In this document: positions 1 through 49,571 of the stretch, one piece after another
How positions within the stretch are numbered: position 1 is the first letter of the stretch
Layout of the letters: every line of letters starts with the position of its first letter
Source: an uncultured bacterium
Lineage (GTDB): Bacteria; Cyanobacteriota; Vampirovibrionia; Gastranaerophilales; Gastranaerophilaceae
NCBI GenBank assembly: GCA_902797985.1
Contig: CADBUZ010000006.1
Coordinates: 1-49,571, forward strand
Length of the DNA: 49,571 nt
Direction of reading: 5' to 3'
The notes under the pieces: generated by a model
Seen by the model: only the letters and a program-made list of their open reading frames with translations
Databases searched by the model: none
What the model was told of the DNA's origin: nothing
Program-made: the position numbers and the translations under genes

Positions 1-150
1 CATCATTATACCCTTTAAAGCGGAGTTTGGGGACATTGCGTGCGTTGGCACATGTATTTTTATTACATTTACCCCTGTCTTCAAGATGATAACTTGAGGT
101 CAAGAAATCTTATAAATACCTTAATAAATAGATATAAGGAGGTATTTATT

Positions 151-1107
151 ATGACAAAACTAACAAAAAACACTACTTTTAAAACATTGACACATTTATG
201 GTTAAAAGAAAAACAGGCTATGGTTACCCAATCAACTTATGCCGGATTTTTACTTATTGTTGAAAATCATCTGATACCGTATTTTGGGACACAAAAAATA
301 TGCGATATAACAGAACCAAAAATTCAGGAATTTATTTTTTATCTTTTTAATAATGGACGACTTGATAATTCCGGCGGTCTTACAGTAAAAACTATAAGGG
401 ATATCATTCTTGTCTTAAGGCTAACATTAAATTTTGCATATAAATCAAGAGTAATTGCCGCATTAAATTGGGATTTAATAGACTACCCAAAAGATTCGGC
501 AATTAAAAAAGTTATAGCATTATCCAAGGACGAAGAACAAATGCTGATACAAGCAATTTATTTGAATTTAACAAGAAAATCTGTTGGAATATTACTGACG
601 CTATTTACCGGATTGAGGATAGGAGAACTTTGCGGTTTACAAATGTCAGATATATCTTTGTGCAATAATACTATAACTGTTAACAAAACTGTACAAAGAA
701 TTTATGATAAATTAAAGAAAACATCATATATTCACATCGGCGCACCCAAAACAAAAAGTTCGCAAAGAACTATTCCCGTACCATCATTATTAATGAATAT
801 TATAAAAAAGTTTTATACAAATAATCCTAATCACTATTTTTTAACAGGGAAATCAACCCCGACAGAACCAAGAGTTTATAGACAATTTTTTGCAAGATTT
901 GTGAAAAAACATGAACTAACACCGGTAAAATTTCATGAACTTCGTCATACATTTGCAATTAGAGCAATAGAAATTTCGGATTTTGATATAAAATCCCTGT
1001 CAGAAATATTAGGACACAAAAATGTATCATTCACTTTAAATGTTTACGGAAGAGCAAACCTTCAACAAAAAATCAAATGTATGAATTTGTTGAATGATTT
1101 GCTGTAA
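151..1107 (+). CDS. Tyrosine recombinase / phage-type integrase
   Basis: Site-specific DNA recombinase of 318 aa. It would cut and rejoin attachment sites to integrate or excise the element it sits on. An N-terminal SAM-like core-binding domain (about residues 10-110) precedes the catalytic domain. All catalytic residues are visible: R156 in TGLRIGEL, a Lys near 200-202, H262 and R265 in HELRHTF, H289 in LGHKN and the nucleophile Y299 in NVYGRA. I chose the ATG at 151 because AAGGAGG lies 9 bases upstream; the frame stays open to position 40 but without a ribosome site. It is followed at once by a strong hairpin and converges on the zinc-ribbon gene. It looks intact. Its own att site is not recognisable near the window edge. 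Confidence 0.95.
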   Translation: MTKLTKNTTFKTLTHLWLKEKQAMVTQSTYAGFLLIVENHLIPYFGTQKICDITEPKIQEFIFYLFNNGRLDNSGGLTVKTIRDIILVLRLTLNFAYKSRVIAALNWDLIDYPKDSAIKKVIALSKDEEQMLIQAIYLNLTRKSVGILLTLFTGLRIGELCGLQMSDISLCNNTITVNKTVQRIYDKLKKTSYIHIGAPKTKSSQRTIPVPSLLMNIIKKFYTNNPNHYFLTGKSTPTEPRVYRQFFARFVKKHELTPVKFHELRHTFAIRAIEISDFDIKSLSEILGHKNVSFTLNVYGRANLQQKIKCMNLLNDLL

Positions 1108-1139
1108 AGGTAAAACACTCTTTCAAGAGTGTTTTACCT
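1108..1139. terminator. Bidirectional terminator between convergent genes
   Basis: A perfect 15-bp inverted repeat (AGGTAAAACACTCTT and its complement) with a 2-nt loop lies between the integrase stop and the end of the zinc-ribbon gene, whose stop codon it contains. It has A/T tracts in both directions, so it can end both transcripts. Confidence 0.8.
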
Positions 1140-1352
1140 GCCAAATTTTTTAAGTGTTTGTTTCAACTTTTTAAGACTTTTTTCAACTTTTTGCGTTTCC
1201 CTATCAAACTTACTTGTGTCAGCATTTATTTTGATATCATCACCACAATGCTTACAATGCAAAACGGGATTCGTTCTTAATTTTTTGACAGTTGTTTTTA
1301 GTTTATTATCGCAATTTGGACATGGTATATCTATTTCGATTTCATCAAACAT
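1134..1352 (-). CDS. Small zinc-ribbon protein
   Basis: A 72-aa protein with two cysteine pairs, CPNC (C11, C14) and CKHC (C33, C36), which form a classic zinc-ribbon knuckle, followed by a lysine-rich helical tail (about 48-72). The function is not known. Such ribbons often bind nucleic acid or dock on another protein. The start is supported by AAGGAG 8 nt upstream. It is the second gene of a two-gene operon behind the GIY-YIG-like gene (gap 11 bp), and both are divergent from the ImmR-like repressor, so it is probably expressed only when that repressor is removed. Confidence 0.8.
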   Translation of the reverse strand: MFDEIEIDIPCPNCDNKLKTTVKKLRTNPVLHCKHCGDDIKINADTSKFDRETQKVEKSLKKLKQTLKKFGR

Positions 1353-1363
1353 TACTTTTCTCC

Positions 1364-1681
1364 TTATTCTTTTGTATAACTTTTTATTTCATATGCATAT
1401 ACGTATATGGTAGAATCATCTCCACCGCCAGGTCCACCATGTGTTCCTAAATTGTCTATAAGAGCATTTTCTACCTCTCTTGCAGAAGAGTCACTATAAC
1501 ATTTTGCATATATCCAACGCCCATTTCCTTTGTTAACTTCGTGTTCTTGAAATAATCTGCGTTCCGGATCGTTTGCAATTCCTACATACCAAGAACTGTA
1601 ATTAGAACCTAATGTATTTGAAGTAATATAGCTTTTAATTTCATCATATGCACTTTGTTTTGTTAATGTGTTTAATGCCAT
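1364..1681 (-). CDS. GIY-YIG-like small nuclease family protein
   Basis: A 105-aa single-domain protein. WYVGI (31-35) matches the GIY-YIG start strand in style. It is followed by DPERRLF (Arg at 41), a conserved AREVE segment with a candidate metal-binding Glu (E69 or E71), and a glycine-rich GGPGGGD (82-88) before a final YVYAYE strand. I recognise this layout from unnamed small proteins in bacteria and phages; the GIY-YIG assignment rests on pattern and has not been tested. AAGGAG lies 8 nt upstream of the ATG. It is the first gene of the operon that leaves the divergent promoter at 1812-1840, directly under the predicted repressor control. It could be an element-encoded endonuclease or a defence effector. 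Confidence 0.65.
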   Translation of the reverse strand: MALNTLTKQSAYDEIKSYITSNTLGSNYSSWYVGIANDPERRLFQEHEVNKGNGRWIYAKCYSDSSAREVENALIDNLGTHGGPGGGDDSTIYVYAYEIKSYTKE

Positions 1682-1754
1682 TGCTTTGTCTCCTTTTTGA
1701 CTTTTTACTGTATCTCTGCCACAATTCTTGCATCACCTTTCCACTCACCTCCTC

Positions 1755-1783
1755 TTGCTTTTCATAAGTTTTTCCTTTATACT
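1755..1783 (+). promoter_or_regulatory. Predicted sigma70 promoter of the ImmR-like gene
   Basis: TTGCTT (1755-1760), a 17-nt spacer, and TATACT (1778-1783). Transcription would begin near 1790, inside operator 1, so binding there would block its own synthesis. Confidence 0.55.
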
Positions 1784-1784
1784 T

Positions 1785-1807
1785 ATGTAACAAGAAATTT
1801 GTGACAT
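1785..1807. promoter_or_regulatory. Operator 1 of the divergent switch
   Basis: Half-sites ATGTAACA and TGTGACAT around a 7-nt spacer (AGAAATT), total 23 bp, with one mismatch from a perfect dyad. It covers the predicted start of the rightward transcript and lies just downstream of the leftward start. Confidence 0.7.
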
Positions 1808-1811
1808 GAAT

Positions 1812-1840
1812 AATGTAACACTTTTTTTGTTACATGTCAA
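1812..1840 (-). promoter_or_regulatory. Predicted sigma70 promoter of the GIY-YIG operon
   Basis: On the minus strand TTGACA (1840-1835), exactly 17 nt, then TACATT (1817-1812). The -35 is consensus. Operator 2 covers the whole spacer, so a bound repressor would exclude RNA polymerase. Confidence 0.6.
1813..1835. promoter_or_regulatory. Operator 2 of the divergent switch
   Basis: A perfect dyad: ATGTAACA, 7-nt spacer CTTTTTT, TGTTACAT. It has the same half-site and spacing as operator 1, with centres 28 bp apart, and lies over the leftward promoter. Confidence 0.8.
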
Positions 1841-1851
1841 GAGGTATTATT

Positions 1852-2175
1852 ATGGAAAATTCAAAAAGTGCTATAGGACTAAGAATAAAAGAACTTAGAG
1901 AATCAATTGGACTTACACAAACGGAATTAGCTCAAAAATCGAAACTAGCAAGAACAGTAATTCCCATGATTGAAAACGGCCAACGTTATCCGTCAGAAAA
2001 AACTCTTTCTAAAATTGTGGAAGCATTGGGAGTTTCTATGGATGATATTTATACAGGCGAAGTAAGAGAGCAAGCAATTAAAAATTTACAAGAATGTGCA
2101 AGTAATTTTACTAAAAATGCGACAACAGATGAAATTATCAAAGTTTATAGGAAGATGATAAAAAATGACAACTAA
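1852..2175 (+). CDS. XRE-family repressor, ImmR-like
   Basis: A 107-aa Cro/CI-type helix-turn-helix repressor. The HTH covers about residues 6-60 (LRIKELRESIGLTQTELAQ, then a recognition helix near ARTVIPMIENGQ). The C-terminal tail is helical. I chose the ATG at 1852 because AGAGGT precedes it by 7 nt; the upstream in-frame ATG at 1834 lies within operator 2. Its stop overlaps the next gene by 11 bp. XRE repressors paired with a downstream ImmA-type peptidase control mobile elements such as ICEBs1, where the peptidase cuts the repressor. By that analogy this protein should bind both operators upstream and repress the GIY-YIG operon and itself. Confidence 0.85.
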   Translation: MENSKSAIGLRIKELRESIGLTQTELAQKSKLARTVIPMIENGQRYPSEKTLSKIVEALGVSMDDIYTGEVREQAIKNLQECASNFTKNATTDEIIKVYRKMIKNDN

Positions 2176-3061
2176 TCCCTATTTTCTTCCAAATGTAGAT
2201 GTATCTAATTATGCAACCAGATTGTTATCCGATACAATTGGGACTGAAACAATACCAATAGATGTATTTGAAATATTGGAATATATTGAAGAATTAGGCA
2301 TTACTTGTAAGTTTACAGATAAAAAATTTGAAGATAATTCTGAATATGCAATTACAGAACTATCAAAAGACGGTCAACGGCGAATTTATATAAATTCAAA
2401 ATTTTACGGAAGATCATTTCAAGATATAACAGATATTACAAAAAGAAGGCATTGTCGGTTTACGCTTGCACATGAGTTAGGCCATTGTTTTATTCCTGCT
2501 CATGCTGATTATTTAACTCAGCAGTTAATGCTAGATAAAAGCAATTTACATGCTAAGAAATATTCATTTACTAAAGAATATGAAGCAAATACTTTTGCCT
2601 CTGAATTATTAATTCCATCAAGTACTATTGGTAAAATAGAACAGTACGGTTCGGATTTTAAACAGATAGTCGAAAATATATCGAAAAAATACGATACCTC
2701 TTTCACAGCAACCGCTTTAAAAGTTGTAAAACTTCTCAAAGATATTAACTGTATATGTATCCAATTTGATGCTGATACTAAACAAATAATACAGTATAAA
2801 TACTCTGAAGCCTTTGGAAGTTACAAAAAGGGTTTATTTTTTAATCGTGATTCAAAAATATACGGTGGTTCTGTTACAAGTTCATTGATGAAAGGTAATG
2901 ATAAATCTTATTATCAAAAATATAATGATCCAAAAGATTGGTTTCCAAACTTTTATGGTAATGATAGTGCATATCTTAATGAATGGGCTTTTAAGGTTGG
3001 CCCAAGTATAATTACTTTTTTAGAACTTGTTGACACAAGTGAATATGCTTTATATTTTTAA
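2165..3061 (+). CDS. ImmA/IrrE-type zinc metallopeptidase (antirepressor)
   Basis: A 298-aa protein with the HEXXH zinc motif HELGH (H103, E104, H107) and a downstream EYEANTFASELLIP segment that supplies the third ligand (E140), the ImmA/IrrE signature. About 140 further residues carry no domain I recognise and may sense a signal. In known pairs this peptidase cleaves the partner XRE repressor to induce the element. It is translationally coupled to the repressor (11-bp overlap). There is no signal peptide, so it is cytoplasmic. It looks intact. Confidence 0.9.
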   Translation: MTTNPYFLPNVDVSNYATRLLSDTIGTETIPIDVFEILEYIEELGITCKFTDKKFEDNSEYAITELSKDGQRRIYINSKFYGRSFQDITDITKRRHCRFTLAHELGHCFIPAHADYLTQQLMLDKSNLHAKKYSFTKEYEANTFASELLIPSSTIGKIEQYGSDFKQIVENISKKYDTSFTATALKVVKLLKDINCICIQFDADTKQIIQYKYSEAFGSYKKGLFFNRDSKIYGGSVTSSLMKGNDKSYYQKYNDPKDWFPNFYGNDSAYLNEWAFKVGPSIITFLELVDTSEYALYF

Positions 3062-3105
3062 TCTCCATCTCATAGTTAATTACATCTTGTTCTGTATGTT
3101 AAATT

Positions 3106-3249
3106 ACACCAAGCGGAGCTTGGTTAGGTTCGAGCGGGAGTGAGCTGAGTGCGAAGGTTTAATCTTTGAAACAAACGAAGTTTGTAAAAAGATAAACCGA
3201 AGACACGTTATAAGCGAACGACCAAGACAGTCCCATCTTCGACAATAAA
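3106..3249 (+). repeat. Mini-hairpin repeat, copy A
   Basis: A gene-free stretch, richer in G+C than its surroundings and packed with small dyads that have GNA triloops: ACCAAGC-GGA-GCTTGGT (3108-3124) and ACAAAC-GAA-GTTTGT (3171-3185). It ends in CAAGACAGTCCC...CGACAA, a phrase that recurs at 8249-8270. Open frames here are not gene-like. No coding gene is seen between 3062 and 3526. Confidence 0.7.
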
Positions 3250-3281
3250 AAGAGGAATGACATTTGTTATTCCTCTTTTTA
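3250..3281 (+). terminator. Terminator-like hairpin after repeat copy A
   Basis: AGAGGAATGACA pairs with TGTTATTCCTCT (one G-T pair) and is followed by a T run. It sits directly after the conserved end of the repeat, as the hairpin at 8274-8301 does after copy C. Confidence 0.6.
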
Positions 3282-3310
3282 TATTGAAAAGGTGAGGGCT
3301 TTAATCTACC

Positions 3311-3474
3311 TGTGCGAAGCACAAGTGGGTTCGGCGCAAGCGAACAGAGGAATGAGCAACGAAGTTGCGAAATGTGAACAATTATAATCCAAAACCACGC
3401 TTTTGGATTTAATTGTGAACGTTTCCGTTTAACGTGAGCGCAGCAAGATGTCCCATCTTCGACATTTTTAATTA
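3311..3474 (+). repeat. Mini-hairpin repeat, copy B
   Basis: Contains TGTGC-GAA-GCACA (3311-3323) and GCAAC-GAA-GTTGC (3356-3368). AGGAATGAGCAAC onward (3348-3372) and CGTTTAACGTGAGCGCAG (3426-3443) recur in inverted orientation at 9116-9140 and 9042-9061. CGTTTA...GCAGCAAGA recurs directly at 8119-8141. Confidence 0.75.
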
Positions 3475-3510
3475 TATTAATAAATTAGTAAGGACGAGAA
3501 CCATTCAGAA

Positions 3511-3535
3511 ATGTAAGTTGTGGTTTCTACCCTAA
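3511..3535 (+). repeat. GTAGGTTGGG repeat, copy 1 (degenerate)
   Basis: GTAAGTTGTGGTTTCTACC followed by TAATAGTTTT. It overlaps the stop codon of the HEPN gene, so the last residues of that protein are encoded by the repeat. Compare the copies near 4277, 7997, 8723 and 8887. Confidence 0.5.
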
Positions 3536-3925
3536 TAGTTTTGATAAATATTCTTTTAGCGAATTCAAAAAATATTTTGTTTCTTCTATCGAAATAATTA
3601 AATCTTCTTCTGTTGGAGTATATGTGAAGTCGTAGTCAGATTTTTGTCTGTTTGAAAAGGACTCTCTGTATATAGCATATATTTTTGTGTCAAAAATATT
3701 TTCATCATAAATATATTTTTTATTAAACCAGCCCATAAGTTGTGAATGTTTGGAAGTTATAAAATTTTCTTTGTATGCTAAAGCACTAACCATATAAAAA
3801 ATTGAATAATATAATCTGTTTTGGCAAGCATCATAATGTTTATCTTTAAAATTTGATAAAGCCGATAACATAGCTTCATCAGATTTTTGAATTGCTTTAT
3901 TTATCAATTCAAGATTATACTCCAT
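3527..3925 (-). CDS. HEPN-domain toxin of a HEPN/MNT pair (UPF0332-like)
   Basis: A 132-aa all-helical HEPN domain. The core NRLYYSIFYMVSALA (about 36-50), SKHSQL and the later RQKSDYDF (about 93-100) match the UPF0332-type HEPN proteins that pair with MNT nucleotidyltransferases. Known members act as toxins or RNases that the partner neutralises, in some systems by adding AMP to a tyrosine. It is encoded directly after the MNT gene with an 11-bp overlap, the usual order for translational coupling. The C-terminus ends within a dispersed repeat (3511-3535), so the original tail may have been replaced. Confidence 0.85.
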   Translation of the reverse strand: MEYNLELINKAIQKSDEAMLSALSNFKDKHYDACQNRLYYSIFYMVSALAYKENFITSKHSQLMGWFNKKYIYDENIFDTKIYAIYRESFSNRQKSDYDFTYTPTEEDLIISIEETKYFLNSLKEYLSKLLG

Positions 3926-4229
3926 AAAAGACTCCTTTGTTTACAACTTGATTATGGTATATCTCATTTTGCATTAAGTCTTTTTTTGACATTGGGTGTA
4001 AATCTAAAGAAATATCTAATTCTAATTCTAATTCTCCAATAATAGTCCATAGTTGTAATCTGTCATTATGATTAAGTGTATTCTCAAATATTGCAACAAT
4101 ATCAATATCACTTGTTTCAGTTTGAGTATTATTTGCGTACGAACCATATAAATAAATTCCATTAAAATTAGAAAAAACTGACTTTATTTTATTATTTAGT
4201 TTATTTATTATATATGCAATATCCTTCAT
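3915..4229 (-). CDS. MNT nucleotidyltransferase antitoxin
   Basis: A 104-aa minimal nucleotidyltransferase of the polymerase-beta fold. The signature GSYANNTQTETSDIDI gives G29, S30, D41 and D43; a third acidic residue is probably D72 or D76 in the ELDISLDLH strand. In HEPN/MNT modules this enzyme modifies and silences the HEPN toxin. It is first of the pair on the minus strand and overlaps the HEPN start. There is no other domain and no signal peptide. The module is complete and looks functional. Confidence 0.88.
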   Translation of the reverse strand: MKDIAYIINKLNNKIKSVFSNFNGIYLYGSYANNTQTETSDIDIVAIFENTLNHNDRLQLWTIIGELELELDISLDLHPMSKKDLMQNEIYHNQVVNKGVFYGV

Positions 4230-4276
4230 AATGGAATTATAACATTATTAATAAACTCTTTCAACACGTATTTAGA

Positions 4277-4312
4277 TGTAGGTTGGGGTTTCTACCTTAA
4301 TAATAATTCTCA
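4277..4312 (+). repeat. GTAGGTTGGG repeat, copy 2
   Basis: TGTAGGTTGGGGTTTCTACC followed by TTAATAATAATTCT, downstream of the 4336-4722 gene and upstream of the MNT gene. It is the best match to a consensus shared with the other four copies. Confidence 0.6.
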
Positions 4313-4335
4313 ATAATATTTTTATAAATATTTTA

Positions 4336-4722
4336 TTATTGAATTTTAAATATTTTTTGGAGTGCTAAAATATTTTTATCTGCATCTGCTTTATTTTCAG
4401 CTTTTTGTACGGCTCTATCCATAACATCAAGAATGTAATTTGCTTCCATTTTATGTTCTTTATTCGTTAATATTTTTTGTCCGTCAACGATTGGTGCGTA
4501 GTGTGCTGGATATCCTTGCAACAGACTGTGACCAATAGGAACAGGACAAGATTCTGCTTTTTTGACATATTTATCTACTGCGCTTACAAATATAGCTCTA
4601 TTTTCAGGAGTGAGTCCATTTATTACTTCGGAAAAATGGCTCATTATTGACTGTGATGGTCTTGTGAATGCCCCGAAGCTTGGTCTGTTGTTGTAAGAAG
4701 TAATTGGAGTAATTGTATTCAT
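4336..4722 (-). CDS. Hypothetical protein, 128 aa, PSFGA type
   Basis: I do not recognise a family with a known function. The N-terminus (about 1-20) is low in structure and carries PSFGAF, a short motif I associate with many proteins of Gastranaerophilales genomes. The rest is predicted helical and ends in an alanine/lysine-rich helix (about 95-128). AAAGG lies about 10 nt before the ATG. There is no signal peptide or membrane segment. It stands alone between the MNT gene and a divergent hypothetical gene. It is likely a lineage-specific cytoplasmic or exported small protein. Confidence 0.6.
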   Translation of the reverse strand: MNTITPITSYNNRPSFGAFTRPSQSIMSHFSEVINGLTPENRAIFVSAVDKYVKKAESCPVPIGHSLLQGYPAHYAPIVDGQKILTNKEHKMEANYILDVMDRAVQKAENKADADKNILALQKIFKIQ

Positions 4723-4883
4723 GTTTGGTTAACCTTTCGTTTGTGATTATTTATTAAAAGTACGTAAAAATTTTTTTTGCTAGTTTTTGTTATAAAATAA
4801 AAATTTTTTTATAATGAATGTTGTAAATATATGCAAGTTAATATAACATTAATCATGTGTGTATTAACTAACAAACAAAGCAG

Positions 4884-5462
4884 ATGATAAGAAAAATATT
4901 AGGATTATCACAAGATGAATATAATGCATTCAAATATGCTCTCTCAAAGCGGGCAGATGGATTTTGTTTGTTAAAGAATGCAAAAGGTGATCCGCCGACT
5001 CAAGTAAATCTTATCAGACAAAAATTTGGGAAAACAGTAGATGCATTTCGTGATGAAGTAACATTAACAGAAAAGTATTCTGTTAATTTTCACGATGGTA
5101 AATCTGATATGTTTTACAGGTCAATAGAAACAAGACAATTTATAGATTCTGAAACGGGTAAACCAAATAAAGGTAAATACATATTATGTACCTCATTTGG
5201 CGATAAAGCTGATTATATAAGGAAAGAGAGAAACGATTTAGATATTCATGAATACGGCCTAAGAAAACATCCAAAGTGGAGTGAGGATTCTTTTCATAAT
5301 GATGCATATTCTGAAATAAATTATATTAATAAATCAAGAGCCGGTCGTTCGTATTATAAAGGTTTTTTTGAAAGCTTAATTTCTCCATTTGTACCAAATG
5401 ATAAAAGACCGACTCGTCCAAACTTTTTTAAAGTGTTTTGGGAAAATATTTGCAAAAAATAA
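4884..5462 (+). CDS. Hypothetical protein, 192 aa
   Basis: No family recognised. It begins with a possible helical DNA- or peptide-binding segment (LGLSQDEYNAFKYALSKRAD) and ends with an aromatic, basic tail (residues about 165-192). The middle has a charged RKERNDLDIHEYGLRKH stretch. Only a poor ribosome site precedes the ATG, so the start is uncertain. It sits in the accessory region between a PSFGA-type gene and an orphan promoter, with no operon partner. The long undisturbed frame supports a real gene. Confidence 0.55.
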   Translation: MIRKILGLSQDEYNAFKYALSKRADGFCLLKNAKGDPPTQVNLIRQKFGKTVDAFRDEVTLTEKYSVNFHDGKSDMFYRSIETRQFIDSETGKPNKGKYILCTSFGDKADYIRKERNDLDIHEYGLRKHPKWSEDSFHNDAYSEINYINKSRAGRSYYKGFFESLISPFVPNDKRPTRPNFFKVFWENICKK

Positions 5463-5488
5463 TTTGCTATGTTGTAGAAAATATACCA

Positions 5489-5595
5489 TTGACTGATAGT
5501 TACTCTAAGGTGATATTATAAATGTAGTTTAATAGTGTTTATGTAAAAAGGAGAGGGCTAATATGCAATATGTAAGGCTTGAAACATCGGTATAG
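5489..5595 (+). other. Promoter and ribosome site leading into a 10-codon ORF
   Basis: TTGACT (5489-5494), 17 nt, GATATT (5512-5517), or TATTAT two bases further on. Then AAAAAGGAGAGGG stands 5 nt before ATG 5563. The frame reads MQYVRLETSV and stops at 5595. No continuation is seen in another frame. It is either a leader peptide or the intact start of a deleted gene. The remainder of 5596-5643 holds nothing I can name. Confidence 0.35.
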
Positions 5596-5643
5596 ATTAT
5601 TCAAAAGAGTTGTAGTTTAAGGCATAAATTAAAAAATTCACGA

Positions 5644-5847
5644 CTAATCCAAAATATAAATTTTATTACGGCATTGTTCAATATTATCAAAGGCAAAATT
5701 AATGTTATTTTTAATAATAGATATAATAGTTCCACATTTTGGATCAATATCGGTAAGTTCTTCTAAAGCATCGATTAAATATACAGACTCTAATAATTTG
5801 TCGGATGCGTATTTAGTGAGTTCTGCTAGGTTTGATTCTTTTTCCAT
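5644..5847 (-). CDS. Small hypothetical protein, 67 aa
   Basis: A short acidic helical protein (KYASDKLLESVYLIDALEEL, then IISIIKNNINFAFDNIEQC). The function is unknown. A strong AAGGAGG lies 5 nt before the ATG, and a good promoter (TTGACA, 18 nt, TATAAT on the minus strand, 5922-5893) lies in the intergenic region shared with a divergent ribbon-helix-helix gene. The pairing suggests joint control by that regulator. It could be one half of a toxin-antitoxin-like pair, but there is no direct evidence. Confidence 0.6.
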   Translation of the reverse strand: MEKESNLAELTKYASDKLLESVYLIDALEELTDIDPKCGTIISIIKNNINFAFDNIEQCRNKIYILD

Positions 5848-5981
5848 TGTTCCTCCTTAGTTGTAATTTGATTGTAAGTTAATTGCACCATGATTATAAT
5901 ATAATTACAATTGATATGTCAATAAAATTACAATAAACTTGTAAGTATGTGCAATATTACTTAAAATAAGGAATTGATTAA
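5848..5981. promoter_or_regulatory. Divergent regulatory region with TTGTAA boxes
   Basis: Five copies of TTGTAA or its complement occur (about 5861, 5872, 5905, 5929, 5939). They surround the minus-strand promoter TTGACA (5917-5922) / TATAAT (5893-5898). The clustering of short half-sites fits cooperative binding by a ribbon-helix-helix dimer, and such a protein is encoded immediately to the right. Confidence 0.5.
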
Positions 5982-6131
5982 ATGGCAGAAGAAAAGAAAA
6001 GGTTTGTATTACTTGTTGACAATGAAATATTTGAAAAGTTCAAAGTTTTAGCAAAAGAACAAAATCGTACAGCAGGAAATCTTGGTACAAAACTTGTGAA
6101 TGATTATGTAAAAGAAAATTACAAAGGATAA
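5982..6131 (+). CDS. Ribbon-helix-helix (Arc/CopG-like) regulator, 49 aa
   Basis: A short gene with start ATG 5982, AAGGA about 10 nt upstream and stop TAA 6129-6131. The protein has a beta strand (KKRFVLLVD, 5-13), then helix A (NEIFEKFKVLAKEQ), a turn (NRTAGN) and helix B (LGTKLVNDYVKENY), which is the ribbon-helix-helix fold. Such proteins bind DNA as dimers or act as antitoxins. It is divergent from the 67-aa gene and 12 bp upstream of a flavoprotein gene, so it may control one or both. Confidence 0.7.
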   Translation: MAEEKKRFVLLVDNEIFEKFKVLAKEQNRTAGNLGTKLVNDYVKENYKG

Positions 6132-6143
6132 GGATAAAATATT

Positions 6144-6782
6144 ATGAAAGTATTATTGTTTAACGGCTCACCGCATAAAAACGGATGCACTTATACTGCA
6201 TTAGAAGAAATTTCTAAAACTTTAAAAGAGGAAGGAATTGAGTCTGAAATTTATCAAATCGGAATTAAGTCCCTAACACCTTGTAGAGCCTGCGGGGCAT
6301 GTGCAAAGATAGGTAAATGTGTAATAAGTGATGACGATGTTAATAATTTTGTAGAAAAATGCAAGGATTTTGATGGCTTTGTATTTGGAACACCTGTTCA
6401 TTATGGTTCTGCATGCGGAGGTATAACAGCATTTTTAGATAGAGCGTTCTTTTCTGCATTTATGTCAGGCAGAGGGGATATTTTTGCGTATAAACCCGGA
6501 ACAGCTGTTGCCAGTGCAAGACGTTCCGGAACGACTGCCACTCTTGATCAGATAAATAAATATTTTACAATTTCACAAATGCCGATAATTTCAGGCAGAT
6601 ATTGGAATATGGTTCATGGTCATACTCCTGATGAAGTCCTTCAGGATGAAGAAGGTATGCAAAATATGAGAATAGTTGCAAGAAATATGGCTTGGCATCT
6701 TAAATGTCGTGAAGCAGGGGAAAAAGCAGGTGTTCAATTGCCAAAACAAGAAGAAATAGTTTTCACAAACTTTATACGATAG
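6144..6782 (+). CDS. NADPH-dependent FMN reductase / iron-sulfur flavoprotein-like oxidoreductase
   Basis: A 212-aa flavodoxin-fold protein. The FMN phosphate loop is GSPHKNG (8-14). A cysteine cluster CRACGACAKIGKC (C47, C50, C53, C59) follows, as in iron-sulfur flavoproteins and related NAD(P)H oxidoreductases. TPVHYGSACGG and RRSGTTAT contribute to the flavin pocket. It probably reduces flavin, quinones or nitro-compounds in the cytoplasm. GGATAAGGATAA lies before the ATG. It is followed after 17 bp by a flavodoxin gene and ends with it at one terminator, so the two form a redox operon. Confidence 0.8.
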   Translation: MKVLLFNGSPHKNGCTYTALEEISKTLKEEGIESEIYQIGIKSLTPCRACGACAKIGKCVISDDDVNNFVEKCKDFDGFVFGTPVHYGSACGGITAFLDRAFFSAFMSGRGDIFAYKPGTAVASARRSGTTATLDQINKYFTISQMPIISGRYWNMVHGHTPDEVLQDEEGMQNMRIVARNMAWHLKCREAGEKAGVQLPKQEEIVFTNFIR

Positions 6783-6799
6783 AAGAAAGGTTAGATATT

Positions 6800-7276
6800 A
6801 TGACAAAGAAATTAGTAGCATATTTTTCAGCAAGTGGTGTTACAAAAGAAGTTGCGCAAAATTTAGCATCTGCAATAGAGGGTGATTTATATGAGATTAA
6901 ACCTGCGGTGCCTTATACTGATGCTGATTTGAATTGGATGGACAAAAACGCAAGAAGTACAGTTGAGATGAGAGATCACAATTCACGACCTGATATCGTT
7001 GAGGATGATGCTCATGTTGAAGAATATGATGAGATTTTTGTCGGATTTCCTGTTTGGTGGTATATAGCGCCTACTATTGTGAATACTTTTTTAGAAAAAT
7101 ATGATTTTTCAAATAAAAAGATTATTCTTTTTGCAACTTCCGGCGGAAGCGGATTTGGTAAAACCGTTGATAATATAAGACCAAGTGTTGCTGATTCGTG
7201 CGAAGTTATCGAAGGAAAAATTTTAAATCATAATCCATCTGTTGATGAGCTTAAAGCTTGGGCAGAGTCATTATAA
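6800..7276 (+). CDS. Flavodoxin
   Basis: A 158-aa flavodoxin. FSASGVTKEVA (9-19) is the FMN phosphate-binding loop. GFPVWWYIAPTIVNTFLEKY and FATSGGSGFGKT (about 111-122) line the isoalloxazine site. It is close to the flavodoxins used as NAD(P)H oxidoreductase partners or electron carriers in anaerobes. It has its own AGAAAGG ribosome site, is second in the operon with the iron-sulfur flavoprotein-like gene, and is followed by a good terminator. Confidence 0.85.
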   Translation: MTKKLVAYFSASGVTKEVAQNLASAIEGDLYEIKPAVPYTDADLNWMDKNARSTVEMRDHNSRPDIVEDDAHVEEYDEIFVGFPVWWYIAPTIVNTFLEKYDFSNKKIILFATSGGSGFGKTVDNIRPSVADSCEVIEGKILNHNPSVDELKAWAESL

Positions 7277-7295
7277 TTTTTGAATTTGTATTAAT

Positions 7296-7341
7296 CCTTC
7301 CTGTGTAATATTAAATTAATGTTTACATAGGAAGGTTTTTT
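7296..7341 (+). terminator. Rho-independent terminator of the flavoprotein operon
   Basis: CCTTCCTGTGTAA pairs with TTTACATAGGAAGG (one G-T style mismatch), and a run of six T follows. Confidence 0.85.
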
Positions 7342-7404
7342 GTTGTAAAAATAAATTCAACAAATACAATGAAATTGTATCGTGTATAAAAAAGCAAATC
7401 AACA

Positions 7405-7842
7405 ATGTTAGTAAATTTTCAAACAGTTAAAAATATTCCCAAAATTGTCTTATACAATCCAAATAACGGACGAGAGTTTCGTATGCTTGATACTCAGACA
7501 GGGAAATATATTGGTGAAATGTCTGTTGCCTATGAAAAAAGAACGGATTTATATATAGAAAAATTAGTTATAGAAAAATCCGAAAGGGGTAAAGGATACG
7601 GCAGAAAATTTTTAGATTTTGCGAAAAATTTGAGTAAGAAATTGAATTTTGGCGGGAATATGAGAGTTATGGCAGCTGCTTTAATGGAAGGTGATTTTAT
7701 TCCTCCTCATATTTTTTATAGGAAATATGGTTTTACAACGGATAATAAAGAAATTTTGAATAAAATTGATAATTGTATTAAAGAGAAAAAACAGCTGACT
7801 ATTAAAGATGCCCCAATTACATATATGACGTATACTGCGTAA
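7405..7842 (+). CDS. GNAT-family N-acetyltransferase
   Basis: A 145-aa acetyl-CoA-dependent transferase. The acetyl-CoA pyrophosphate loop is RGKGYG (61-66) after the strand LYIEKLVIEKSE, and FYRKYGF (104-110) is the usual late GNAT motif. The substrate cannot be told. It is a monocistronic gene in the accessory region. There is no good Shine-Dalgarno before the ATG, so the first few residues are uncertain. Confidence 0.75.
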   Translation: MLVNFQTVKNIPKIVLYNPNNGREFRMLDTQTGKYIGEMSVAYEKRTDLYIEKLVIEKSERGKGYGRKFLDFAKNLSKKLNFGGNMRVMAAALMEGDFIPPHIFYRKYGFTTDNKEILNKIDNCIKEKKQLTIKDAPITYMTYTA

Positions 7843-7996
7843 AATTTTTGATATGTATGGATTGGATTGTTAAAATTTAAATATATAAATATTGAATACA
7901 ATAGTATAATAAACTATTTTTTAGAAATACTTAAAATATTAGGAACAAAAACTCTTTTGTAATTCATAAGTTGATTTTACAATAAAAGTTATTGTT

Positions 7997-8018
7997 GTGG
8001 TAGAACCCCCAACCTACA
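7997..8018 (-). repeat. GTAGGTTGGG repeat, copy 3
   Basis: On the minus strand TGTAGGTTGGGGGTTCTACC, then ACAACAATAACTTTT. The same tail occurs after copy 4 at 8741-8757. Confidence 0.6.
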
Positions 8019-8021
8019 AAC

Positions 8022-8270
8022 TCGAAGTAGCACGGAGCAAAGCGAACGACAATTTTGTGAAAACAAAATAAAGTGAGCGACTGCGAAGTGTGAAACAATA
8101 ATCCGATACTAGTCCCGCCGTTTAGCGCGAGCGCAGCAAGACAGCGGATTTGCGGACGGACGACACGAAGTTAGTCCGGATGGCGAACAGATTTTGTTGG
8201 CAGGTACGAAGTACCGAAAACAAAACTCTGTGAGCGTGGAGCAAATCCAAGACAGTCCCGCCGTCGACAA
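8022..8270 (+). repeat. Mini-hairpin repeat, copy C (composite)
   Basis: A 250-bp mosaic in the gene-free stretch 7843-8329. It has GGTAC-GAA-GTACC (8203-8215), CGTTTAGCGCGAGCGCAGCAAGA (8119-8141, matching copy B), GGAGCAAAGCGA (8034-8045, also at 48533-48544) and the terminal phrase CAAGACAGTCCC...CGACAA shared with copy A. The frames that cross it (for example 8109-8351 minus) are low-complexity shadows. Confidence 0.7.
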
Positions 8271-8273
8271 AAG

Positions 8274-8301
8274 AGGACAAGCAAAAGCTTGTCCTTTTTT
8301 T
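8274..8301 (+). terminator. Terminator-like hairpin after repeat copy C
   Basis: AGGACAAGC, loop AAAA, GCTTGTCCT, then seven T. It is in the same position relative to the repeat end as the hairpin at 3250-3281. Confidence 0.7.
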
Positions 8302-8329
8302 ATTGATAAAAATATTTTATTATAAATCA

Positions 8330-8764
8330 TTAAACGTTTGATTGTTGCCATTCGGCTTTTTGGAATTCTGCAATCAGATTACCAATAACAGTTTCATCAC
8401 CACTGTTAAGAACTGCCTGTACACTATCATACTGACTATCGGATAACCAAGTTGCAATAGCAGAACGTAATGCACTAATTTGTGTTGTTGTCAAAGTATA
8501 ATTATCAGCCGTTTTTATTGATTCAATACTATGTCCGCTGACAAATTGGTCTGTAACTTTCACACCTTTTGTGGTATCACCAAAATCAGCAGTATTTGTA
8601 ATATACATATTCTTAGACTCATCTTCAATGATGTGACCTTCTCCGTCAATTTTAACATCATAACGTATAATAATGTTGGCTTTATTAACACCAATTTCTA
8701 TACTGTCATTATCGCCTGAGCCTGTAGGTTGGGTTTTCAACCCAACAATAACTTTTTGGTGCAA
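8330..8764 (-). pseudogene. C-terminal fragment of an unknown protein, 5' end replaced by a repeat
   Basis: An open frame of up to 144 codons. Its only upstream start is a TTG inside the GTGCAA iteron cluster, its first ~14 codons are read from the GTAGGTTGGG repeat at 8723-8748, and no ribosome site is present. The remainder (IEIGVNKANIIIRYDVKIDGEG, then a helical C-terminus) looks like the end of a larger, surface- or phage-type protein, but I cannot name it. I read it as a truncated remnant left by insertion of the repeat. Confidence 0.5.
8723..8757 (+). repeat. GTAGGTTGGG repeat, copy 4
   Basis: TGTAGGTTGGGTTTTCAACCC then AACAATAACTTTTT, a hairpin with a GGGTT/AACCC stem. It forms the 5' end of the truncated frame on the minus strand. 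Confidence 0.65.
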
Positions 8765-8816
8765 TTATGTGCAAAAATGTGCAAGAATAGTGCAAAAAAG
8801 GAGTAAAAAAGTGCAA
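8759..8816 (+). repeat. Helically phased GTGCAA iterons
   Basis: GTGCAA begins at 8759, 8769, 8779, 8790 and 8811, with spacings 10, 10, 11 and 21 bp, so all copies face the same side of the helix. No gene lies between 8765 and 9251. Confidence 0.6.
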
Positions 8817-8886
8817 GACAAGTTAGTTTTCGTCCGATTTGAAATTTAAATTCTCAGCCAACTTTCTACCGCTACAATTTAGTGGT

Positions 8887-8912
8887 GTTGGGCAAGTATG
8901 CCCAACCTACAT
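8887..8912 (-). repeat. GTAGGTTGGG repeat, copy 5 (hairpin)
   Basis: On the minus strand TGTAGGTTGGGC, ATACTT, GCCCAAC, an 8-bp stem. It is the member with the cleanest hairpin. Confidence 0.6.
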
Positions 8913-8954
8913 TTGTTTACTTCCGAGCAAAATGGACAAAAAAATATAACTATA

Positions 8955-9030
8955 CCGCTGTTCTATTTTGATAAAACAAAAACAGGGATAAACCCTGTTT
9001 TTATTTGATAAATTTGGAGAAGGTGGGATT
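8955..9030. repeat. 76-bp direct repeat, distal copy (att-like)
   Basis: Identical to 9192-9267 except for three bases. It contains the tRNA-Ser terminator hairpin and the last ~15 nt of the tRNA-Ser gene (GGAGAAGGTGGGATT), then diverges in what would be the T-loop. This is the expected trace of integration into, or recombination at, a tRNA gene. Confidence 0.75.
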
Positions 9031-9041
9031 GTATTTAACAA

Positions 9042-9190
9042 CTGCGCCCTCGCGTTAAACGGAACCGTTCGCACTCAAAATCAAAAGCGTGGTTTTGATT
9101 TATTCGTGCTTCACCTTTCGCAATTTTGTTGCTCATTCCTTTGCTCGGGCTTGTTCGAACCAAAGACAAAGCTTCGCTTTGTGGTTCTCA
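9042..9190 (-). repeat. Mini-hairpin repeat, copy E (inverted relative to copy B)
   Basis: The reverse complement shares AGGAATGAGCAAC..TTGCGAAA and CGTTTAACGCGAG with copy B. ACAAAGC-TTC-GCTTTGT (9166-9182) is a GAA-triloop hairpin on the minus strand. It fills almost all of the 161 bp between the two 76-bp repeats. Confidence 0.7.
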
Positions 9191-9191
9191 T

Positions 9192-9267
9192 CCGCTGTTC
9201 TATTTTGATAAAACAAAAACAGGGATAAACCCTGTTTTTATTTTATAAATTCGGAGAAGGCGGGATT
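9192..9267. repeat. 76-bp direct repeat, proximal copy overlapping tRNA-Ser
   Basis: Partner of 8955-9030. It spans the terminator and the 3' end of the intact tRNA-Ser gene. Confidence 0.75.
9210..9246 (-). terminator. Terminator of tRNA-Ser
   Basis: On the minus strand AAAACAGGG, TTTAT, CCCTGTTTT, with T tracts. It is duplicated at about 8973-9007 within the direct repeat. Confidence 0.7.
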
Positions 9268-9338
9268 CGAACCCGCGGTGGAGTTTCCCCCACACAAACG
9301 TTCCAGGTTTGCACCTTAAACCACTCGGACACCTCTCC
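9252..9338 (-). tRNA. tRNA-Ser (anticodon GGA)
   Basis: A class II tRNA with a long variable arm. The acceptor stem GGAGAGG pairs with CTTCTCC (one G-T). The anticodon stem GCAAAC/GTTTGT holds the 7-nt loop CTGGAAC, so the anticodon is GGA and reads UCC and UCU. The T-arm is GCGGGTTCGAATCCCGC. CCA is not encoded. The 3' end faces the accessory region on the left, and a 15-nt copy of that end recurs at 9016-9030. Confidence 0.96.
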
Positions 9339-9423
9339 ATTGATATGACTATCTTTTAGTTTTTTCTACTATTTTTATGCGATTTTCCCGCCGCTGATTT
9401 TTATAATATATCATAAAATTGAA

Positions 9424-9470
9424 AATAAAAAAACAGGTAAGTTTCATTTGCTTACCTGTTTTTATTATTA
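9424..9470 (-). terminator. Terminator of the 9484-9855 gene
   Basis: On the minus strand AACAGGTAAG and its complement CTTACCTGTT around a short loop, followed by seven T. It separates this gene from the tRNA-Ser promoter region 9339-9423. Confidence 0.75.
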
Positions 9471-9483
9471 TATTTTCTATTTT

Positions 9484-9855
9484 CTATTTTTCGCCATAAA
9501 GTATTTTTGCAGCATTTGTTTTTATCGCATTGAGTACTTCCTCTTTCGTTCCCATATGAGCAGGCAATAATACTTCACCTTTCAATGTGTCTCCTTGTGT
9601 ATACCCTGAACTTTCTGCTGTTCTGTCTAATACTCTCATTTTAGGCGCACCTAATATTCTCTTGCTTGGTACAAATTCTAAATTGCAATTGTTTCTCTTT
9701 GCATATCTTGCTATTGAATCAAGATTTTCTCTTATGATTGCTGAATCTTCAGGTTTAAATGCTGTTGATACCTTTGTATACTCTTCTATTCTCTTTAATT
9801 TGTTTTGTTCTATTTTTTGAGCTATTTTTTCTCTTGATATGCGCCAAATTTTCAT
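9484..9855 (-). CDS. Hypothetical protein, 123 aa
   Basis: No family recognised. It has a basic, helical N-terminus (MKIWRISREKIAQKIEQNKLKRIEEY), then a mixed region with NNCNLEFVPSKR and a C-terminal helix (EEVLNAIKTNAAKIL). The size and small, basic character resemble lineage-specific proteins found elsewhere in this window. AGGGA lies about 8 nt before the ATG and a clear terminator follows, so it is a monocistronic expressed unit. There is no signal peptide. Confidence 0.6.
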   Translation of the reverse strand: MKIWRISREKIAQKIEQNKLKRIEEYTKVSTAFKPEDSAIIRENLDSIARYAKRNNCNLEFVPSKRILGAPKMRVLDRTAESSGYTQGDTLKGEVLLPAHMGTKEEVLNAIKTNAAKILYGEK

Positions 9856-9976
9856 TTTCGAGTCCCTTGTTAGATTTTTATTTATTATCTAACTAAAACA
9901 ACAATTCTCAAAATATTTTTTGTTATTTTTGTATTAAATCTTTACAATATCAGGCATGAAAATTTTTATATAAAAT

Positions 9977-10016
9977 AAAACAAGGTTAGCTATTGGCTAA
10001 CCCTGTTTGTTTTTTG
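9977..10016 (-). terminator. Terminator of the 10029-10442 gene pair
   Basis: On the minus strand AACAGGGTTAGC, CAAT, then AGCTAACCTTGTT with a T-rich end. Confidence 0.75.
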
Positions 10017-10028
10017 TTGTTTTCGTAT

Positions 10029-10244
10029 TTATTGTTCTGTTGCAATACCTCCGTTATAAAATTTCCACAGATTTGATAATCTGTTCTTTTTCTCTACTAT
10101 TACATCAAATTCTTTTTTCATATCCGCTAACTCCAAGAGTAGAGTCGCTAGGTCCTTACGTTGTTTTGGGGTGAAATTGTAATTTGCCTCCATTTCTGTC
10201 CAGTCACCCGAAAAACAGCCGTTTTCAAAATCTTTTTTTCTCAT
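10029..10244 (-). CDS. Small hypothetical protein, 71 aa
   Basis: A helical protein (FTPKQRKDLATLLLELADMKKEFDVIVEKKNRL is a likely coiled coil at about 25-57; first half quoted only to mark it). The function is unknown. AAGGAG within the end of the upstream gene lies 8 nt before the ATG, and the gap to that gene is 3 bp, so the two are translated together from one transcript that ends at the hairpin 9977-10016. Confidence 0.55.
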   Translation of the reverse strand: MRKKDFENGCFSGDWTEMEANYNFTPKQRKDLATLLLELADMKKEFDVIVEKKNRLSNLWKFYNGGIATEQ

Positions 10245-10247
10245 AGA

Positions 10248-10442
10248 TTACGCTCCTTGACATAAAGAATGCAAATAATCTACCATGTCATAATTGCCAT
10301 ATTTGAATGTATATGGTTGTTTTGCGTATTCTCCAACTTCTCTTTTTATTTCTTGAAACGCTTGACAGTTAAAATTAAATCCTGTCATTTCCGCATAATC
10401 AACCATCATTTCATCTACATCCACGTTAAAATACTTATCCAT
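10248..10442 (-). CDS. Small hypothetical protein, 64 aa
   Basis: A short protein with three cysteines or polar aromatics in no known pattern (NCQAFQEIK, YGNYDMVDYLHSLCQ). The function is unknown. GAGGATAAGG lies just before the ATG. It is the first gene of a tight pair with the 71-aa gene, which suggests that the two products act together. It is divergent from rpiB. Confidence 0.55.
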   Translation of the reverse strand: MDKYFNVDVDEMMVDYAEMTGFNFNCQAFQEIKREVGEYAKQPYTFKYGNYDMVDYLHSLCQGA

Positions 10443-10571
10443 AACCTTATCCTCTAATCAAAACTATGTACTAACAATTTATACTACGGTTCGTTTTGTA
10501 AAAAACTTTAGTAAAACTTGTACAATTGTTAAGTTTTTGTTACAATAAGAAAAAATATAAAAGGAATTTAT

Positions 10572-11018
10572 ATGGCGAAAATATTTATTGGTTCGGATCA
10601 TGGCGGGTATAATCTAAAAGAAAAAATTAAAGAGGTTTTCACCCCTCTCGGTTATGAATTTGAGGATGTAGGAACAAATTCTTTAGATTCTTGTGATTAT
10701 CCTGTCTTTGCTGAAAAAGTGGCTAAAAAAGTTATAGAAACAGATGGTAGAGGTATTTTAGTTTGTGGTACTGGAATCGGTATGTCGATTGTTGCTAATA
10801 AGTTCAAAGGTATAAGGGCTTCCCATTGTACTGATACGTTCTCTGCAAGAATGACTCGTGAACACAATAATTCTAATATATTGTGTCTTGGAGAAAGAAT
10901 TACCGGACAAGATTTGGCAATCGATATTGTAAAACTATGGTTGGAAACCCCTTTCTCAAATGGAGAAAGACACTCTCATCGTTTAGAGCTAATTAAGAAT
11001 ATAGAAAACAATTTATAA
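10572..11018 (+). CDS. rpiB: Ribose-5-phosphate isomerase B
   Basis: A 148-aa enzyme of the RpiB/LacAB family. It interconverts ribose-5-phosphate and ribulose-5-phosphate in the pentose phosphate pathway. SDHGGY gives D9 and H10, the catalytic loop CGTGIGMSI gives C65 and T67, and H98 lies in REHNNSN. The usual length is about 145-150 aa. AAAAGGA lies 7 nt before the ATG. It heads a run with rsfS (gap 12 bp) and the TPR gene. Confidence 0.95.
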   Translation: MAKIFIGSDHGGYNLKEKIKEVFTPLGYEFEDVGTNSLDSCDYPVFAEKVAKKVIETDGRGILVCGTGIGMSIVANKFKGIRASHCTDTFSARMTREHNNSNILCLGERITGQDLAIDIVKLWLETPFSNGERHSHRLELIKNIENNL

Positions 11019-11030
11019 TGGAATTTAAAA

Positions 11031-11432
11031 ATGGAAAAAGAAAAAGAGATTACTTCGTATAAGTTAGCTTGTGTTATCGCAAGAATATTGGATGAAAAGC
11101 TGGGAAAAGATATTACAATCCTAAATATTAGTAATGTTTCTTCCTTTGCTGATTATTTTGTGATATGTTCTGCTGAAGCAAGTACGCAAGTCAAAGCATT
11201 AACTGAAACTGTAAAACTTAAACTAAAAGAATTCTTCTCCAGACAACCAAACCGCATGGAAAATGATATGCGGAATCGCTGGAATTTGCTTGATTATAGT
11301 GATGTTGTAGTTCATATTCTTCATAAAGAAGAACGTGAAACTTATGCTATAGAAAAATTTTGGAATCATGCTTTTAGTATTTCCACTGATGAATGGATGA
11401 AAGAGTCTGAAGAATATTCTGAATATAACTAA
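11031..11432 (+). CDS. rsfS: Ribosomal silencing factor RsfS (Iojap family)
   Basis: A 133-aa protein. It binds ribosomal protein L14 (uL14) on the large subunit and stops subunit joining when nutrients are low. The family core ISNVSSFADYFVICSAEASTQVKA (quoted in part) is at about 33-56, and the late DYSDVVVHILHKEERETYAIEKFW block is typical. It follows rpiB by 12 bp and is probably co-transcribed. Confidence 0.95.
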   Translation: MEKEKEITSYKLACVIARILDEKLGKDITILNISNVSSFADYFVICSAEASTQVKALTETVKLKLKEFFSRQPNRMENDMRNRWNLLDYSDVVVHILHKEERETYAIEKFWNHAFSISTDEWMKESEEYSEYN

Positions 11433-11514
11433 TTTTAACAGGTTTAACTACTTTACCAATTCTAAAAAATAGTATAAAATAAAACAGGTAGATAAAATAA
11501 GGCATAAAATAATT

Positions 11515-12597
11515 ATGGAAAATCAAGAAGAATTAGAGCTAAGGCAAAATATACAAAAAGTCGTTCTGGCAATGGCTAGAGATCCTAAAAATACTGACAA
11601 TTACCACGAACTTGCTAAATATTATGCAATGCAAGAGGATTATGATAAGGTTATTTCGGTATATGATACTTTGTTATCAATTGACCCTCAAGATGAACAA
11701 GCTATTCTTAATGTGGGTAGTATTTATTTCTTCGAAAAAGAATATAGAAAAGCTCTAAAGTATTTTGAACGTGCTATGGTGGTAAACCCTACTAATTATA
11801 TGGTTTATTATAATTTGGCAAATACATATGCTGAAATGAAAAATTTCTCAAAAGCTTTGAGATGGTATAACAGAACACTTGATTTTATTTCAACCGAACC
11901 TGAAATCTACAATTCTATTGCGTTGTTATATCACGATTTCGAAGATTATGTCGAAGCAAAAGCATATTACGAAAAAGCTTTATCTCTTGATCCGCAAAAT
12001 TTAACTGCATTAGTAGATTTAGGTAATGTATGTTTTAAATTGTTTGATTATGACGGTGCTTTTCAGTATTACTCACAAGTTTTTAGCCTAGAGCCTGATA
12101 ATCAAACAGTTGCTTTATGTTTGGCTAATACTTTGTCATTGAAAAAAGACGAAGCTCGTGCTAACCAGTATTTTGAAAAAGCATTAACCCTTGAGGGTGA
12201 TAGCATTTATAGAGCATATATTTGTTATGCAATTTCTAAATCTGATTTTGGTCATTATGATGAAGCAATTGAATTGTACAAAAAAGCAATTGAAATTGAT
12301 CCATCACAGGCTAAAGCTCATATTCTGCTGGGTAATATGTACTCTAACCAAAGAAGATTCGCTGAAGCTGAAGAAGCTTATAAAGAAGCTTTAAAAATTA
12401 CACAGCTTGATCCTGATCTTTATATATTGATTGCAAACACATATTATATGAATAATGAAATAGAACGTTCTATCTATTCTTATAAGGCTGCAGTTGGTCT
12501 TAGTCCTGAAAATGATGAGTTTAAGCTTGTTTATATTCAAGTATTAGAAGATTTTATTGAAGACAGCAGAAAGGATGAAGTCGTTGCAGAATTTTAG
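11515..12597 (+). CDS. Tetratricopeptide-repeat protein
   Basis: 360 aa made almost wholly of TPR helix pairs (about 9 units of ~34 residues, from about residue 22 to 340), for example DPQNLTALVDLGNVCFKLF and the A/Y/F/A/P spacing in each repeat. There is no signal peptide and no catalytic domain, so it should be a cytoplasmic scaffold that binds a partner protein. The partner may be the overlapping membrane-protein gene that follows: the two frames overlap by about 20-40 bp. Confidence 0.85.
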   Translation: MENQEELELRQNIQKVVLAMARDPKNTDNYHELAKYYAMQEDYDKVISVYDTLLSIDPQDEQAILNVGSIYFFEKEYRKALKYFERAMVVNPTNYMVYYNLANTYAEMKNFSKALRWYNRTLDFISTEPEIYNSIALLYHDFEDYVEAKAYYEKALSLDPQNLTALVDLGNVCFKLFDYDGAFQYYSQVFSLEPDNQTVALCLANTLSLKKDEARANQYFEKALTLEGDSIYRAYICYAISKSDFGHYDEAIELYKKAIEIDPSQAKAHILLGNMYSNQRRFAEAEEAYKEALKITQLDPDLYILIANTYYMNNEIERSIYSYKAAVGLSPENDEFKLVYIQVLEDFIEDSRKDEVVAEF

Positions 12598-13021
12598 AGA
12601 TAGACATAACAGTTTTTCTCCAAAACCATCTGTTTTTGAGAGGGTTTTGGTTGCAGTTAACTATTTTTCCTTTGGATTAGTAGGTTTTATTTGGTTAGTA
12701 ATAAATGCTATTAGAGGCGGGTTTTTGTCTCCGTTTTTACAATATCATATTTTTCAATCATTCTTTTTAGTTATGTTTTATTGGTTGTTGACAGTATTCG
12801 TTTCTTTAATTGCGCAAATATTGAGTTTTATACCATTTATAAATATGCTGGTATTGAAATTGTTATTTTATCTTAATGCTACGGTTTTCTTTGGCAGATA
12901 CTCTGTCGTTACAGGAACTGTATCATTAATTATCATTTACTTGGCACTAACATCTTTACAAGGACAATTAAGTTATGTTCCGTGGGTTTCTGATGTGATA
13001 AAAAGAAGTGTTAGAAGATAG
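12575..13021 (+). CDS. Tic20/DUF4870-like integral membrane protein
   Basis: About 148 aa with a soluble basic N-terminus and four probable membrane helices (YFSFGLVGFIWLVINAI, FFLVMFYWLLTVFVSLIAQI, a third near 95-112, and VVTGTVSLIIIYLALTSL). The segment FLQYHIFQSFFL is like the FxRFHxxQ turn of Tic20/DUF4870 proteins, which occur in Cyanobacteria and chloroplasts. The role is unknown; Tic20 acts in protein import in plastids. A TTG at 12557 with AGAAGA upstream is an alternative start; both overlap the TPR gene. Confidence 0.6.
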   Translation: MKSLQNFRDRHNSFSPKPSVFERVLVAVNYFSFGLVGFIWLVINAIRGGFLSPFLQYHIFQSFFLVMFYWLLTVFVSLIAQILSFIPFINMLVLKLLFYLNATVFFGRYSVVTGTVSLIIIYLALTSLQGQLSYVPWVSDVIKRSVRR

Positions 13022-13022
13022 T

Positions 13023-13679
13023 TTAATTAAATCTGTCTTCTCTCATTTTGGCGAATCCGAGATTTTGGTACATTTTCGCTAAATCCCAATATGCATCACG
13101 TTTATTCCATAATCCTACAGTATAATCAATGTCTGCAGAACTGTATGCTTTCATTGCTTTTACAGCTTCATCATCTGCCGTGTCATAATCTAATCCGGCA
13201 AGACGGCTTGCTTCTATTGCGTCTGCATAACTTAAATTTGACATGTTATATTCTTTTTCTGTCGCAGCATCATCCTTGTTTGCAAGATATTTTTTTCTCC
13301 AATTTGAAAACATTCTTTTTATGCTGCTTTCAGATATTTCTTTTTTATATAATTCTCTTGCTTTTGCATTTTTTTCAAGAATTGCTGAACGTTTATCATC
13401 CCATGCTGAATTGTAGGTTTCTTTTAATCCTTCCAGATTTTCGTTCAACTCTTTTATTTTTGCTTCTTGTTCTTTTATTTGTTTTTCTATAGAGTTTGAT
13501 ACAGCGTGTTTTTTATATGTGTCAAGGTGTGCCTCAGGATTTTCTTCTTCCTTTGGTTGTGATTTTTGAGCAGAATTTGTTTTTTGCACGCTTTTTTTGA
13601 TTTCTGAATTTATGCGATAAATATCTACAAGTTCTTGTGGTGTATTTCTTCCGTTATATTTATCTATTTCTATTCCCAT
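13023..13679 (-). CDS. Coiled-coil hypothetical protein, 218 aa
   Basis: The N-terminus (1-60) is polar and low in structure. Residues about 62-115 form a long charged coiled coil (IEKQIKEQEAKIKELNENLE), and 130-218 a helical domain rich in Ala, Asp and Tyr (YADAIEASRLAGLDYDTADD). There is no signal peptide. The function is unknown. It converges on the Tic20-like gene with only one base between. It may be a structural or secreted helical protein. Confidence 0.6.
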   Translation of the reverse strand: MGIEIDKYNGRNTPQELVDIYRINSEIKKSVQKTNSAQKSQPKEEENPEAHLDTYKKHAVSNSIEKQIKEQEAKIKELNENLEGLKETYNSAWDDKRSAILEKNAKARELYKKEISESSIKRMFSNWRKKYLANKDDAATEKEYNMSNLSYADAIEASRLAGLDYDTADDEAVKAMKAYSSADIDYTVGLWNKRDAYWDLAKMYQNLGFAKMREDRFN

Positions 13680-13821
13680 TTTTGCACCTATATTTTCTAC
13701 ACAATAGTATTAAAGCACTTAATTATTTATTTTGTTATTTAGTAATATTAACATTAACATAAATTAATATCTTATGTTTTATGATACATCTGTTTTTGAA
13801 AAAATCAATAGTTCATTTTTA

Positions 13822-15894
13822 CTATAAAACAATTGTTTTATGAAAAACTTTTTCAATTTTATCTTGTAGATTTTCTCCTAAAAATATTCCGAATTTTGAG
13901 GAATTGTCTCCTAGCTGTTGTAAGTCTTTACATTCTATTGGCGGTCCTGCAGGAGTTGTTCTTGACGGGTTTTGGGGATTAGAGATTACTCCTGTTGATC
14001 TTAATATTGGTATACGTAATTCTGTTTTATATATTTCGTATTGGGTTAGTCCAATTGTTACCACACCAATATTGTTAGCACATACTCCTCTGTGCATTGG
14101 GGCATTGTTTGCTTTTACTTCTATACCTTTTTCTTTTGGAAGATTTGCTCTTACATCATAGTTTGTTTCAAAATCTCTTTTTATAATATTGTTAAAATCT
14201 TCTGATATAGTTGTTTTAATGTCTTCAAGAGTATCTATGACAAATTCTGTTAAATGATTTGTTTTTGTATTTCCCCACTTGATATTAAACATTAAAATTT
14301 CGGAATAATTATCCAGTGAAACTTCAAGGTGGAGTATATCTCCTAAGTCGATATTTATACCTAATGTAGAGCGTGTTTCTCCTTCTTCTATTATATTTGT
14401 TGAAAGAATTTTTCCTTCAATTCCGCTGTCGTTTTCTGCATAACCGGTATTATAGCTATCTCCGTTGTCAATAAAATCTATGATTTTTATTAATTTGTTT
14501 CCTATTCTAATTTCATTATTTTCGACTATTAAAAATATATTTGAATTTCCAATGCAGTTTTCTGCTATAAACAGGTCACTTTCTGTTTCGTTATGTGTGA
14601 AATCTTGGATCCCTTCTTTTGCTTCAACTTGAGCAAGATAAGTATATATGTTTGTATAATCCTCCGTTATTGGTATTTTTTGTGTGTTCGTTAAGATTTC
14701 TCTATCAAAGCCTTTTTCTGTTTTTATTTTTTGTAGTGGTAAATCTTTAGTAGATTTTAGTTCAATAACCCCATTAAACGGTTTATCTGATAAATTAATT
14801 ATTTTGGAATTGTTAAAGTTATGTCCAAATCTGATTTCTTCTATAATATTGTCAGCAATTTGTTGGATTTTTTTGTATCTAATAATATTTTCTTTGTGGA
14901 CATCATCTGTTGAACACCCGCAAATGCTGTCGTGAGCTTGATTTTGTAAAAGTAATTTGTATGCATAATTAATAATTGGATAATATTTTTCTTCATTAAA
15001 ATAATGAACTAATCTATCTGCAATATCAAGTTTGTGACAAGTTTCTACGTTATATCTTTTTATATCTAATCTTGATGAATAAGAACCTTCAAGAATAAAA
15101 GTTTTCGAGTTATCTCTAAGCTCTCCTTCAAGTTTATATTCATTAAATCTGTTTTTTACTTTGTTTATATATTCAAAAATTGTCCCAATTTTAATTTCGT
15201 AGTCTTTTAAAAGTGAATTTATTTCAGATATTTGTTCAAGTAAATTTGTTTCTACTCCAAGATGATCAGCTCCTATAGGAAGAAGAAGCGTGTTTCCGGA
15301 TTTCTCTGATATTTTATCGAGATTATTTTTTAGGAAATCAGCTTTTTTATTAATATCCCAATTCGTTGAAAAAACGTCATTAAAGTAACCTCTGACAAGG
15401 TTGATTGTATCTATTCCTTGCCAAGAAAATTCTGATGGGATATCTCCGCAACCTCTCCAAACTACGGCACTGTTTATTCCAAACTCTTTGAGAATAGAAA
15501 GAGTAGAGGCGCTGTGCCCAAATGTATCAGCAAAATATGCGGTGAAATCTTCGCATCCAAAATCTTTTGCTGTTTTTAGTCCTAATTCAAGATTTTTTCT
15601 AAAGCAATTTTCATCTGTTAAAAATTCATCTACAAGACAATAAAAAGGTCCGATAAATAAACGTTTTTCTTTTATGAATTTTCTTATTATATCTTCTTTC
15701 TCAGGTCTTATTTCAAGATAATCAAGCAAAGCAGACGTTTGTCCGTCAAAATAAAAAGAAGGTAGTGTATTGTTTTCAAGCATATCTAATACGTTGTCAA
15801 AAACACGAAGTAATCTCATTCTAAATATTTCGTATTCTCTATACCATTCTCTATCCCAATGAGTGTGGACGTATGCAATTGCTTGTTTTTTCAT
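13822..15894 (-). CDS. Alpha-mannosidase, glycoside hydrolase family 38
   Basis: A 690-aa enzyme. HTHWDREWYREY gives the zinc ligands H12 and D14. AYFADTFGHS gives D123, the zinc-binding nucleophile, and QNQAHDSICGCSTDDVH supplies the last His ligand, all as in GH38. The C-terminal half is the beta-sandwich region. It is shorter than the ~850-1000 aa of many bacterial members. It probably trims alpha-mannose residues from oligosaccharides. There is no signal peptide, so it acts on imported sugars in the cytoplasm. It is monocistronic. Confidence 0.93.
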   Translation of the reverse strand: MKKQAIAYVHTHWDREWYREYEIFRMRLLRVFDNVLDMLENNTLPSFYFDGQTSALLDYLEIRPEKEDIIRKFIKEKRLFIGPFYCLVDEFLTDENCFRKNLELGLKTAKDFGCEDFTAYFADTFGHSASTLSILKEFGINSAVVWRGCGDIPSEFSWQGIDTINLVRGYFNDVFSTNWDINKKADFLKNNLDKISEKSGNTLLLPIGADHLGVETNLLEQISEINSLLKDYEIKIGTIFEYINKVKNRFNEYKLEGELRDNSKTFILEGSYSSRLDIKRYNVETCHKLDIADRLVHYFNEEKYYPIINYAYKLLLQNQAHDSICGCSTDDVHKENIIRYKKIQQIADNIIEEIRFGHNFNNSKIINLSDKPFNGVIELKSTKDLPLQKIKTEKGFDREILTNTQKIPITEDYTNIYTYLAQVEAKEGIQDFTHNETESDLFIAENCIGNSNIFLIVENNEIRIGNKLIKIIDFIDNGDSYNTGYAENDSGIEGKILSTNIIEEGETRSTLGINIDLGDILHLEVSLDNYSEILMFNIKWGNTKTNHLTEFVIDTLEDIKTTISEDFNNIIKRDFETNYDVRANLPKEKGIEVKANNAPMHRGVCANNIGVVTIGLTQYEIYKTELRIPILRSTGVISNPQNPSRTTPAGPPIECKDLQQLGDNSSKFGIFLGENLQDKIEKVFHKTIVL

Positions 15895-15964
15895 CTGTTA
15901 TAACCCTCTTTAAAGTTATTATACTAAATTTTAAATCAAGTATGTACATCTTTACAAAAATAAA

Positions 15965-15985
15965 CCCTCAAATATTATTTGAGGG
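15965..15985. terminator. Isolated hairpin upstream of the GH38 gene
   Basis: A perfect 9-bp stem CCCTCAAAT/ATTTGAGGG with a 3-nt loop, followed on the minus strand by TTTATTTTTG. No minus-strand gene lies to its right, so the target is unclear; it may protect the GH38 gene from antisense transcription. Confidence 0.4.
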
Positions 15986-16095
15986 ATATAAGTAAAAGAG
16001 ACATTGTTACCAATAGAGATATCACATGTTTTTTTAGAAATCCAATATAAGAGATTTTTAATGCGGGAGAAGTGCTCCTCTAATTGCATGATATT

Positions 16096-16131
16096 TTGTT
16101 AGTATATGTTTGTTAGTGGTATTATATTAAT
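16096..16131 (+). promoter_or_regulatory. Promoter of dnaG, predicting a leaderless mRNA
   Basis: TTGTTA (16096-16101), 18 nt, TATTAT (16120-16125), then six bases (ATTAAT) and the ATG. No Shine-Dalgarno is present, so transcription should begin at or next to the start codon. Confidence 0.5.
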
Positions 16132-18018
16132 ATGGCGCTGACTTACGAGGAAGTTATATCACAGATTAAGGACAGGTTAGATATAGTGGATGTTGTATCC
16201 CAATCTGTTGTGCTGAAAAAATCCGGAGCAAACTATTGGGGATTATGTCCTTTTCATAATGATAAAAAGCCTTCTTTGTGTGTTAGTCCGTCAAAAGGGA
16301 TATATAAATGTTTTAGTTGTGGTGAAGGCGGAGATGCTCTAACTTTTTTATTAAAAACTCGTAATCAGGATTTCAAAGAGTTGATAGCCGAACTTGCAGA
16401 ACGTTTTGGCATCGAAATGCCTAAAAATACAGGATTCAAACCCCAAAATAAAGAAATTAAAGCTGAAATGAAAAAAGCTTGCAGAGAAGCTGTAAAGTTT
16501 TATCAAAAACAACTGACTCTTGATAAAGATTCAGCAAAAGCAACTTCCTATTTAAAACAAAGAAGTATCGGTGATGATATTGTTGAATTGTTTTCTTTGG
16601 GTTGGGCGCCAAATGATTACCAAAAATTATACGACCATTTGAAAGATAAATTTTCAGAAGAAGTTTTGGAAAAAGCAGGTCTTATTCTAAAAAGTTCTAA
16701 GGGAAATTGGATAGATAGATTTAGAAATAGAATAATCATACCTATTCAAAATGAAGATGGTGAATATGTTGCATTTGGTGCAAGAGCTGTTGACGAGGGA
16801 CAAAATCCTAAATATTTAAATTCTGCTGATTCTTTGATTTATAACAAGAGAAAAATATTATTTGGTTTATATACGGCAAAAGAGTCTATAAAAGAAGAAG
16901 ATTCCGTAATTATCATGGAAGGTTATTTTGATGTTATATCGACTCAAGCGCATGGTATTAAAAATTGCGTGGCATCTTGCGGTACAGCATTTACTCAAGA
17001 GCATGTAAGATTACTTTCTCGTTATACAAAATCTCGTAGAATATATTTATCTTTTGATACCGATAGTGCAGGGGTGAATGCAACAACTAAAGGCGGGGAG
17101 ACAATTAGAGAGGTGTTTAAATCTTTAGGTAATATTAAACAATTCGATGAAAGTCATGTAAGTTCAGGTGATGAAAATTATGCTTGTGAGATAAGAGTTG
17201 TTTCTCCACCGGAGGGAAAAGATCCTGATGAATATATTCGAGCATATGGTGCGGATGCAATGAGGCAGCATATTAAAAATGCTCCTCTTTTGATTGATTT
17301 TGAGCTTAATAATGTTTTAAAACGAAGTCATACAGCAGGTTCTCCACAAGAAAAGGCTCAAATAGTTCAAGAGGTAATACCAATTTTGTGCGAAATACAC
17401 AATAGAGTTATTCAAGGTGAATATATAAAAATGGTTGCGACTGCTCTTGATGTTTCAGAAGAAGGTCTTGCGTTGGAAATTCGTAAGCAGTCCAAGTTTG
17501 TAGAAGATAACACTTTTGCACCTATTCCGACATCTTCTGTAAAATCAAATGTAACGAAATCTTTACAAATCATGGATATTGCGCAAAAAAATTTATTGAG
17601 CGTTTATTTAATAGATGGAAATCAAATTACTTTACCTCAAATAAGTGAAATGATACCGACATCAGTCTTTACAGACGAAATGTTAATAATTGTAAAAAAT
17701 ACAATTGACAAAATCATAAATACGGTAAATAATGTCAAGGGTCTTCGAGAAAAACTGTTTACAGAGTTCATAGAAGACACAGAAAAGACGCAGCTATTAA
17801 CCGAGTTAGTGTATATAGCCGATTCCTTCAAAGGACTCTCTGCAAGCGACCTAAGTCAAGCAATAGAAGATATGAAACTAAAAATCAGTAGGTTAGCGAA
17901 CGAAAAAGCAACTAAGGAATTGCAAAGGAAGTATAGTGCAGCGAACGATGATGACATTGAAGCATTGAAGTTACAAATGGCACTGCGTGACAAATTGAAA
18001 GCGAATGGAGATTTATAA
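16132..18018 (+). CDS. dnaG: DNA primase
   Basis: 628 aa, the normal length. It makes RNA primers at the replication fork with DnaB. The CHC2-type zinc finger has C39, H42, C60 and C63. The RNA-polymerase-like region follows, then the TOPRIM domain with IIMEGYFDVI (about residues 260-270) and FDTDSAG. The C-terminal part (about 460-628) is a helical DnaB-interaction region of low conservation. It is 3 bp upstream of the sigma factor gene, the classic macromolecular synthesis arrangement. Confidence 0.96.
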   Translation: MALTYEEVISQIKDRLDIVDVVSQSVVLKKSGANYWGLCPFHNDKKPSLCVSPSKGIYKCFSCGEGGDALTFLLKTRNQDFKELIAELAERFGIEMPKNTGFKPQNKEIKAEMKKACREAVKFYQKQLTLDKDSAKATSYLKQRSIGDDIVELFSLGWAPNDYQKLYDHLKDKFSEEVLEKAGLILKSSKGNWIDRFRNRIIIPIQNEDGEYVAFGARAVDEGQNPKYLNSADSLIYNKRKILFGLYTAKESIKEEDSVIIMEGYFDVISTQAHGIKNCVASCGTAFTQEHVRLLSRYTKSRRIYLSFDTDSAGVNATTKGGETIREVFKSLGNIKQFDESHVSSGDENYACEIRVVSPPEGKDPDEYIRAYGADAMRQHIKNAPLLIDFELNNVLKRSHTAGSPQEKAQIVQEVIPILCEIHNRVIQGEYIKMVATALDVSEEGLALEIRKQSKFVEDNTFAPIPTSSVKSNVTKSLQIMDIAQKNLLSVYLIDGNQITLPQISEMIPTSVFTDEMLIIVKNTIDKIINTVNNVKGLREKLFTEFIEDTEKTQLLTELVYIADSFKGLSASDLSQAIEDMKLKISRLANEKATKELQRKYSAANDDDIEALKLQMALRDKLKANGDL

Positions 18019-18021
18019 TAT

Positions 18022-19083
18022 ATGAACAAAGAACCAAATTCATCAATTATTAGTGTAGAAGAAGATGAAAGACTGGATGTAATTGATTTTGAAGACGATA
18101 AAACTGATTATATTTCAGATAGTTTAGCATCTGATAGTATTGAAGATATAATATCTGTTGATAAAATGTCAATGAAAAAAGACAGTTATATGTCAGAAGA
18201 TCCTTCAATGTTAGCACCTTCACTTGAAATGCCAAAAGGAGTTGCCGTAGAAGATCCGGTTAGATTATACTTGCGTGAAATCGGACGTATAAAATTGTTA
18301 TCAACAGCTGAAGAAATAGAACTTGCTCGTCAAATTATGAAGGGTGGTACTCCGGGTGATAGAGCAAAGAAAAAATTAGTTCAAGCAAACCTTAGATTGG
18401 TTGTTAGTATTGCAAAGAAATATGTAGGGCGTGGTATGTTGTTCTTAGACCTTATTCAAGAAGGTAACTTAGGTCTAATCAGAGCAGCAGAAAAATTTGA
18501 TCACGAAAGAGGATTTAAGTTCTCTACATATGCAACTTGGTGGATTAGACAAGCTATTACAAGAGCTATTGCTGATCAGGCAAGAACAATTCGTATTCCT
18601 GTTCACATGGTAGAAACTATTAATAAGTTGAAAAAGGTTACAAGAAGATTAGCTCAAGAACGTTCTAAAAAGCCTTCTGAAGAAGAATTAGCAGCAGAAA
18701 TGGGCGTCTCAATATCTAAGTTAAGAGATATTATAAAAATTGCGCAAGAACCACTTTCATTAGAAACACCTATCGGTAAAGAAGAAGATTCAAGATTGGG
18801 TGATTTTATTGAAGATACTGCAGCAGATGCGCCTATTAAAACAGTTGCTTCAGAACTTTTAAAAGAAGATTTGGCAGAGGTTTTATGTACATTATCAGCT
18901 CGTGAACGTGATGTATTAAGATTACGTTTTGGTATGGATGATGGCCGTCAAAGAACATTAGAAGAAGTTGGTCAATTGTTTGGTGTTACTCGTGAACGTA
19001 TCAGACAGATTGAAGCTAAAGCATTAAGAAAACTTCGTCATCCAAACAGACGTAAAAAATTAGAAGAATACGTTGAATTATAA
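18022..19083 (+). CDS. rpoD: Primary sigma factor, RpoD/SigA
   Basis: A 353-aa housekeeping sigma-70. There is an acidic, variable N-terminus (1-70). Region 1.2 starts at [15 protein letters not shown] (about 76-90), region 2 contains [20 protein letters not shown] (-10 recognition and melting), and region 4 ends with [20 protein letters not shown] (-35 recognition). Region 1.1 is short or absent. It is co-transcribed with dnaG and followed by a strong terminator. Its promoter preference should be TTGACA/TATAAT, which fits the promoters read in this window. Confidence 0.96.
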
Positions 19084-19091
19084 TAGTTTAT

Positions 19092-19134
19092 AAAAAAGGG
19101 AATGGAAAACAAAAAGTTTTACATTCCTTTTTTT
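19092..19134 (+). terminator. Terminator of dnaG-rpoD
   Basis: AAAAAAGGGAATGGAAAAC pairs imperfectly with GTTTTACATTCCTTTTTTT around AAAAA. Confidence 0.8.
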
Positions 19135-19236
19135 AATGACGTTACTCAACTTAACATTTTTAATTAAATCGCTTGTAATCTGATTATATTTACGATATTG
19201 TATAAATACACTAGTTATATATAGGAAGGACTTATT

Positions 19237-19428
19237 ATGTCAAAACAATGTGAAGTATGCGGTAAAACTCCGTTAAAGGCAGCAAAATTAACATTTTCTC
19301 ATAAACAAATTGTACACAGACAAACTCCTAACTTGCAAACAGTTAGAGTTAATGTAAATGGTAATACAAAGAAAATGACAGTTTGTACATCTTGTTTAAA
19401 AGCAGGAAAAGTTCAAAAAGCTGTATAA
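19237..19428 (+). CDS. rpmB: 50S ribosomal protein L28
   Basis: A 63-aa bL28 protein. It belongs to the zinc-binding form: CEVCG (C5, C8) and CTSC (C50, C53). The basic middle carries the usual NLQTVRV and rRNA contacts. AGGAAGGA lies before the ATG. It is monocistronic with its own terminator. Confidence 0.96.
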   Translation: MSKQCEVCGKTPLKAAKLTFSHKQIVHRQTPNLQTVRVNVNGNTKKMTVCTSCLKAGKVQKAV

Positions 19429-19450
19429 GCTTTTAATCTAATTTTTATTA

Positions 19451-19484
19451 AGAGAGGCGGACTTCGGTCTGCCTCTCTTTTTGT
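19451..19484 (+). terminator. Terminator of rpmB
   Basis: AGAGAGGCGGAC, tetraloop TTCG, GTCTGCCTCTCT, then a T run. The UUCG-type loop makes it very stable. Confidence 0.92.
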
Positions 19485-19519
19485 ATAAATTGTTTATTCA
19501 ATACCGTTCACATAGTCAA

Positions 19520-20728
19520 TTACGGATGTAATATCGTAATAACGGTATTATCTGTGAAATATTTGTTTGCGCATTCCATCACTTGTTCAGGTGTTACGTT
19601 GTTAATTTTTTCGTGCATTGTTTCATAATATCCGAACGGTAATCCAATTATTCCATAATATGCCATTGAGGTTGATTGTTGGAAATTGGTTTCAACAATG
19701 AATTGATGTTTGCCGTAGATGTTGTTTTTAGCACTTCTTATTTCTTCTTCTGATACAAGTTCTGTTTTTATTTTATCAATTTCTTCTTTAAACCCTTTTA
19801 AACACGTATCTATGTTAGAAGGTTCTGTTGCAATATAAATACTAAATAGTGCTGCGAGCTCTTTTATTTCGCAAGAAGTTCTAACTGTATAAGCTAACCC
19901 TTTCTTTTCTCTAAGCTCTCTAAATAATCTTGAAGAAAGACCGCTTGCACCTAATATAGTATTTATTACCAGCATAACAGGATAATCTTCTTCTTTGTAT
20001 GTTGGAACGAGCCAACCTTGAAGAATTTGTGCTTGTTGTGCATCTTCTTTTATGACTTCTGTTCTTTTTTCTCTGTCCAATACAGGAGATGTATATGTTT
20101 TTTTTGCATTATTATTGTTTTCTAAATCATCAAAATGTTTTTCTAAAAGATTTATTACATCTTCTTCTTCAATGCTTCCTACAACAGCTATAACTTTTTT
20201 ACTGGTAGAAAGTATTCTCTTATATGAATTAATAACATCTTCTTGGGTTATACTATCAAGTGATTCAAGGATGTTTGTATATGTATGTCCATAATAATGG
20301 TTTTCATATACTGTTTTTACAAAAGCATCAGATACTTTTAATCGTGCAGAGTCCAATTCGGCAATTAATTCTCCACGCATCTTTATTTTTTCTTTTTCAA
20401 ATTCTTTAAATGTTGATTTTTTAACTATTTCTTCTAATAACTCTATTGCTTTCGGAAAATCTTCATTCAAACATAACAATCTGAAACGTAAATAATCTTG
20501 TTTCATGTCTGCTATTAGCTCTATGCCGTTTTCATCTAATATTTTTGCAAGTTCTTCGTTATTGTATTTTTCTGTACCTTGCAAAAGTAATCTTGTCATT
20601 AAAGAATACACTCCGGCAAATTTTTCTTCTTCGTTAATAGAAAAATTCATTGTAATTGCCATTCTTGGTGTTTCATTATTTTTTTTGTATACGGATTTTA
20701 TTCCGTTTTTTAATTCAAATTCTCTCAT
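19520..20728 (-). CDS. M16-family peptidase homologue lacking the zinc site
   Basis: 402 aa from ATG 20728 (a TTG at 20749 extends the frame by 7 codons). It has two M16 domains: LLLQGTEKYNNEELAKILDENGIEL in the first (partly quoted) and GLSSRLFRELREKKGLAYTV in the second, which contains the R/Y motif. The catalytic HXXEH that normally stands before LLLQGT is replaced by a stretch without His, so this protein should not bind zinc. Known M16 systems pair such a subunit with a catalytic one. No partner is in the window. Confidence 0.85.
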   Translation of the reverse strand: MREFELKNGIKSVYKKNNETPRMAITMNFSINEEEKFAGVYSLMTRLLLQGTEKYNNEELAKILDENGIELIADMKQDYLRFRLLCLNEDFPKAIELLEEIVKKSTFKEFEKEKIKMRGELIAELDSARLKVSDAFVKTVYENHYYGHTYTNILESLDSITQEDVINSYKRILSTSKKVIAVVGSIEEEDVINLLEKHFDDLENNNNAKKTYTSPVLDREKRTEVIKEDAQQAQILQGWLVPTYKEEDYPVMLVINTILGASGLSSRLFRELREKKGLAYTVRTSCEIKELAALFSIYIATEPSNIDTCLKGFKEEIDKIKTELVSEEEIRSAKNNIYGKHQFIVETNFQQSTSMAYYGIIGLPFGYYETMHEKINNVTPEQVMECANKYFTDNTVITILHP

Positions 20729-20809
20729 AATATCTTTATTAAACCACAAATTTTAATAAATATAAAGTAAAGGTTCTAAGTATTTATCTACATTCACCCA
20801 TTTATTCAT

Positions 20810-22162
20810 TTACCCCTTTTTGTTGGAACGTTCTCTTACAGAAATTCTCACGCATGTTCCGAAGAATCCAAAAGCTTCTCTGAGTTTGTTTTCAATGTAG
20901 CGTTTGTAATGGTCTTTTAGGAGAGTTCCATTGTTTGTGAATAGCACAAATGTCGGTGGTTGAACTCCTACTTGTGTAGTGTACAAGATTTTTAATCGTT
21001 TATTTTTTACACTTTGAGGAGGATTCATTACGTATGCGTCGTTAACAACTTTGTTTAATAGTCCTGTTGCAACACGTTTTGTGCATTCTGCATATACTTC
21101 ATTTGTTTTTGTGAAAATATTGTTTAAACGTTGATGAGTTTTTGCGCTAATGTATATTTTTGGCACATAGTCTAAAAATGGAATTTCATTTACTAAATTT
21201 GCTTCAAATTTATTGATTGTATTAGCTTTTTTGTCTTCTATTAAATCCCATTTGTTTACGGCAATAATCATTCCTTTTCCTGCTTCAGTAATTATTGATG
21301 CGATTTTTTTATCCTGATCAGCAATTCCTTCTTTTGCATCAATTACCAGTATTGCAACGTCACATTCTCTTATGGAACGAATTGCCCTATCTACTGCAAA
21401 TTTTTCAACGCCGTAATCTACTTTCGCTTTTTTTCTAATACCTGCTGTATCGATTATAATAAATTCTTGTCCTTCGTATGTTAGTTTGCTGTCAATACTA
21501 TCTCTTGTTGTTCCGGAAACATCTGATACAATAACTCTATTTTCTCCTAATAGTGAATTTACGATTGAAGATTTTCCTGCATTTGGTCGTCCAACGATAG
21601 CAATTTTGATTATTTTTTCTTCTTCCGGTAAATCTTCTTCAGCAATAAAATCTTCTGTTATCATATCTAACAAGTCACCAACACCGCCAGAGCCGTGTAG
21701 GGCTGAAATTGCGATAGGATCACCTATTGCTAATGCATAAAACTCAGAAGTCATCAACGTTGCGTTGTGTGAATCGATTTTGTTAACAGCTAAAAAAACC
21801 GGTTTTCCCGATTGACGAAGGATATTTGCTATATCGTAATCAATTGGATTTATTCCTTCTTTTCCATCTGTAATAAATACAATTTTATCCGCTTCGTCAC
21901 AAGCTATTTTTGCTTGGTCATAAATAGATACCATAATTTCATCTTCGTCTCCGGGAATAATCCCGCCTGTATCTATGACTGTAAATTGTTTGTGTTGCCA
22001 TTCAACGTCAAAATATATTCTATCTCTGGTTACTCCCGGCATGTCATCCACTATTGACTGTCTGTTTCCGACAAGTCTGTTTACAAGAGTGGATTTCCCT
22101 ACATTTGGACGTCCTACTATCGCTACTATTGGTTTTCTGTTGATTAATCTTTCTTGTTCCAT
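20810..22162 (-). CDS. der: Ribosome-assembly GTPase Der (EngA)
   Basis: About 450 aa with two GTPase domains in tandem and a KH-like C-terminal domain, the Der layout. It is needed for 50S maturation. The P-loops are GRPNVGKST and GRPNAGKSS, with DTGG/DTAG G3 motifs and NKID/NKWD G4 motifs. The start is uncertain: ATGs at 22216, 22198 and 22162 are in frame. I use 22162 because family members begin about 2-10 residues before the first P-loop strand. The longer starts overlap obg by 20-38 bp. It is in an operon with obg. Confidence 0.93.
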   Translation of the reverse strand: MEQERLINRKPIVAIVGRPNVGKSTLVNRLVGNRQSIVDDMPGVTRDRIYFDVEWQHKQFTVIDTGGIIPGDEDEIMVSIYDQAKIACDEADKIVFITDGKEGINPIDYDIANILRQSGKPVFLAVNKIDSHNATLMTSEFYALAIGDPIAISALHGSGGVGDLLDMITEDFIAEEDLPEEEKIIKIAIVGRPNAGKSSIVNSLLGENRVIVSDVSGTTRDSIDSKLTYEGQEFIIIDTAGIRKKAKVDYGVEKFAVDRAIRSIRECDVAILVIDAKEGIADQDKKIASIITEAGKGMIIAVNKWDLIEDKKANTINKFEANLVNEIPFLDYVPKIYISAKTHQRLNNIFTKTNEVYAECTKRVATGLLNKVVNDAYVMNPPQSVKNKRLKILYTTQVGVQPPTFVLFTNNGTLLKDHYKRYIENKLREAFGFFGTCVRISVRERSNKKG

Positions 22163-22178
22163 ATTTTTTACCGTTTGT

Positions 22179-23483
22179 TTAATATCCGTTTCCTTCATCC
22201 CACAATGAGTCATCATAGTGAACTAATTCCAGGTGATCAATAATTAAAGTATCACCGTTTTTTATCCCTTTTGCTTTTAATTCTTCAAAAACTCCCATTG
22301 CAGTCATAATGTGCTGTAGTCTTATAATTTGTTCAGGATTTCGTGCATCTGTTACACTTGCAAGTCGTTTTATTTTTCCGCCTTGAACCATAAATGTGTT
22401 TTTATCAAGTTTGAAAATTTCGAAGTTGCTGTCATCATTATCATATGCACCGGTATCTTCTTCAACATGCACTTCTATCGTTGGTCGTTCAATTTCGTCT
22501 ACTTTATCAGATACAAAATACATAAGCTCATCTACATTTTCTCTTGTCGCTGCTGACATAGTGAAAATTTCTTTGTCTGGCATGTATTCTTGAAATTCTT
22601 TTAGAACTTCATTTTTTCTTTCTTCATCAACCGCATCAATTTTATTGAGTACAACAATTTGATATCTTTGTGCTAATGCTTCTGAGTGTTTTTTTAGCTC
22701 ATTATTAATAATTTTAAAATTTTCAAGAGGGTTTTCTTGGGTAATATCTACTATATGAATTAAAAATCTGCATCTTTCAACGTGGCGAAGAAATTCGTAT
22801 CCAAGCCCCACTCCTTCGCTGGCTCCTTCTATGAGTCCCGGAATATCTGCAATTACAAAACCATCTCCATTAGGTTTTTTAACAACTCCCAGATTTGGAA
22901 CAAGTGTTGTAAACGGATAATCTGCAATTTTAGGTTTTGCTGAGCTAACAACACTTATAAATGTTGATTTTCCGGCATTAGGCATACCAAGTAACCCAAT
23001 ATCAGAAATGAGTTTTAGTTCTAAGCCAACTAATCTTTCTATACCTGGTTCTCCGGGTTCACAGTATTGAGGGGCTCTTTTTTGAGGAGTTGCAAATCTT
23101 GCGTTTCCTCGTCCGCCTCTGCCACCTTTAGCTATTAGGACTGTTTGTCCGGCTTCCGTTAAATTACCTATTACGGCACCCGTTTTATCATCTGTTACAA
23201 CTGTGCCGAGAGGTACTTTTATATATAAATGTTTTGCACATTTTCCGTGCATCCCTTTGATTCCGCCATTCTCACCGTTTTCTGCTTTAAATACAGAGCG
23301 AAATTTGAAGTCAAGGAGAGTTGACAATCCTTCGTCAGCTACAAGGTATACATCTCCGCCGTTTCCGCCATCACCACCGGCAGGCCCACCCTTGTCGACA
23401 TACTTTTCACGGCGCCATGCTACCATTCCGTTGCCGCCTCGACCTGAAACTAATTTTATTTTTGTGTTATCTATGAATTGCAA
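22179..23483 (-). CDS. obg: Obg GTPase (CgtA)
   Basis: About 434 aa. The glycine-rich Obg fold (SGRGGNG, GGPAGGDGGNGGDV) is followed by the G domain (P-loop GMPNAGKST, DIPGLIEG, NKID) and a C-terminal OCT domain. It acts in late 50S assembly and stress signalling. The frame is open for 35 more codons upstream, but homology starts at QFIDNTKI. I therefore choose the TTG at 23483, which has AGGGAG 10 nt before it. It is followed by der with 16 bp between. Confidence 0.93.
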   Translation of the reverse strand: MQFIDNTKIKLVSGRGGNGMVAWRREKYVDKGGPAGGDGGNGGDVYLVADEGLSTLLDFKFRSVFKAENGENGGIKGMHGKCAKHLYIKVPLGTVVTDDKTGAVIGNLTEAGQTVLIAKGGRGGRGNARFATPQKRAPQYCEPGEPGIERLVGLELKLISDIGLLGMPNAGKSTFISVVSSAKPKIADYPFTTLVPNLGVVKKPNGDGFVIADIPGLIEGASEGVGLGYEFLRHVERCRFLIHIVDITQENPLENFKIINNELKKHSEALAQRYQIVVLNKIDAVDEERKNEVLKEFQEYMPDKEIFTMSAATRENVDELMYFVSDKVDEIERPTIEVHVEEDTGAYDNDDSNFEIFKLDKNTFMVQGGKIKRLASVTDARNPEQIIRLQHIMTAMGVFEELKAKGIKNGDTLIIDHLELVHYDDSLWDEGNGY

Positions 23484-23568
23484 TTTTTGGTTTCTCCCTG
23501 TATTATCAATAGTCCAATTTATGAATGGGAAATTGATAATGGAAATTATATAATAATAAATTTTATTG

Positions 23569-23580
23569 TATAATTTTACT
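23569..23580 (+). promoter_or_regulatory. -10 box of tsaD, predicting a leaderless mRNA
   Basis: TATAAT (23569-23574), six bases, then ATG 23581. No ribosome site and no clear -35. Confidence 0.45.
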
Positions 23581-24615
23581 ATGAACAAAACTAAAAATAA
23601 ATTATTCAGTGAAGATGCGATAAAATTAAATAATGATAGTGTGATAATGGCAATTGAGTCAAGTTGTGATGAAACAGCGTGTGCAATTGTAAAAGGCGGG
23701 AGAGAGGTTCTTTCAAATGTTGTAGCTTCTCAAATTAAAACTCATGAGCAATTTGGCGGAGTAATTCCTGAAATTGCGGCAAGAGAACACCTCGAAGCAA
23801 TAAACGTTGTTATTGACAAGGCTTTTAAAGAAGCAAATATGTCGCCCGATGATATTGATGCGTTTGCTGCAACGGTTGGCCCGGGGTTAGTCGGATGTTT
23901 GTTAGTCGGTCTTAATGCTGCTAAAACTTTAGCACTGGTTCACGATAAACCTTTTATTGGGGTTAATCATTTAAATGCACACGTTAGTGCAAATTTTATT
24001 GATACTGATTTAAAACCGCCATTTATCGCTTTGTTGGTTAGTGGAGGTCATACTCAAATTATAGATGTGAAGTCCTATTCAGAACTGGATATTATAGGCG
24101 AAACAATTGATGATGCAGTAGGTGAAGCTTATGATAAAGTTGCCCGTTTAATTGGTTTGCCATATCCGGGTGGCCCAAGGCTTGACAAATTGGCGCAAGA
24201 GGGTAACCCTCACGCATTTAAACTTCCTGAGGCAAAAGTCGGAGAATTTGATTTTAGCTTTAGCGGGTTAAAAACAGCCGCATCAAGGCTTGTAAAATCA
24301 TTTGATGGTAAAGAGTTGCCACTTAATGATATTTGTGCAAGTTTTCAGGAATGCGTATCTGAAACGTTGATTAAAAAAGTAAAACACGCACTTGAGGTAA
24401 AAGGTTATAACCAAGTTGTTATCGCAGGTGGTGTTGCCGCAAACTCTGAGATAAGACGAAAAGTCTTTGAATTTGAAAAAGAAGGTTACAGAGTGAATGC
24501 CCCTATTATGAAATATTGTACTGATAATGCTTCTATGGTCGCAAGTTCAGCCTTTTTCTTTGATAACACTTTCGATGATATCAACGTTGAAGTGTTCTCA
24601 AGAGTCAAAGCATAG
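23581..24615 (+). CDS. tsaD: tRNA threonylcarbamoyladenosine transferase TsaD
   Basis: 344 aa. It transfers the threonylcarbamoyl group to A37 of ANN-decoding tRNAs together with TsaB and TsaE. AIESSCDET (24-32) opens the ASKHA fold. The metal-binding HLNAH gives H130 and H134, SGGHTQI is the phosphate loop and CTDNASM supplies the late Asp. It has about 20 more N-terminal residues than usual. It is divergent from obg. The TTG at 23566 is ignored because a -10 box lies there. tsaC is at 34531. Confidence 0.95.
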   Translation: MNKTKNKLFSEDAIKLNNDSVIMAIESSCDETACAIVKGGREVLSNVVASQIKTHEQFGGVIPEIAAREHLEAINVVIDKAFKEANMSPDDIDAFAATVGPGLVGCLLVGLNAAKTLALVHDKPFIGVNHLNAHVSANFIDTDLKPPFIALLVSGGHTQIIDVKSYSELDIIGETIDDAVGEAYDKVARLIGLPYPGGPRLDKLAQEGNPHAFKLPEAKVGEFDFSFSGLKTAASRLVKSFDGKELPLNDICASFQECVSETLIKKVKHALEVKGYNQVVIAGGVAANSEIRRKVFEFEKEGYRVNAPIMKYCTDNASMVASSAFFFDNTFDDINVEVFSRVKA

Positions 24616-24622
24616 GGGTAAA

Positions 24623-27208
24623 TTATGTTGAGATTAAGTTTAATCTATGTTTTGATGGAATCAATTCGCTATCATTAGAGATCTGTGGTCCACCTATGCT
24701 ACCATCTATGTATGGATAGAAAAATCCTTGATCAGATTTATATGCGTGTTGACCGTTTGTTAATGTTATTGTTTCTACATTTGTATAAGTTATAGTTCCG
24801 TGTCGCACAAAATTTATTTTCCTTCCATCTTGCCAAGTAGCCATTACTTCGCTATAATTCTTAAATTGTTCTGAATTAATTGAAAATTGAAGGCTATCGT
24901 CTTGATATTGTTTAGATTCTTCTATATTTGATATTGTTGCCGGTCCATATACATCGCCTCTTGAGAATCCATATTTTGTTTCTATTTTATTCATTCTTCC
25001 GCTTAGTCCAGCTAAATGATTTTTATATGATTGATACATACTATCGTTTTTTAAATATTCTTGTAGTTCTTCGTCTGTAAGTCTTTTAGGTTTTATAACA
25101 GGTTGACTTGTCGTTTGAATATTATTATCGGTCGGCATATTTAAATGAGTTGGTTTTGTTGTTGTTTCTGCATTTAGTTTTTTATTGTGTTTAATAACAT
25201 ATGCTCTTGCAACATCAGGTTTTATTTCTCTTCCGTTTAGTTTGTAGGTTGTCTTTTTATGTTTTGTCTCTACTGTTAATCCTTGAGGAACTTTCATTCC
25301 TTGTATATTATTTGCTCCGAAGAGATTAGTTAACAGTTGAGTATTCTTTTTATCTGTAGGAGACGTTCCTTCAGAGTATTCAGTCCCCTTTTTAGTTACT
25401 TCATTACCAAGTGTGTATGTTTTATTGGCTCCATCATATTTAACTGTGTAATATTTTACATCTCCGTTTGCGTCTTCTACTTTGACTCTCATATCATTCT
25501 GAAGCTTTCCGCTTACGATTTCAGCTCTGACATTTGCAGGAAGTCCCTTTATTCTTACAAAGTCTTTCTCTCCTGCCCCAAATAAGCCGTGATCAGTATA
25601 TTCTGCAATATTTTCGTCTAATACTGCTCGATTTTGTCCGTCAACATTTTCAACGAGGGTTCTTAATCCGTTTTCATAGTGATAAGACACATCTTGATTT
25701 GGATTTTTATTTGTACCTGCAAGGTGCCTTGTTCTGTTCGGTTCAAGCGGCTGCCCTGTATGTGGTTGTATTACCGGTTGTGGAGTTGGTTTTGTTGGTT
25801 TGACAGGTTCTGTTTTAACAGGTGGTGTTTCAGGGGTGTATGATTCTTTTGCAATTGTAGTAGTACTCTTTTTATCTTGTATATATTTTGATATGAGCTT
25901 ATCCAGTTCACTTGCATTAAGATATCCATCATTATTTTCATCAAACTTTTTAAATATAATACCAATATTATTAATATCTTTAAGGTCTAAATCAACATCT
26001 CCTGCTGCACTTCTAACCCCGTAATTTTGTCTGTTTTCAGTTGTAGTCTTTGCCTCTGCTACTGATGCCCAAATATATCTTAATAAATCCCCCATAGAGA
26101 TACCTTTTTCTTTTTGAGCGCTTGCATCAGCTTTATCTGCAAGAATGACATTTATGATAGCTTCACCTGTAAGACCGTTATCTATTGCCAGTGTAGATGT
26201 TTCATCATTATTCAGCAGCATTGATGTGAAGGTTTGAACAGGATTTACGTGTCGTCTGTTTTGTGATGAATTTGTTATGTTATTATCATACTTGTATGTA
26301 GATTTATTATTGCCTTGAGCTCCATGTCTGTTTCTGTAATTATGATGTGTATCAGTTGTTTCTTGATTTAAAATAACTTCCCTCAATGATTTAGGAGCAG
26401 AAGTAGTGCCATCTTCTAATTTTTCAAAGATATTATAGTTATCTCCATCTTTTTTCAGAATATATTTTTTGCCTTTATATGTGATTTCTACTTCATTAGC
26501 TCCTCCTTCAGAAATTTCAGGTATAACGAAGTTTTCAAGTAGATCAGGAATAACTACAGTGCCATCTTCTAGTGTTGCAGTTATACCTCTTTCGATATCA
26601 GAACTATCAATATTCCCGAGAAAATATTGATAAATAGCTTGTTTTGCTGAAGCAGTATCTTTAAAAGCTGGTTCAACCGTAACAGGAGTATTGTCTTGTA
26701 CAATCGATTCTTCTTGTCTTTCATCAGGTACTTCTTCTGTTGTGTAATCAACAACAGTATCGTCATCTGTGGCAGAAGTTGTTGCACCTTTTACAATTGT
26801 ATATCCGTGTTCGCTTGCCTCATCTTGGATAATTACTCCTCTTTCGCCTCCGATTCCGTTTTCTCCCGCTTTAGAGGTTATTGTACTCAAAGCTTCCATA
26901 AACGCTTTATATGCTTTTCTATCCTCTTTTATATCCCCATTTTTATATTCTTTTTTCTCGACTTCTCCGTCCCCATCTGTATCTAAAGCATCAAATTTTG
27001 CTCTGGCAGCAAGTTGTTCTTGTTCATCAAGGAGTTTATCTTTATCTACATCTGTATCATTAGTGTTTAATTTTGCATACCTGTCAAAGATGTTTAAAGC
27101 ACTGGTTAATTTCTCACCTTTTACACCTTGTTCTTTTAATTGCGCTTCAAACTGATCTCTTGTAATTGCACTACTTCTCACATATTGATTGCCGGATATT
27201 CCACCCAT
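24623..27208 (-). CDS. Large EF-hand protein, 861 aa, function unknown
   Basis: Two adjacent EF-hand calcium loops near the N-terminus (51-62, degenerate, and 76-87, DTDGDGEVEKKE) and a third near 417-428 (DENNDGYLNASE), separated by long low-complexity segments (Thr/Glu/Asp-rich, then Pro/Thr/Lys-rich at about 455-490). The C-terminal third is a mixed domain I do not recognise. There is no signal peptide or membrane helix. It may be an exported calcium-binding protein that uses a non-Sec route. AAGGAG lies before the ATG. The upstream GTTACA/TGAAAT element is shared with two other unassigned genes. Confidence 0.7.
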   Translation of the reverse strand: MGGISGNQYVRSSAITRDQFEAQLKEQGVKGEKLTSALNIFDRYAKLNTNDTDVDKDKLLDEQEQLAARAKFDALDTDGDGEVEKKEYKNGDIKEDRKAYKAFMEALSTITSKAGENGIGGERGVIIQDEASEHGYTIVKGATTSATDDDTVVDYTTEEVPDERQEESIVQDNTPVTVEPAFKDTASAKQAIYQYFLGNIDSSDIERGITATLEDGTVVIPDLLENFVIPEISEGGANEVEITYKGKKYILKKDGDNYNIFEKLEDGTTSAPKSLREVILNQETTDTHHNYRNRHGAQGNNKSTYKYDNNITNSSQNRRHVNPVQTFTSMLLNNDETSTLAIDNGLTGEAIINVILADKADASAQKEKGISMGDLLRYIWASVAEAKTTTENRQNYGVRSAAGDVDLDLKDINNIGIIFKKFDENNDGYLNASELDKLISKYIQDKKSTTTIAKESYTPETPPVKTEPVKPTKPTPQPVIQPHTGQPLEPNRTRHLAGTNKNPNQDVSYHYENGLRTLVENVDGQNRAVLDENIAEYTDHGLFGAGEKDFVRIKGLPANVRAEIVSGKLQNDMRVKVEDANGDVKYYTVKYDGANKTYTLGNEVTKKGTEYSEGTSPTDKKNTQLLTNLFGANNIQGMKVPQGLTVETKHKKTTYKLNGREIKPDVARAYVIKHNKKLNAETTTKPTHLNMPTDNNIQTTSQPVIKPKRLTDEELQEYLKNDSMYQSYKNHLAGLSGRMNKIETKYGFSRGDVYGPATISNIEESKQYQDDSLQFSINSEQFKNYSEVMATWQDGRKINFVRHGTITYTNVETITLTNGQHAYKSDQGFFYPYIDGSIGGPQISNDSELIPSKHRLNLIST

Positions 27209-27264
27209 GGATAGCTCCTTGTGTTCTTACTACATATACATGTAAAAACATCCCGTAGGCTCTG

Positions 27265-27311
27265 ATTTCAATGGGCTTTGATTTTGTAACAAAACTTAAT
27301 TTTTGTGAAAT
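27265..27311. promoter_or_regulatory. Shared GTAACA-N14-TGAAAT element, both strands
   Basis: On the minus strand GTTACA (27290-27285), 14 nt, TGAAAT (27270-27265), leading to the 861-aa gene. On the plus strand GTAACA (27286-27291), 14 nt, TGAAAT (27306-27311), leading to the HTH gene. The two share the palindrome TTTTGTAACAAAA. Confidence 0.45.
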
Positions 27312-27427
27312 TTTATAAATTTAATCCAAATAAATATTGCCATGTTGATTATCTTATTAACGATTATAAAAAAGTTATGTAAGAAAAATAATGCTTATAA
27401 TCGTACTAATAAGGAAAGGATATTTTT

Positions 27428-27985
27428 ATGAAAGCAACAATAAGTACTAAAAGTTCTAAAAAATTAGCCGATTTTTTAGAAAAAACTAATCTGCATAAAA
27501 AGGATTTTGCTCAAATGATAGGAGTAACCCTTTCTTATGTTTACAATTTAATCGATAATACAATTCCTTTTTCTACAAGAGGAACAACTCTGGAACGTAT
27601 TGCAACTGTTATGGAGGTCGAGCCGGAAGTTTTTGAAGAATATAGACTTCCTCAAGAACCCATTTTAATTGATGAAACAGTTTCTAAAATAAAATCTGCA
27701 CTAAAATCTAAAAAAATGAAAGTTGTTGATTTTTTAAAAGCTTTCCCACGTAACAAACGACTGGATATTGTGGATATCTTGCGAGGTGCTTTGCCTGTTC
27801 CTGTTGATTATAACGAGCTAAAATTTATGGGTGATGCTATCGGCCTTGATAAAGAGGAGATATTTAATATTTGGGAAAATCGTTTTAAGCAAGTTTTGGA
27901 AACAGGAGGTATGAATGTATATTCTAACTCGGCACTTATTGATAAAATGATTGATTGTGCCAAAAAACACACATTAACAAAATAA
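27428..27985 (+). CDS. HTH (XRE-like) DNA-binding protein, 185 aa
   Basis: The N-terminal helix-turn-helix (residues about 9-60) has LADFLEKTNLHKKDFAQMIG, then VTLSYVYNLI as the recognition helix. Residues 75-185 form a second helical module with a repeated HTH-like start (VSKIKSALKSKKMKVVDFLKA), so it may be a duplicated fold. It is divergent from the EF-hand gene and shares the promoter element between them, which makes it a candidate regulator of that gene. AAGGAAAGGA is the ribosome site, and a terminator follows. Confidence 0.7.
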   Translation: MKATISTKSSKKLADFLEKTNLHKKDFAQMIGVTLSYVYNLIDNTIPFSTRGTTLERIATVMEVEPEVFEEYRLPQEPILIDETVSKIKSALKSKKMKVVDFLKAFPRNKRLDIVDILRGALPVPVDYNELKFMGDAIGLDKEEIFNIWENRFKQVLETGGMNVYSNSALIDKMIDCAKKHTLTK

Positions 27986-27995
27986 CGTATCTTTG

Positions 27996-28020
27996 AGGGG
28001 GTTGAAAACCCCCTTGTTTA
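27996..28020 (+). terminator. Terminator of the HTH gene
   Basis: AGGGGGTT, a 3-nt loop, AACCCCCT, then TGTTTATTT. Confidence 0.8.
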
Positions 28021-28098
28021 TTTAGTATAATCTAAGTGACTATAAGTGACTAAGTAGTTAATTGACCCAGTGAGTGATATAAGAGAAAGGTGTTTATT

Positions 28099-28593
28099 AT
28101 GAATAAAGAGGTTTTGAGAGCATTATCATATGGGGTATATGCCGTATCTACAAAAGATGGCGAAAGAGATGCAGGATGTATTGCTAATAGTATTATGCAA
28201 GTTACTTATGATACAGTTGCTGTTAGTATGAATCATAATAATTTTACCCACGAATGTATGACAAAAAATAAAAAATTCGCAATTTCAATTTTAGGTGAAG
28301 ATGCTGATCAAAATACAATCGCCTTTCTTGGGTTTATGTCAGGTAGAGATAGAGAAAAGTTTGACAAAATTGAATGTCTTGAAAAAGATGGTCTTAAAAT
28401 TATTAAAAACTCCGTCGGATACTTAATATGTGATATTATCGACAAATTAGAAACAGAAACTCATACAATATTTATAGGAAAAATACTGGACGGAGATTAT
28501 GTTGACTCCTCCAAACCCCCTATGACGTATGCATATTACCATAAAGTTAAGAAAGGTAACAGTCCTAAAAACGCCCCTACTTACTTAGGTTAG
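28099..28593 (+). CDS. Flavin reductase-like FMN-binding split-barrel protein
   Basis: 164 aa from ATG 28099, which has AGAAAGG about 8 nt upstream. YGVYAVSTKDGERDAGCIANSIMQVTYD (partly quoted) is the typical start of the flavin-reductase split barrel that occurs alone or as the N-terminal part of rubredoxin-type reductases. KKFAISILGEDAD and the C-terminal YYHKVKKG strand fit. In anaerobes such proteins pass electrons to flavodiiron proteins; one is encoded at 35145. It is monocistronic. Confidence 0.85.
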   Translation: MNKEVLRALSYGVYAVSTKDGERDAGCIANSIMQVTYDTVAVSMNHNNFTHECMTKNKKFAISILGEDADQNTIAFLGFMSGRDREKFDKIECLEKDGLKIIKNSVGYLICDIIDKLETETHTIFIGKILDGDYVDSSKPPMTYAYYHKVKKGNSPKNAPTYLG

Positions 28594-28781
28594 TAGTAAT
28601 GATGAGAAAATTTTTATTATTTTTAAAAAGTAAGAATTGATATATATCTAAATTTTGACGACTTGAATTGTATAATTTACACTTTTAAAACGGCTTAAAA
28701 CATTATTATTATTGACTTTTAGGCTTGTGTGAACATGGAAAAAGTTATATAATAAAAGTGGTCGAAAACGAGGTGTTTATT

Positions 28782-29012
28782 ATGAAGGTAGTGTTTCCCA
28801 TGAACGGGTCAAAATTTACTTCTACTGATGTATTACCAGCCAGTTGTACGTCTAAACCACAAATTGCCTGCACATCAATTCCTAAAACAAGTGTGAATGA
28901 AGGTTATTCAAATAAAGAAATTTATGAAGGCATTGTTAGTATTAAAAATCACATTTCCTCACTGTTTGGTGTTAGTCAGAAGCAAACACGACCTATAAAT
29001 TATTTAGCTTAA
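28782..29012 (+). CDS. Small hypothetical protein, 76 aa
   Basis: A short polar protein with three cysteines (C25, C33 and nearby) and no known motif. ATG 28782 has GAGGTG 8 nt upstream, while the longer frame from 28725 has none. It is between the flavin-reductase gene and a clear terminator. No signal peptide is seen. The Ser/Thr-rich first half and helical end resemble small lineage-specific proteins. The function is unknown. Confidence 0.5.
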   Translation: MKVVFPMNGSKFTSTDVLPASCTSKPQIACTSIPKTSVNEGYSNKEIYEGIVSIKNHISSLFGVSQKQTRPINYLA

Positions 29013-29065
29013 TATTCTTCCTGTCGGATTTTACCTACCCGACTTTATTTTAAAGTTTAGTTGTC

Positions 29066-29110
29066 AAAGGGCAGGCTCCAAGTTATGAGATTGGAGTCTG
29101 TGCCTTTTTT
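29066..29110 (+). terminator. Terminator of the 76-aa gene
   Basis: AGGGCAGGCTCCAA pairs with TTGGAGTCTGTGCC (small bulge), then six T. Confidence 0.8.
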
Positions 29111-29228
29111 GTTTGTTTTACTGATAAATAAAATTATCATTGTAATATTTTATATAGTTTTAAAATTTTTATTTTTTTATTAAAAAGAAATACAAGATAA
29201 TGAGTATTGTAAAATATTGCTAAATTTA

Positions 29229-32200
29229 TCATCTTTTTATTGGTTTGAATAAAAGAATCATATCATTAGCCTGTGCCATATTTACAGCATGACTCATTGA
29301 GTAATCATTTATGCTTTCACCAAGCCCGACAATTGCCATAGGACGAGGATTCAAAACGGTTGTTTCATTCTGACCTCTATAATTTAAAATGCTTTCCATT
29401 CCTTCTTTATAACTTCTTATAATATCTTCTTTTTTTATGGTTCTACCATTTATTACACAATCTGTTATTTCTTTTTCACCGCCTGAGTGCACGATTTGCT
29501 CCATTAGCAACCCATACTCTTCATCAGACAAGTTTAAAGATTCTCTCATCTGCGCCTTAATATCTTTTGAGCCTCCACCAGACATTGCTTCTTTTAAATG
29601 TTCATAGGTTTTCCCAAAACCTGAATCTATATTGTTATGGCTTGCGTATGCTATATTAACATTGTCGCAATCAAATGCGATACCTGAGCTTCTTCCTGCA
29701 AATTGCGAGCTTTGTTCGCCGCCTTTGATAGCTGATGCAGAAAAAGCAGAACGATATGCTTTGTTTCTAATTATATTAAGTGTATGGTCAAAATTGTCAT
29801 ACCCTAAGAAATGCCCCAATACAGCTTTATCTTTTAATTCAGGTCTGCTTAAATCTACATATTTTAATTCTTGCCCATTAATTACAGTTGTTTCAATATA
29901 CGGTTCAAATTCTTCTAATTTTGCAGGGAAGAATAGTTGTTGACTCTTATGTAACGCCTTTGCTTCTTTTATAACAGCTTCCCTGTCAAATTTACATTCT
30001 CCGGTTACAACCTTTTCAATCAAAGGCGATATAATTTCGTCACCTTTATATCTTTGATTTACAGCAATATCAAACGGTTTTAACTCACCTGCTTCAAGTT
30101 TTTTAGCCCATCCGATATCTTCAACAAGTTGAACAATTCTGTATTTATCTTTTTCCGGTAATCCAAACCTGTCTAATATAGAATTGGCATATTCACCTTT
30201 TTTAGTCCAATTGGCATTTATTGTTAACATAATTCCGTCATTATCTGTGTGGAATTTTCTTGTTACTATTCCCGCTTTACTATCGACATATCCCATTGAA
30301 TTCATAAGTACGGTCATTTTAGCCACTGTTTTTTCTTCTTGTGGTAAGTACTGATATTCAGGCGATTGAACTAATGTTTTTAGCTGTTTTAAGACAGTTG
30401 CATCTACTCTTTTTCCATTTTGAGTATTGCCTACAATCATTCTAAACTCCGGAATTGCCGAAGAAATTTCATTATATATTTCGGCTAATTCAGATGAATC
30501 GGACTTAAATTCAGAAGAATAAAATTTATTTATTTTCTCATTTATAGCTTTAAATCCATCTTCCATGCCTGCAGGAGGTGTAGTTTCTAATGGCATCCTT
30601 TGCGGGAAACCTTCAAGACTTTTCTCTCCAAATTGAAGTTTGAATGCGTGCTCAAGAGTTTTTCTTGAATCTTCAGGTAATTTTTCAAGTTCTTTTTGTA
30701 TGTCTGATGTAAGCTGTTCTTTTGTATAAGTCAATGATACAGGTGTATCAACATTTACTTTCTTGATTTTTTCTTCTAATTCAGCGCCTTTTAAAAAGCT
30801 TTCTTCAAATTTTGTAACTGATTCTTTTGATGTTTCAACAAAGTATTTTTTACCAATACCTAATTCCTTATAGAATTTTGCGGAATATCCGTTCTTTTCA
30901 AGGGTAGCAATTTCTTTATCCTTTAGGTGGGCAAAATTGTACATTGTCCAGTCATCGGTGGCTTTTGTCTCTGTTTTTAGTTTAATTGGCTCAAATTTTG
31001 CCTTAACTATCTGAGCACATACACTATCTTTCATTAGCGGTGCGATTTCAGGATTAGACATAGCCTCTTTAAGTGCCTTATAGTTTGCTTTGCTGAAAGT
31101 GTTCGAACCATAGTTAATAAGCGACCACATCAGAGAATCTCTTATTTTTGGATCAGTTTGTGCATAATCATCGGCAAAACTTTTAAGAGCAGCCATATCT
31201 ATTTTTTCTTCTTTAGTGAAGTGTGGTATTAAATTATTTATATACCAATCATTTTTAAATCCTGAATCAAGAAGAGTTTTTACTGCTGTTATACCTTCTT
31301 TATTTGCTGTTCCGTCAGGATTTTTTGCAAATTTAGACAACTCATTTGCAAATTGTGATAAATCTCTTTTACAAAGTTCTCTTTTAAACTGCAGTAAATC
31401 TGTATCAATGATACGTTCCTTTGTCATACAATCAGCAACAAGTTTCGGTGCTAAATGAGTATATTTCTTAAATTCATCAACTAAATCAATCATTGATTCA
31501 TCAACGATACCATCTTTATTTCTAAGGTCTTCGAATACTTCCTTAACTTGATAGCTTTCGTACTTTGCATCCCCTTGTTTTGCCATTATCTTCTTCCAAA
31601 TAGCAAGGTTTTCAAAGCTTATTTCTCCGTTTACTCTTGTAAGTTCAATAGCATCGGAATAAATTTCACCTTTTAAGACTTCTCTGTAGGCTTGACCATT
31701 AATAGAGCCATTTTTATTCAAACATCGTTTTATATCGTATGGGAAAGATGTTTGGAGTTCACCACCTTTTTTAAGCGCATAACTAAGCCAATCTGTTCTT
31801 GCATATCCGTCTGCATCTTTCAAATCTCTTAGAGGAAATTTTGCCATCATACGCCACATTTTACCGTCGTTGATAAGGGTATCGACAACAAGCAGATTGT
31901 GTAGACTGTCTTCTCCATTTACTTTGCATTCTTCAATAAGTTCTTTATCTCTGATAGATTCTTTAAGCTTTTCTATCATACGTTTTGCCCAACCGTCATT
32001 TTTAGGATCGGGTATAAATCTAAATCCTGTACATATTTCTCTATCTCCCTCTTTTGCATAAGTTTGGAAATGTTTTAGAAAGTATTCCATATGAAGGATA
32101 TCTTCGCCTTGTTCATATAATTTTTTTGCAAAATTGAAGGCAACATTATCAAAAATGTGTTCTTCTCCTTTTCTAAGATATGATTCCTGTCTTGCAACAG

Positions 32201-32876
32201 CGCTATATGTTCTTCCTGCATACAGAGTAAAAACATCATCCTGTTCGAACATGGTTTTACCATTAATATCCATAAAACCTTTATATTTTTCAAAGGCTTG
32301 TTTATTAAAACTGTTTATATATTCACCGTTTTCTATATGCCACTCGGTGCAGCCTTTAATGATGTTCTCTATTCCACGAACAGAAATTTTATCATCTTTC
32401 AATAAAGTTCTTATTGCATCTGTAACTTCTTCGTTAATTCCACCCTTTGGATTTTTCGCCTGTTCAACAAGATATTTTATACTGCTATCCCAGCAGAATT
32501 TTTGTTTTTCCGGTTTTAATTCGCCTAATCGTGTAAATTCTTCAGCTAAAGAAACGAGTTCAGCATCAAGATGTCCATCTCTTGAACAAGCTTCTCTTAA
32601 ATATTTTGCGTCAAATCCGTCACCATCAGCTCTAAAACCTAATTTTTCGCAGAGTTTATTATATTTTTGACCAATTTCAGATTGAGAACTTTTTTGCATC
32701 ATAGAAAAAGATGCTCTGCCTATGGCATCTTCTGCTGTTAGTCCTTTTGAGATATCTTTTGAAGTGCCTGGTGCAAGCTCATCAGATACTTTGCCTGCAA
32801 GTTCTTTTGCACCATTTACAAATTTTTCAACTGTTTTTCCATTTACGTGGTTGATTAAATCTTTGTTGAAATTCAT
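29229..32876 (-). CDS. Giant protein, 1215 aa, function unknown
   Basis: The largest gene here, with no signal peptide or membrane helix. It is largely helical throughout, with an opening NFNKDLINHVNGKTVEKFVNG. Near residue 940 the segment EKDKYRIVQLVEDIGWAKKL resembles the HD-hydrolase helix (HDIGK) but with Glu and Trp in key places, so it may be a decayed or divergent HD fold. The last 200 residues (VLGHFLGYDNFDHTLN, GRSSGIAFDCDNVNIAYASHN) form a compact conserved-looking domain. The upstream region carries the same GTAACA/TGAAAT element as the 861-aa and 144-aa genes. I cannot assign a function. Confidence 0.65.
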   Translation of the reverse strand: MNFNKDLINHVNGKTVEKFVNGAKELAGKVSDELAPGTSKDISKGLTAEDAIGRASFSMMQKSSQSEIGQKYNKLCEKLGFRADGDGFDAKYLREACSRDGHLDAELVSLAEEFTRLGELKPEKQKFCWDSSIKYLVEQAKNPKGGINEEVTDAIRTLLKDDKISVRGIENIIKGCTEWHIENGEYINSFNKQAFEKYKGFMDINGKTMFEQDDVFTLYAGRTYSAVARQESYLRKGEEHIFDNVAFNFAKKLYEQGEDILHMEYFLKHFQTYAKEGDREICTGFRFIPDPKNDGWAKRMIEKLKESIRDKELIEECKVNGEDSLHNLLVVDTLINDGKMWRMMAKFPLRDLKDADGYARTDWLSYALKKGGELQTSFPYDIKRCLNKNGSINGQAYREVLKGEIYSDAIELTRVNGEISFENLAIWKKIMAKQGDAKYESYQVKEVFEDLRNKDGIVDESMIDLVDEFKKYTHLAPKLVADCMTKERIIDTDLLQFKRELCKRDLSQFANELSKFAKNPDGTANKEGITAVKTLLDSGFKNDWYINNLIPHFTKEEKIDMAALKSFADDYAQTDPKIRDSLMWSLINYGSNTFSKANYKALKEAMSNPEIAPLMKDSVCAQIVKAKFEPIKLKTETKATDDWTMYNFAHLKDKEIATLEKNGYSAKFYKELGIGKKYFVETSKESVTKFEESFLKGAELEEKIKKVNVDTPVSLTYTKEQLTSDIQKELEKLPEDSRKTLEHAFKLQFGEKSLEGFPQRMPLETTPPAGMEDGFKAINEKINKFYSSEFKSDSSELAEIYNEISSAIPEFRMIVGNTQNGKRVDATVLKQLKTLVQSPEYQYLPQEEKTVAKMTVLMNSMGYVDSKAGIVTRKFHTDNDGIMLTINANWTKKGEYANSILDRFGLPEKDKYRIVQLVEDIGWAKKLEAGELKPFDIAVNQRYKGDEIISPLIEKVVTGECKFDREAVIKEAKALHKSQQLFFPAKLEEFEPYIETTVINGQELKYVDLSRPELKDKAVLGHFLGYDNFDHTLNIIRNKAYRSAFSASAIKGGEQSSQFAGRSSGIAFDCDNVNIAYASHNNIDSGFGKTYEHLKEAMSGGGSKDIKAQMRESLNLSDEEYGLLMEQIVHSGGEKEITDCVINGRTIKKEDIIRSYKEGMESILNYRGQNETTVLNPRPMAIVGLGESINDYSMSHAVNMAQANDMILLFKPIKR

Positions 32877-32948
32877 GTATGCCTCAATCTAATTAATAAG
32901 TCACTTCACTATCGTGTCTAAACATATAAAGTTTAAAATTTTATCGTA

Positions 32949-32973
32949 ATTTCAAACAAATAAATATTGTTAC
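32949..32973 (-). promoter_or_regulatory. GTAACA-N13-TGAAAT element upstream of the 1215-aa gene
   Basis: On the minus strand GTAACA (32973-32968), 13 nt, TGAAAT (32954-32949), followed by AACTTTATATG as upstream of the 144-aa gene. Confidence 0.45.
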
Positions 32974-32992
32974 AAAAAGTTATATATTAACA

Positions 32993-33021
32993 AGAAATGG
33001 ACTCATATTGAGTCCATTTCT
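32993..33021 (-). terminator. Terminator of gdhA
   Basis: A perfect 13-bp stem AGAAATGGACTCA/TGAGTCCATTTCT with a 3-nt loop. It is only moderately T-rich afterwards. Confidence 0.65.
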
Positions 33022-33050
33022 CATGAAAAAATATGTAAGGTAATTGTATT

Positions 33051-34430
<1,380 letters not shown>

Positions 34431-34518
34431 TTATTTTATACTAGCAAAGTGGGTTCTGACAAGAAAATGTTAAGAAAATAGCGAAATATTAATAAAATTT
34501 TTATATCTGTGTTAGAGG

Positions 34519-34530
34519 TATACTATTAAT
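34519..34530 (+). promoter_or_regulatory. -10 box of tsaC, predicting a leaderless mRNA
   Basis: TATACT (34519-34524), ATTAAT, then ATG 34531. This is the same geometry and the same six-base spacer as dnaG. Confidence 0.45.
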
Positions 34531-35124
34531 ATGATAGAAAAAACTGAACTGGAAAAAATAAAAAATATACTTAAAAATGATGGGGTTATCGCTTTTGTTA
34601 CCGACACAGTTTGGGGGCTCGGATGTTTGCCAGAAAGCGAAAAAGCGGTTAGAAGAATTTATGAAATAAAACACAGAGATTCTAAAAAACCTCTTATTCT
34701 TATGTCGTACGATGTATATCCATTGCTAAAGTATTTAAAAACCATTCCTAAAATGGCGCATAAATTAATGAAACAATATTTCCCCGGAGCTTTAACATTA
34801 GTTCTTGAAAAAAGTGTTGAAACCCCTGATTATATAACATCTTCACTTGATACTGTCGGGATAAGAGTTCCTGATAATGAAGTATTTTCTGATATTTGTA
34901 AAGCAATAGACGGGCATGTGCTCGCTACAACGAGTGCAAATTTATCTTCTCAACCTCCTGCCCTAACATATAATGAAGCGGTTAAATATATCGGTTCAGA
35001 AGTTGATTATGTTGTTAAGGATTATAATTTAAAAGCCAATGGAACAGCATCTACTGTCATTGGCGTTTTAAATGATGATATTAAAATTTTCAGACAAGGT
35101 GATATTGTTGTTGAAAACTTATAG
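34531..35124 (+). CDS. tsaC: Threonylcarbamoyl-AMP synthase (Sua5/YrdC/YwlC family)
   Basis: 197 aa with the short YrdC-type fold and no Sua5 C-terminal domain. It makes threonylcarbamoyl-AMP from threonine, bicarbonate and ATP for TsaD. FVTDTVWGLGC (21-31), IKHRDSKKPLILM (about 45-57), FPGALTLVLE and TSANLSSQP are the four family motifs. There is no ribosome site; the -10 box ends 6 nt before the ATG. It converges on the flavodiiron gene. Confidence 0.94.
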   Translation: MIEKTELEKIKNILKNDGVIAFVTDTVWGLGCLPESEKAVRRIYEIKHRDSKKPLILMSYDVYPLLKYLKTIPKMAHKLMKQYFPGALTLVLEKSVETPDYITSSLDTVGIRVPDNEVFSDICKAIDGHVLATTSANLSSQPPALTYNEAVKYIGSEVDYVVKDYNLKANGTASTVIGVLNDDIKIFRQGDIVVENL

Positions 35125-35144
35125 GTAATTAAATTTTATATTAT

Positions 35145-36329
35145 CTATAGTAAATTTAATGATTTATGTTTTTCAACAATAGAATTAACCATTTCATCTA
35201 ATTGTTTGAAGGTTTCTTCTGTTGGTTTGCCTTTAACTTGTACAGGAGATATTACATCCAGTCTTAGTTTTGCTAAAAGTTCCCCAAGAACATCAAACAG
35301 TTTTCCTCCCCAGCCAAATGAGCCTACAAAAGAGGCAAATTTTGCTTTAGGTTTAAGAACACTTGCAATATATGCAATATTTACAGATGCAGGGTGTGGT
35401 CCTGCAAGTACCATAGATGTTCCTAACACAATAGTTGTTCCGTCAATAAGTGCCATAGCTAAATCACCTAAGTCACCTGTTATAATATCGTATTTGAGTG
35501 TATCTATCCCTTTTTGGTTAAGTTTGTCTGAAAGATAGTTAATCATTTCTTCTGTGCTTCCGTACATAGAAACATAAGGGAGTAATACAAGGTTTTTACC
35601 AATATCAGAAGTCCAATCTGTATATAAATCAAGAATATATTTAGGATTTTTATGAACCGGACCGTGGCTTGGAAGTATCATATCCACATTCATATCTTTT
35701 ATCATTTGAACATATTTTTTACACATTACTCTAAACGGCATCATTATTTCTGCATAATATCTTTTAGCACTTTTTGTTAATTCTTCCGAAGGTACGGCAA
35801 AAACATCTTCAAAAGTATAATGTGCACCTAAGAAATCACATGTGCAGAGTAAGTTATCTTCTTTTATTAAGGTGAACATTGTATCAGGCCAATGTACATT
35901 TGGAGCAAAAATGAATTTTAAAGTTTTATCTCCAAGAGATAATTCTTCTTCATTTTGTACTGTAATAATTTTATCTTCCGGTACAAATAGCATTGACATT
36001 AAATTATTTTTACAGGTTGGATTTGTAATGATTTTAGCTTCAGGGTATTTTTCAAGCATTTTAGGTAATGTTCCTGAATGGTCTTGTTCTCCGTGATTTG
36101 CAATAATATAATCAACGTTTGTTATGTTGTTTTCTTCTAAATTTTCTAAATATTCATCACTCATTTTTGGATACATTGTATCAATTATTGCTGTCTTTTC
36201 AGAACCTTTTACTAAGTATGAGTTATAGCTTGTTCCGTTCTCTAACGGGATAAGTTCGTCAAAAATTTCTCTGTCTACATCGTTTAATCCACAATAAAAT
36301 ACATTATTTTTTATTTCTTGAAATTTCAT
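35145..36329 (-). CDS. Flavodiiron protein (A-type flavoprotein)
   Basis: 394 aa with an N-terminal metallo-beta-lactamase domain carrying the diiron ligands H79, E81, D83, H84, H146, D165 and H222, then a C-terminal flavodoxin domain (VLLPYVSMYGSTEEMI). It reduces O2 to water or NO to N2O in the cytoplasm. All ligands are present, so it should be active. AAAAAGGAGAG is the ribosome site. A flavin-reductase-like protein (28099) and flavodoxin (6800) are possible electron donors. Confidence 0.93.
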   Translation of the reverse strand: MKFQEIKNNVFYCGLNDVDREIFDELIPLENGTSYNSYLVKGSEKTAIIDTMYPKMSDEYLENLEENNITNVDYIIANHGEQDHSGTLPKMLEKYPEAKIITNPTCKNNLMSMLFVPEDKIITVQNEEELSLGDKTLKFIFAPNVHWPDTMFTLIKEDNLLCTCDFLGAHYTFEDVFAVPSEELTKSAKRYYAEIMMPFRVMCKKYVQMIKDMNVDMILPSHGPVHKNPKYILDLYTDWTSDIGKNLVLLPYVSMYGSTEEMINYLSDKLNQKGIDTLKYDIITGDLGDLAMALIDGTTIVLGTSMVLAGPHPASVNIAYIASVLKPKAKFASFVGSFGWGGKLFDVLGELLAKLRLDVISPVQVKGKPTEETFKQLDEMVNSIVEKHKSLNLL

Positions 36330-36467
36330 TTTGCTCTCCTTTTTTACTATTATATCTTGAACATGAAAAATATAAATTTAAATCATTAAGAAAAAATAAA
36401 CATTTCTTGTATATTGTGCTTGATAATCTATAATATAAATGTAAAATATTGTGAGGGAGGGGAGATT

Positions 36468-37013
36468 ATGCCAAATCCTTTTAAAAAAGATGATACGGAT
36501 GAAATTGCCGAAAATATAGAAGAATTGGATTCAAAAGAAGAGAATCCTGTTGAAGAAGATGAAATAAACAGTGATTTACAATCAAAATATGATGAGTTAA
36601 ACAATCAATATATCAGACTTGCAGCTGATTTCGATAATTATAGAAAACGTCAGGCGCAAGAGAGAGAAAGTTTATTAAAATATGGTGCAGAAAGTACTTT
36701 AAAGAAGGTTATTGAAGTTCTTGATAATTTTGAAAGAGGGGAAAAGGCAAACGAAACAGTTGAAGATTGTGACAAATTGAGAGAAAGTTTCAATCTTATC
36801 CATAAACAGTTGTTTGACGTACTTTCAAAATCAGGGTTAGAAGTTATAGAAGCAGAAGGGAAAGAATTTGATCCGAATTTTCACGAGGCTGTTATGCAGA
36901 CCCCTACAAGTGAATATCCGGAACACACAATAATTGCTGAACTTCAAAAAGGATATAAAATGGGAGATAGAGTGCTTCGTCCATCATTGGTGAACGTGGC
37001 TACCGCAGAATAA
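36468..37013 (+). CDS. grpE: GrpE nucleotide exchange factor
   Basis: 181 aa from ATG 36468 (GAGGGAGGGGAG lies just upstream; the frame is open to 36414). GrpE helps DnaK release ADP. The acidic N-terminus leads into a long coiled coil (QSKYDELNNQYIRLAADFDNYRKR, in part) and the C-terminal beta domain ends in GYKMGDRVLRPSLVNVA, the family signature. The order grpE-dnaJ without dnaK means that dnaK lies elsewhere. Confidence 0.95.
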   Translation: MPNPFKKDDTDEIAENIEELDSKEENPVEEDEINSDLQSKYDELNNQYIRLAADFDNYRKRQAQERESLLKYGAESTLKKVIEVLDNFERGEKANETVEDCDKLRESFNLIHKQLFDVLSKSGLEVIEAEGKEFDPNFHEAVMQTPTSEYPEHTIIAELQKGYKMGDRVLRPSLVNVATAE

Positions 37014-37050
37014 AATGGAGTAAAAGATCATTTGATCTATAAATATAAAT

Positions 37051-38178
37051 ATGTCAGATTATTATGAAATATTAGGGGTATCAAAAGATGCCACAAAAGA
37101 TGAAATAAAAAGTGCTTTTAGAAAAATGGCACGCACGCTTCATCCGGATGTCAATAAAGCACCTGATGCAGAAGAAAAATTTAAAGAGTTGGGCAAGGCT
37201 TATGAAACACTAATGGATGATGAAAAACGTGCTACTTATGATAGGTTTGGAGAAGAAGGCTTAAATCAAGCAGGTTTTAGTTCGCAAGGACCTTTCGCAA
37301 ACGGTTTTGGTGATTTGAGTGAAGTTTTTGAGTCCTTTTTTGGAGGAGGATTTGGCTTTGGCGGGGGTAGAAGATATGATCCTAATGCGCCACAAAGAGG
37401 AGAGAATCTTCGCTTAGATGTTGCGATAGAGTTTGAAGAAGCTGTTTTTGGACTTGAAAAAGAGATAAAAATTGATCATTTAGAAACTTGTAAAACTTGT
37501 TCAGGTACCGGTGCAAAACCTGGAACAGAGCCTGTTGTTTGTCCTGTGTGTGGTGGGCGTGGTCAGGTTCAACAAACTCAAAGAACTATTTTAGGTAGTA
37601 TTTCGCAAATTACTACTTGTCCAAAATGTAACGGTAAAGGTAAAATAATTTCAGAACCTTGTCCGGATTGTCATGGAGAAGGCAGGAGAGAGGAAGAAAA
37701 GAAACTTACAATAAAAATTCCTCAAGGGGTTGATAATGGCTCTAAAATGCGTTTGTCGCATGAAGGTGATGCCGGAATTAATGGTGGGCCTGCCGGAGAT
37801 TTATATGTCGTTATTCATGTTAAACCTTCAGAATATTACCATAGAGAGGATATGACAATATATACCGAATGTTTTGTTACCCCTTCACAAGCAGCATTAG
37901 GTGATGTTATAATGATTAAAACTCTTGATGGGGAAAAAGAAATACGTATTCCGCAAGGTTTACAAAGTGGTGATAAGGTTAAAATAAAGGGGGCTGGTGT
38001 TCCTAGTATCGCTAATTCTTCTATGAGAGGTGATCATATAGTCGTTGTTACGGTTAAGACTCCTACTCATATGTCAAATGAAGAAAAGTTACTTTATGAA
38101 AAACTTTATGAAATTCAAACAGGAAAAAAACGTGAAAAACGTTCTGTTAAAGAAAAAATTAAGGGCGCTTTTAGATAA
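37051..38178 (+). CDS. dnaJ: Chaperone DnaJ
   Basis: 375 aa, full-length type I J-protein. The J domain has HPD at 31-33. The Gly/Phe-rich linker (about 75-110) is followed by four zinc-finger repeats (CKTCSGTG, CPVCGGRG, CPKCNGKG, CPDCHGEG) and the client-binding C-terminal domain. It stimulates DnaK. It follows grpE by 37 bp. Confidence 0.97.
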   Translation: MSDYYEILGVSKDATKDEIKSAFRKMARTLHPDVNKAPDAEEKFKELGKAYETLMDDEKRATYDRFGEEGLNQAGFSSQGPFANGFGDLSEVFESFFGGGFGFGGGRRYDPNAPQRGENLRLDVAIEFEEAVFGLEKEIKIDHLETCKTCSGTGAKPGTEPVVCPVCGGRGQVQQTQRTILGSISQITTCPKCNGKGKIISEPCPDCHGEGRREEEKKLTIKIPQGVDNGSKMRLSHEGDAGINGGPAGDLYVVIHVKPSEYYHREDMTIYTECFVTPSQAALGDVIMIKTLDGEKEIRIPQGLQSGDKVKIKGAGVPSIANSSMRGDHIVVVTVKTPTHMSNEEKLLYEKLYEIQTGKKREKRSVKEKIKGAFR

Positions 38179-38189
38179 AGGGAATAAAT

Positions 38190-39647
38190 ATGGTGAAAAA
38201 AGTTTTAGGTTTATTGATAGGGATAGTATTAACCATGTCAGCTGTTTTTGCTGCAAAAATTCCTGATAATGTACAAGGATATTTAAAAAAGAATGTATCA
38301 GAAGTTGATATAAGATTTGATGGTGTGATTATATTTCCGGATGGTACTTTATATTTACCTTTGTATCCTGCATCATTCAAAAAGCCCGATACGTTAGAAA
38401 TTAGTGAAACATATCCTGCCGGTGAAACGCTCAAAGATAAACCTGAAGTCGTTATATTTAATAATGACTTTGTACTTTTAAAAGTTATCTCAACGGATAA
38501 TGGGAAGAAAACAGTAAAAAGATTTGATAAACCTCCTGTTCAGGTGAAAACAGGACTCTTACCGCAAGATATGTTGGTTCCCAGTGGTTTAATTATCCCT
38601 GAAAATATAAAAGGGATTATTGGTAATTTAGATATTCAATTAGCCCCAAGCAGAGATATTAAAGTTGTATCTGATGTCAGTTTGAGTGCAAAAGTTTTTG
38701 ATGAAACTCAGAAGGCTGTTAATAATTATCACAATGCTGCCACAATTAAAGAGTTGAAGGATAAAAATTTGTATATGGTTACCTCATATTCAAAAAATAT
38801 TTCAGTTGTGAGCGGAGAATCGTTTAAGGCTGATTATGCTCTTTCACAAGTCGCAACACCAATTGATGCTCAAATAACAAAGGATAATAAATTTTTAATC
38901 GTTACGGCATATGGTAGTACTCTTGTTAATATAATTTCAATTGCTGATGATAGGGTTATAAAACAGATAGATTTAAAATCTCAGGGCGGTGAAATTATTA
39001 TGGATTATGATAATGATAAAGCTTACGTTTCATCACCATCTGCTTCTACAATTTTTGTTATTGATACAAAGAATATGACCTTATCTCAAAAAATTAAAGT
39101 TAACGGAATGTGTGAAAAATTATCATTAAATGATAAGTATTTGCTATATTTGGATAAATTATCCGATAGCGTGTGGTCTATTGAATTAAAAAATAAATAT
39201 AATCTTGTGAATTTAGGTAAATTCCCTAATATTTCAAAAATAATATATAACGATGGAATAGTTTATTTATCAAGTCGTACAAAAAATAGAATAGCGGTTT
39301 TAAATTATTCAACTAAACAGTTGTTAACAGAATTTGATACTATAGAAAAACCTGTTGATATGTTGGTTTACAAAGGACTTTTATATGTGTTAGGTGCAGC
39401 TAATAATCAAATACAAGTGTTAAATATTCTAAATAATGAGCCTTTAGGAATTATAGCTATTGCCGGAGATGGATTTTCTACAAAGTTTTGTCCTATACCA
39501 AATACAGATTTATTAATAGTATCTGATACTAAGGTTGGAAGATATACAATCGTTGATTTGAAAGCAAACAGAGTTGTAAAGACAAATGGAACAGAACTTC
39601 CTGTTAATAGTGTAATTGTAGGTAAAAAAGTACATAAAATAAATTAA
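38190..39647 (+). CDS. Secreted beta-propeller (YVTN/WD40-like) protein
   Basis: 485 aa with a Sec signal peptide (KKVLGLLIGIVLTMSAVFAA, cut after about residue 22). Residues about 25-120 are an N-terminal domain of unknown type; about 170-485 form a 7-bladed-type propeller with repeats like VTAYGSTLVNIISIADDRVI and VYLSSRTKNRIAVLNYSTK. Such propellers usually bind other proteins outside the membrane. It follows dnaJ by 11 bp and precedes a methyltransferase by 5 bp, so it is in the operon, although a stress role is only guessed. Confidence 0.75.
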   Translation: MVKKVLGLLIGIVLTMSAVFAAKIPDNVQGYLKKNVSEVDIRFDGVIIFPDGTLYLPLYPASFKKPDTLEISETYPAGETLKDKPEVVIFNNDFVLLKVISTDNGKKTVKRFDKPPVQVKTGLLPQDMLVPSGLIIPENIKGIIGNLDIQLAPSRDIKVVSDVSLSAKVFDETQKAVNNYHNAATIKELKDKNLYMVTSYSKNISVVSGESFKADYALSQVATPIDAQITKDNKFLIVTAYGSTLVNIISIADDRVIKQIDLKSQGGEIIMDYDNDKAYVSSPSASTIFVIDTKNMTLSQKIKVNGMCEKLSLNDKYLLYLDKLSDSVWSIELKNKYNLVNLGKFPNISKIIYNDGIVYLSSRTKNRIAVLNYSTKQLLTEFDTIEKPVDMLVYKGLLYVLGAANNQIQVLNILNNEPLGIIAIAGDGFSTKFCPIPNTDLLIVSDTKVGRYTIVDLKANRVVKTNGTELPVNSVIVGKKVHKIN

Positions 39648-39652
39648 ACAAT

Positions 39653-40213
39653 ATGGGAAATGCTATTTTAGAAGAAACATTAAAAGAGTTAGAAGTTACC
39701 CAAAAAGAATTTTGGAATGTCGCAAAAGAAACGGGTAACTTTTTGAATATGCTTGTAAAAATGAACAATTCCCAAAGTGTTCTTGAAATAGGTACGTCAA
39801 ACGGCTATTCAGGATTATTATTTTTAGATGCATTAAAATCAACGGGGGGAATGTTTACAACTATAGAATTTCATGATTCTCGCAGATTAGTAGCAGTTGA
39901 AAATTATAATAAATGCGGGTTCAGCGGGAAATATAATTCTCTAAAAGGTGATGCGTGTGAGATTTTGAAAAGTTTTTGTGAAAAAGATAAGTTTGACTTT
40001 GTTTTTATAGATGCGAACAAAAGAGAGTATGTTGAGTATTTTAAAATAATAAAGCCACACTTGTTACCACATTCTATAATAGCAGCAGATAATGTTAATT
40101 CTCACAGAGAAAAAATCCAAACCTTTTTAGATTCAATATATGCTGATAAAGATTTTCAGACAGAAATATTGGATTTGCCGGGGGGATTATCTGTTTCTTA
40201 TAAGTTGAGTTAG
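39653..40213 (+). CDS. Class I SAM-dependent O-methyltransferase
   Basis: 186 aa with the Rossmann methyltransferase layout. VLEIGTSNGYSG (about 43-54) is motif I, TTIEFHDSR motif II and FDFVFIDANKREYVEYF motif III, as in caffeoyl-CoA O-methyltransferase-type enzymes. IIAADNV is the metal-associated strand. The substrate is unknown. It lies between the propeller gene and recN in the same transcription run. Confidence 0.85.
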   Translation: MGNAILEETLKELEVTQKEFWNVAKETGNFLNMLVKMNNSQSVLEIGTSNGYSGLLFLDALKSTGGMFTTIEFHDSRRLVAVENYNKCGFSGKYNSLKGDACEILKSFCEKDKFDFVFIDANKREYVEYFKIIKPHLLPHSIIAADNVNSHREKIQTFLDSIYADKDFQTEILDLPGGLSVSYKLS

Positions 40214-40253
40214 TAAGTTTGAAAATATTTTAATTTTAGGTTAATTTAAGGAT

Positions 40254-41900
40254 ATGTTAAAGAGTATATCAATATCGAACTATATATTAATTGATAACTG
40301 GACAGTCGATTTTCATAAAGGGTTAAATGTAATAACCGGTGAAACGGGCGCAGGGAAAAGTATTTTAATTTCTGCTATAGATGTTGTGTTAGGCGGAAAA
40401 TGTTCAAAAGATACTATTAAAACAGGTAAAGAAAAGGCTTTAATTGAATTAAATCTTTCAACAAAGAATAGCGATGTGATAAATATTTTAAAATCTAATG
40501 AGATTGAAATATCATCTGATGATTTTGTTATATCAAGAGAGATTACAAGCACAACTTCTAAATATAGAATTGATGGAATGCTTGTAAATCAAAATCTTAT
40601 AAAAGAAATAAGAGGATACTTGTTAGATGTACATTCTCAACATCAATCTTATACTTTTTTACAGAAAAAATATCATATAAAATTGTTGGATTCATATGCA
40701 AGATCTACATGTGGTGAATTGTTAGAGAAGTATGCAGAAGATTATAAAGCATATGTTGGATTAAAAAAACATCTTGAGGATTTGAAAAATCAATCACAAA
40801 TGACTGAAGCACAAATTGATTTTCTAAAATTTCAGATTGAAGAAATTGAAGCTGCCGGTATTGAGGATATAAATGAAGATGAAAATCTTAATAAAGAGTT
40901 AGCCGTATTAGAAAATGCAGAAAAGTTGAAAGAGTTAACCGGTAGTGCTTATTGGTCATTGTCAAATGACGACACTTCTATTATGTCAGGACTTTCTCAA
41001 ATAAAAATGAATCTGTCAAAAGCAGTTCAACTTGATGAGTCTTTGAAGGATATAGAAGGTAGTTTGATTGAGGCAAATGAAATTTTGAGAGAGTTGAGTT
41101 ATTCATTAAGAGATTATTCTCAAAATATGGATAATGATACAGAAAGATTAAACCTGATACAGGAAAGATTATTTGTTCTGGATAAATTAAAACGAAAATA
41201 TGGCGGAAGTTTAGAAGATGTTATAAACACATATGAAAAATTGTCACAAGAATATTCTGCAATAGAAAATTCTACGGAAGAAATAGAGCAGACCGAGAAA
41301 GCGATAGTTCAAGCAGAGTATGATTTATTAAAATTGGCAAAAGAAATATCAGAAAAAAGAAAGAATTATGCAGAAGTATTATCTTCTCTCATTGTAGATA
41401 CTCTTGTGAAATTAGAATTGCCAAAATGTAGATTTGAGATAGGAATAAATAAGGTTGAATTGTGTGAGAATGGTATTGATGATGTTGAATTTTTGATATC
41501 AACAAATATTTCAGAACCATTGAAACCATTAGAAAAAGTAGCATCAGGCGGGGAAATATCACGTGTTATGCTTGCCTTAAAATCAATATTTGCCCAAAAT
41601 GATGATATAGATACAGTCATATTTGATGAAATCGATACGGGGATTTCAGGTAAAACCTCTCAAGCGGTAGCTGATGAAATAGTTTCATTATCAAAGTATA
41701 GACAAATAATAATGATTACTCATCAGGCAATATTAGCAGCAAAAGCTGATTGTCACTTATATGTTAAGAAAACACAAGGTGACAGTACACAGGTCAATGT
41801 GTATAAATTGTCAGAAACGGATAGATTAAATGCGCTTGCAGAGTTAGCAAGCGGAGAAATAACAGAAGAATCTTTAAGTTTCGCAAAAACTTTGATTTAA
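40254..41900 (+). CDS. recN: DNA repair protein RecN
   Basis: 548 aa, an SMC-like ATPase of double-strand break repair. The Walker A GETGAGKS is near 29-36 and the signature ASGGEISRVMLALKSIF is near 430. The D-loop region FDEIDTGISGKT follows, and a long coiled coil (about 150-380) joins the two halves. AAGGAT lies before the ATG. It ends the run that begins at grpE. Confidence 0.96.
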   Translation: MLKSISISNYILIDNWTVDFHKGLNVITGETGAGKSILISAIDVVLGGKCSKDTIKTGKEKALIELNLSTKNSDVINILKSNEIEISSDDFVISREITSTTSKYRIDGMLVNQNLIKEIRGYLLDVHSQHQSYTFLQKKYHIKLLDSYARSTCGELLEKYAEDYKAYVGLKKHLEDLKNQSQMTEAQIDFLKFQIEEIEAAGIEDINEDENLNKELAVLENAEKLKELTGSAYWSLSNDDTSIMSGLSQIKMNLSKAVQLDESLKDIEGSLIEANEILRELSYSLRDYSQNMDNDTERLNLIQERLFVLDKLKRKYGGSLEDVINTYEKLSQEYSAIENSTEEIEQTEKAIVQAEYDLLKLAKEISEKRKNYAEVLSSLIVDTLVKLELPKCRFEIGINKVELCENGIDDVEFLISTNISEPLKPLEKVASGGEISRVMLALKSIFAQNDDIDTVIFDEIDTGISGKTSQAVADEIVSLSKYRQIIMITHQAILAAKADCHLYVKKTQGDSTQVNVYKLSETDRLNALAELASGEITEESLSFAKTLI

Positions 41901-42002
41901 AATTAACATTATTTTCTCATATAAATATATGATTTTTAGGTGTAGATAAGTTGATATAATATTTACACTTAGATGAAAATATTATAGAGGAGATATATAG
42001 AT

Positions 42003-42362
42003 ATGAAGAAGACCATTTTAACTACAATCGTAATCTTTGCATCAAGTGCTGTTTTTGCAAACACTGCGTTCACTCCTATTTCTTTAAGTGATGCATCAGC
42101 AGTTCAATCTGCACCTGCGTCATCAGCAGAAGAAGCATTAGGAAATACAAAAATTCAAAATGCAATTTTACAAGTTGACAATGCTCAAACTGAAATAAGA
42201 AACCAATTACTAGATTTGAAAACAAAATTTGCAGATGTTGATGCACAATATGTATCAGTTAAAACAGAAAGAAAAGCTTTAAAAAAACAGTTAAAACAAA
42301 CAGAAAGAAGATTGAAATCTTTAGAAAAAGCCAAAGAAAAAATGAGAAAAAATATGTTATAG
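42003..42362 (+). CDS. Exported coiled-coil protein, 119 aa
   Basis: A signal peptide (KKTILTTIVIFASSAVFA, cut after about residue 19) is followed by a Ser/Ala-rich linker and a charged coiled coil from about 50 to 117 (ALKKQLKQTERRLKSLEKAK). It should be periplasmic or surface-located. GAGGAG precedes the ATG by 8 nt and a perfect terminator follows. The function is unknown. Confidence 0.75.
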   Translation: MKKTILTTIVIFASSAVFANTAFTPISLSDASAVQSAPASSAEEALGNTKIQNAILQVDNAQTEIRNQLLDLKTKFADVDAQYVSVKTERKALKKQLKQTERRLKSLEKAKEKMRKNML

Positions 42363-42393
42363 AAAAAAGGCTTCCTTCAAGGAAGCCTTTTTT
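42363..42393. terminator. Bidirectional terminator between convergent genes
   Basis: AAAAAAGGCTTCCTT, C, AAGGAAGCCTTTTTT: a perfect inverted repeat with T runs in both directions. It adjoins or overlaps the end of both neighbouring genes. Confidence 0.92.
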
Positions 42394-43531
42394 AATCTAT
42401 ATCAATTCTTTTTCTATAAAGATTTGATTTTCTTTTTCTAATTCGCTCATTTCTCTTTTTTGTTCTGTTTGAGATTCCTTTATAGGCATTATCTAATGAT
42501 ATTTTTGCGAGTTCATTTTTTGTTATTCTATCTCTAAAAGTGAGCCAATATACTCCTTTAACATCGTTAACAGCAAAAGATATATCCCCAATAATTCTAT
42601 CACCAGGTTGTATTTGTTTAAACATTAATCCTGTATCACCGAAAACAGAAGGATAAAAAACTTGTTTCATGTCATTAGTCAAAGTGATGTCCATCCCTGA
42701 AAAAGTTTTATCCGATAAATTTTCTACTCTGAGTGAAAGTTTAATAGTGTTAGGTTCTCCAAATGGATCTTTTTCATATTTGACATTTGTAATGTGAACG
42801 GTAAAACCCGGATATTCAAGTTCTTCTTGGATAAGAGCTTCATCTCTGTATACAGGTAATTCTACAGGGGTTTTTAATCTTATTTTTATTTGATCTCCCG
42901 GGGTGATAAGTGCATTTTTACCTTTTCTGTATAAAGACATTACAAGTCCTATTGTGCCACCAATTGCCGCTCCACCGGCAATAGTATATCCGTGTGATGC
43001 GATAGCGGCTTCTATCCCCAGAGTGTTTAGTGCAAACCATCCTCCTGCAACACCTCCTACCGCTGTGTATCCTGCATCTGTTGCAACTATTTTCCCGAAT
43101 TGTTTAAGTGGGTGCATTTTGGTGGACATTCCTCCTTCAATAGGTATGTGTCTGCCATCGGGTGTTACTAAATAATCAAATCTTAAGCTGACAAATCCAT
43201 CTCGACCTAATCTTTTCGGATCGCCGGATTGTGTTATTATGCCGTGAGCTAATGTTCCTTTTGGAAGTACTACTCCGTTTTTTCCCACATCAGATGTTAT
43301 TTTTGCGAAAAATTCGTCACCTTCTAAAGATATATTTCCATCAATAACTTGTTCAACCGTCATTTCTATAACGTCATGTTTGTCAATTTCTTTAAATTCT
43401 CCCGTATATACATCGCTTGGTAAATCGAAATCAACATTCTCTTGTATTCCTCCACGTATTATATCTGCATTTGATGATAGTGGAAAAATAAAAAACGTCA
43501 TTATTATAAAAAATACAAAAAGTTTTTTCAT
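42392..43531 (-). CDS. Exported protein with glycine-rich membrane-like segment, 379 aa
   Basis: A signal peptide (KKLFVFFIIMTFFIFPLSS, cut near residue 22) is followed by a beta-rich region (50-130; ITSDVGKNGVVLPKGTLAHG resembles the TrbI/VirB10-like outer strands), then a Gly/Ala-rich hydrophobic stretch (about 155-200; GVAGGWFALNTLG, AGGAAIGGTIG) that could form a pore or anchor. A second beta domain (230-340) ends in a basic tail. The exact function is unknown. It converges on the coiled-coil gene. Confidence 0.6.
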   Translation of the reverse strand: MKKLFVFFIIMTFFIFPLSSNADIIRGGIQENVDFDLPSDVYTGEFKEIDKHDVIEMTVEQVIDGNISLEGDEFFAKITSDVGKNGVVLPKGTLAHGIITQSGDPKRLGRDGFVSLRFDYLVTPDGRHIPIEGGMSTKMHPLKQFGKIVATDAGYTAVGGVAGGWFALNTLGIEAAIASHGYTIAGGAAIGGTIGLVMSLYRKGKNALITPGDQIKIRLKTPVELPVYRDEALIQEELEYPGFTVHITNVKYEKDPFGEPNTIKLSLRVENLSDKTFSGMDITLTNDMKQVFYPSVFGDTGLMFKQIQPGDRIIGDISFAVNDVKGVYWLTFRDRITKNELAKISLDNAYKGISNRTKKRNERIRKRKSNLYRKRIDID

Positions 43532-43607
43532 AACCGTAATCTATCCCTAAACTACAAATATTATACACGGTTTAGATTAAAGTTTCAAAACTATAATTTA
43601 TAGATGT

Positions 43608-44909
43608 TTAAAATCCAAACGGATGCTCGTGACTATATTTAATTTGAGCTATAATTCCTTCAAATTTATATTTTAAATCGCAGACACGTTCTTTAAATGT
43701 TCTAGGTGCAATTTCTAATTTTTCAGGAGAAAACACAACAACTTGAGATTGTTTTCTTCCAATGACTTCATTTATATCAGGATTAAACAGGTTTGCAAAT
43801 AAATTTCCGCTCTTTACTCCTTTAGGAACATATGCTCCATCATAACCTGCTTCTTTAAAAAATCTGTTAGTTAAACATTCAGTCAAAGCATTCTTTAAAT
43901 CTGAAGGCATTTTTTCTAATTCTTCTTTTGGAACTCTTTCAAGAACATATTTATTTCTTAAATTGTTTAGCGCTTGATAAGAATTTTCTGATACAAATGC
44001 TATATTAGCACCTTGTTCCATCTTGACAGGTATTACAGAACCGTGTAACCCTGAGAAGTATGATGCAACCCTAATATCAGGAGTTACATATACACCGGCA
44101 CCAAGTTCTCTGGCCGCAGAATTAATTTGATTACTTGCAAAAGGAGTGAATCCTGTGTTATAGACACCTTTGCTTTTTGTTGTCCCATGGAATAATATCC
44201 CGTCGTTAGGTAAAATGCCATTAGGACAAGGTCTAATGTAATCATTTAGTTGTACATGCATTGATGCAAAATTAGGATTAAATTTACTAGCTAAATCGTA
44301 ATGCTGAAATCCTAAAGTTTCATATATAGTTTGTAAATCATCCTTGTTTTCTGCGACGAATTTTTCGTTAAAATCAAGAATATTTATTTTTTCGTCTTTT
44401 ATAATATTTTGTTCTTGTTGTTTTAAATGTTTATTTAAATTTTTCTTCAAATTTTTTGCAGCTTTTACTACATCTGATTCTTCAGGAATATTGTTTTCTT
44501 TAAAATATTTTTCTAAATCTTCAATTCCTTGACTTAAATTTGACTTATGTTTAGGTTTTTTGAAAATGGCTAAAACATCGTCAATTGTGGTGTTGAAAGA
44601 ACCTTTTTTATTCATTAATTCATCAACAAATTTATTTCCTTCTTCATATATTTTATTAGAAATTCTTTCGTTGCCTTTTAGAACTTTCGCCGCTTTTACA
44701 GGATTTCGCCCAATAGAATATATTAATAAACCTGCTGTTGCAGCAAGTTGTAGCATTGCCACTCCAAGAATGACTTTTTTCTTTCTGTTTTTTGATGATA
44801 GTTCAACTTTGTCTGCTTCTTGATTTTGAAAAGCACGTTGTTCGTTAATGTTGTTTTGTTTTATGTCCCCGAAAGCAGAAACATTTTTTATTTTATCTAT
44901 TTCCGTCAT
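43608..44909 (-). CDS. Membrane-anchored ADP-ribosyltransferase-like protein
   Basis: 433 aa with one membrane helix at about 46-67 (VILGVAMLQLAATAGLLIYS) after a polar N-terminus, a helical linker (80-200) and a C-terminal domain of ART/PARP type. ILFHGTTKSKG gives H241 and GAGVYVTPDIRVASYF gives Y274, and the strand QSQVVVFSPEKL has Gln (Q389) where PARPs have a catalytic Glu. The H-Y-Q pattern suggests a mono-ART, an RNA-acting relative or an inactive fold. No ribosome site is clear. There is no antitoxin or immunity gene beside it. Confidence 0.6.
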   Translation of the reverse strand: MTEIDKIKNVSAFGDIKQNNINEQRAFQNQEADKVELSSKNRKKKVILGVAMLQLAATAGLLIYSIGRNPVKAAKVLKGNERISNKIYEEGNKFVDELMNKKGSFNTTIDDVLAIFKKPKHKSNLSQGIEDLEKYFKENNIPEESDVVKAAKNLKKNLNKHLKQQEQNIIKDEKINILDFNEKFVAENKDDLQTIYETLGFQHYDLASKFNPNFASMHVQLNDYIRPCPNGILPNDGILFHGTTKSKGVYNTGFTPFASNQINSAARELGAGVYVTPDIRVASYFSGLHGSVIPVKMEQGANIAFVSENSYQALNNLRNKYVLERVPKEELEKMPSDLKNALTECLTNRFFKEAGYDGAYVPKGVKSGNLFANLFNPDINEVIGRKQSQVVVFSPEKLEIAPRTFKERVCDLKYKFEGIIAQIKYSHEHPFGF

Positions 44910-44983
44910 ATTAGCCTCATACTTAAATAACGCTTTATTAAAAATTTTTTTGTCATTTGCAGTATAAATATTTACAAAAATTA

Positions 44984-45022
44984 GTTAAAAAAAGAAGCTC
45001 TACCGAAAAGGAGAGCTTTTTT
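44984..45022 (-). terminator. Terminator of gpmI
   Basis: On the minus strand AGCTCT, a loop of about 10 nt, AGAGCT, then TCTTTTTTT. Confidence 0.75.
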
Positions 45023-45039
45023 TTTATGAATAATTTATC

Positions 45040-46581
45040 TTATACAGAAACAGGAGTTTTGATTAAAGAATCACTTTCCATTTCTGCAGGTTTTTTAATA
45101 CCCATAAGCTCTAAAACAGTAGGTGCAACATTGCATAAAGCACCATCTTCTTTTAAAGATATATCTTTAGGTCCATTTATAATAACAAAAGGAACTTCGT
45201 TTGTTGTGTGGGCAGTTTGTGGTTTCCCTGTTTCTTCATCAACCATAACTTCAGCATTACCGTGGTCAGCTGTTAAAAGCATTGTAATACCTTTTTCTTT
45301 GCAAGCATCTGCAATTTTGCCAACACATTCATCAACTACTTTGCAAGCTTTAGTAGCAGCTTCGATAACTCCTGTATGACCAACCATATCAGGGTTAGCA
45401 AAGTTGACTAAGATGAATCCGTATTTATCATCATCTATTGCAGATAATACGTTTTCGCAAACTTCGTAAGCGCTCATTTCAGGTTGCATATCATATGTAG
45501 GAACTTTTGGAGATGAAACAAGTTTGCGAGTTTCGTGAGGTTGTGGTTCGTCTATACCTCCGTTAAAGAAAAATGTAACGTGAGCATATTTTTCTGTTTC
45601 TGCCGTTCTAAACTGGTTAATCCCATTTTGTTCTAAAACATCACCTAATATGTTGACCAATTGTTCTTTAGGGAAAGCAACAGGATAAGTAAAGGTTGCT
45701 TCATAGCTTGTCATAGTTGTGTAAAGGATGTTTTTTAGAACTTTCTTCCTGTCAAAGCCGTCAAAATCAGTAAAGTTGATTGCTTTTGTTATTTCTCTGG
45801 CTCTATCAGGTCTGTAGTTAAAGAAAATAATAGAATCATTATCGTGAATTCTGCTTTCTTCCCCAAGAATTGCAGTAGGAAGAACAAATTCATCAGTTAC
45901 ATCGTTGCTGTAAGAAGCTTTAACTCCATCTATAGCAGAGTCAGCGTGTTCACCTTCTCCGAATAATAGGCAGTTGTATCCTTTTTCAACTCTATCCCAA
46001 CGATTATCTCTGTCCATAATGTAATAACGACCGCAGATAGAAGCTATTTTAGGTAAGTTATATTTAGCAAGTTCATCCTCTACTATTTGTAAGTATTCAC
46101 AAGCACTTGCAGGTGGTGTGTCACGTCCGTCTAAAAATGCGTGAACATATACTTTAGTTAAACCGTTATCAGCAGCCATTTTGATTAGTGCTAATAAGTG
46201 ATCTAGTGATGAGTGAACCCCGCCTGTTGAAACTAATCCATATAAGTGTAATGATGAATTGTTTAATTTTGCGTGTTCAATAGCTTCAAGAAATCTTTGA
46301 TTTTTAAAGAAAGAGCCGTCTTTGATTGCTCTGTTTATTTTAGATAAATCTTGATAAACAATTCTGCCAGCGCCAAGATTTAAGTGCCCTACTTCAGAAT
46401 TACCCATTTGACCTGCAGGTAGTCCTACATATTCGCCATCTGCGTGTATTCTGGTAGAGGTTTCTTCTTCTATTAATTTTGGAACGTTAACAGGATGTGA
46501 TAATTTTGTTGCATCATAATCTGCTGAACCTGTAGATATTCCCCATCCGTCCATTATGCATAATAAAACTCTTTTGTTCAT
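45040..46581 (-). CDS. gpmI: Phosphoglycerate mutase, 2,3-bisphosphoglycerate-independent
   Basis: 513 aa, the family length. It interconverts 3- and 2-phosphoglycerate in glycolysis. MDGWG is near 10-14, GNSEVGH gives the phosphoserine S62, and FLDGRDTPP and LTADHGNAE are metal-site motifs. I chose ATG 46581 because AGAGGATATAAT is immediately upstream; the frame is open five codons further. It is monocistronic. Confidence 0.96.
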   Translation of the reverse strand: MNKRVLLCIMDGWGISTGSADYDATKLSHPVNVPKLIEEETSTRIHADGEYVGLPAGQMGNSEVGHLNLGAGRIVYQDLSKINRAIKDGSFFKNQRFLEAIEHAKLNNSSLHLYGLVSTGGVHSSLDHLLALIKMAADNGLTKVYVHAFLDGRDTPPASACEYLQIVEDELAKYNLPKIASICGRYYIMDRDNRWDRVEKGYNCLLFGEGEHADSAIDGVKASYSNDVTDEFVLPTAILGEESRIHDNDSIIFFNYRPDRAREITKAINFTDFDGFDRKKVLKNILYTTMTSYEATFTYPVAFPKEQLVNILGDVLEQNGINQFRTAETEKYAHVTFFFNGGIDEPQPHETRKLVSSPKVPTYDMQPEMSAYEVCENVLSAIDDDKYGFILVNFANPDMVGHTGVIEAATKACKVVDECVGKIADACKEKGITMLLTADHGNAEVMVDEETGKPQTAHTTNEVPFVIINGPKDISLKEDGALCNVAPTVLELMGIKKPAEMESDSLIKTPVSV

Positions 46582-46693
46582 ATTATATCCTCTCATTTAG
46601 TTGTTTTACGCCATTATACTAACACCAACATATTATGTATTCAATATTATTATAATCTTTTAGAAATATGTTTGATAAAATATGCAAAAATAA

Positions 46694-46713
46694 AGCCGTT
46701 CTTTCGAACGGCT
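46694..46713 (-). terminator. Terminator of the 144-aa gene
   Basis: An 8-bp stem AGCCGTTC/GAACGGCT, loop of 4, then TTTATTTTT on the minus strand. Confidence 0.8.
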
Positions 46714-46756
46714 GATAAAATTCGATTTAGTAAGATTAGGTAAGTAAAACCTGTTA

Positions 46757-47191
46757 TTACAATCCTTCAGAATAATTATAATCATTTTTGATGTTGTCTG
46801 AAAGCATTGTTTTGTATGAATCCATGTAGGAGTTAATTTCTTGTAATTCAACAGATAGAGTAGTGATTTGGTTATCCAAGTCGGTTTCCCAAGTGGTGAT
46901 ATCTTCCATTTCACCTTCGTAGTAACATTCAATGTATTCTACTTCTTCTGTGTATTCAGGAATCTCTGTGTAATCAACATATTTAAAAGTGGAATCTTTA
47001 TAAGAAACAGAGAAAATGTTTTTGCATTGAGCACGTAAGTTTGAATATTTAGCGTTTTTCCATTCAGATAAATCAGCAGTTTCAGAAGTAGCAAGTGTTT
47101 TGCTGTTCTGATATTGCGTAATCATCGTATTAATTTGGTTACGACGATGTACGTACGATAATAATGTCTCGTTTAATATCGCTTCTGCCAT
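46757..47191 (-). CDS. Small helical protein, 144 aa, function unknown
   Basis: Residues 1-60 form one helix (AILNETLLSYVHRRNQINTM) and 95-144 another coiled-coil-like one (ITTLSVELQEINSYMDSY), with an acidic Tyr-rich middle. The shape is like small coil proteins of secretion machines, but there is no motif that proves this. There is no signal peptide. GGTAAGAAGAA lies before the ATG. Its upstream element (GTAACA, 14 nt, TGAAAT) matches those of the 861-aa and 1215-aa genes. Confidence 0.6.
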   Translation of the reverse strand: MAEAILNETLLSYVHRRNQINTMITQYQNSKTLATSETADLSEWKNAKYSNLRAQCKNIFSVSYKDSTFKYVDYTEIPEYTEEVEYIECYYEGEMEDITTWETDLDNQITTLSVELQEINSYMDSYKTMLSDNIKNDYNYSEGL

Positions 47192-47249
47192 TTCTTCTTA
47201 CCTTACGGATTTAATCTTACATGTATATAAAGTTTTTTCTGAAACCCTG

Positions 47250-47275
47250 ATTTCATCATGGTTTTAATCTGTTAC
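47250..47275 (-). promoter_or_regulatory. GTAACA-N14-TGAAAT element upstream of the 144-aa gene
   Basis: On the minus strand GTAACA (47275-47270), 14 nt, TGAAAT (47255-47250), then a short stretch leading to ACTTTATATACATG. Confidence 0.45.
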
Positions 47276-47344
47276 AAAAGTTAACATAACAAATTAAATC
47301 TTGAAAATAAGGCTATTTGAGGGTGTATTAAAAACAAAAAAATA

Positions 47345-47407
47345 TCACATAGTATCGACTTCCTGCGTAAAATCGATTCCACGTGACATATGAACACTAA
47401 AAACCAT
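47345..47407 (-). CDS. Small ORF 2, 20 aa
   Basis: Starts 5 nt after the stop of small ORF 1, on the same predicted transcript. It reads MVFSVHMSRGIDFTQEVDTM. There is no strong ribosome site. It could be chance. Confidence 0.2.
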   Translation of the reverse strand: MVFSVHMSRGIDFTQEVDTM

Positions 47408-47412
47408 AATAT

Positions 47413-47499
47413 CTAATATGTAATGACTTTCGAGTTATTTTTTCCAATCATTTCAAAATATATTACCAATTTGGCAATAATATATTCTAAAAGACGCAT
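47413..47499 (-). CDS. Small ORF 1, 28 aa, hydrophobic
   Basis: Found in the 460-bp gap between the 144-aa gene and an XRE gene. GAGGTG lies 4 nt before the ATG. A promoter (TTGTAT, 16 nt, TAAAAT) can be read about 75 bp upstream at about 47571-47544. The peptide (MRLLEYIIAKLVIYFEMIG...) is amphipathic or membrane-active in character with a polar tail. It may be a small membrane peptide, possibly toxin-like, under the adjacent XRE genes. Nothing else is seen in the gap. Confidence 0.35.
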   Translation of the reverse strand: MRLLEYIIAKLVIYFEMIGKNNSKVITY

Positions 47500-47651
47500 A
47501 GGACACCTCGTTCCACTTATGTGAAATATTGTGTTTACCTACTTTAATTTTACATTTTTCTTATAAAAATACAAGCGTATTTTCAAAAAATATTACATAA
47601 CTTAATAGTGTCTATTGTACACTATTATTGGGTTTTGGGTTGGTTGGGCTT

Positions 47652-47981
47652 TTAATCGGAATCTAAGCTTTTGTGAATTTTAAGAAGTGTTTTTAGATGT
47701 TTTTCAGATGAATTATTTATGATGGATTTAAGTTCTTCTTTAACATTTATATTTTTAATTGGGGTATCGTATTCAAAGTTGAACAATTCTTTCAGCGTGA
47801 CATCTAAGGCCTGTGCAATAGATATGATAAGGTCTAGAGGAGGGTTGGCTGTGCCTTGTTCGATTTTTGATATATGATTTTTTGTTCGATTAACCAACTC
47901 AGAAAGTTTTTCTTGAGTAAAGTGTTTTTGTTTTCGAAGCTGTTTAATTCGCTCACCTAATAATAATTTTTCGTTATTCAT
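47652..47981 (-). CDS. XRE-family regulator A
   Basis: 109 aa with an N-terminal HTH (about 7-62: LGERIKQLRKQKHFTQEKLSE, then NHISKIEQG as the recognition helix). The C-terminal helix (KSIINNSSEKHLKTLLKIHK) probably dimerises. I chose ATG 47981 because AAAGG lies 6 nt upstream. It is divergent from a second XRE gene with 141 bp between. It may control itself, that gene and the small ORFs. Confidence 0.85.
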   Translation of the reverse strand: MNNEKLLLGERIKQLRKQKHFTQEKLSELVNRTKNHISKIEQGTANPPLDLIISIAQALDVTLKELFNFEYDTPIKNINVKEELKSIINNSSEKHLKTLLKIHKSLDSD

Positions 47982-48122
47982 GAACATCCTTTATTTTATA
48001 GAGTACATGGATTTTAATAATTATTAAACAAACCTTGATAATTATTATTATTCATTTATAATCATGATATGATTATTTAAGTTAAAATGTTGACGTGTCA
48101 AAAATACTCTAAAGGGGATTTG
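47982..48122. promoter_or_regulatory. Divergent control region of two XRE genes
   Basis: TTTAATAA/TTATTAAA is a perfect 16-bp palindrome (48013-48028). ATAATCAT-GAT-ATGATTAT (48058-48076) is a second dyad. The plus-strand promoter TTGATA (48035-48040), 16 nt, TATAAT (48057-48062) overlaps it, so the second dyad is placed to repress regulator B. Confidence 0.5.
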
Positions 48123-48458
48123 ATGAAGGAATTGAAAAAGGGTATCGAATTAAAGAATTTAGGAAGTTTGTTGCGGGGGAAACGCAAAGAGCTTAATCTT
48201 ACGCAATCAGAAGTAGCAGAAGAGATAGGATTGAGTACGCAGCATTATTCTCGAATTGAGCGTGGGGAGTATACTCCGGGGTTGCAGACATTTATCAATT
48301 TGAACAGAGTTTTGAAATTGAACTTGAGTGAGATGGATTTAAGAGGGGAAGAAGCAGTATCCCCTACAATGTATGAGATTATGTTTCTGCTCAAACACTT
48401 TAATAACACTCAACAGAAGGCTGTTTTGTCATTTTTAAAAACGATGGCATCTGCATAA
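48123..48458 (+). CDS. XRE-family regulator B
   Basis: 111 aa with an HTH (about 14-70: LGSLLRGKRKELNLTQSEVAE, then LSTQHYSRIERGEYTP as the recognition helix) and a helical C-terminus. AAGGGG lies 5 nt before ATG 48123; the frame is open to 48087 without a ribosome site. It is divergent from XRE gene A, and the two share an intergenic region with two dyads. Which one is the main repressor cannot be read. Confidence 0.85.
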   Translation: MKELKKGIELKNLGSLLRGKRKELNLTQSEVAEEIGLSTQHYSRIERGEYTPGLQTFINLNRVLKLNLSEMDLRGEEAVSPTMYEIMFLLKHFNNTQQKAVLSFLKTMASA

Positions 48459-48520
48459 AAATAGCCTGTGACTAATAGATAGTGGGGTAATTTTTTATAA
48501 GAATAAAGATAATAACAAAA

Positions 48521-48599
48521 CCGTCATAGCGAGGAGCAAAGCGACGAGGATTCCCGACAAATCCCTCGCCCCCGTGGGGAGAGGGTAAGGGAGAGGGGT
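48521..48599 (+). repeat. Two short wide-host-range-type repeats side by side
   Basis: CGTCATAGCGAGGAGCAAAG followed by CGACGAGGATTCCCGAC (48521-48558) has the style of a GAGGAGCGAAGCGACG repeat I know from many unrelated bacterial genomes. The next block (48563-48599) is a C-rich then G-rich hairpin, CCCTCGCC...GGGAGAGGG, also of a widespread type. Both are much richer in G+C than the flanks. No other feature is seen in 48459-48641. Confidence 0.5.
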
Positions 48600-48641
48600 A
48601 AGTAAGAACAAATTTGACAAATTAAAAACAAGAGGGAGTAA

Positions 48642-49511
48642 ATGACAAAGGTTTCAATAATAGTACCGGTATACAATGTAGAGGAGTATCTAAAAAGATG
48701 CTTAGACTCTCTTGTTAATCAGACCTTGGAAGATATAGAAATCATTTGTGTAAATGACGGTTCAACCGATGGTTCTGCACAGATTTTGGAAGAATTTGCG
48801 CAAAAAGATAACAGAATAAAAGTAACCACACAGATTAATTCAGGCTTAAGTGAAGCAAGAAATGTAGGTATAAGAATTGCAAACGGTGAGTATATCGGTT
48901 TAGTTGATTCTGATGATTTTGTAGATAAAGAATTTTTTGAAAAGTTATATAATTCAGCAGTTGAAAATAACTGTGATATAGCTTGCGGAAACATAATCAG
49001 AGAAAATAATCGAAAGAAAAGAAAACCGTTTTTAAATTATAAGTCAATTGAAGTTGTAAAAAGTGTTCGTGAAAAATATGAAAAGTCAGGAGTCCCAAAC
49101 CATTGTTATGTATGGAACAAGATATATAAAAGAGAATCGTTAATTAAATCGGGAATAACATTTATTAGAGGGATAGTATATGAGGATATGCCGTTTACCT
49201 CGGATGTTTTGGAAACTTTAGACGACATGGTTATTGTACCTGACGTTTATTACCACTATTGGATAAATGACAAATCGATTATAAAAACAACTTCTGATAA
49301 AATTAGAACAGATAAAATTTTTTCAAAGAAGTATTTGTTGAAAAAGCTTAAAAAATATAATGTTACCCTTTCAAAGAAAGATAACTTAATTGGGAAAAAA
49401 GAATATTTCTTTTTAGGGATAAAAGTATTAAAAACATATATTTACCCATCAACCAAAGAATATTACTTATTTGGACTTGTTCCTTTCTTGACTGTAAAGG
49501 AGGGTGCGTAG
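48642..49511 (+). CDS. Glycosyltransferase family 2
   Basis: 289 aa with a GT-A fold. SIIVPVYNVEEYL opens the nucleotide-sugar domain, NDGSTDGS (about 39-46) and VDSDDF (about 88-93) are the UDP/metal motifs and EDMPF (about 180) gives the catalytic base. It probably adds a sugar to a lipid-linked oligosaccharide, LPS or capsule. GAGGGAG precedes the ATG. The next gene starts at the base after its stop, so an operon is certain. Confidence 0.9.
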   Translation: MTKVSIIVPVYNVEEYLKRCLDSLVNQTLEDIEIICVNDGSTDGSAQILEEFAQKDNRIKVTTQINSGLSEARNVGIRIANGEYIGLVDSDDFVDKEFFEKLYNSAVENNCDIACGNIIRENNRKKRKPFLNYKSIEVVKSVREKYEKSGVPNHCYVWNKIYKRESLIKSGITFIRGIVYEDMPFTSDVLETLDDMVIVPDVYYHYWINDKSIIKTTSDKIRTDKIFSKKYLLKKLKKYNVTLSKKDNLIGKKEYFFLGIKVLKTYIYPSTKEYYLFGLVPFLTVKEGA

Positions 49512-49571
49512 ATGAGTTTTTTAAAAAAGGTTTTTTCCATAACAGATACTACATACAGAACAGAGTATAGA
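49512..49571 (+). CDS. Start of a further glycan-cluster gene (partial)
   Basis: Begins at the ATG directly after the glycosyltransferase stop and runs off the window. The 20 residues seen (MSFLKKVFSITDTTYRTEYR) resemble the short N-terminal segment found in LPS/capsule glycosyltransferase genes. It is incomplete at the 3' end, so no firm name is possible. Confidence 0.5.
   Translation, partial: MSFLKKVFSITDTTYRTEYR

Follow-up and report, generated by a model that had tools for sequence, protein, structure and literature searches.

In bacteria, antiviral immunity can be turned on after DNA damage by a gene pair that encodes a repressor and a protease. A pair composed of a small helix-turn-helix (HTH) repressor and an M78 metallopeptidase is found near the left end of the window, i.e. 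the whole 49,571-nucleotide stretch of Gastranaerophilaceae DNA analysed here. The pair is transcribed away from two small genes, and the question is what kind of switch it forms and what the divergent genes do. The locus is well supported as a divergent, operator-controlled repressor/peptidase switch. We consider it fairly probable that this switch is of the CapH–CapP type, probably responds to DNA damage and derepresses a candidate nuclease effector operon. The switch is of a known kind; the operon it controls is new.

Operators and promoters

The 170-bp intergenic region (1682–1851) carries two 23-bp dyads. Operator 1 (1785–1807, ATGTAACA-AGAAATT-TGTgACAT) matches in seven of eight pairs, with one mismatch, and operator 2 (1813–1835, ATGTAACA-CTTTTTT-TGTTACAT) is a perfect dyad, with all eight pairs matching. 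Each has a 7-nt spacer; their starts are 28 bp apart and 5 bp separate them. A sequence-only reading of this DNA had described twin dyads with these positions, spacers and start-to-start distance, all of which hold, but the half-site it assigned to every arm is common to three only, because one of the four arms has a mismatch. None of 3,000 dinucleotide shuffles of the intergenic region produced two dyads that agree in arm and spacer. In the 1.86-Mb genome to which the window belongs, operators 1 and 2 are the only places that fit the dyad pattern with at most one mismatch (all others need two), and the repressor is therefore probably local. All four arms, down to the mismatched G of dyad 1, are unchanged in the related locus L063 of genome G042, where the DNA is 86% identical. 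There, operator 2 is identical throughout, and the spacer of dyad 1 and its adjoining bases are altered.

The leftward promoter, which serves the divergent operon (1812–1840, minus strand), reads TTGACA-N17-TACATT, with hexamers at 1840–1835 and 1817–1812. The rightward promoter of the repressor and peptidase genes (1754–1782, plus strand) reads TTGCTT-N17-TATACT, with hexamers at 1754–1759 and 1777–1782. Both sequences are present as the earlier reading had given them. Such hexamers are weak evidence by themselves (36 found versus 28 expected over 5 kb); in L063 the hexamers of both promoters are kept, although the rightward spacer has diverged. The starts predicted from the −10 boxes, at about 1805 for the leftward and about 1789 for the rightward transcript, both fall within dyad 1. 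Operator 2 lies across the leftward −35/−10 core and in the leader of the repressor gene. The earlier placement of operator 2 at the leftward promoter and of operator 1 at the rightward start is thus correct, but operator 1 also covers the leftward start, so the two operators are not divided one to each promoter as had been proposed. Because both starts are in dyad 1 and dyad 2 fills the leftward −35/−10 region, a bound repressor would shut off both promoters, and dyad 1 would serve the two of them. Putative operators, judged at the level of sequence, are thereby located at the controlled promoter, a feature of CapH–CapP modules. The sequence-only reading had gone on to suggest that the whole logic of derepression can be read from the DNA. 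This is right for the divergent, operator-controlled layout, while binding and cleavage are proposed from the protein family.

The leader of the leftward transcript (1682–1806, minus strand) folds well (z −4.3) into a structure seen in both sequences, in which the operator 1 transcript base-pairs with a conserved Shine-Dalgarno-like AAGAGGAGG. No covariation was found in this structure and no conserved ORF after it, and an Rfam search gave no match above the gathering score.

Repressor and peptidase

The repressor (1852–2175, plus strand, 107 residues, Pfam HTH_3 3.9e-16) is CapH-like. It matches the PADLOC capH model over residues 3–104 at 5.6e-11, which is full-length but modest and no better than its matches to other HTH models (HTH_VI scores better). 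Its gene overlaps by 11 nt that of a 298-residue M78 metallopeptidase with a C-terminal domain (2165–3061, plus strand). An HTH protein of about 100–120 residues followed directly by an M78 peptidase of about 290–300 residues is the arrangement of a CapH–CapP module. The gene order had been recognised before; the peptidase, taken then for an ImmA-type enzyme, is more specifically CapP-like.

The match of the peptidase to PADLOC capP (4.8e-28, model positions 14–229 of 242) is not proof alone, as values of 1e-15 or better with this model are common among the M78 proteins of the phylum, most of which match it over no more than the peptidase domain. For this reason, the C-terminal part was tested by alignment and profiles. 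The peptidase carries HELGH at residues 103–107, the HExxH motif, and aligns over residues 13–280, i.e. over both domains, with a profile of CapP-like plasmid proteins (hhalign, 99.6%, E 2e-23). The profile of these plasmid relatives finds CapP itself (PDB id: 7t5t) at 1.5e-46, and its next PDB match, IrrE, is far behind (9.5e-10) and covers the peptidase domain only. W259, E273 and F298 are invariant in the alignment with 13 plasmid homologues, and the C-terminal W259 and E273 are invariant in 15 sequences. The CapP identity is only 21–26%, and a PADLOC scan with the C-terminal 116 residues alone gave no match. The predicted structure is unusable (pLDDT 35.2). A search of viral contigs found no CapP. 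Judged by these profiles and alignments, the pair is CapP-type and not a phage-type ImmR/ImmA pair.

The divergent operon

The putatively controlled genes, which the sequence-only reading had left unnamed, form a leftward operon. Its first gene (1364–1681, minus strand) encodes a 105-residue GIY-YIG-like protein and the second (1134–1352, minus strand) a 72-residue zinc-ribbon protein with two CxxC motifs. The former scores barely above the Pfam GIY-YIG gathering cut-off (25.6 versus 22.6 bits), which places it in the superfamily. A catalytic set assigned by eye (Y32-V-G, R41/R42 and E69/E71) is present and conserved, although the Tyr of the first motif is indistinct, and nuclease activity may be expected from family membership. 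Its predicted structure is unusable (pLDDT 43.5). The zinc-ribbon matches of the second protein stay below every cut-off. Neither protein convincingly matches a known immune family, and no PADLOC or other known defence model covers the GIY-YIG-like protein. The interval between the switch and the hairpin described below holds these two genes only, so there is no CD-NTase of the kind that defines CBASS, and Pfam, PHROGs and NCBIfam recognise no xis or transfer gene.

A strong hairpin at 1108–1139 (z −5.5 and −6.1), in which L063 has A-T for the outer G-C pair, lies between the zinc-ribbon gene and a convergent integrase gene. It is a probable two-way terminator that parts the operon from the integrase. 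All four genes of the module look to be under purifying selection, given the low dN/dS between the window and L063 (GIY-YIG 0.15, zinc ribbon 0.06, repressor 0.05, peptidase 0.14).

Relatives of the GIY-YIG-like protein are few. Among 386 genomes of the phylum there are only two sister copies; phage and plasmid records gave none, and sequence and alignment searches of viral contigs were equally negative. So far the operon has turned up in three genomes only, which all share one recently moved module, and for this reason its link to the CapH–CapP-type pair is without independent replication.

The island and its cargo slot

The module is carried by an island whose tyrosine integrase (151–1107, plus strand, Pfam Phage_integrase 7.7e-23) has counterparts of 88–98% identity in nine further genomes of the family. 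In several of them it adjoins type I restriction genes, among them a second hsdS in inverted orientation, and in seven of the nine it occurs without a close relative of this peptidase. The first idea of a 3-kb mini integrative element was rejected, as the integrase belongs to this larger type I restriction island. Positions 1–125 of the window (minus strand) are the 5' end of another hsdS gene, a second copy in inverted orientation (NVPKLRFKGYND). The contig break there probably reflects inversion of the hsdS region, as inverted copies in G136 and G127 suggest.

The right end of the island (3056–3108, ending GTTAAATTACA) is conserved; homology to six genomes (G183, G042, G145, G127, G088 and G092) stops at 3108. 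Between the integrase and this end, three of these genomes (G145, G088 and G092) carry Hachiman-like genes and G127 carries PDC-S53, while the cargo in the window, G042 and G183 is the CapH–CapP-type pair with its GIY-YIG/zinc-ribbon operon. In G068, where the island end is not on the contig, a helicase gene is located on the same side of the integrase. The CapH–CapP/GIY-YIG module is 86–99% identical across genera. At silent sites the integrase of the window is more diverged from that of G042 (dS 1.77) than the cargo is (0.30–0.75), as expected if the cargo is exchanged.

Two further observations concern the surroundings. Just beyond the island end (3527–4229, minus strand) there is a HEPN and nucleotidyltransferase gene pair of the HEPN/MNT type. 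Elsewhere in the same genome (C20), locus L042 (1730–6398) contains IetA-IetS-like and dGTPase genes, and since these precede a related (81%) island right end, L042 may hold a second defence cargo of this type.

Relatives of the switch on plasmids

Twenty plasmid loci with relatives of the peptidase were read, of which L112 is unannotated. In 14 of the remaining 19 the peptidase gene is divergent from a known or proposed immune operon: CBASS in nine, Bub (multiubiquitin with ThiF or E2) in four and Pycsar in one. Small uncharacterised genes take this position in the other five. Of 16 CapH-type regions on plasmids, 14 have a TTGAC box upstream of capH, nine of them at the same spacing; several of these regions are close relatives, so the 16 do not count as independent cases. 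In L097, L101 and L104 an operator-like dyad starts just past the leftward −10. Dyads without a mismatch, again of 8-7-8 geometry but with different arm sequences, occur in L097 and L114.

At L103, L105 and L109 the CapP-like peptidase is accompanied by a sigma-factor-like or unnamed gene instead of CapH; these peptidases face Pycsar, Bub and CBASS operons. The uncharacterised small genes that face plasmid CapH–CapP pairs (L106 2347–2844, L108 2836–3099 and the divergent genes of L100, L107 and L116) include DUF3892, with a 72-aa-class protein in L106, and small Acinetobacter ORFs. All five are candidates for further immune operons.

Proposed mechanism and alternatives

According to passages of PMC13373217 and PMC10233336, CapP is activated by single-stranded DNA and cleaves CapH. 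By analogy with this family, the repressor of an undisturbed cell would occupy both dyads and repress the leftward operon as well as its own. DNA damage or phage replication would produce single-stranded DNA and thereby activate the peptidase, which would cleave the repressor and open both promoters. The small GIY-YIG-like protein and its zinc-ribbon partner would then be made and would probably act as a nuclease in defence or abortive infection, a role suggested by the cargo slot and by the CapH–CapP family.

An M78 and HTH pair that adjoins an integrase on a moving island could instead be an immunity switch of a mobile element, of the ImmR-ImmA kind known from ICEBs1 and prophages, in which derepression turns on excision or transfer genes. 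We find this rather improbable: the integrase is outside the controlled operon, convergent to it and behind the terminator-like hairpin, it mostly occurs apart from close relatives of the peptidase, the divergent operon has no recognised xis or transfer gene, and the similarity of the peptidase to CapP extends through its C-terminal domain. The overlap of the HTH and M78 genes would also suit a toxin-antitoxin-like unit kept for island stability, with the HTH protein as antitoxin and the M78 or GIY-YIG protein as toxin, and an Xre-peptidase protein does belong to the toxin-antitoxin-like defence system PD-lambda-2 (PMC9519451). Such a unit is quite unlikely here, as the candidate effector is divergent and not co-directional, and most of the annotated plasmid relatives of the peptidase are beside immune operons.

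The high identity of the module across genera, next to an integrase far more diverged from that of G042 at silent sites, leaves a slim chance that the GIY-YIG-like protein assists movement of the module between islands, as a homing-type or repair accessory, and is not a defence effector. Against this, its gene is placed under a CapH–CapP-type switch, and the slot is one that candidate defence genes occupy elsewhere. Returning to the CapH–CapP-type switch with its candidate effector operon, we regard as evenly balanced the more specific proposal that the GIY-YIG-like and zinc-ribbon pair is an undescribed DNA-damage-inducible defence system in a swappable slot of a type I restriction island.

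CapH–CapP modules serve as markers of immune operons, and finding one before an uncharacterised two-gene operon in a defence-type slot makes the small protein pair a concrete immune candidate that is cheap to test. It also extends this type of control to Gastranaerophilales, here a gut-type bacterium; the literature searched held no report of it in this order.

Comparison with known systems

The closest known system is CapH and CapP, the controllers of CBASS and Bub operons (Lau et al. 2022, as cited in PMC13373217). Regulators of this type control several kinds of immune operon, according to a passage of the same article. The present locus shares with them an HTH protein of about 107 residues and, directly after it, an M78 peptidase that has about 300 residues and a C-terminal domain, the divergence from the controlled operon and the operator-like dyad downstream of the leftward −10. 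Unlike theirs, it faces a GIY-YIG-like/zinc-ribbon operon and not CBASS, Bub or Pycsar, an additional segment precedes the HExxH helix of its peptidase, and its operator arms are ATGTAACA instead of CTCGACAT-like.

ImmR/ImmA of ICEBs1 and TnSmu1 also combine an HTH repressor with an M78 peptidase on a mobile element, and derepression after DNA damage, proposed here by analogy, would be a further shared feature. That pair controls excision and transfer genes, whereas the integrase here is outside the controlled operon. DdrO/IrrE (PprI) of Deinococcus is likewise an HTH repressor with an M78 peptidase, and the cleavage known there may by analogy occur here, but it controls a DNA-damage regulon and its profile match is limited to the peptidase domain. 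With CMoRE (PD-T4-3) and SNIPE, known defence effectors whose GIY-YIG nuclease domain acts against phage DNA (PMC12923530, PMC13190303), the locus shares the GIY-YIG domain. These proteins have added sensing or membrane domains; in contrast, the protein described here has 105 residues, a separate zinc-ribbon partner and inducible-looking control.

What the first reader, a model, noticed from the sequence alone, without database searches (positions are those of the whole stretch)
8955..9338. 76-bp duplication of the tRNA-Ser 3' end and terminator: an integration hot spot
8955-9030 repeats 9192-9267 with three changes and contains the last ~15 nt of tRNA-Ser(GGA), diverging in the T-loop, where tyrosine recombinases often cross over. 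The accessory region lies on the 3' side of the tRNA, as expected for islands, and a tyrosine integrase gene is at 151.
Basis: partly seen in the sequence, partly recalled or inferred. Interest (0 to 1): 0.58.

Follow-up and report, generated by a model that had tools for sequence, protein, structure and literature searches.

The report
RtT-like repeat unit behind tRNA-Ser
The repeat is a small, non-coding, folded unit carrying a spare copy of the end of its neighbouring tRNA gene, one of many such units in these gut bacteria and built like the little-understood RtT repeats of E. coli, rather than the border of a large genomic island.

Summary
The 76-bp repeat is real (8955-9030 vs 9192-9267, 96%, 237 nt apart). 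[quoted passage not shown] It does not bracket the integrase. It brackets a 161-nt non-coding insert: a hairpin ending in this tRNA's T-stem half (GATGAGAACC...GGTTCGA) and a folded "payload" with compensatory changes. The locus is not unique: 16 of 38 tRNA genes here (BLAST, 5 kb) have a second copy of their own 3' end downstream, cut at or near the T-loop. Relatives show occupied, differently occupied and empty sites. The 110-nt payload of a neighbouring array covaries strongly, occurs in 125 of 192 genomes of the order, and in some also sits in loops of unrelated palindromes, so it is probably mobile. The same anatomy occurs in the E. coli tyrT/tyrV RtT repeats (178-nt units) and at enterobacterial tRNA-Pro(cgg). 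The integrase at 154-1107 most resembles recombinases beside hsdS genes, and four relatives with displaced tRNA-Ser ends lack it. Best reading: T-loop-targeted, trans-mobilised, RtT-like units; enzyme unknown.

The parts
9251..9339 (-). tRNA-Ser(gga), intact
   Evidence: ARAGORN; Rfam RF00005 51 bits
9192..9267 (-). proximal 76-bp copy: T-loop to 3' end of the tRNA (9251-9267) plus terminator hairpin (9215-9239)
   Evidence: terminator-like stem found (symmetrical, reported on +)
9155..9192 (-). hairpin GATGAGAACC...GGTTCGA whose 3' arm repeats the end of the T-stem 5' half of the tRNA
   Evidence: one match in the window, 0 in 100 shuffles; T-stem correspondence
9030..9154 (-). payload (type C), folded, non-coding, ends ...AATACA
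   Evidence: dispersed repeat; covariation
8955..9030 (-). distal (displaced) 76-bp copy: tRNA 3' end plus terminator
8145..8254 (+). payload type A in an orphan array; followed by a tRNA-Leu(gag)-type 3' end at 8255-8269
   Evidence: R1 125.7 bits; tail match; sequence
8110..8144 (+). truncated second displaced tRNA-Leu-type end (TAGTCCCGCC) and payload remnant ending AAGACA
   Evidence: read
3127..3244 (+). orphan unit: GGTTCGA, payload, AAGACA, then GTCCCATCTTCGACA (tRNA-Leu-like 3' end)
   Evidence: read
3245..3464 (+). second orphan unit with its own terminator, type C payload and GTCCCATCTTCGACA at 3450-3464
   Evidence: BLAST 81% to the 9031-9191 insert

Best explanation
[quoted passage not shown] SHOWN: the unit holds (1) the tRNA's own T-loop-to-3'-end sequence and a terminator, so the tRNA gene stays whole while the old 3' end is displaced downstream; (2) a hairpin whose 3' arm matches the T-stem 5' half of that same tRNA; (3) a folded payload with a closing stem and a short conserved tail (AAGACA/AATACA). 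Units of this build sit behind many tRNAs of this genome and of relatives, and behind tRNA-Tyr and tRNA-Pro in enterobacteria. INFERRED: units arrive by site-specific recombination at the T-arm catalysed in trans (no unit codes for an enzyme), one after another, and amplify as tandem arrays. The payload is itself a mobile folded element that recognises hairpin loops, so the T-arm, as a single-stranded hairpin, would be the target. Enzyme unknown: XerC/XerD-like proteins, RAYTs, or recombinases supplied by other elements.
For: Same-tRNA 3' ends downstream, none upstream: 12 of 38 tRNAs in G000, 7 of 42 in G079, 3 of 32 in G033 (two of these are neighbouring duplicated tRNA genes); upstream 0, 0, 1; by BLAST within 5 kb 16 of 38. 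Swapped-tail control 3 of 1404 pairs. Among 61 displaced copies in the held loci (a biased sample), 30 are preceded by AAGACA and 34 end in ACA; of these 34, 30 could be tested and their left flanks match the T-stem of their own tRNA better than in any of 10,000 permutations (88 vs mean 71.1; position 52 matches in 28 of 30). Several units bring a different terminator (Val, Ile, Tyr), and in G002 the window's terminator type is found displaced behind another unit. Payload covariation: type A 96.3% vs 85.2% shuffled, score 0.330 vs 0.121, 0 of 500; type C 97.2% vs 85.7%, 0.379 vs 0.178, 0 of 500. Payload A elsewhere sits in palindrome loops without target duplication. Same anatomy in E. coli and at tRNA-Pro(cgg).
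Against: No circular form, enzyme or movement was observed. In the window itself the two copies share the same terminator and 76 nt, which a duplication event also explains. Several tRNAs in this genome have displaced ends of another type (GGAGTCCTT junctions), so more than one process may act. The swapped-tail count was low but not zero. The type C 'further pair types' measure does not exceed its shuffles (474 of 500). The genome-wide count of 12 of 38 means most tRNAs have no detected unit within 800 nt. 29 of 49 exact payload-A ends had no same-strand tRNA upstream in the piece held, some of them chance matches. The enzyme is a guess.
Confidence: 0.55

Rival explanations
1. The unit is primarily an RNA gene, not a mobile element: read-through of the tRNA transcript releases a folded trailer RNA (as recalled for RtT of E. 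coli) in which the extra T-arm halves pair with the tRNA end and regulate its processing or another target. Copies spread by tandem duplication and selection.
For: Strongly covarying structure on the tRNA strand; all units lie downstream and in the sense of the tRNA (reverse-orientation copies 0 in all three genomes); the E. coli relative is annotated as an RNA and matches Rfam RtT; in type C helices G-T pairs (31) outnumber A-C (2).
Against: Payload A in other genomes sits mostly away from tRNAs, in palindromes (2 of 37 distinct copies at tRNAs); most units here carry a terminator between the tRNA and the payload; the G-T excess comes largely from a few columns and is weak for type A (8 vs 3).
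Confidence: 0.25
2. Local duplication only: the 3' part of the tRNA gene and terminator was duplicated in tandem and unrelated interspersed repeats later accumulated between the copies.
For: In the window both copies have the same terminator and 76-nt identity; tRNA-Gly(ccc) and G010 tRNA-Ser carry near-identical tandem units.
Against: Break points recur at the same T-loop nucleotide across tRNAs, genera and even E. coli; several copies have different terminators; T-stem matching of the payload's left flank is unexplained.
Confidence: 0.12
3. One reading: attachment site of a larger island integrated by the tyrosine integrase at 151.
For: T-loop junction, intact tRNA and displaced fragment, variable DNA on the 3' side.
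Against: No third copy beyond the integrase; hsdS-linked recombinase by its closest relatives; displaced tRNA-Ser ends present in genomes without the integrase.
Confidence: 0.04

Closest known systems
RtT RNA / 178-bp repeats of the E. coli tyrT-tyrV locus (Rfam RF00391; rttR, tpr)
   Same: Units directly downstream of the tRNA, each starting with that tRNA's sequence from the T-loop (TTCG|AATCC), at exact 178-nt spacing, then GATGAGAAGC...AAGGTTCGA (T-stem of tRNA-Tyr is GAAGG), a payload with a closing stem, and the next copy.
   Different: E. coli has this at tRNA-Tyr, and here also seen at tRNA-Pro(cgg); the window's genome and its relatives have it at many tRNAs with several payload families, usually with an intrinsic terminator in each unit. 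The window does not match the RtT model (E<=1).
Unannotated unit behind enterobacterial tRNA-Pro(cgg)
   Same: GATGAGAACCTCC-loop-GGAGGTTCGA-payload-|ATCCTCTATCACC, matching the T-stem GGAGG of its tRNA (loci L328, L329, L332).
   Different: One unit per locus in the three loci examined; enterobacterial payload sequence.
tRNA-targeted genomic islands (Islander type)
   Same: Regenerated tRNA plus displaced 3' fragment mark the ends (PMC4383910, abstract and passages seen).
   Different: No integrase and no gene inside; 237 nt instead of kilobases (Islander filters for an integrase gene and length).
MITEs and REP/BIME palindromes
   Same: Short, folded, dispersed, non-autonomous (PMC10969869, passages seen).
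   Different: No target-site duplication at payload A; coupled to the tRNA's own 3' end; the genome's RAYT genes lie among different repeats.

Membership tests
tRNA genomic island (Islander definition) | intact tRNA plus displaced 3' fragment in direct orientation | tested here: met
tRNA genomic island (Islander definition) | integrase gene between tRNA and fragment | tested here: not met
   161 nt between the copies, no ORF of 80 aa or more there
RtT (Rfam RF00391) | match to the Rfam covariance model | tested here: not met
   not among matches at E<=1 for window 8000-9400; the four E. coli units score 133-138 bits
RtT-like architecture | unit begins with the neighbouring tRNA's own sequence from the T-loop to the 3' end | tested here: met
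RtT-like architecture | GATGAGAA..hairpin..GGTTCGA before the payload, matching the tRNA's T-stem | tested here: met
   permutation test
RtT-like architecture | released RNA product | not testable with these tools
   no expression data; for E. coli recalled, the paper is not held
MITE | terminal inverted repeats | tested here: met
   payload A ends GGATTTGC/GCAAATCC, invariant in 29 of 29 aligned sequences; note that the search patterns required the right end and most of the left one
MITE | target-site duplication | tested here: not met
   tRNA-Leu(gag) copies read GGGTTCAA|payload|GTCCCGCC, the uninterrupted T-arm
MITE | related autonomous insertion sequence in the genome | not tested
   only PF01797, PF02371 and PF00589 were searched in G000
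REP/RAYT element | GTAG-flanked hairpin next to a RAYT gene | tested here: not met
   three RAYT-type loci in G000; one 21-nt type C match beside one of them, otherwise no payload
Integron cassette | integron integrase in the genome | tested here: not met
   three PF00589 proteins in G000, all below the integron-integrase cut-off
IS110 / bridge-RNA element | IS110 transposase in the genome | tested here: not met
   PF02371 absent from G000; a trans source is not excluded

The most novel reading that the evidence does not exclude
RtT of E. coli, the proK unit of enterobacteria and the units of the Gastranaerophilaceae are one class of genome parasite or RNA gene, never grouped before as far as my ten paper searches show (listed in Tried and rejected): minimal non-coding elements that home to folded T-arms, as single-stranded DNA hairpins or through RNA, each carrying a spare tRNA 3' end matched to its host tRNA, with a payload that can also jump into the loops of other palindromes.
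Probability: 0.35. Interest if true: 0.8.

Novelty: new variant of a known kind. Interest (0 to 1): 0.62.

Why it matters
RtT has stood as an E. coli curiosity. A bacterial family in which a large share of tRNA genes carry units of the same build, with many natural variants, makes its origin and function testable by comparison. If mobile, these would be among the smallest site-specific integrative elements (about 0.2 kb, no genes), and they would show that a tRNA T-arm can serve as a general insertion target. It also warns that a displaced tRNA 3' end need not mark an island.

Tried and rejected
Island attachment site of the window integrase: rejected (no third copy, hsdS-type relatives, displaced ends in genomes without it). 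Simple 76-bp target-site duplication: not general, because several units have different terminators. RAYT mobilisation: the three RAYT-type loci of G000 carry their own GTAG repeats and, apart from one 21-nt match, no payload. IS110/bridge RNA: no PF02371 in G000. Integron: no integron integrase. Known Rfam RNA in the window: none besides tRNA at gathering; weak hits at E<=1 far below gathering. Phage carriage of payload A: four exact hits in viral contigs, none with the payload. Generic pattern GATGAGAACC..GGTTCGA in viral contigs: 73 sites, near what chance should give (my estimate), 1 of 73 beside a tRNA with a displaced end (L333, tRNA-Ala). The off-lineage genome hits that I looked at (for example Methanoperedenaceae, Hydrogenedentota, Aureispira, Glaciimonas) lack the payload. 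Paper searches found no description of these units; this is a limited, open-access library.

Selections: alignment A1 used 29 of the 37 distinct payload-A sequences (eight, mostly near-duplicates, left out); A2 used 10 hand-picked type C copies. Copy numbers are capped by the number of candidates scored (19 and 13).

Full report
Observation. tRNA-Ser(gga) is on the minus strand at 9251-9339. The shared tRNA part is its last 17 nt, and the copies part in the T-loop. There is no third copy further left.

What lies between. The 161 nt between the copies is a dispersed repeat: one search lists 18 matches of the 446-nt query in the genome, the window's own included; some match only the tRNA part, but many match the insert, several of them beside other tRNA genes (Gln, Ser-gct, His, Thr, Arg, Leu). 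I took stretches around all 38 tRNA genes and looked for a second copy of each tRNA's own 3' end. BLAST finds one within 5 kb downstream for 16 of 38. The stricter test (last 15 nt, up to 2 mismatches, 800 nt) gives 12 of 38 downstream and 0 upstream. A near-complete genome of another genus (G079) gives 7 of 42 and 0. A genome of another family (G033; 32 of its 43 tRNAs fetched) gives 3 of 32 and 1, two of the three being neighbouring duplicated tRNA genes. Tails of other tRNAs are rarely found (3 of 1404 pairs).

Anatomy. In tRNA orientation most units read: tRNA 3' end from the T-loop, terminator, GA(T/C)GAGAAC(C), hairpin, (G)GTTCGA, payload, AAGACA (or AATACA/GATACA), then the displaced tRNA 3' end with its own terminator. 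The sequence before the payload matches the T-stem of the same tRNA: over 30 testable units (of 34 ending in ACA, of 61 displaced copies in the held loci) the match score is 88 against a permuted mean of 71.1 and maximum of 85 (0 of 10,000), and position 52 agrees in 28 of 30; tRNA-Leu(gag), whose T-loop is TTCAA, has units with TTCA. In one search, 20 of 49 exact payload-A ends had a same-strand tRNA upstream in the piece held; in 18 of these 20 the next 15 nt equal that tRNA's own tail with 0-1 mismatches. Other junction types exist in the same genome (for example GGAGTCCTT before a shorter tRNA end) and I did not resolve them.

Occupied and empty sites. At tRNA-Ser(gga), G006 (same genus) has the same kind of unit with a different distal terminator and nothing in common to its left. 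G002 has another unit type, behind which lies a displaced end with the terminator type that G000 has at the tRNA. G005 and G001 show no displaced copy. G019, G021 and G010 in other genera have units of the same kind, G035 a displaced copy of another kind. G004 has a unit of the window's payload type at tRNA-Ser(cga). This fits units that bring a new terminator and push the old 3' end away.

Folding. Payload A (110 nt; window 8145-8254) has 27 consensus pairs in 29 sequences, 13 with two-sided changes, 96.3% of cells paired against 85.2% in shuffles, covariation 0.330 against 0.121 (0 of 500), and collapses when slid. The window's own payload type C gives 97.2% against 85.7% and 0.379 against 0.178 (0 of 500) in 10 sequences; one of its five measures does not exceed the shuffles. 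In both cases the structure was derived from the same alignment. Whether DNA or RNA folds is open; G-T to A-C counts are 8 to 3 (type A, one poorly aligned pair left out) and 31 to 2 (type C).

Spread. A covariance model of payload A hits 125 of 192 genomes of the order, nearly all in the window's family, and 98 of 292 genomes drawn from the phylum, all listed ones in that family. In G021, G162 and G116 only 2 of 37 distinct copies are at tRNAs; the others sit inside other repeats, such as CATCCTGAACTT|payload|GTTTCAGGATC. A wider set of 69 contexts includes TTCCCCTCGCCCCTTGAGGGAGA|payload|GGGCTAGGG. Insertion leaves no target duplication (tRNA-Leu: GGGTTCAA|GTCCC). So payload A looks mobile in its own right. 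Family f1 is taken as Gastranaerophilaceae-like because contig lengths of several of its genomes coincide with records titled Candidatus Gastranaerophilales; the order is in the taxonomy.

The integrase. The PF00589 protein at 154-1104 is 72-74% identical to proteins in three viral contigs. In the two examined it lies beside Methylase_S (hsdS) genes in opposed orientation. The window's first 103 nt on the minus strand end in NVPKLRFKGYND, which resembles the HsdS start seen there (LRFPGF). It is therefore probably an hsdS-shuffling recombinase of the PsrA kind (PMC4948785 and PMC7096588, search listing and abstract beginnings only). G000 has only two further PF00589 proteins, XerC/XerD-like. 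Genomes G002, G010, G021 and G035 have displaced tRNA-Ser ends but no homologue at E<=1e-10.

Closest known. I recalled the E. coli tyrT repeats and tested them. MG1655 1286400-1287800 (annotated rttR, tpr, tyrT, tyrV) shows displaced tRNA-Tyr ends at exact 178-nt steps, each starting at TTCG|AATCC. The units contain GATGAGAAGC..AAGGTTCGA and a payload with a closing stem; the tyrT-tyrV spacer contains GGTGAGAACC..AAGGTTCGA. Rfam calls the four units RtT. A 93-nt stretch occurs in 4692 of 5426 E. coli genomes, 1-10 places each, median 3. Klebsiella and E. coli tRNA-Pro(cgg) carry one unit of the same build with that tRNA's T-stem (three loci). One viral contig has such a unit at tRNA-Ala. The window is not a member of Rfam RtT but has its architecture. 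The published function of RtT is recalled only; the paper is not held.

Verdict. The locus is one instance of an RtT-like class of non-coding, T-loop-targeted units that is common in this bacterial family. The mechanism proposed (trans-catalysed site-specific insertion at the T-arm, payload mobile by itself) is the best fit but unproven.

Noticed in passing
window 1-1107: Tyrosine recombinase next to a truncated HsdS start at the contig end; its relatives lie beside hsdS genes: probable hsdS shuffling system cut by the assembly.
   Followed up: partly
window 3113-3464 and 8012-8269: Orphan arrays of units ending in tRNA-Leu-like 3' ends, with no tRNA-Leu gene in the window.
   Followed up: partly
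window 3069-3110 and G000:C20:17355-17396: A 42-nt motif CTCATAGTTAATT..TGTTAAATTACACC, dif-like to the eye, found only twice in the genome and abutting truncated units both times.
   Followed up: partly
L180-L219, L220-L259: Payload A inserted in loops of unrelated palindromic repeats, a different repeat family in each genome.
   Followed up: partly
L328, L329, L332: Unannotated RtT-like unit behind tRNA-Pro(cgg) in Klebsiella and E. coli records.
   Followed up: partly
L173-L175: Three RAYT-type loci in G000, one gene with stop codons, among GTAG repeats; similar palindromes occur at window 8720-8750 and 8885-8912.
   Followed up: partly
genomes G047, G021, G157, G184: Several short (about 180-220 aa) PF00589 proteins per genome, absent from G000; possible mobilisers.
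   Followed up: no
window 3527-4229: HEPN and nucleotidyltransferase gene pair, as in HEPN-MNT toxin-antitoxin systems (Pfam).
   Followed up: no
L333: Viral contig with a unit of this build behind tRNA-Ala(ggc).
   Followed up: no
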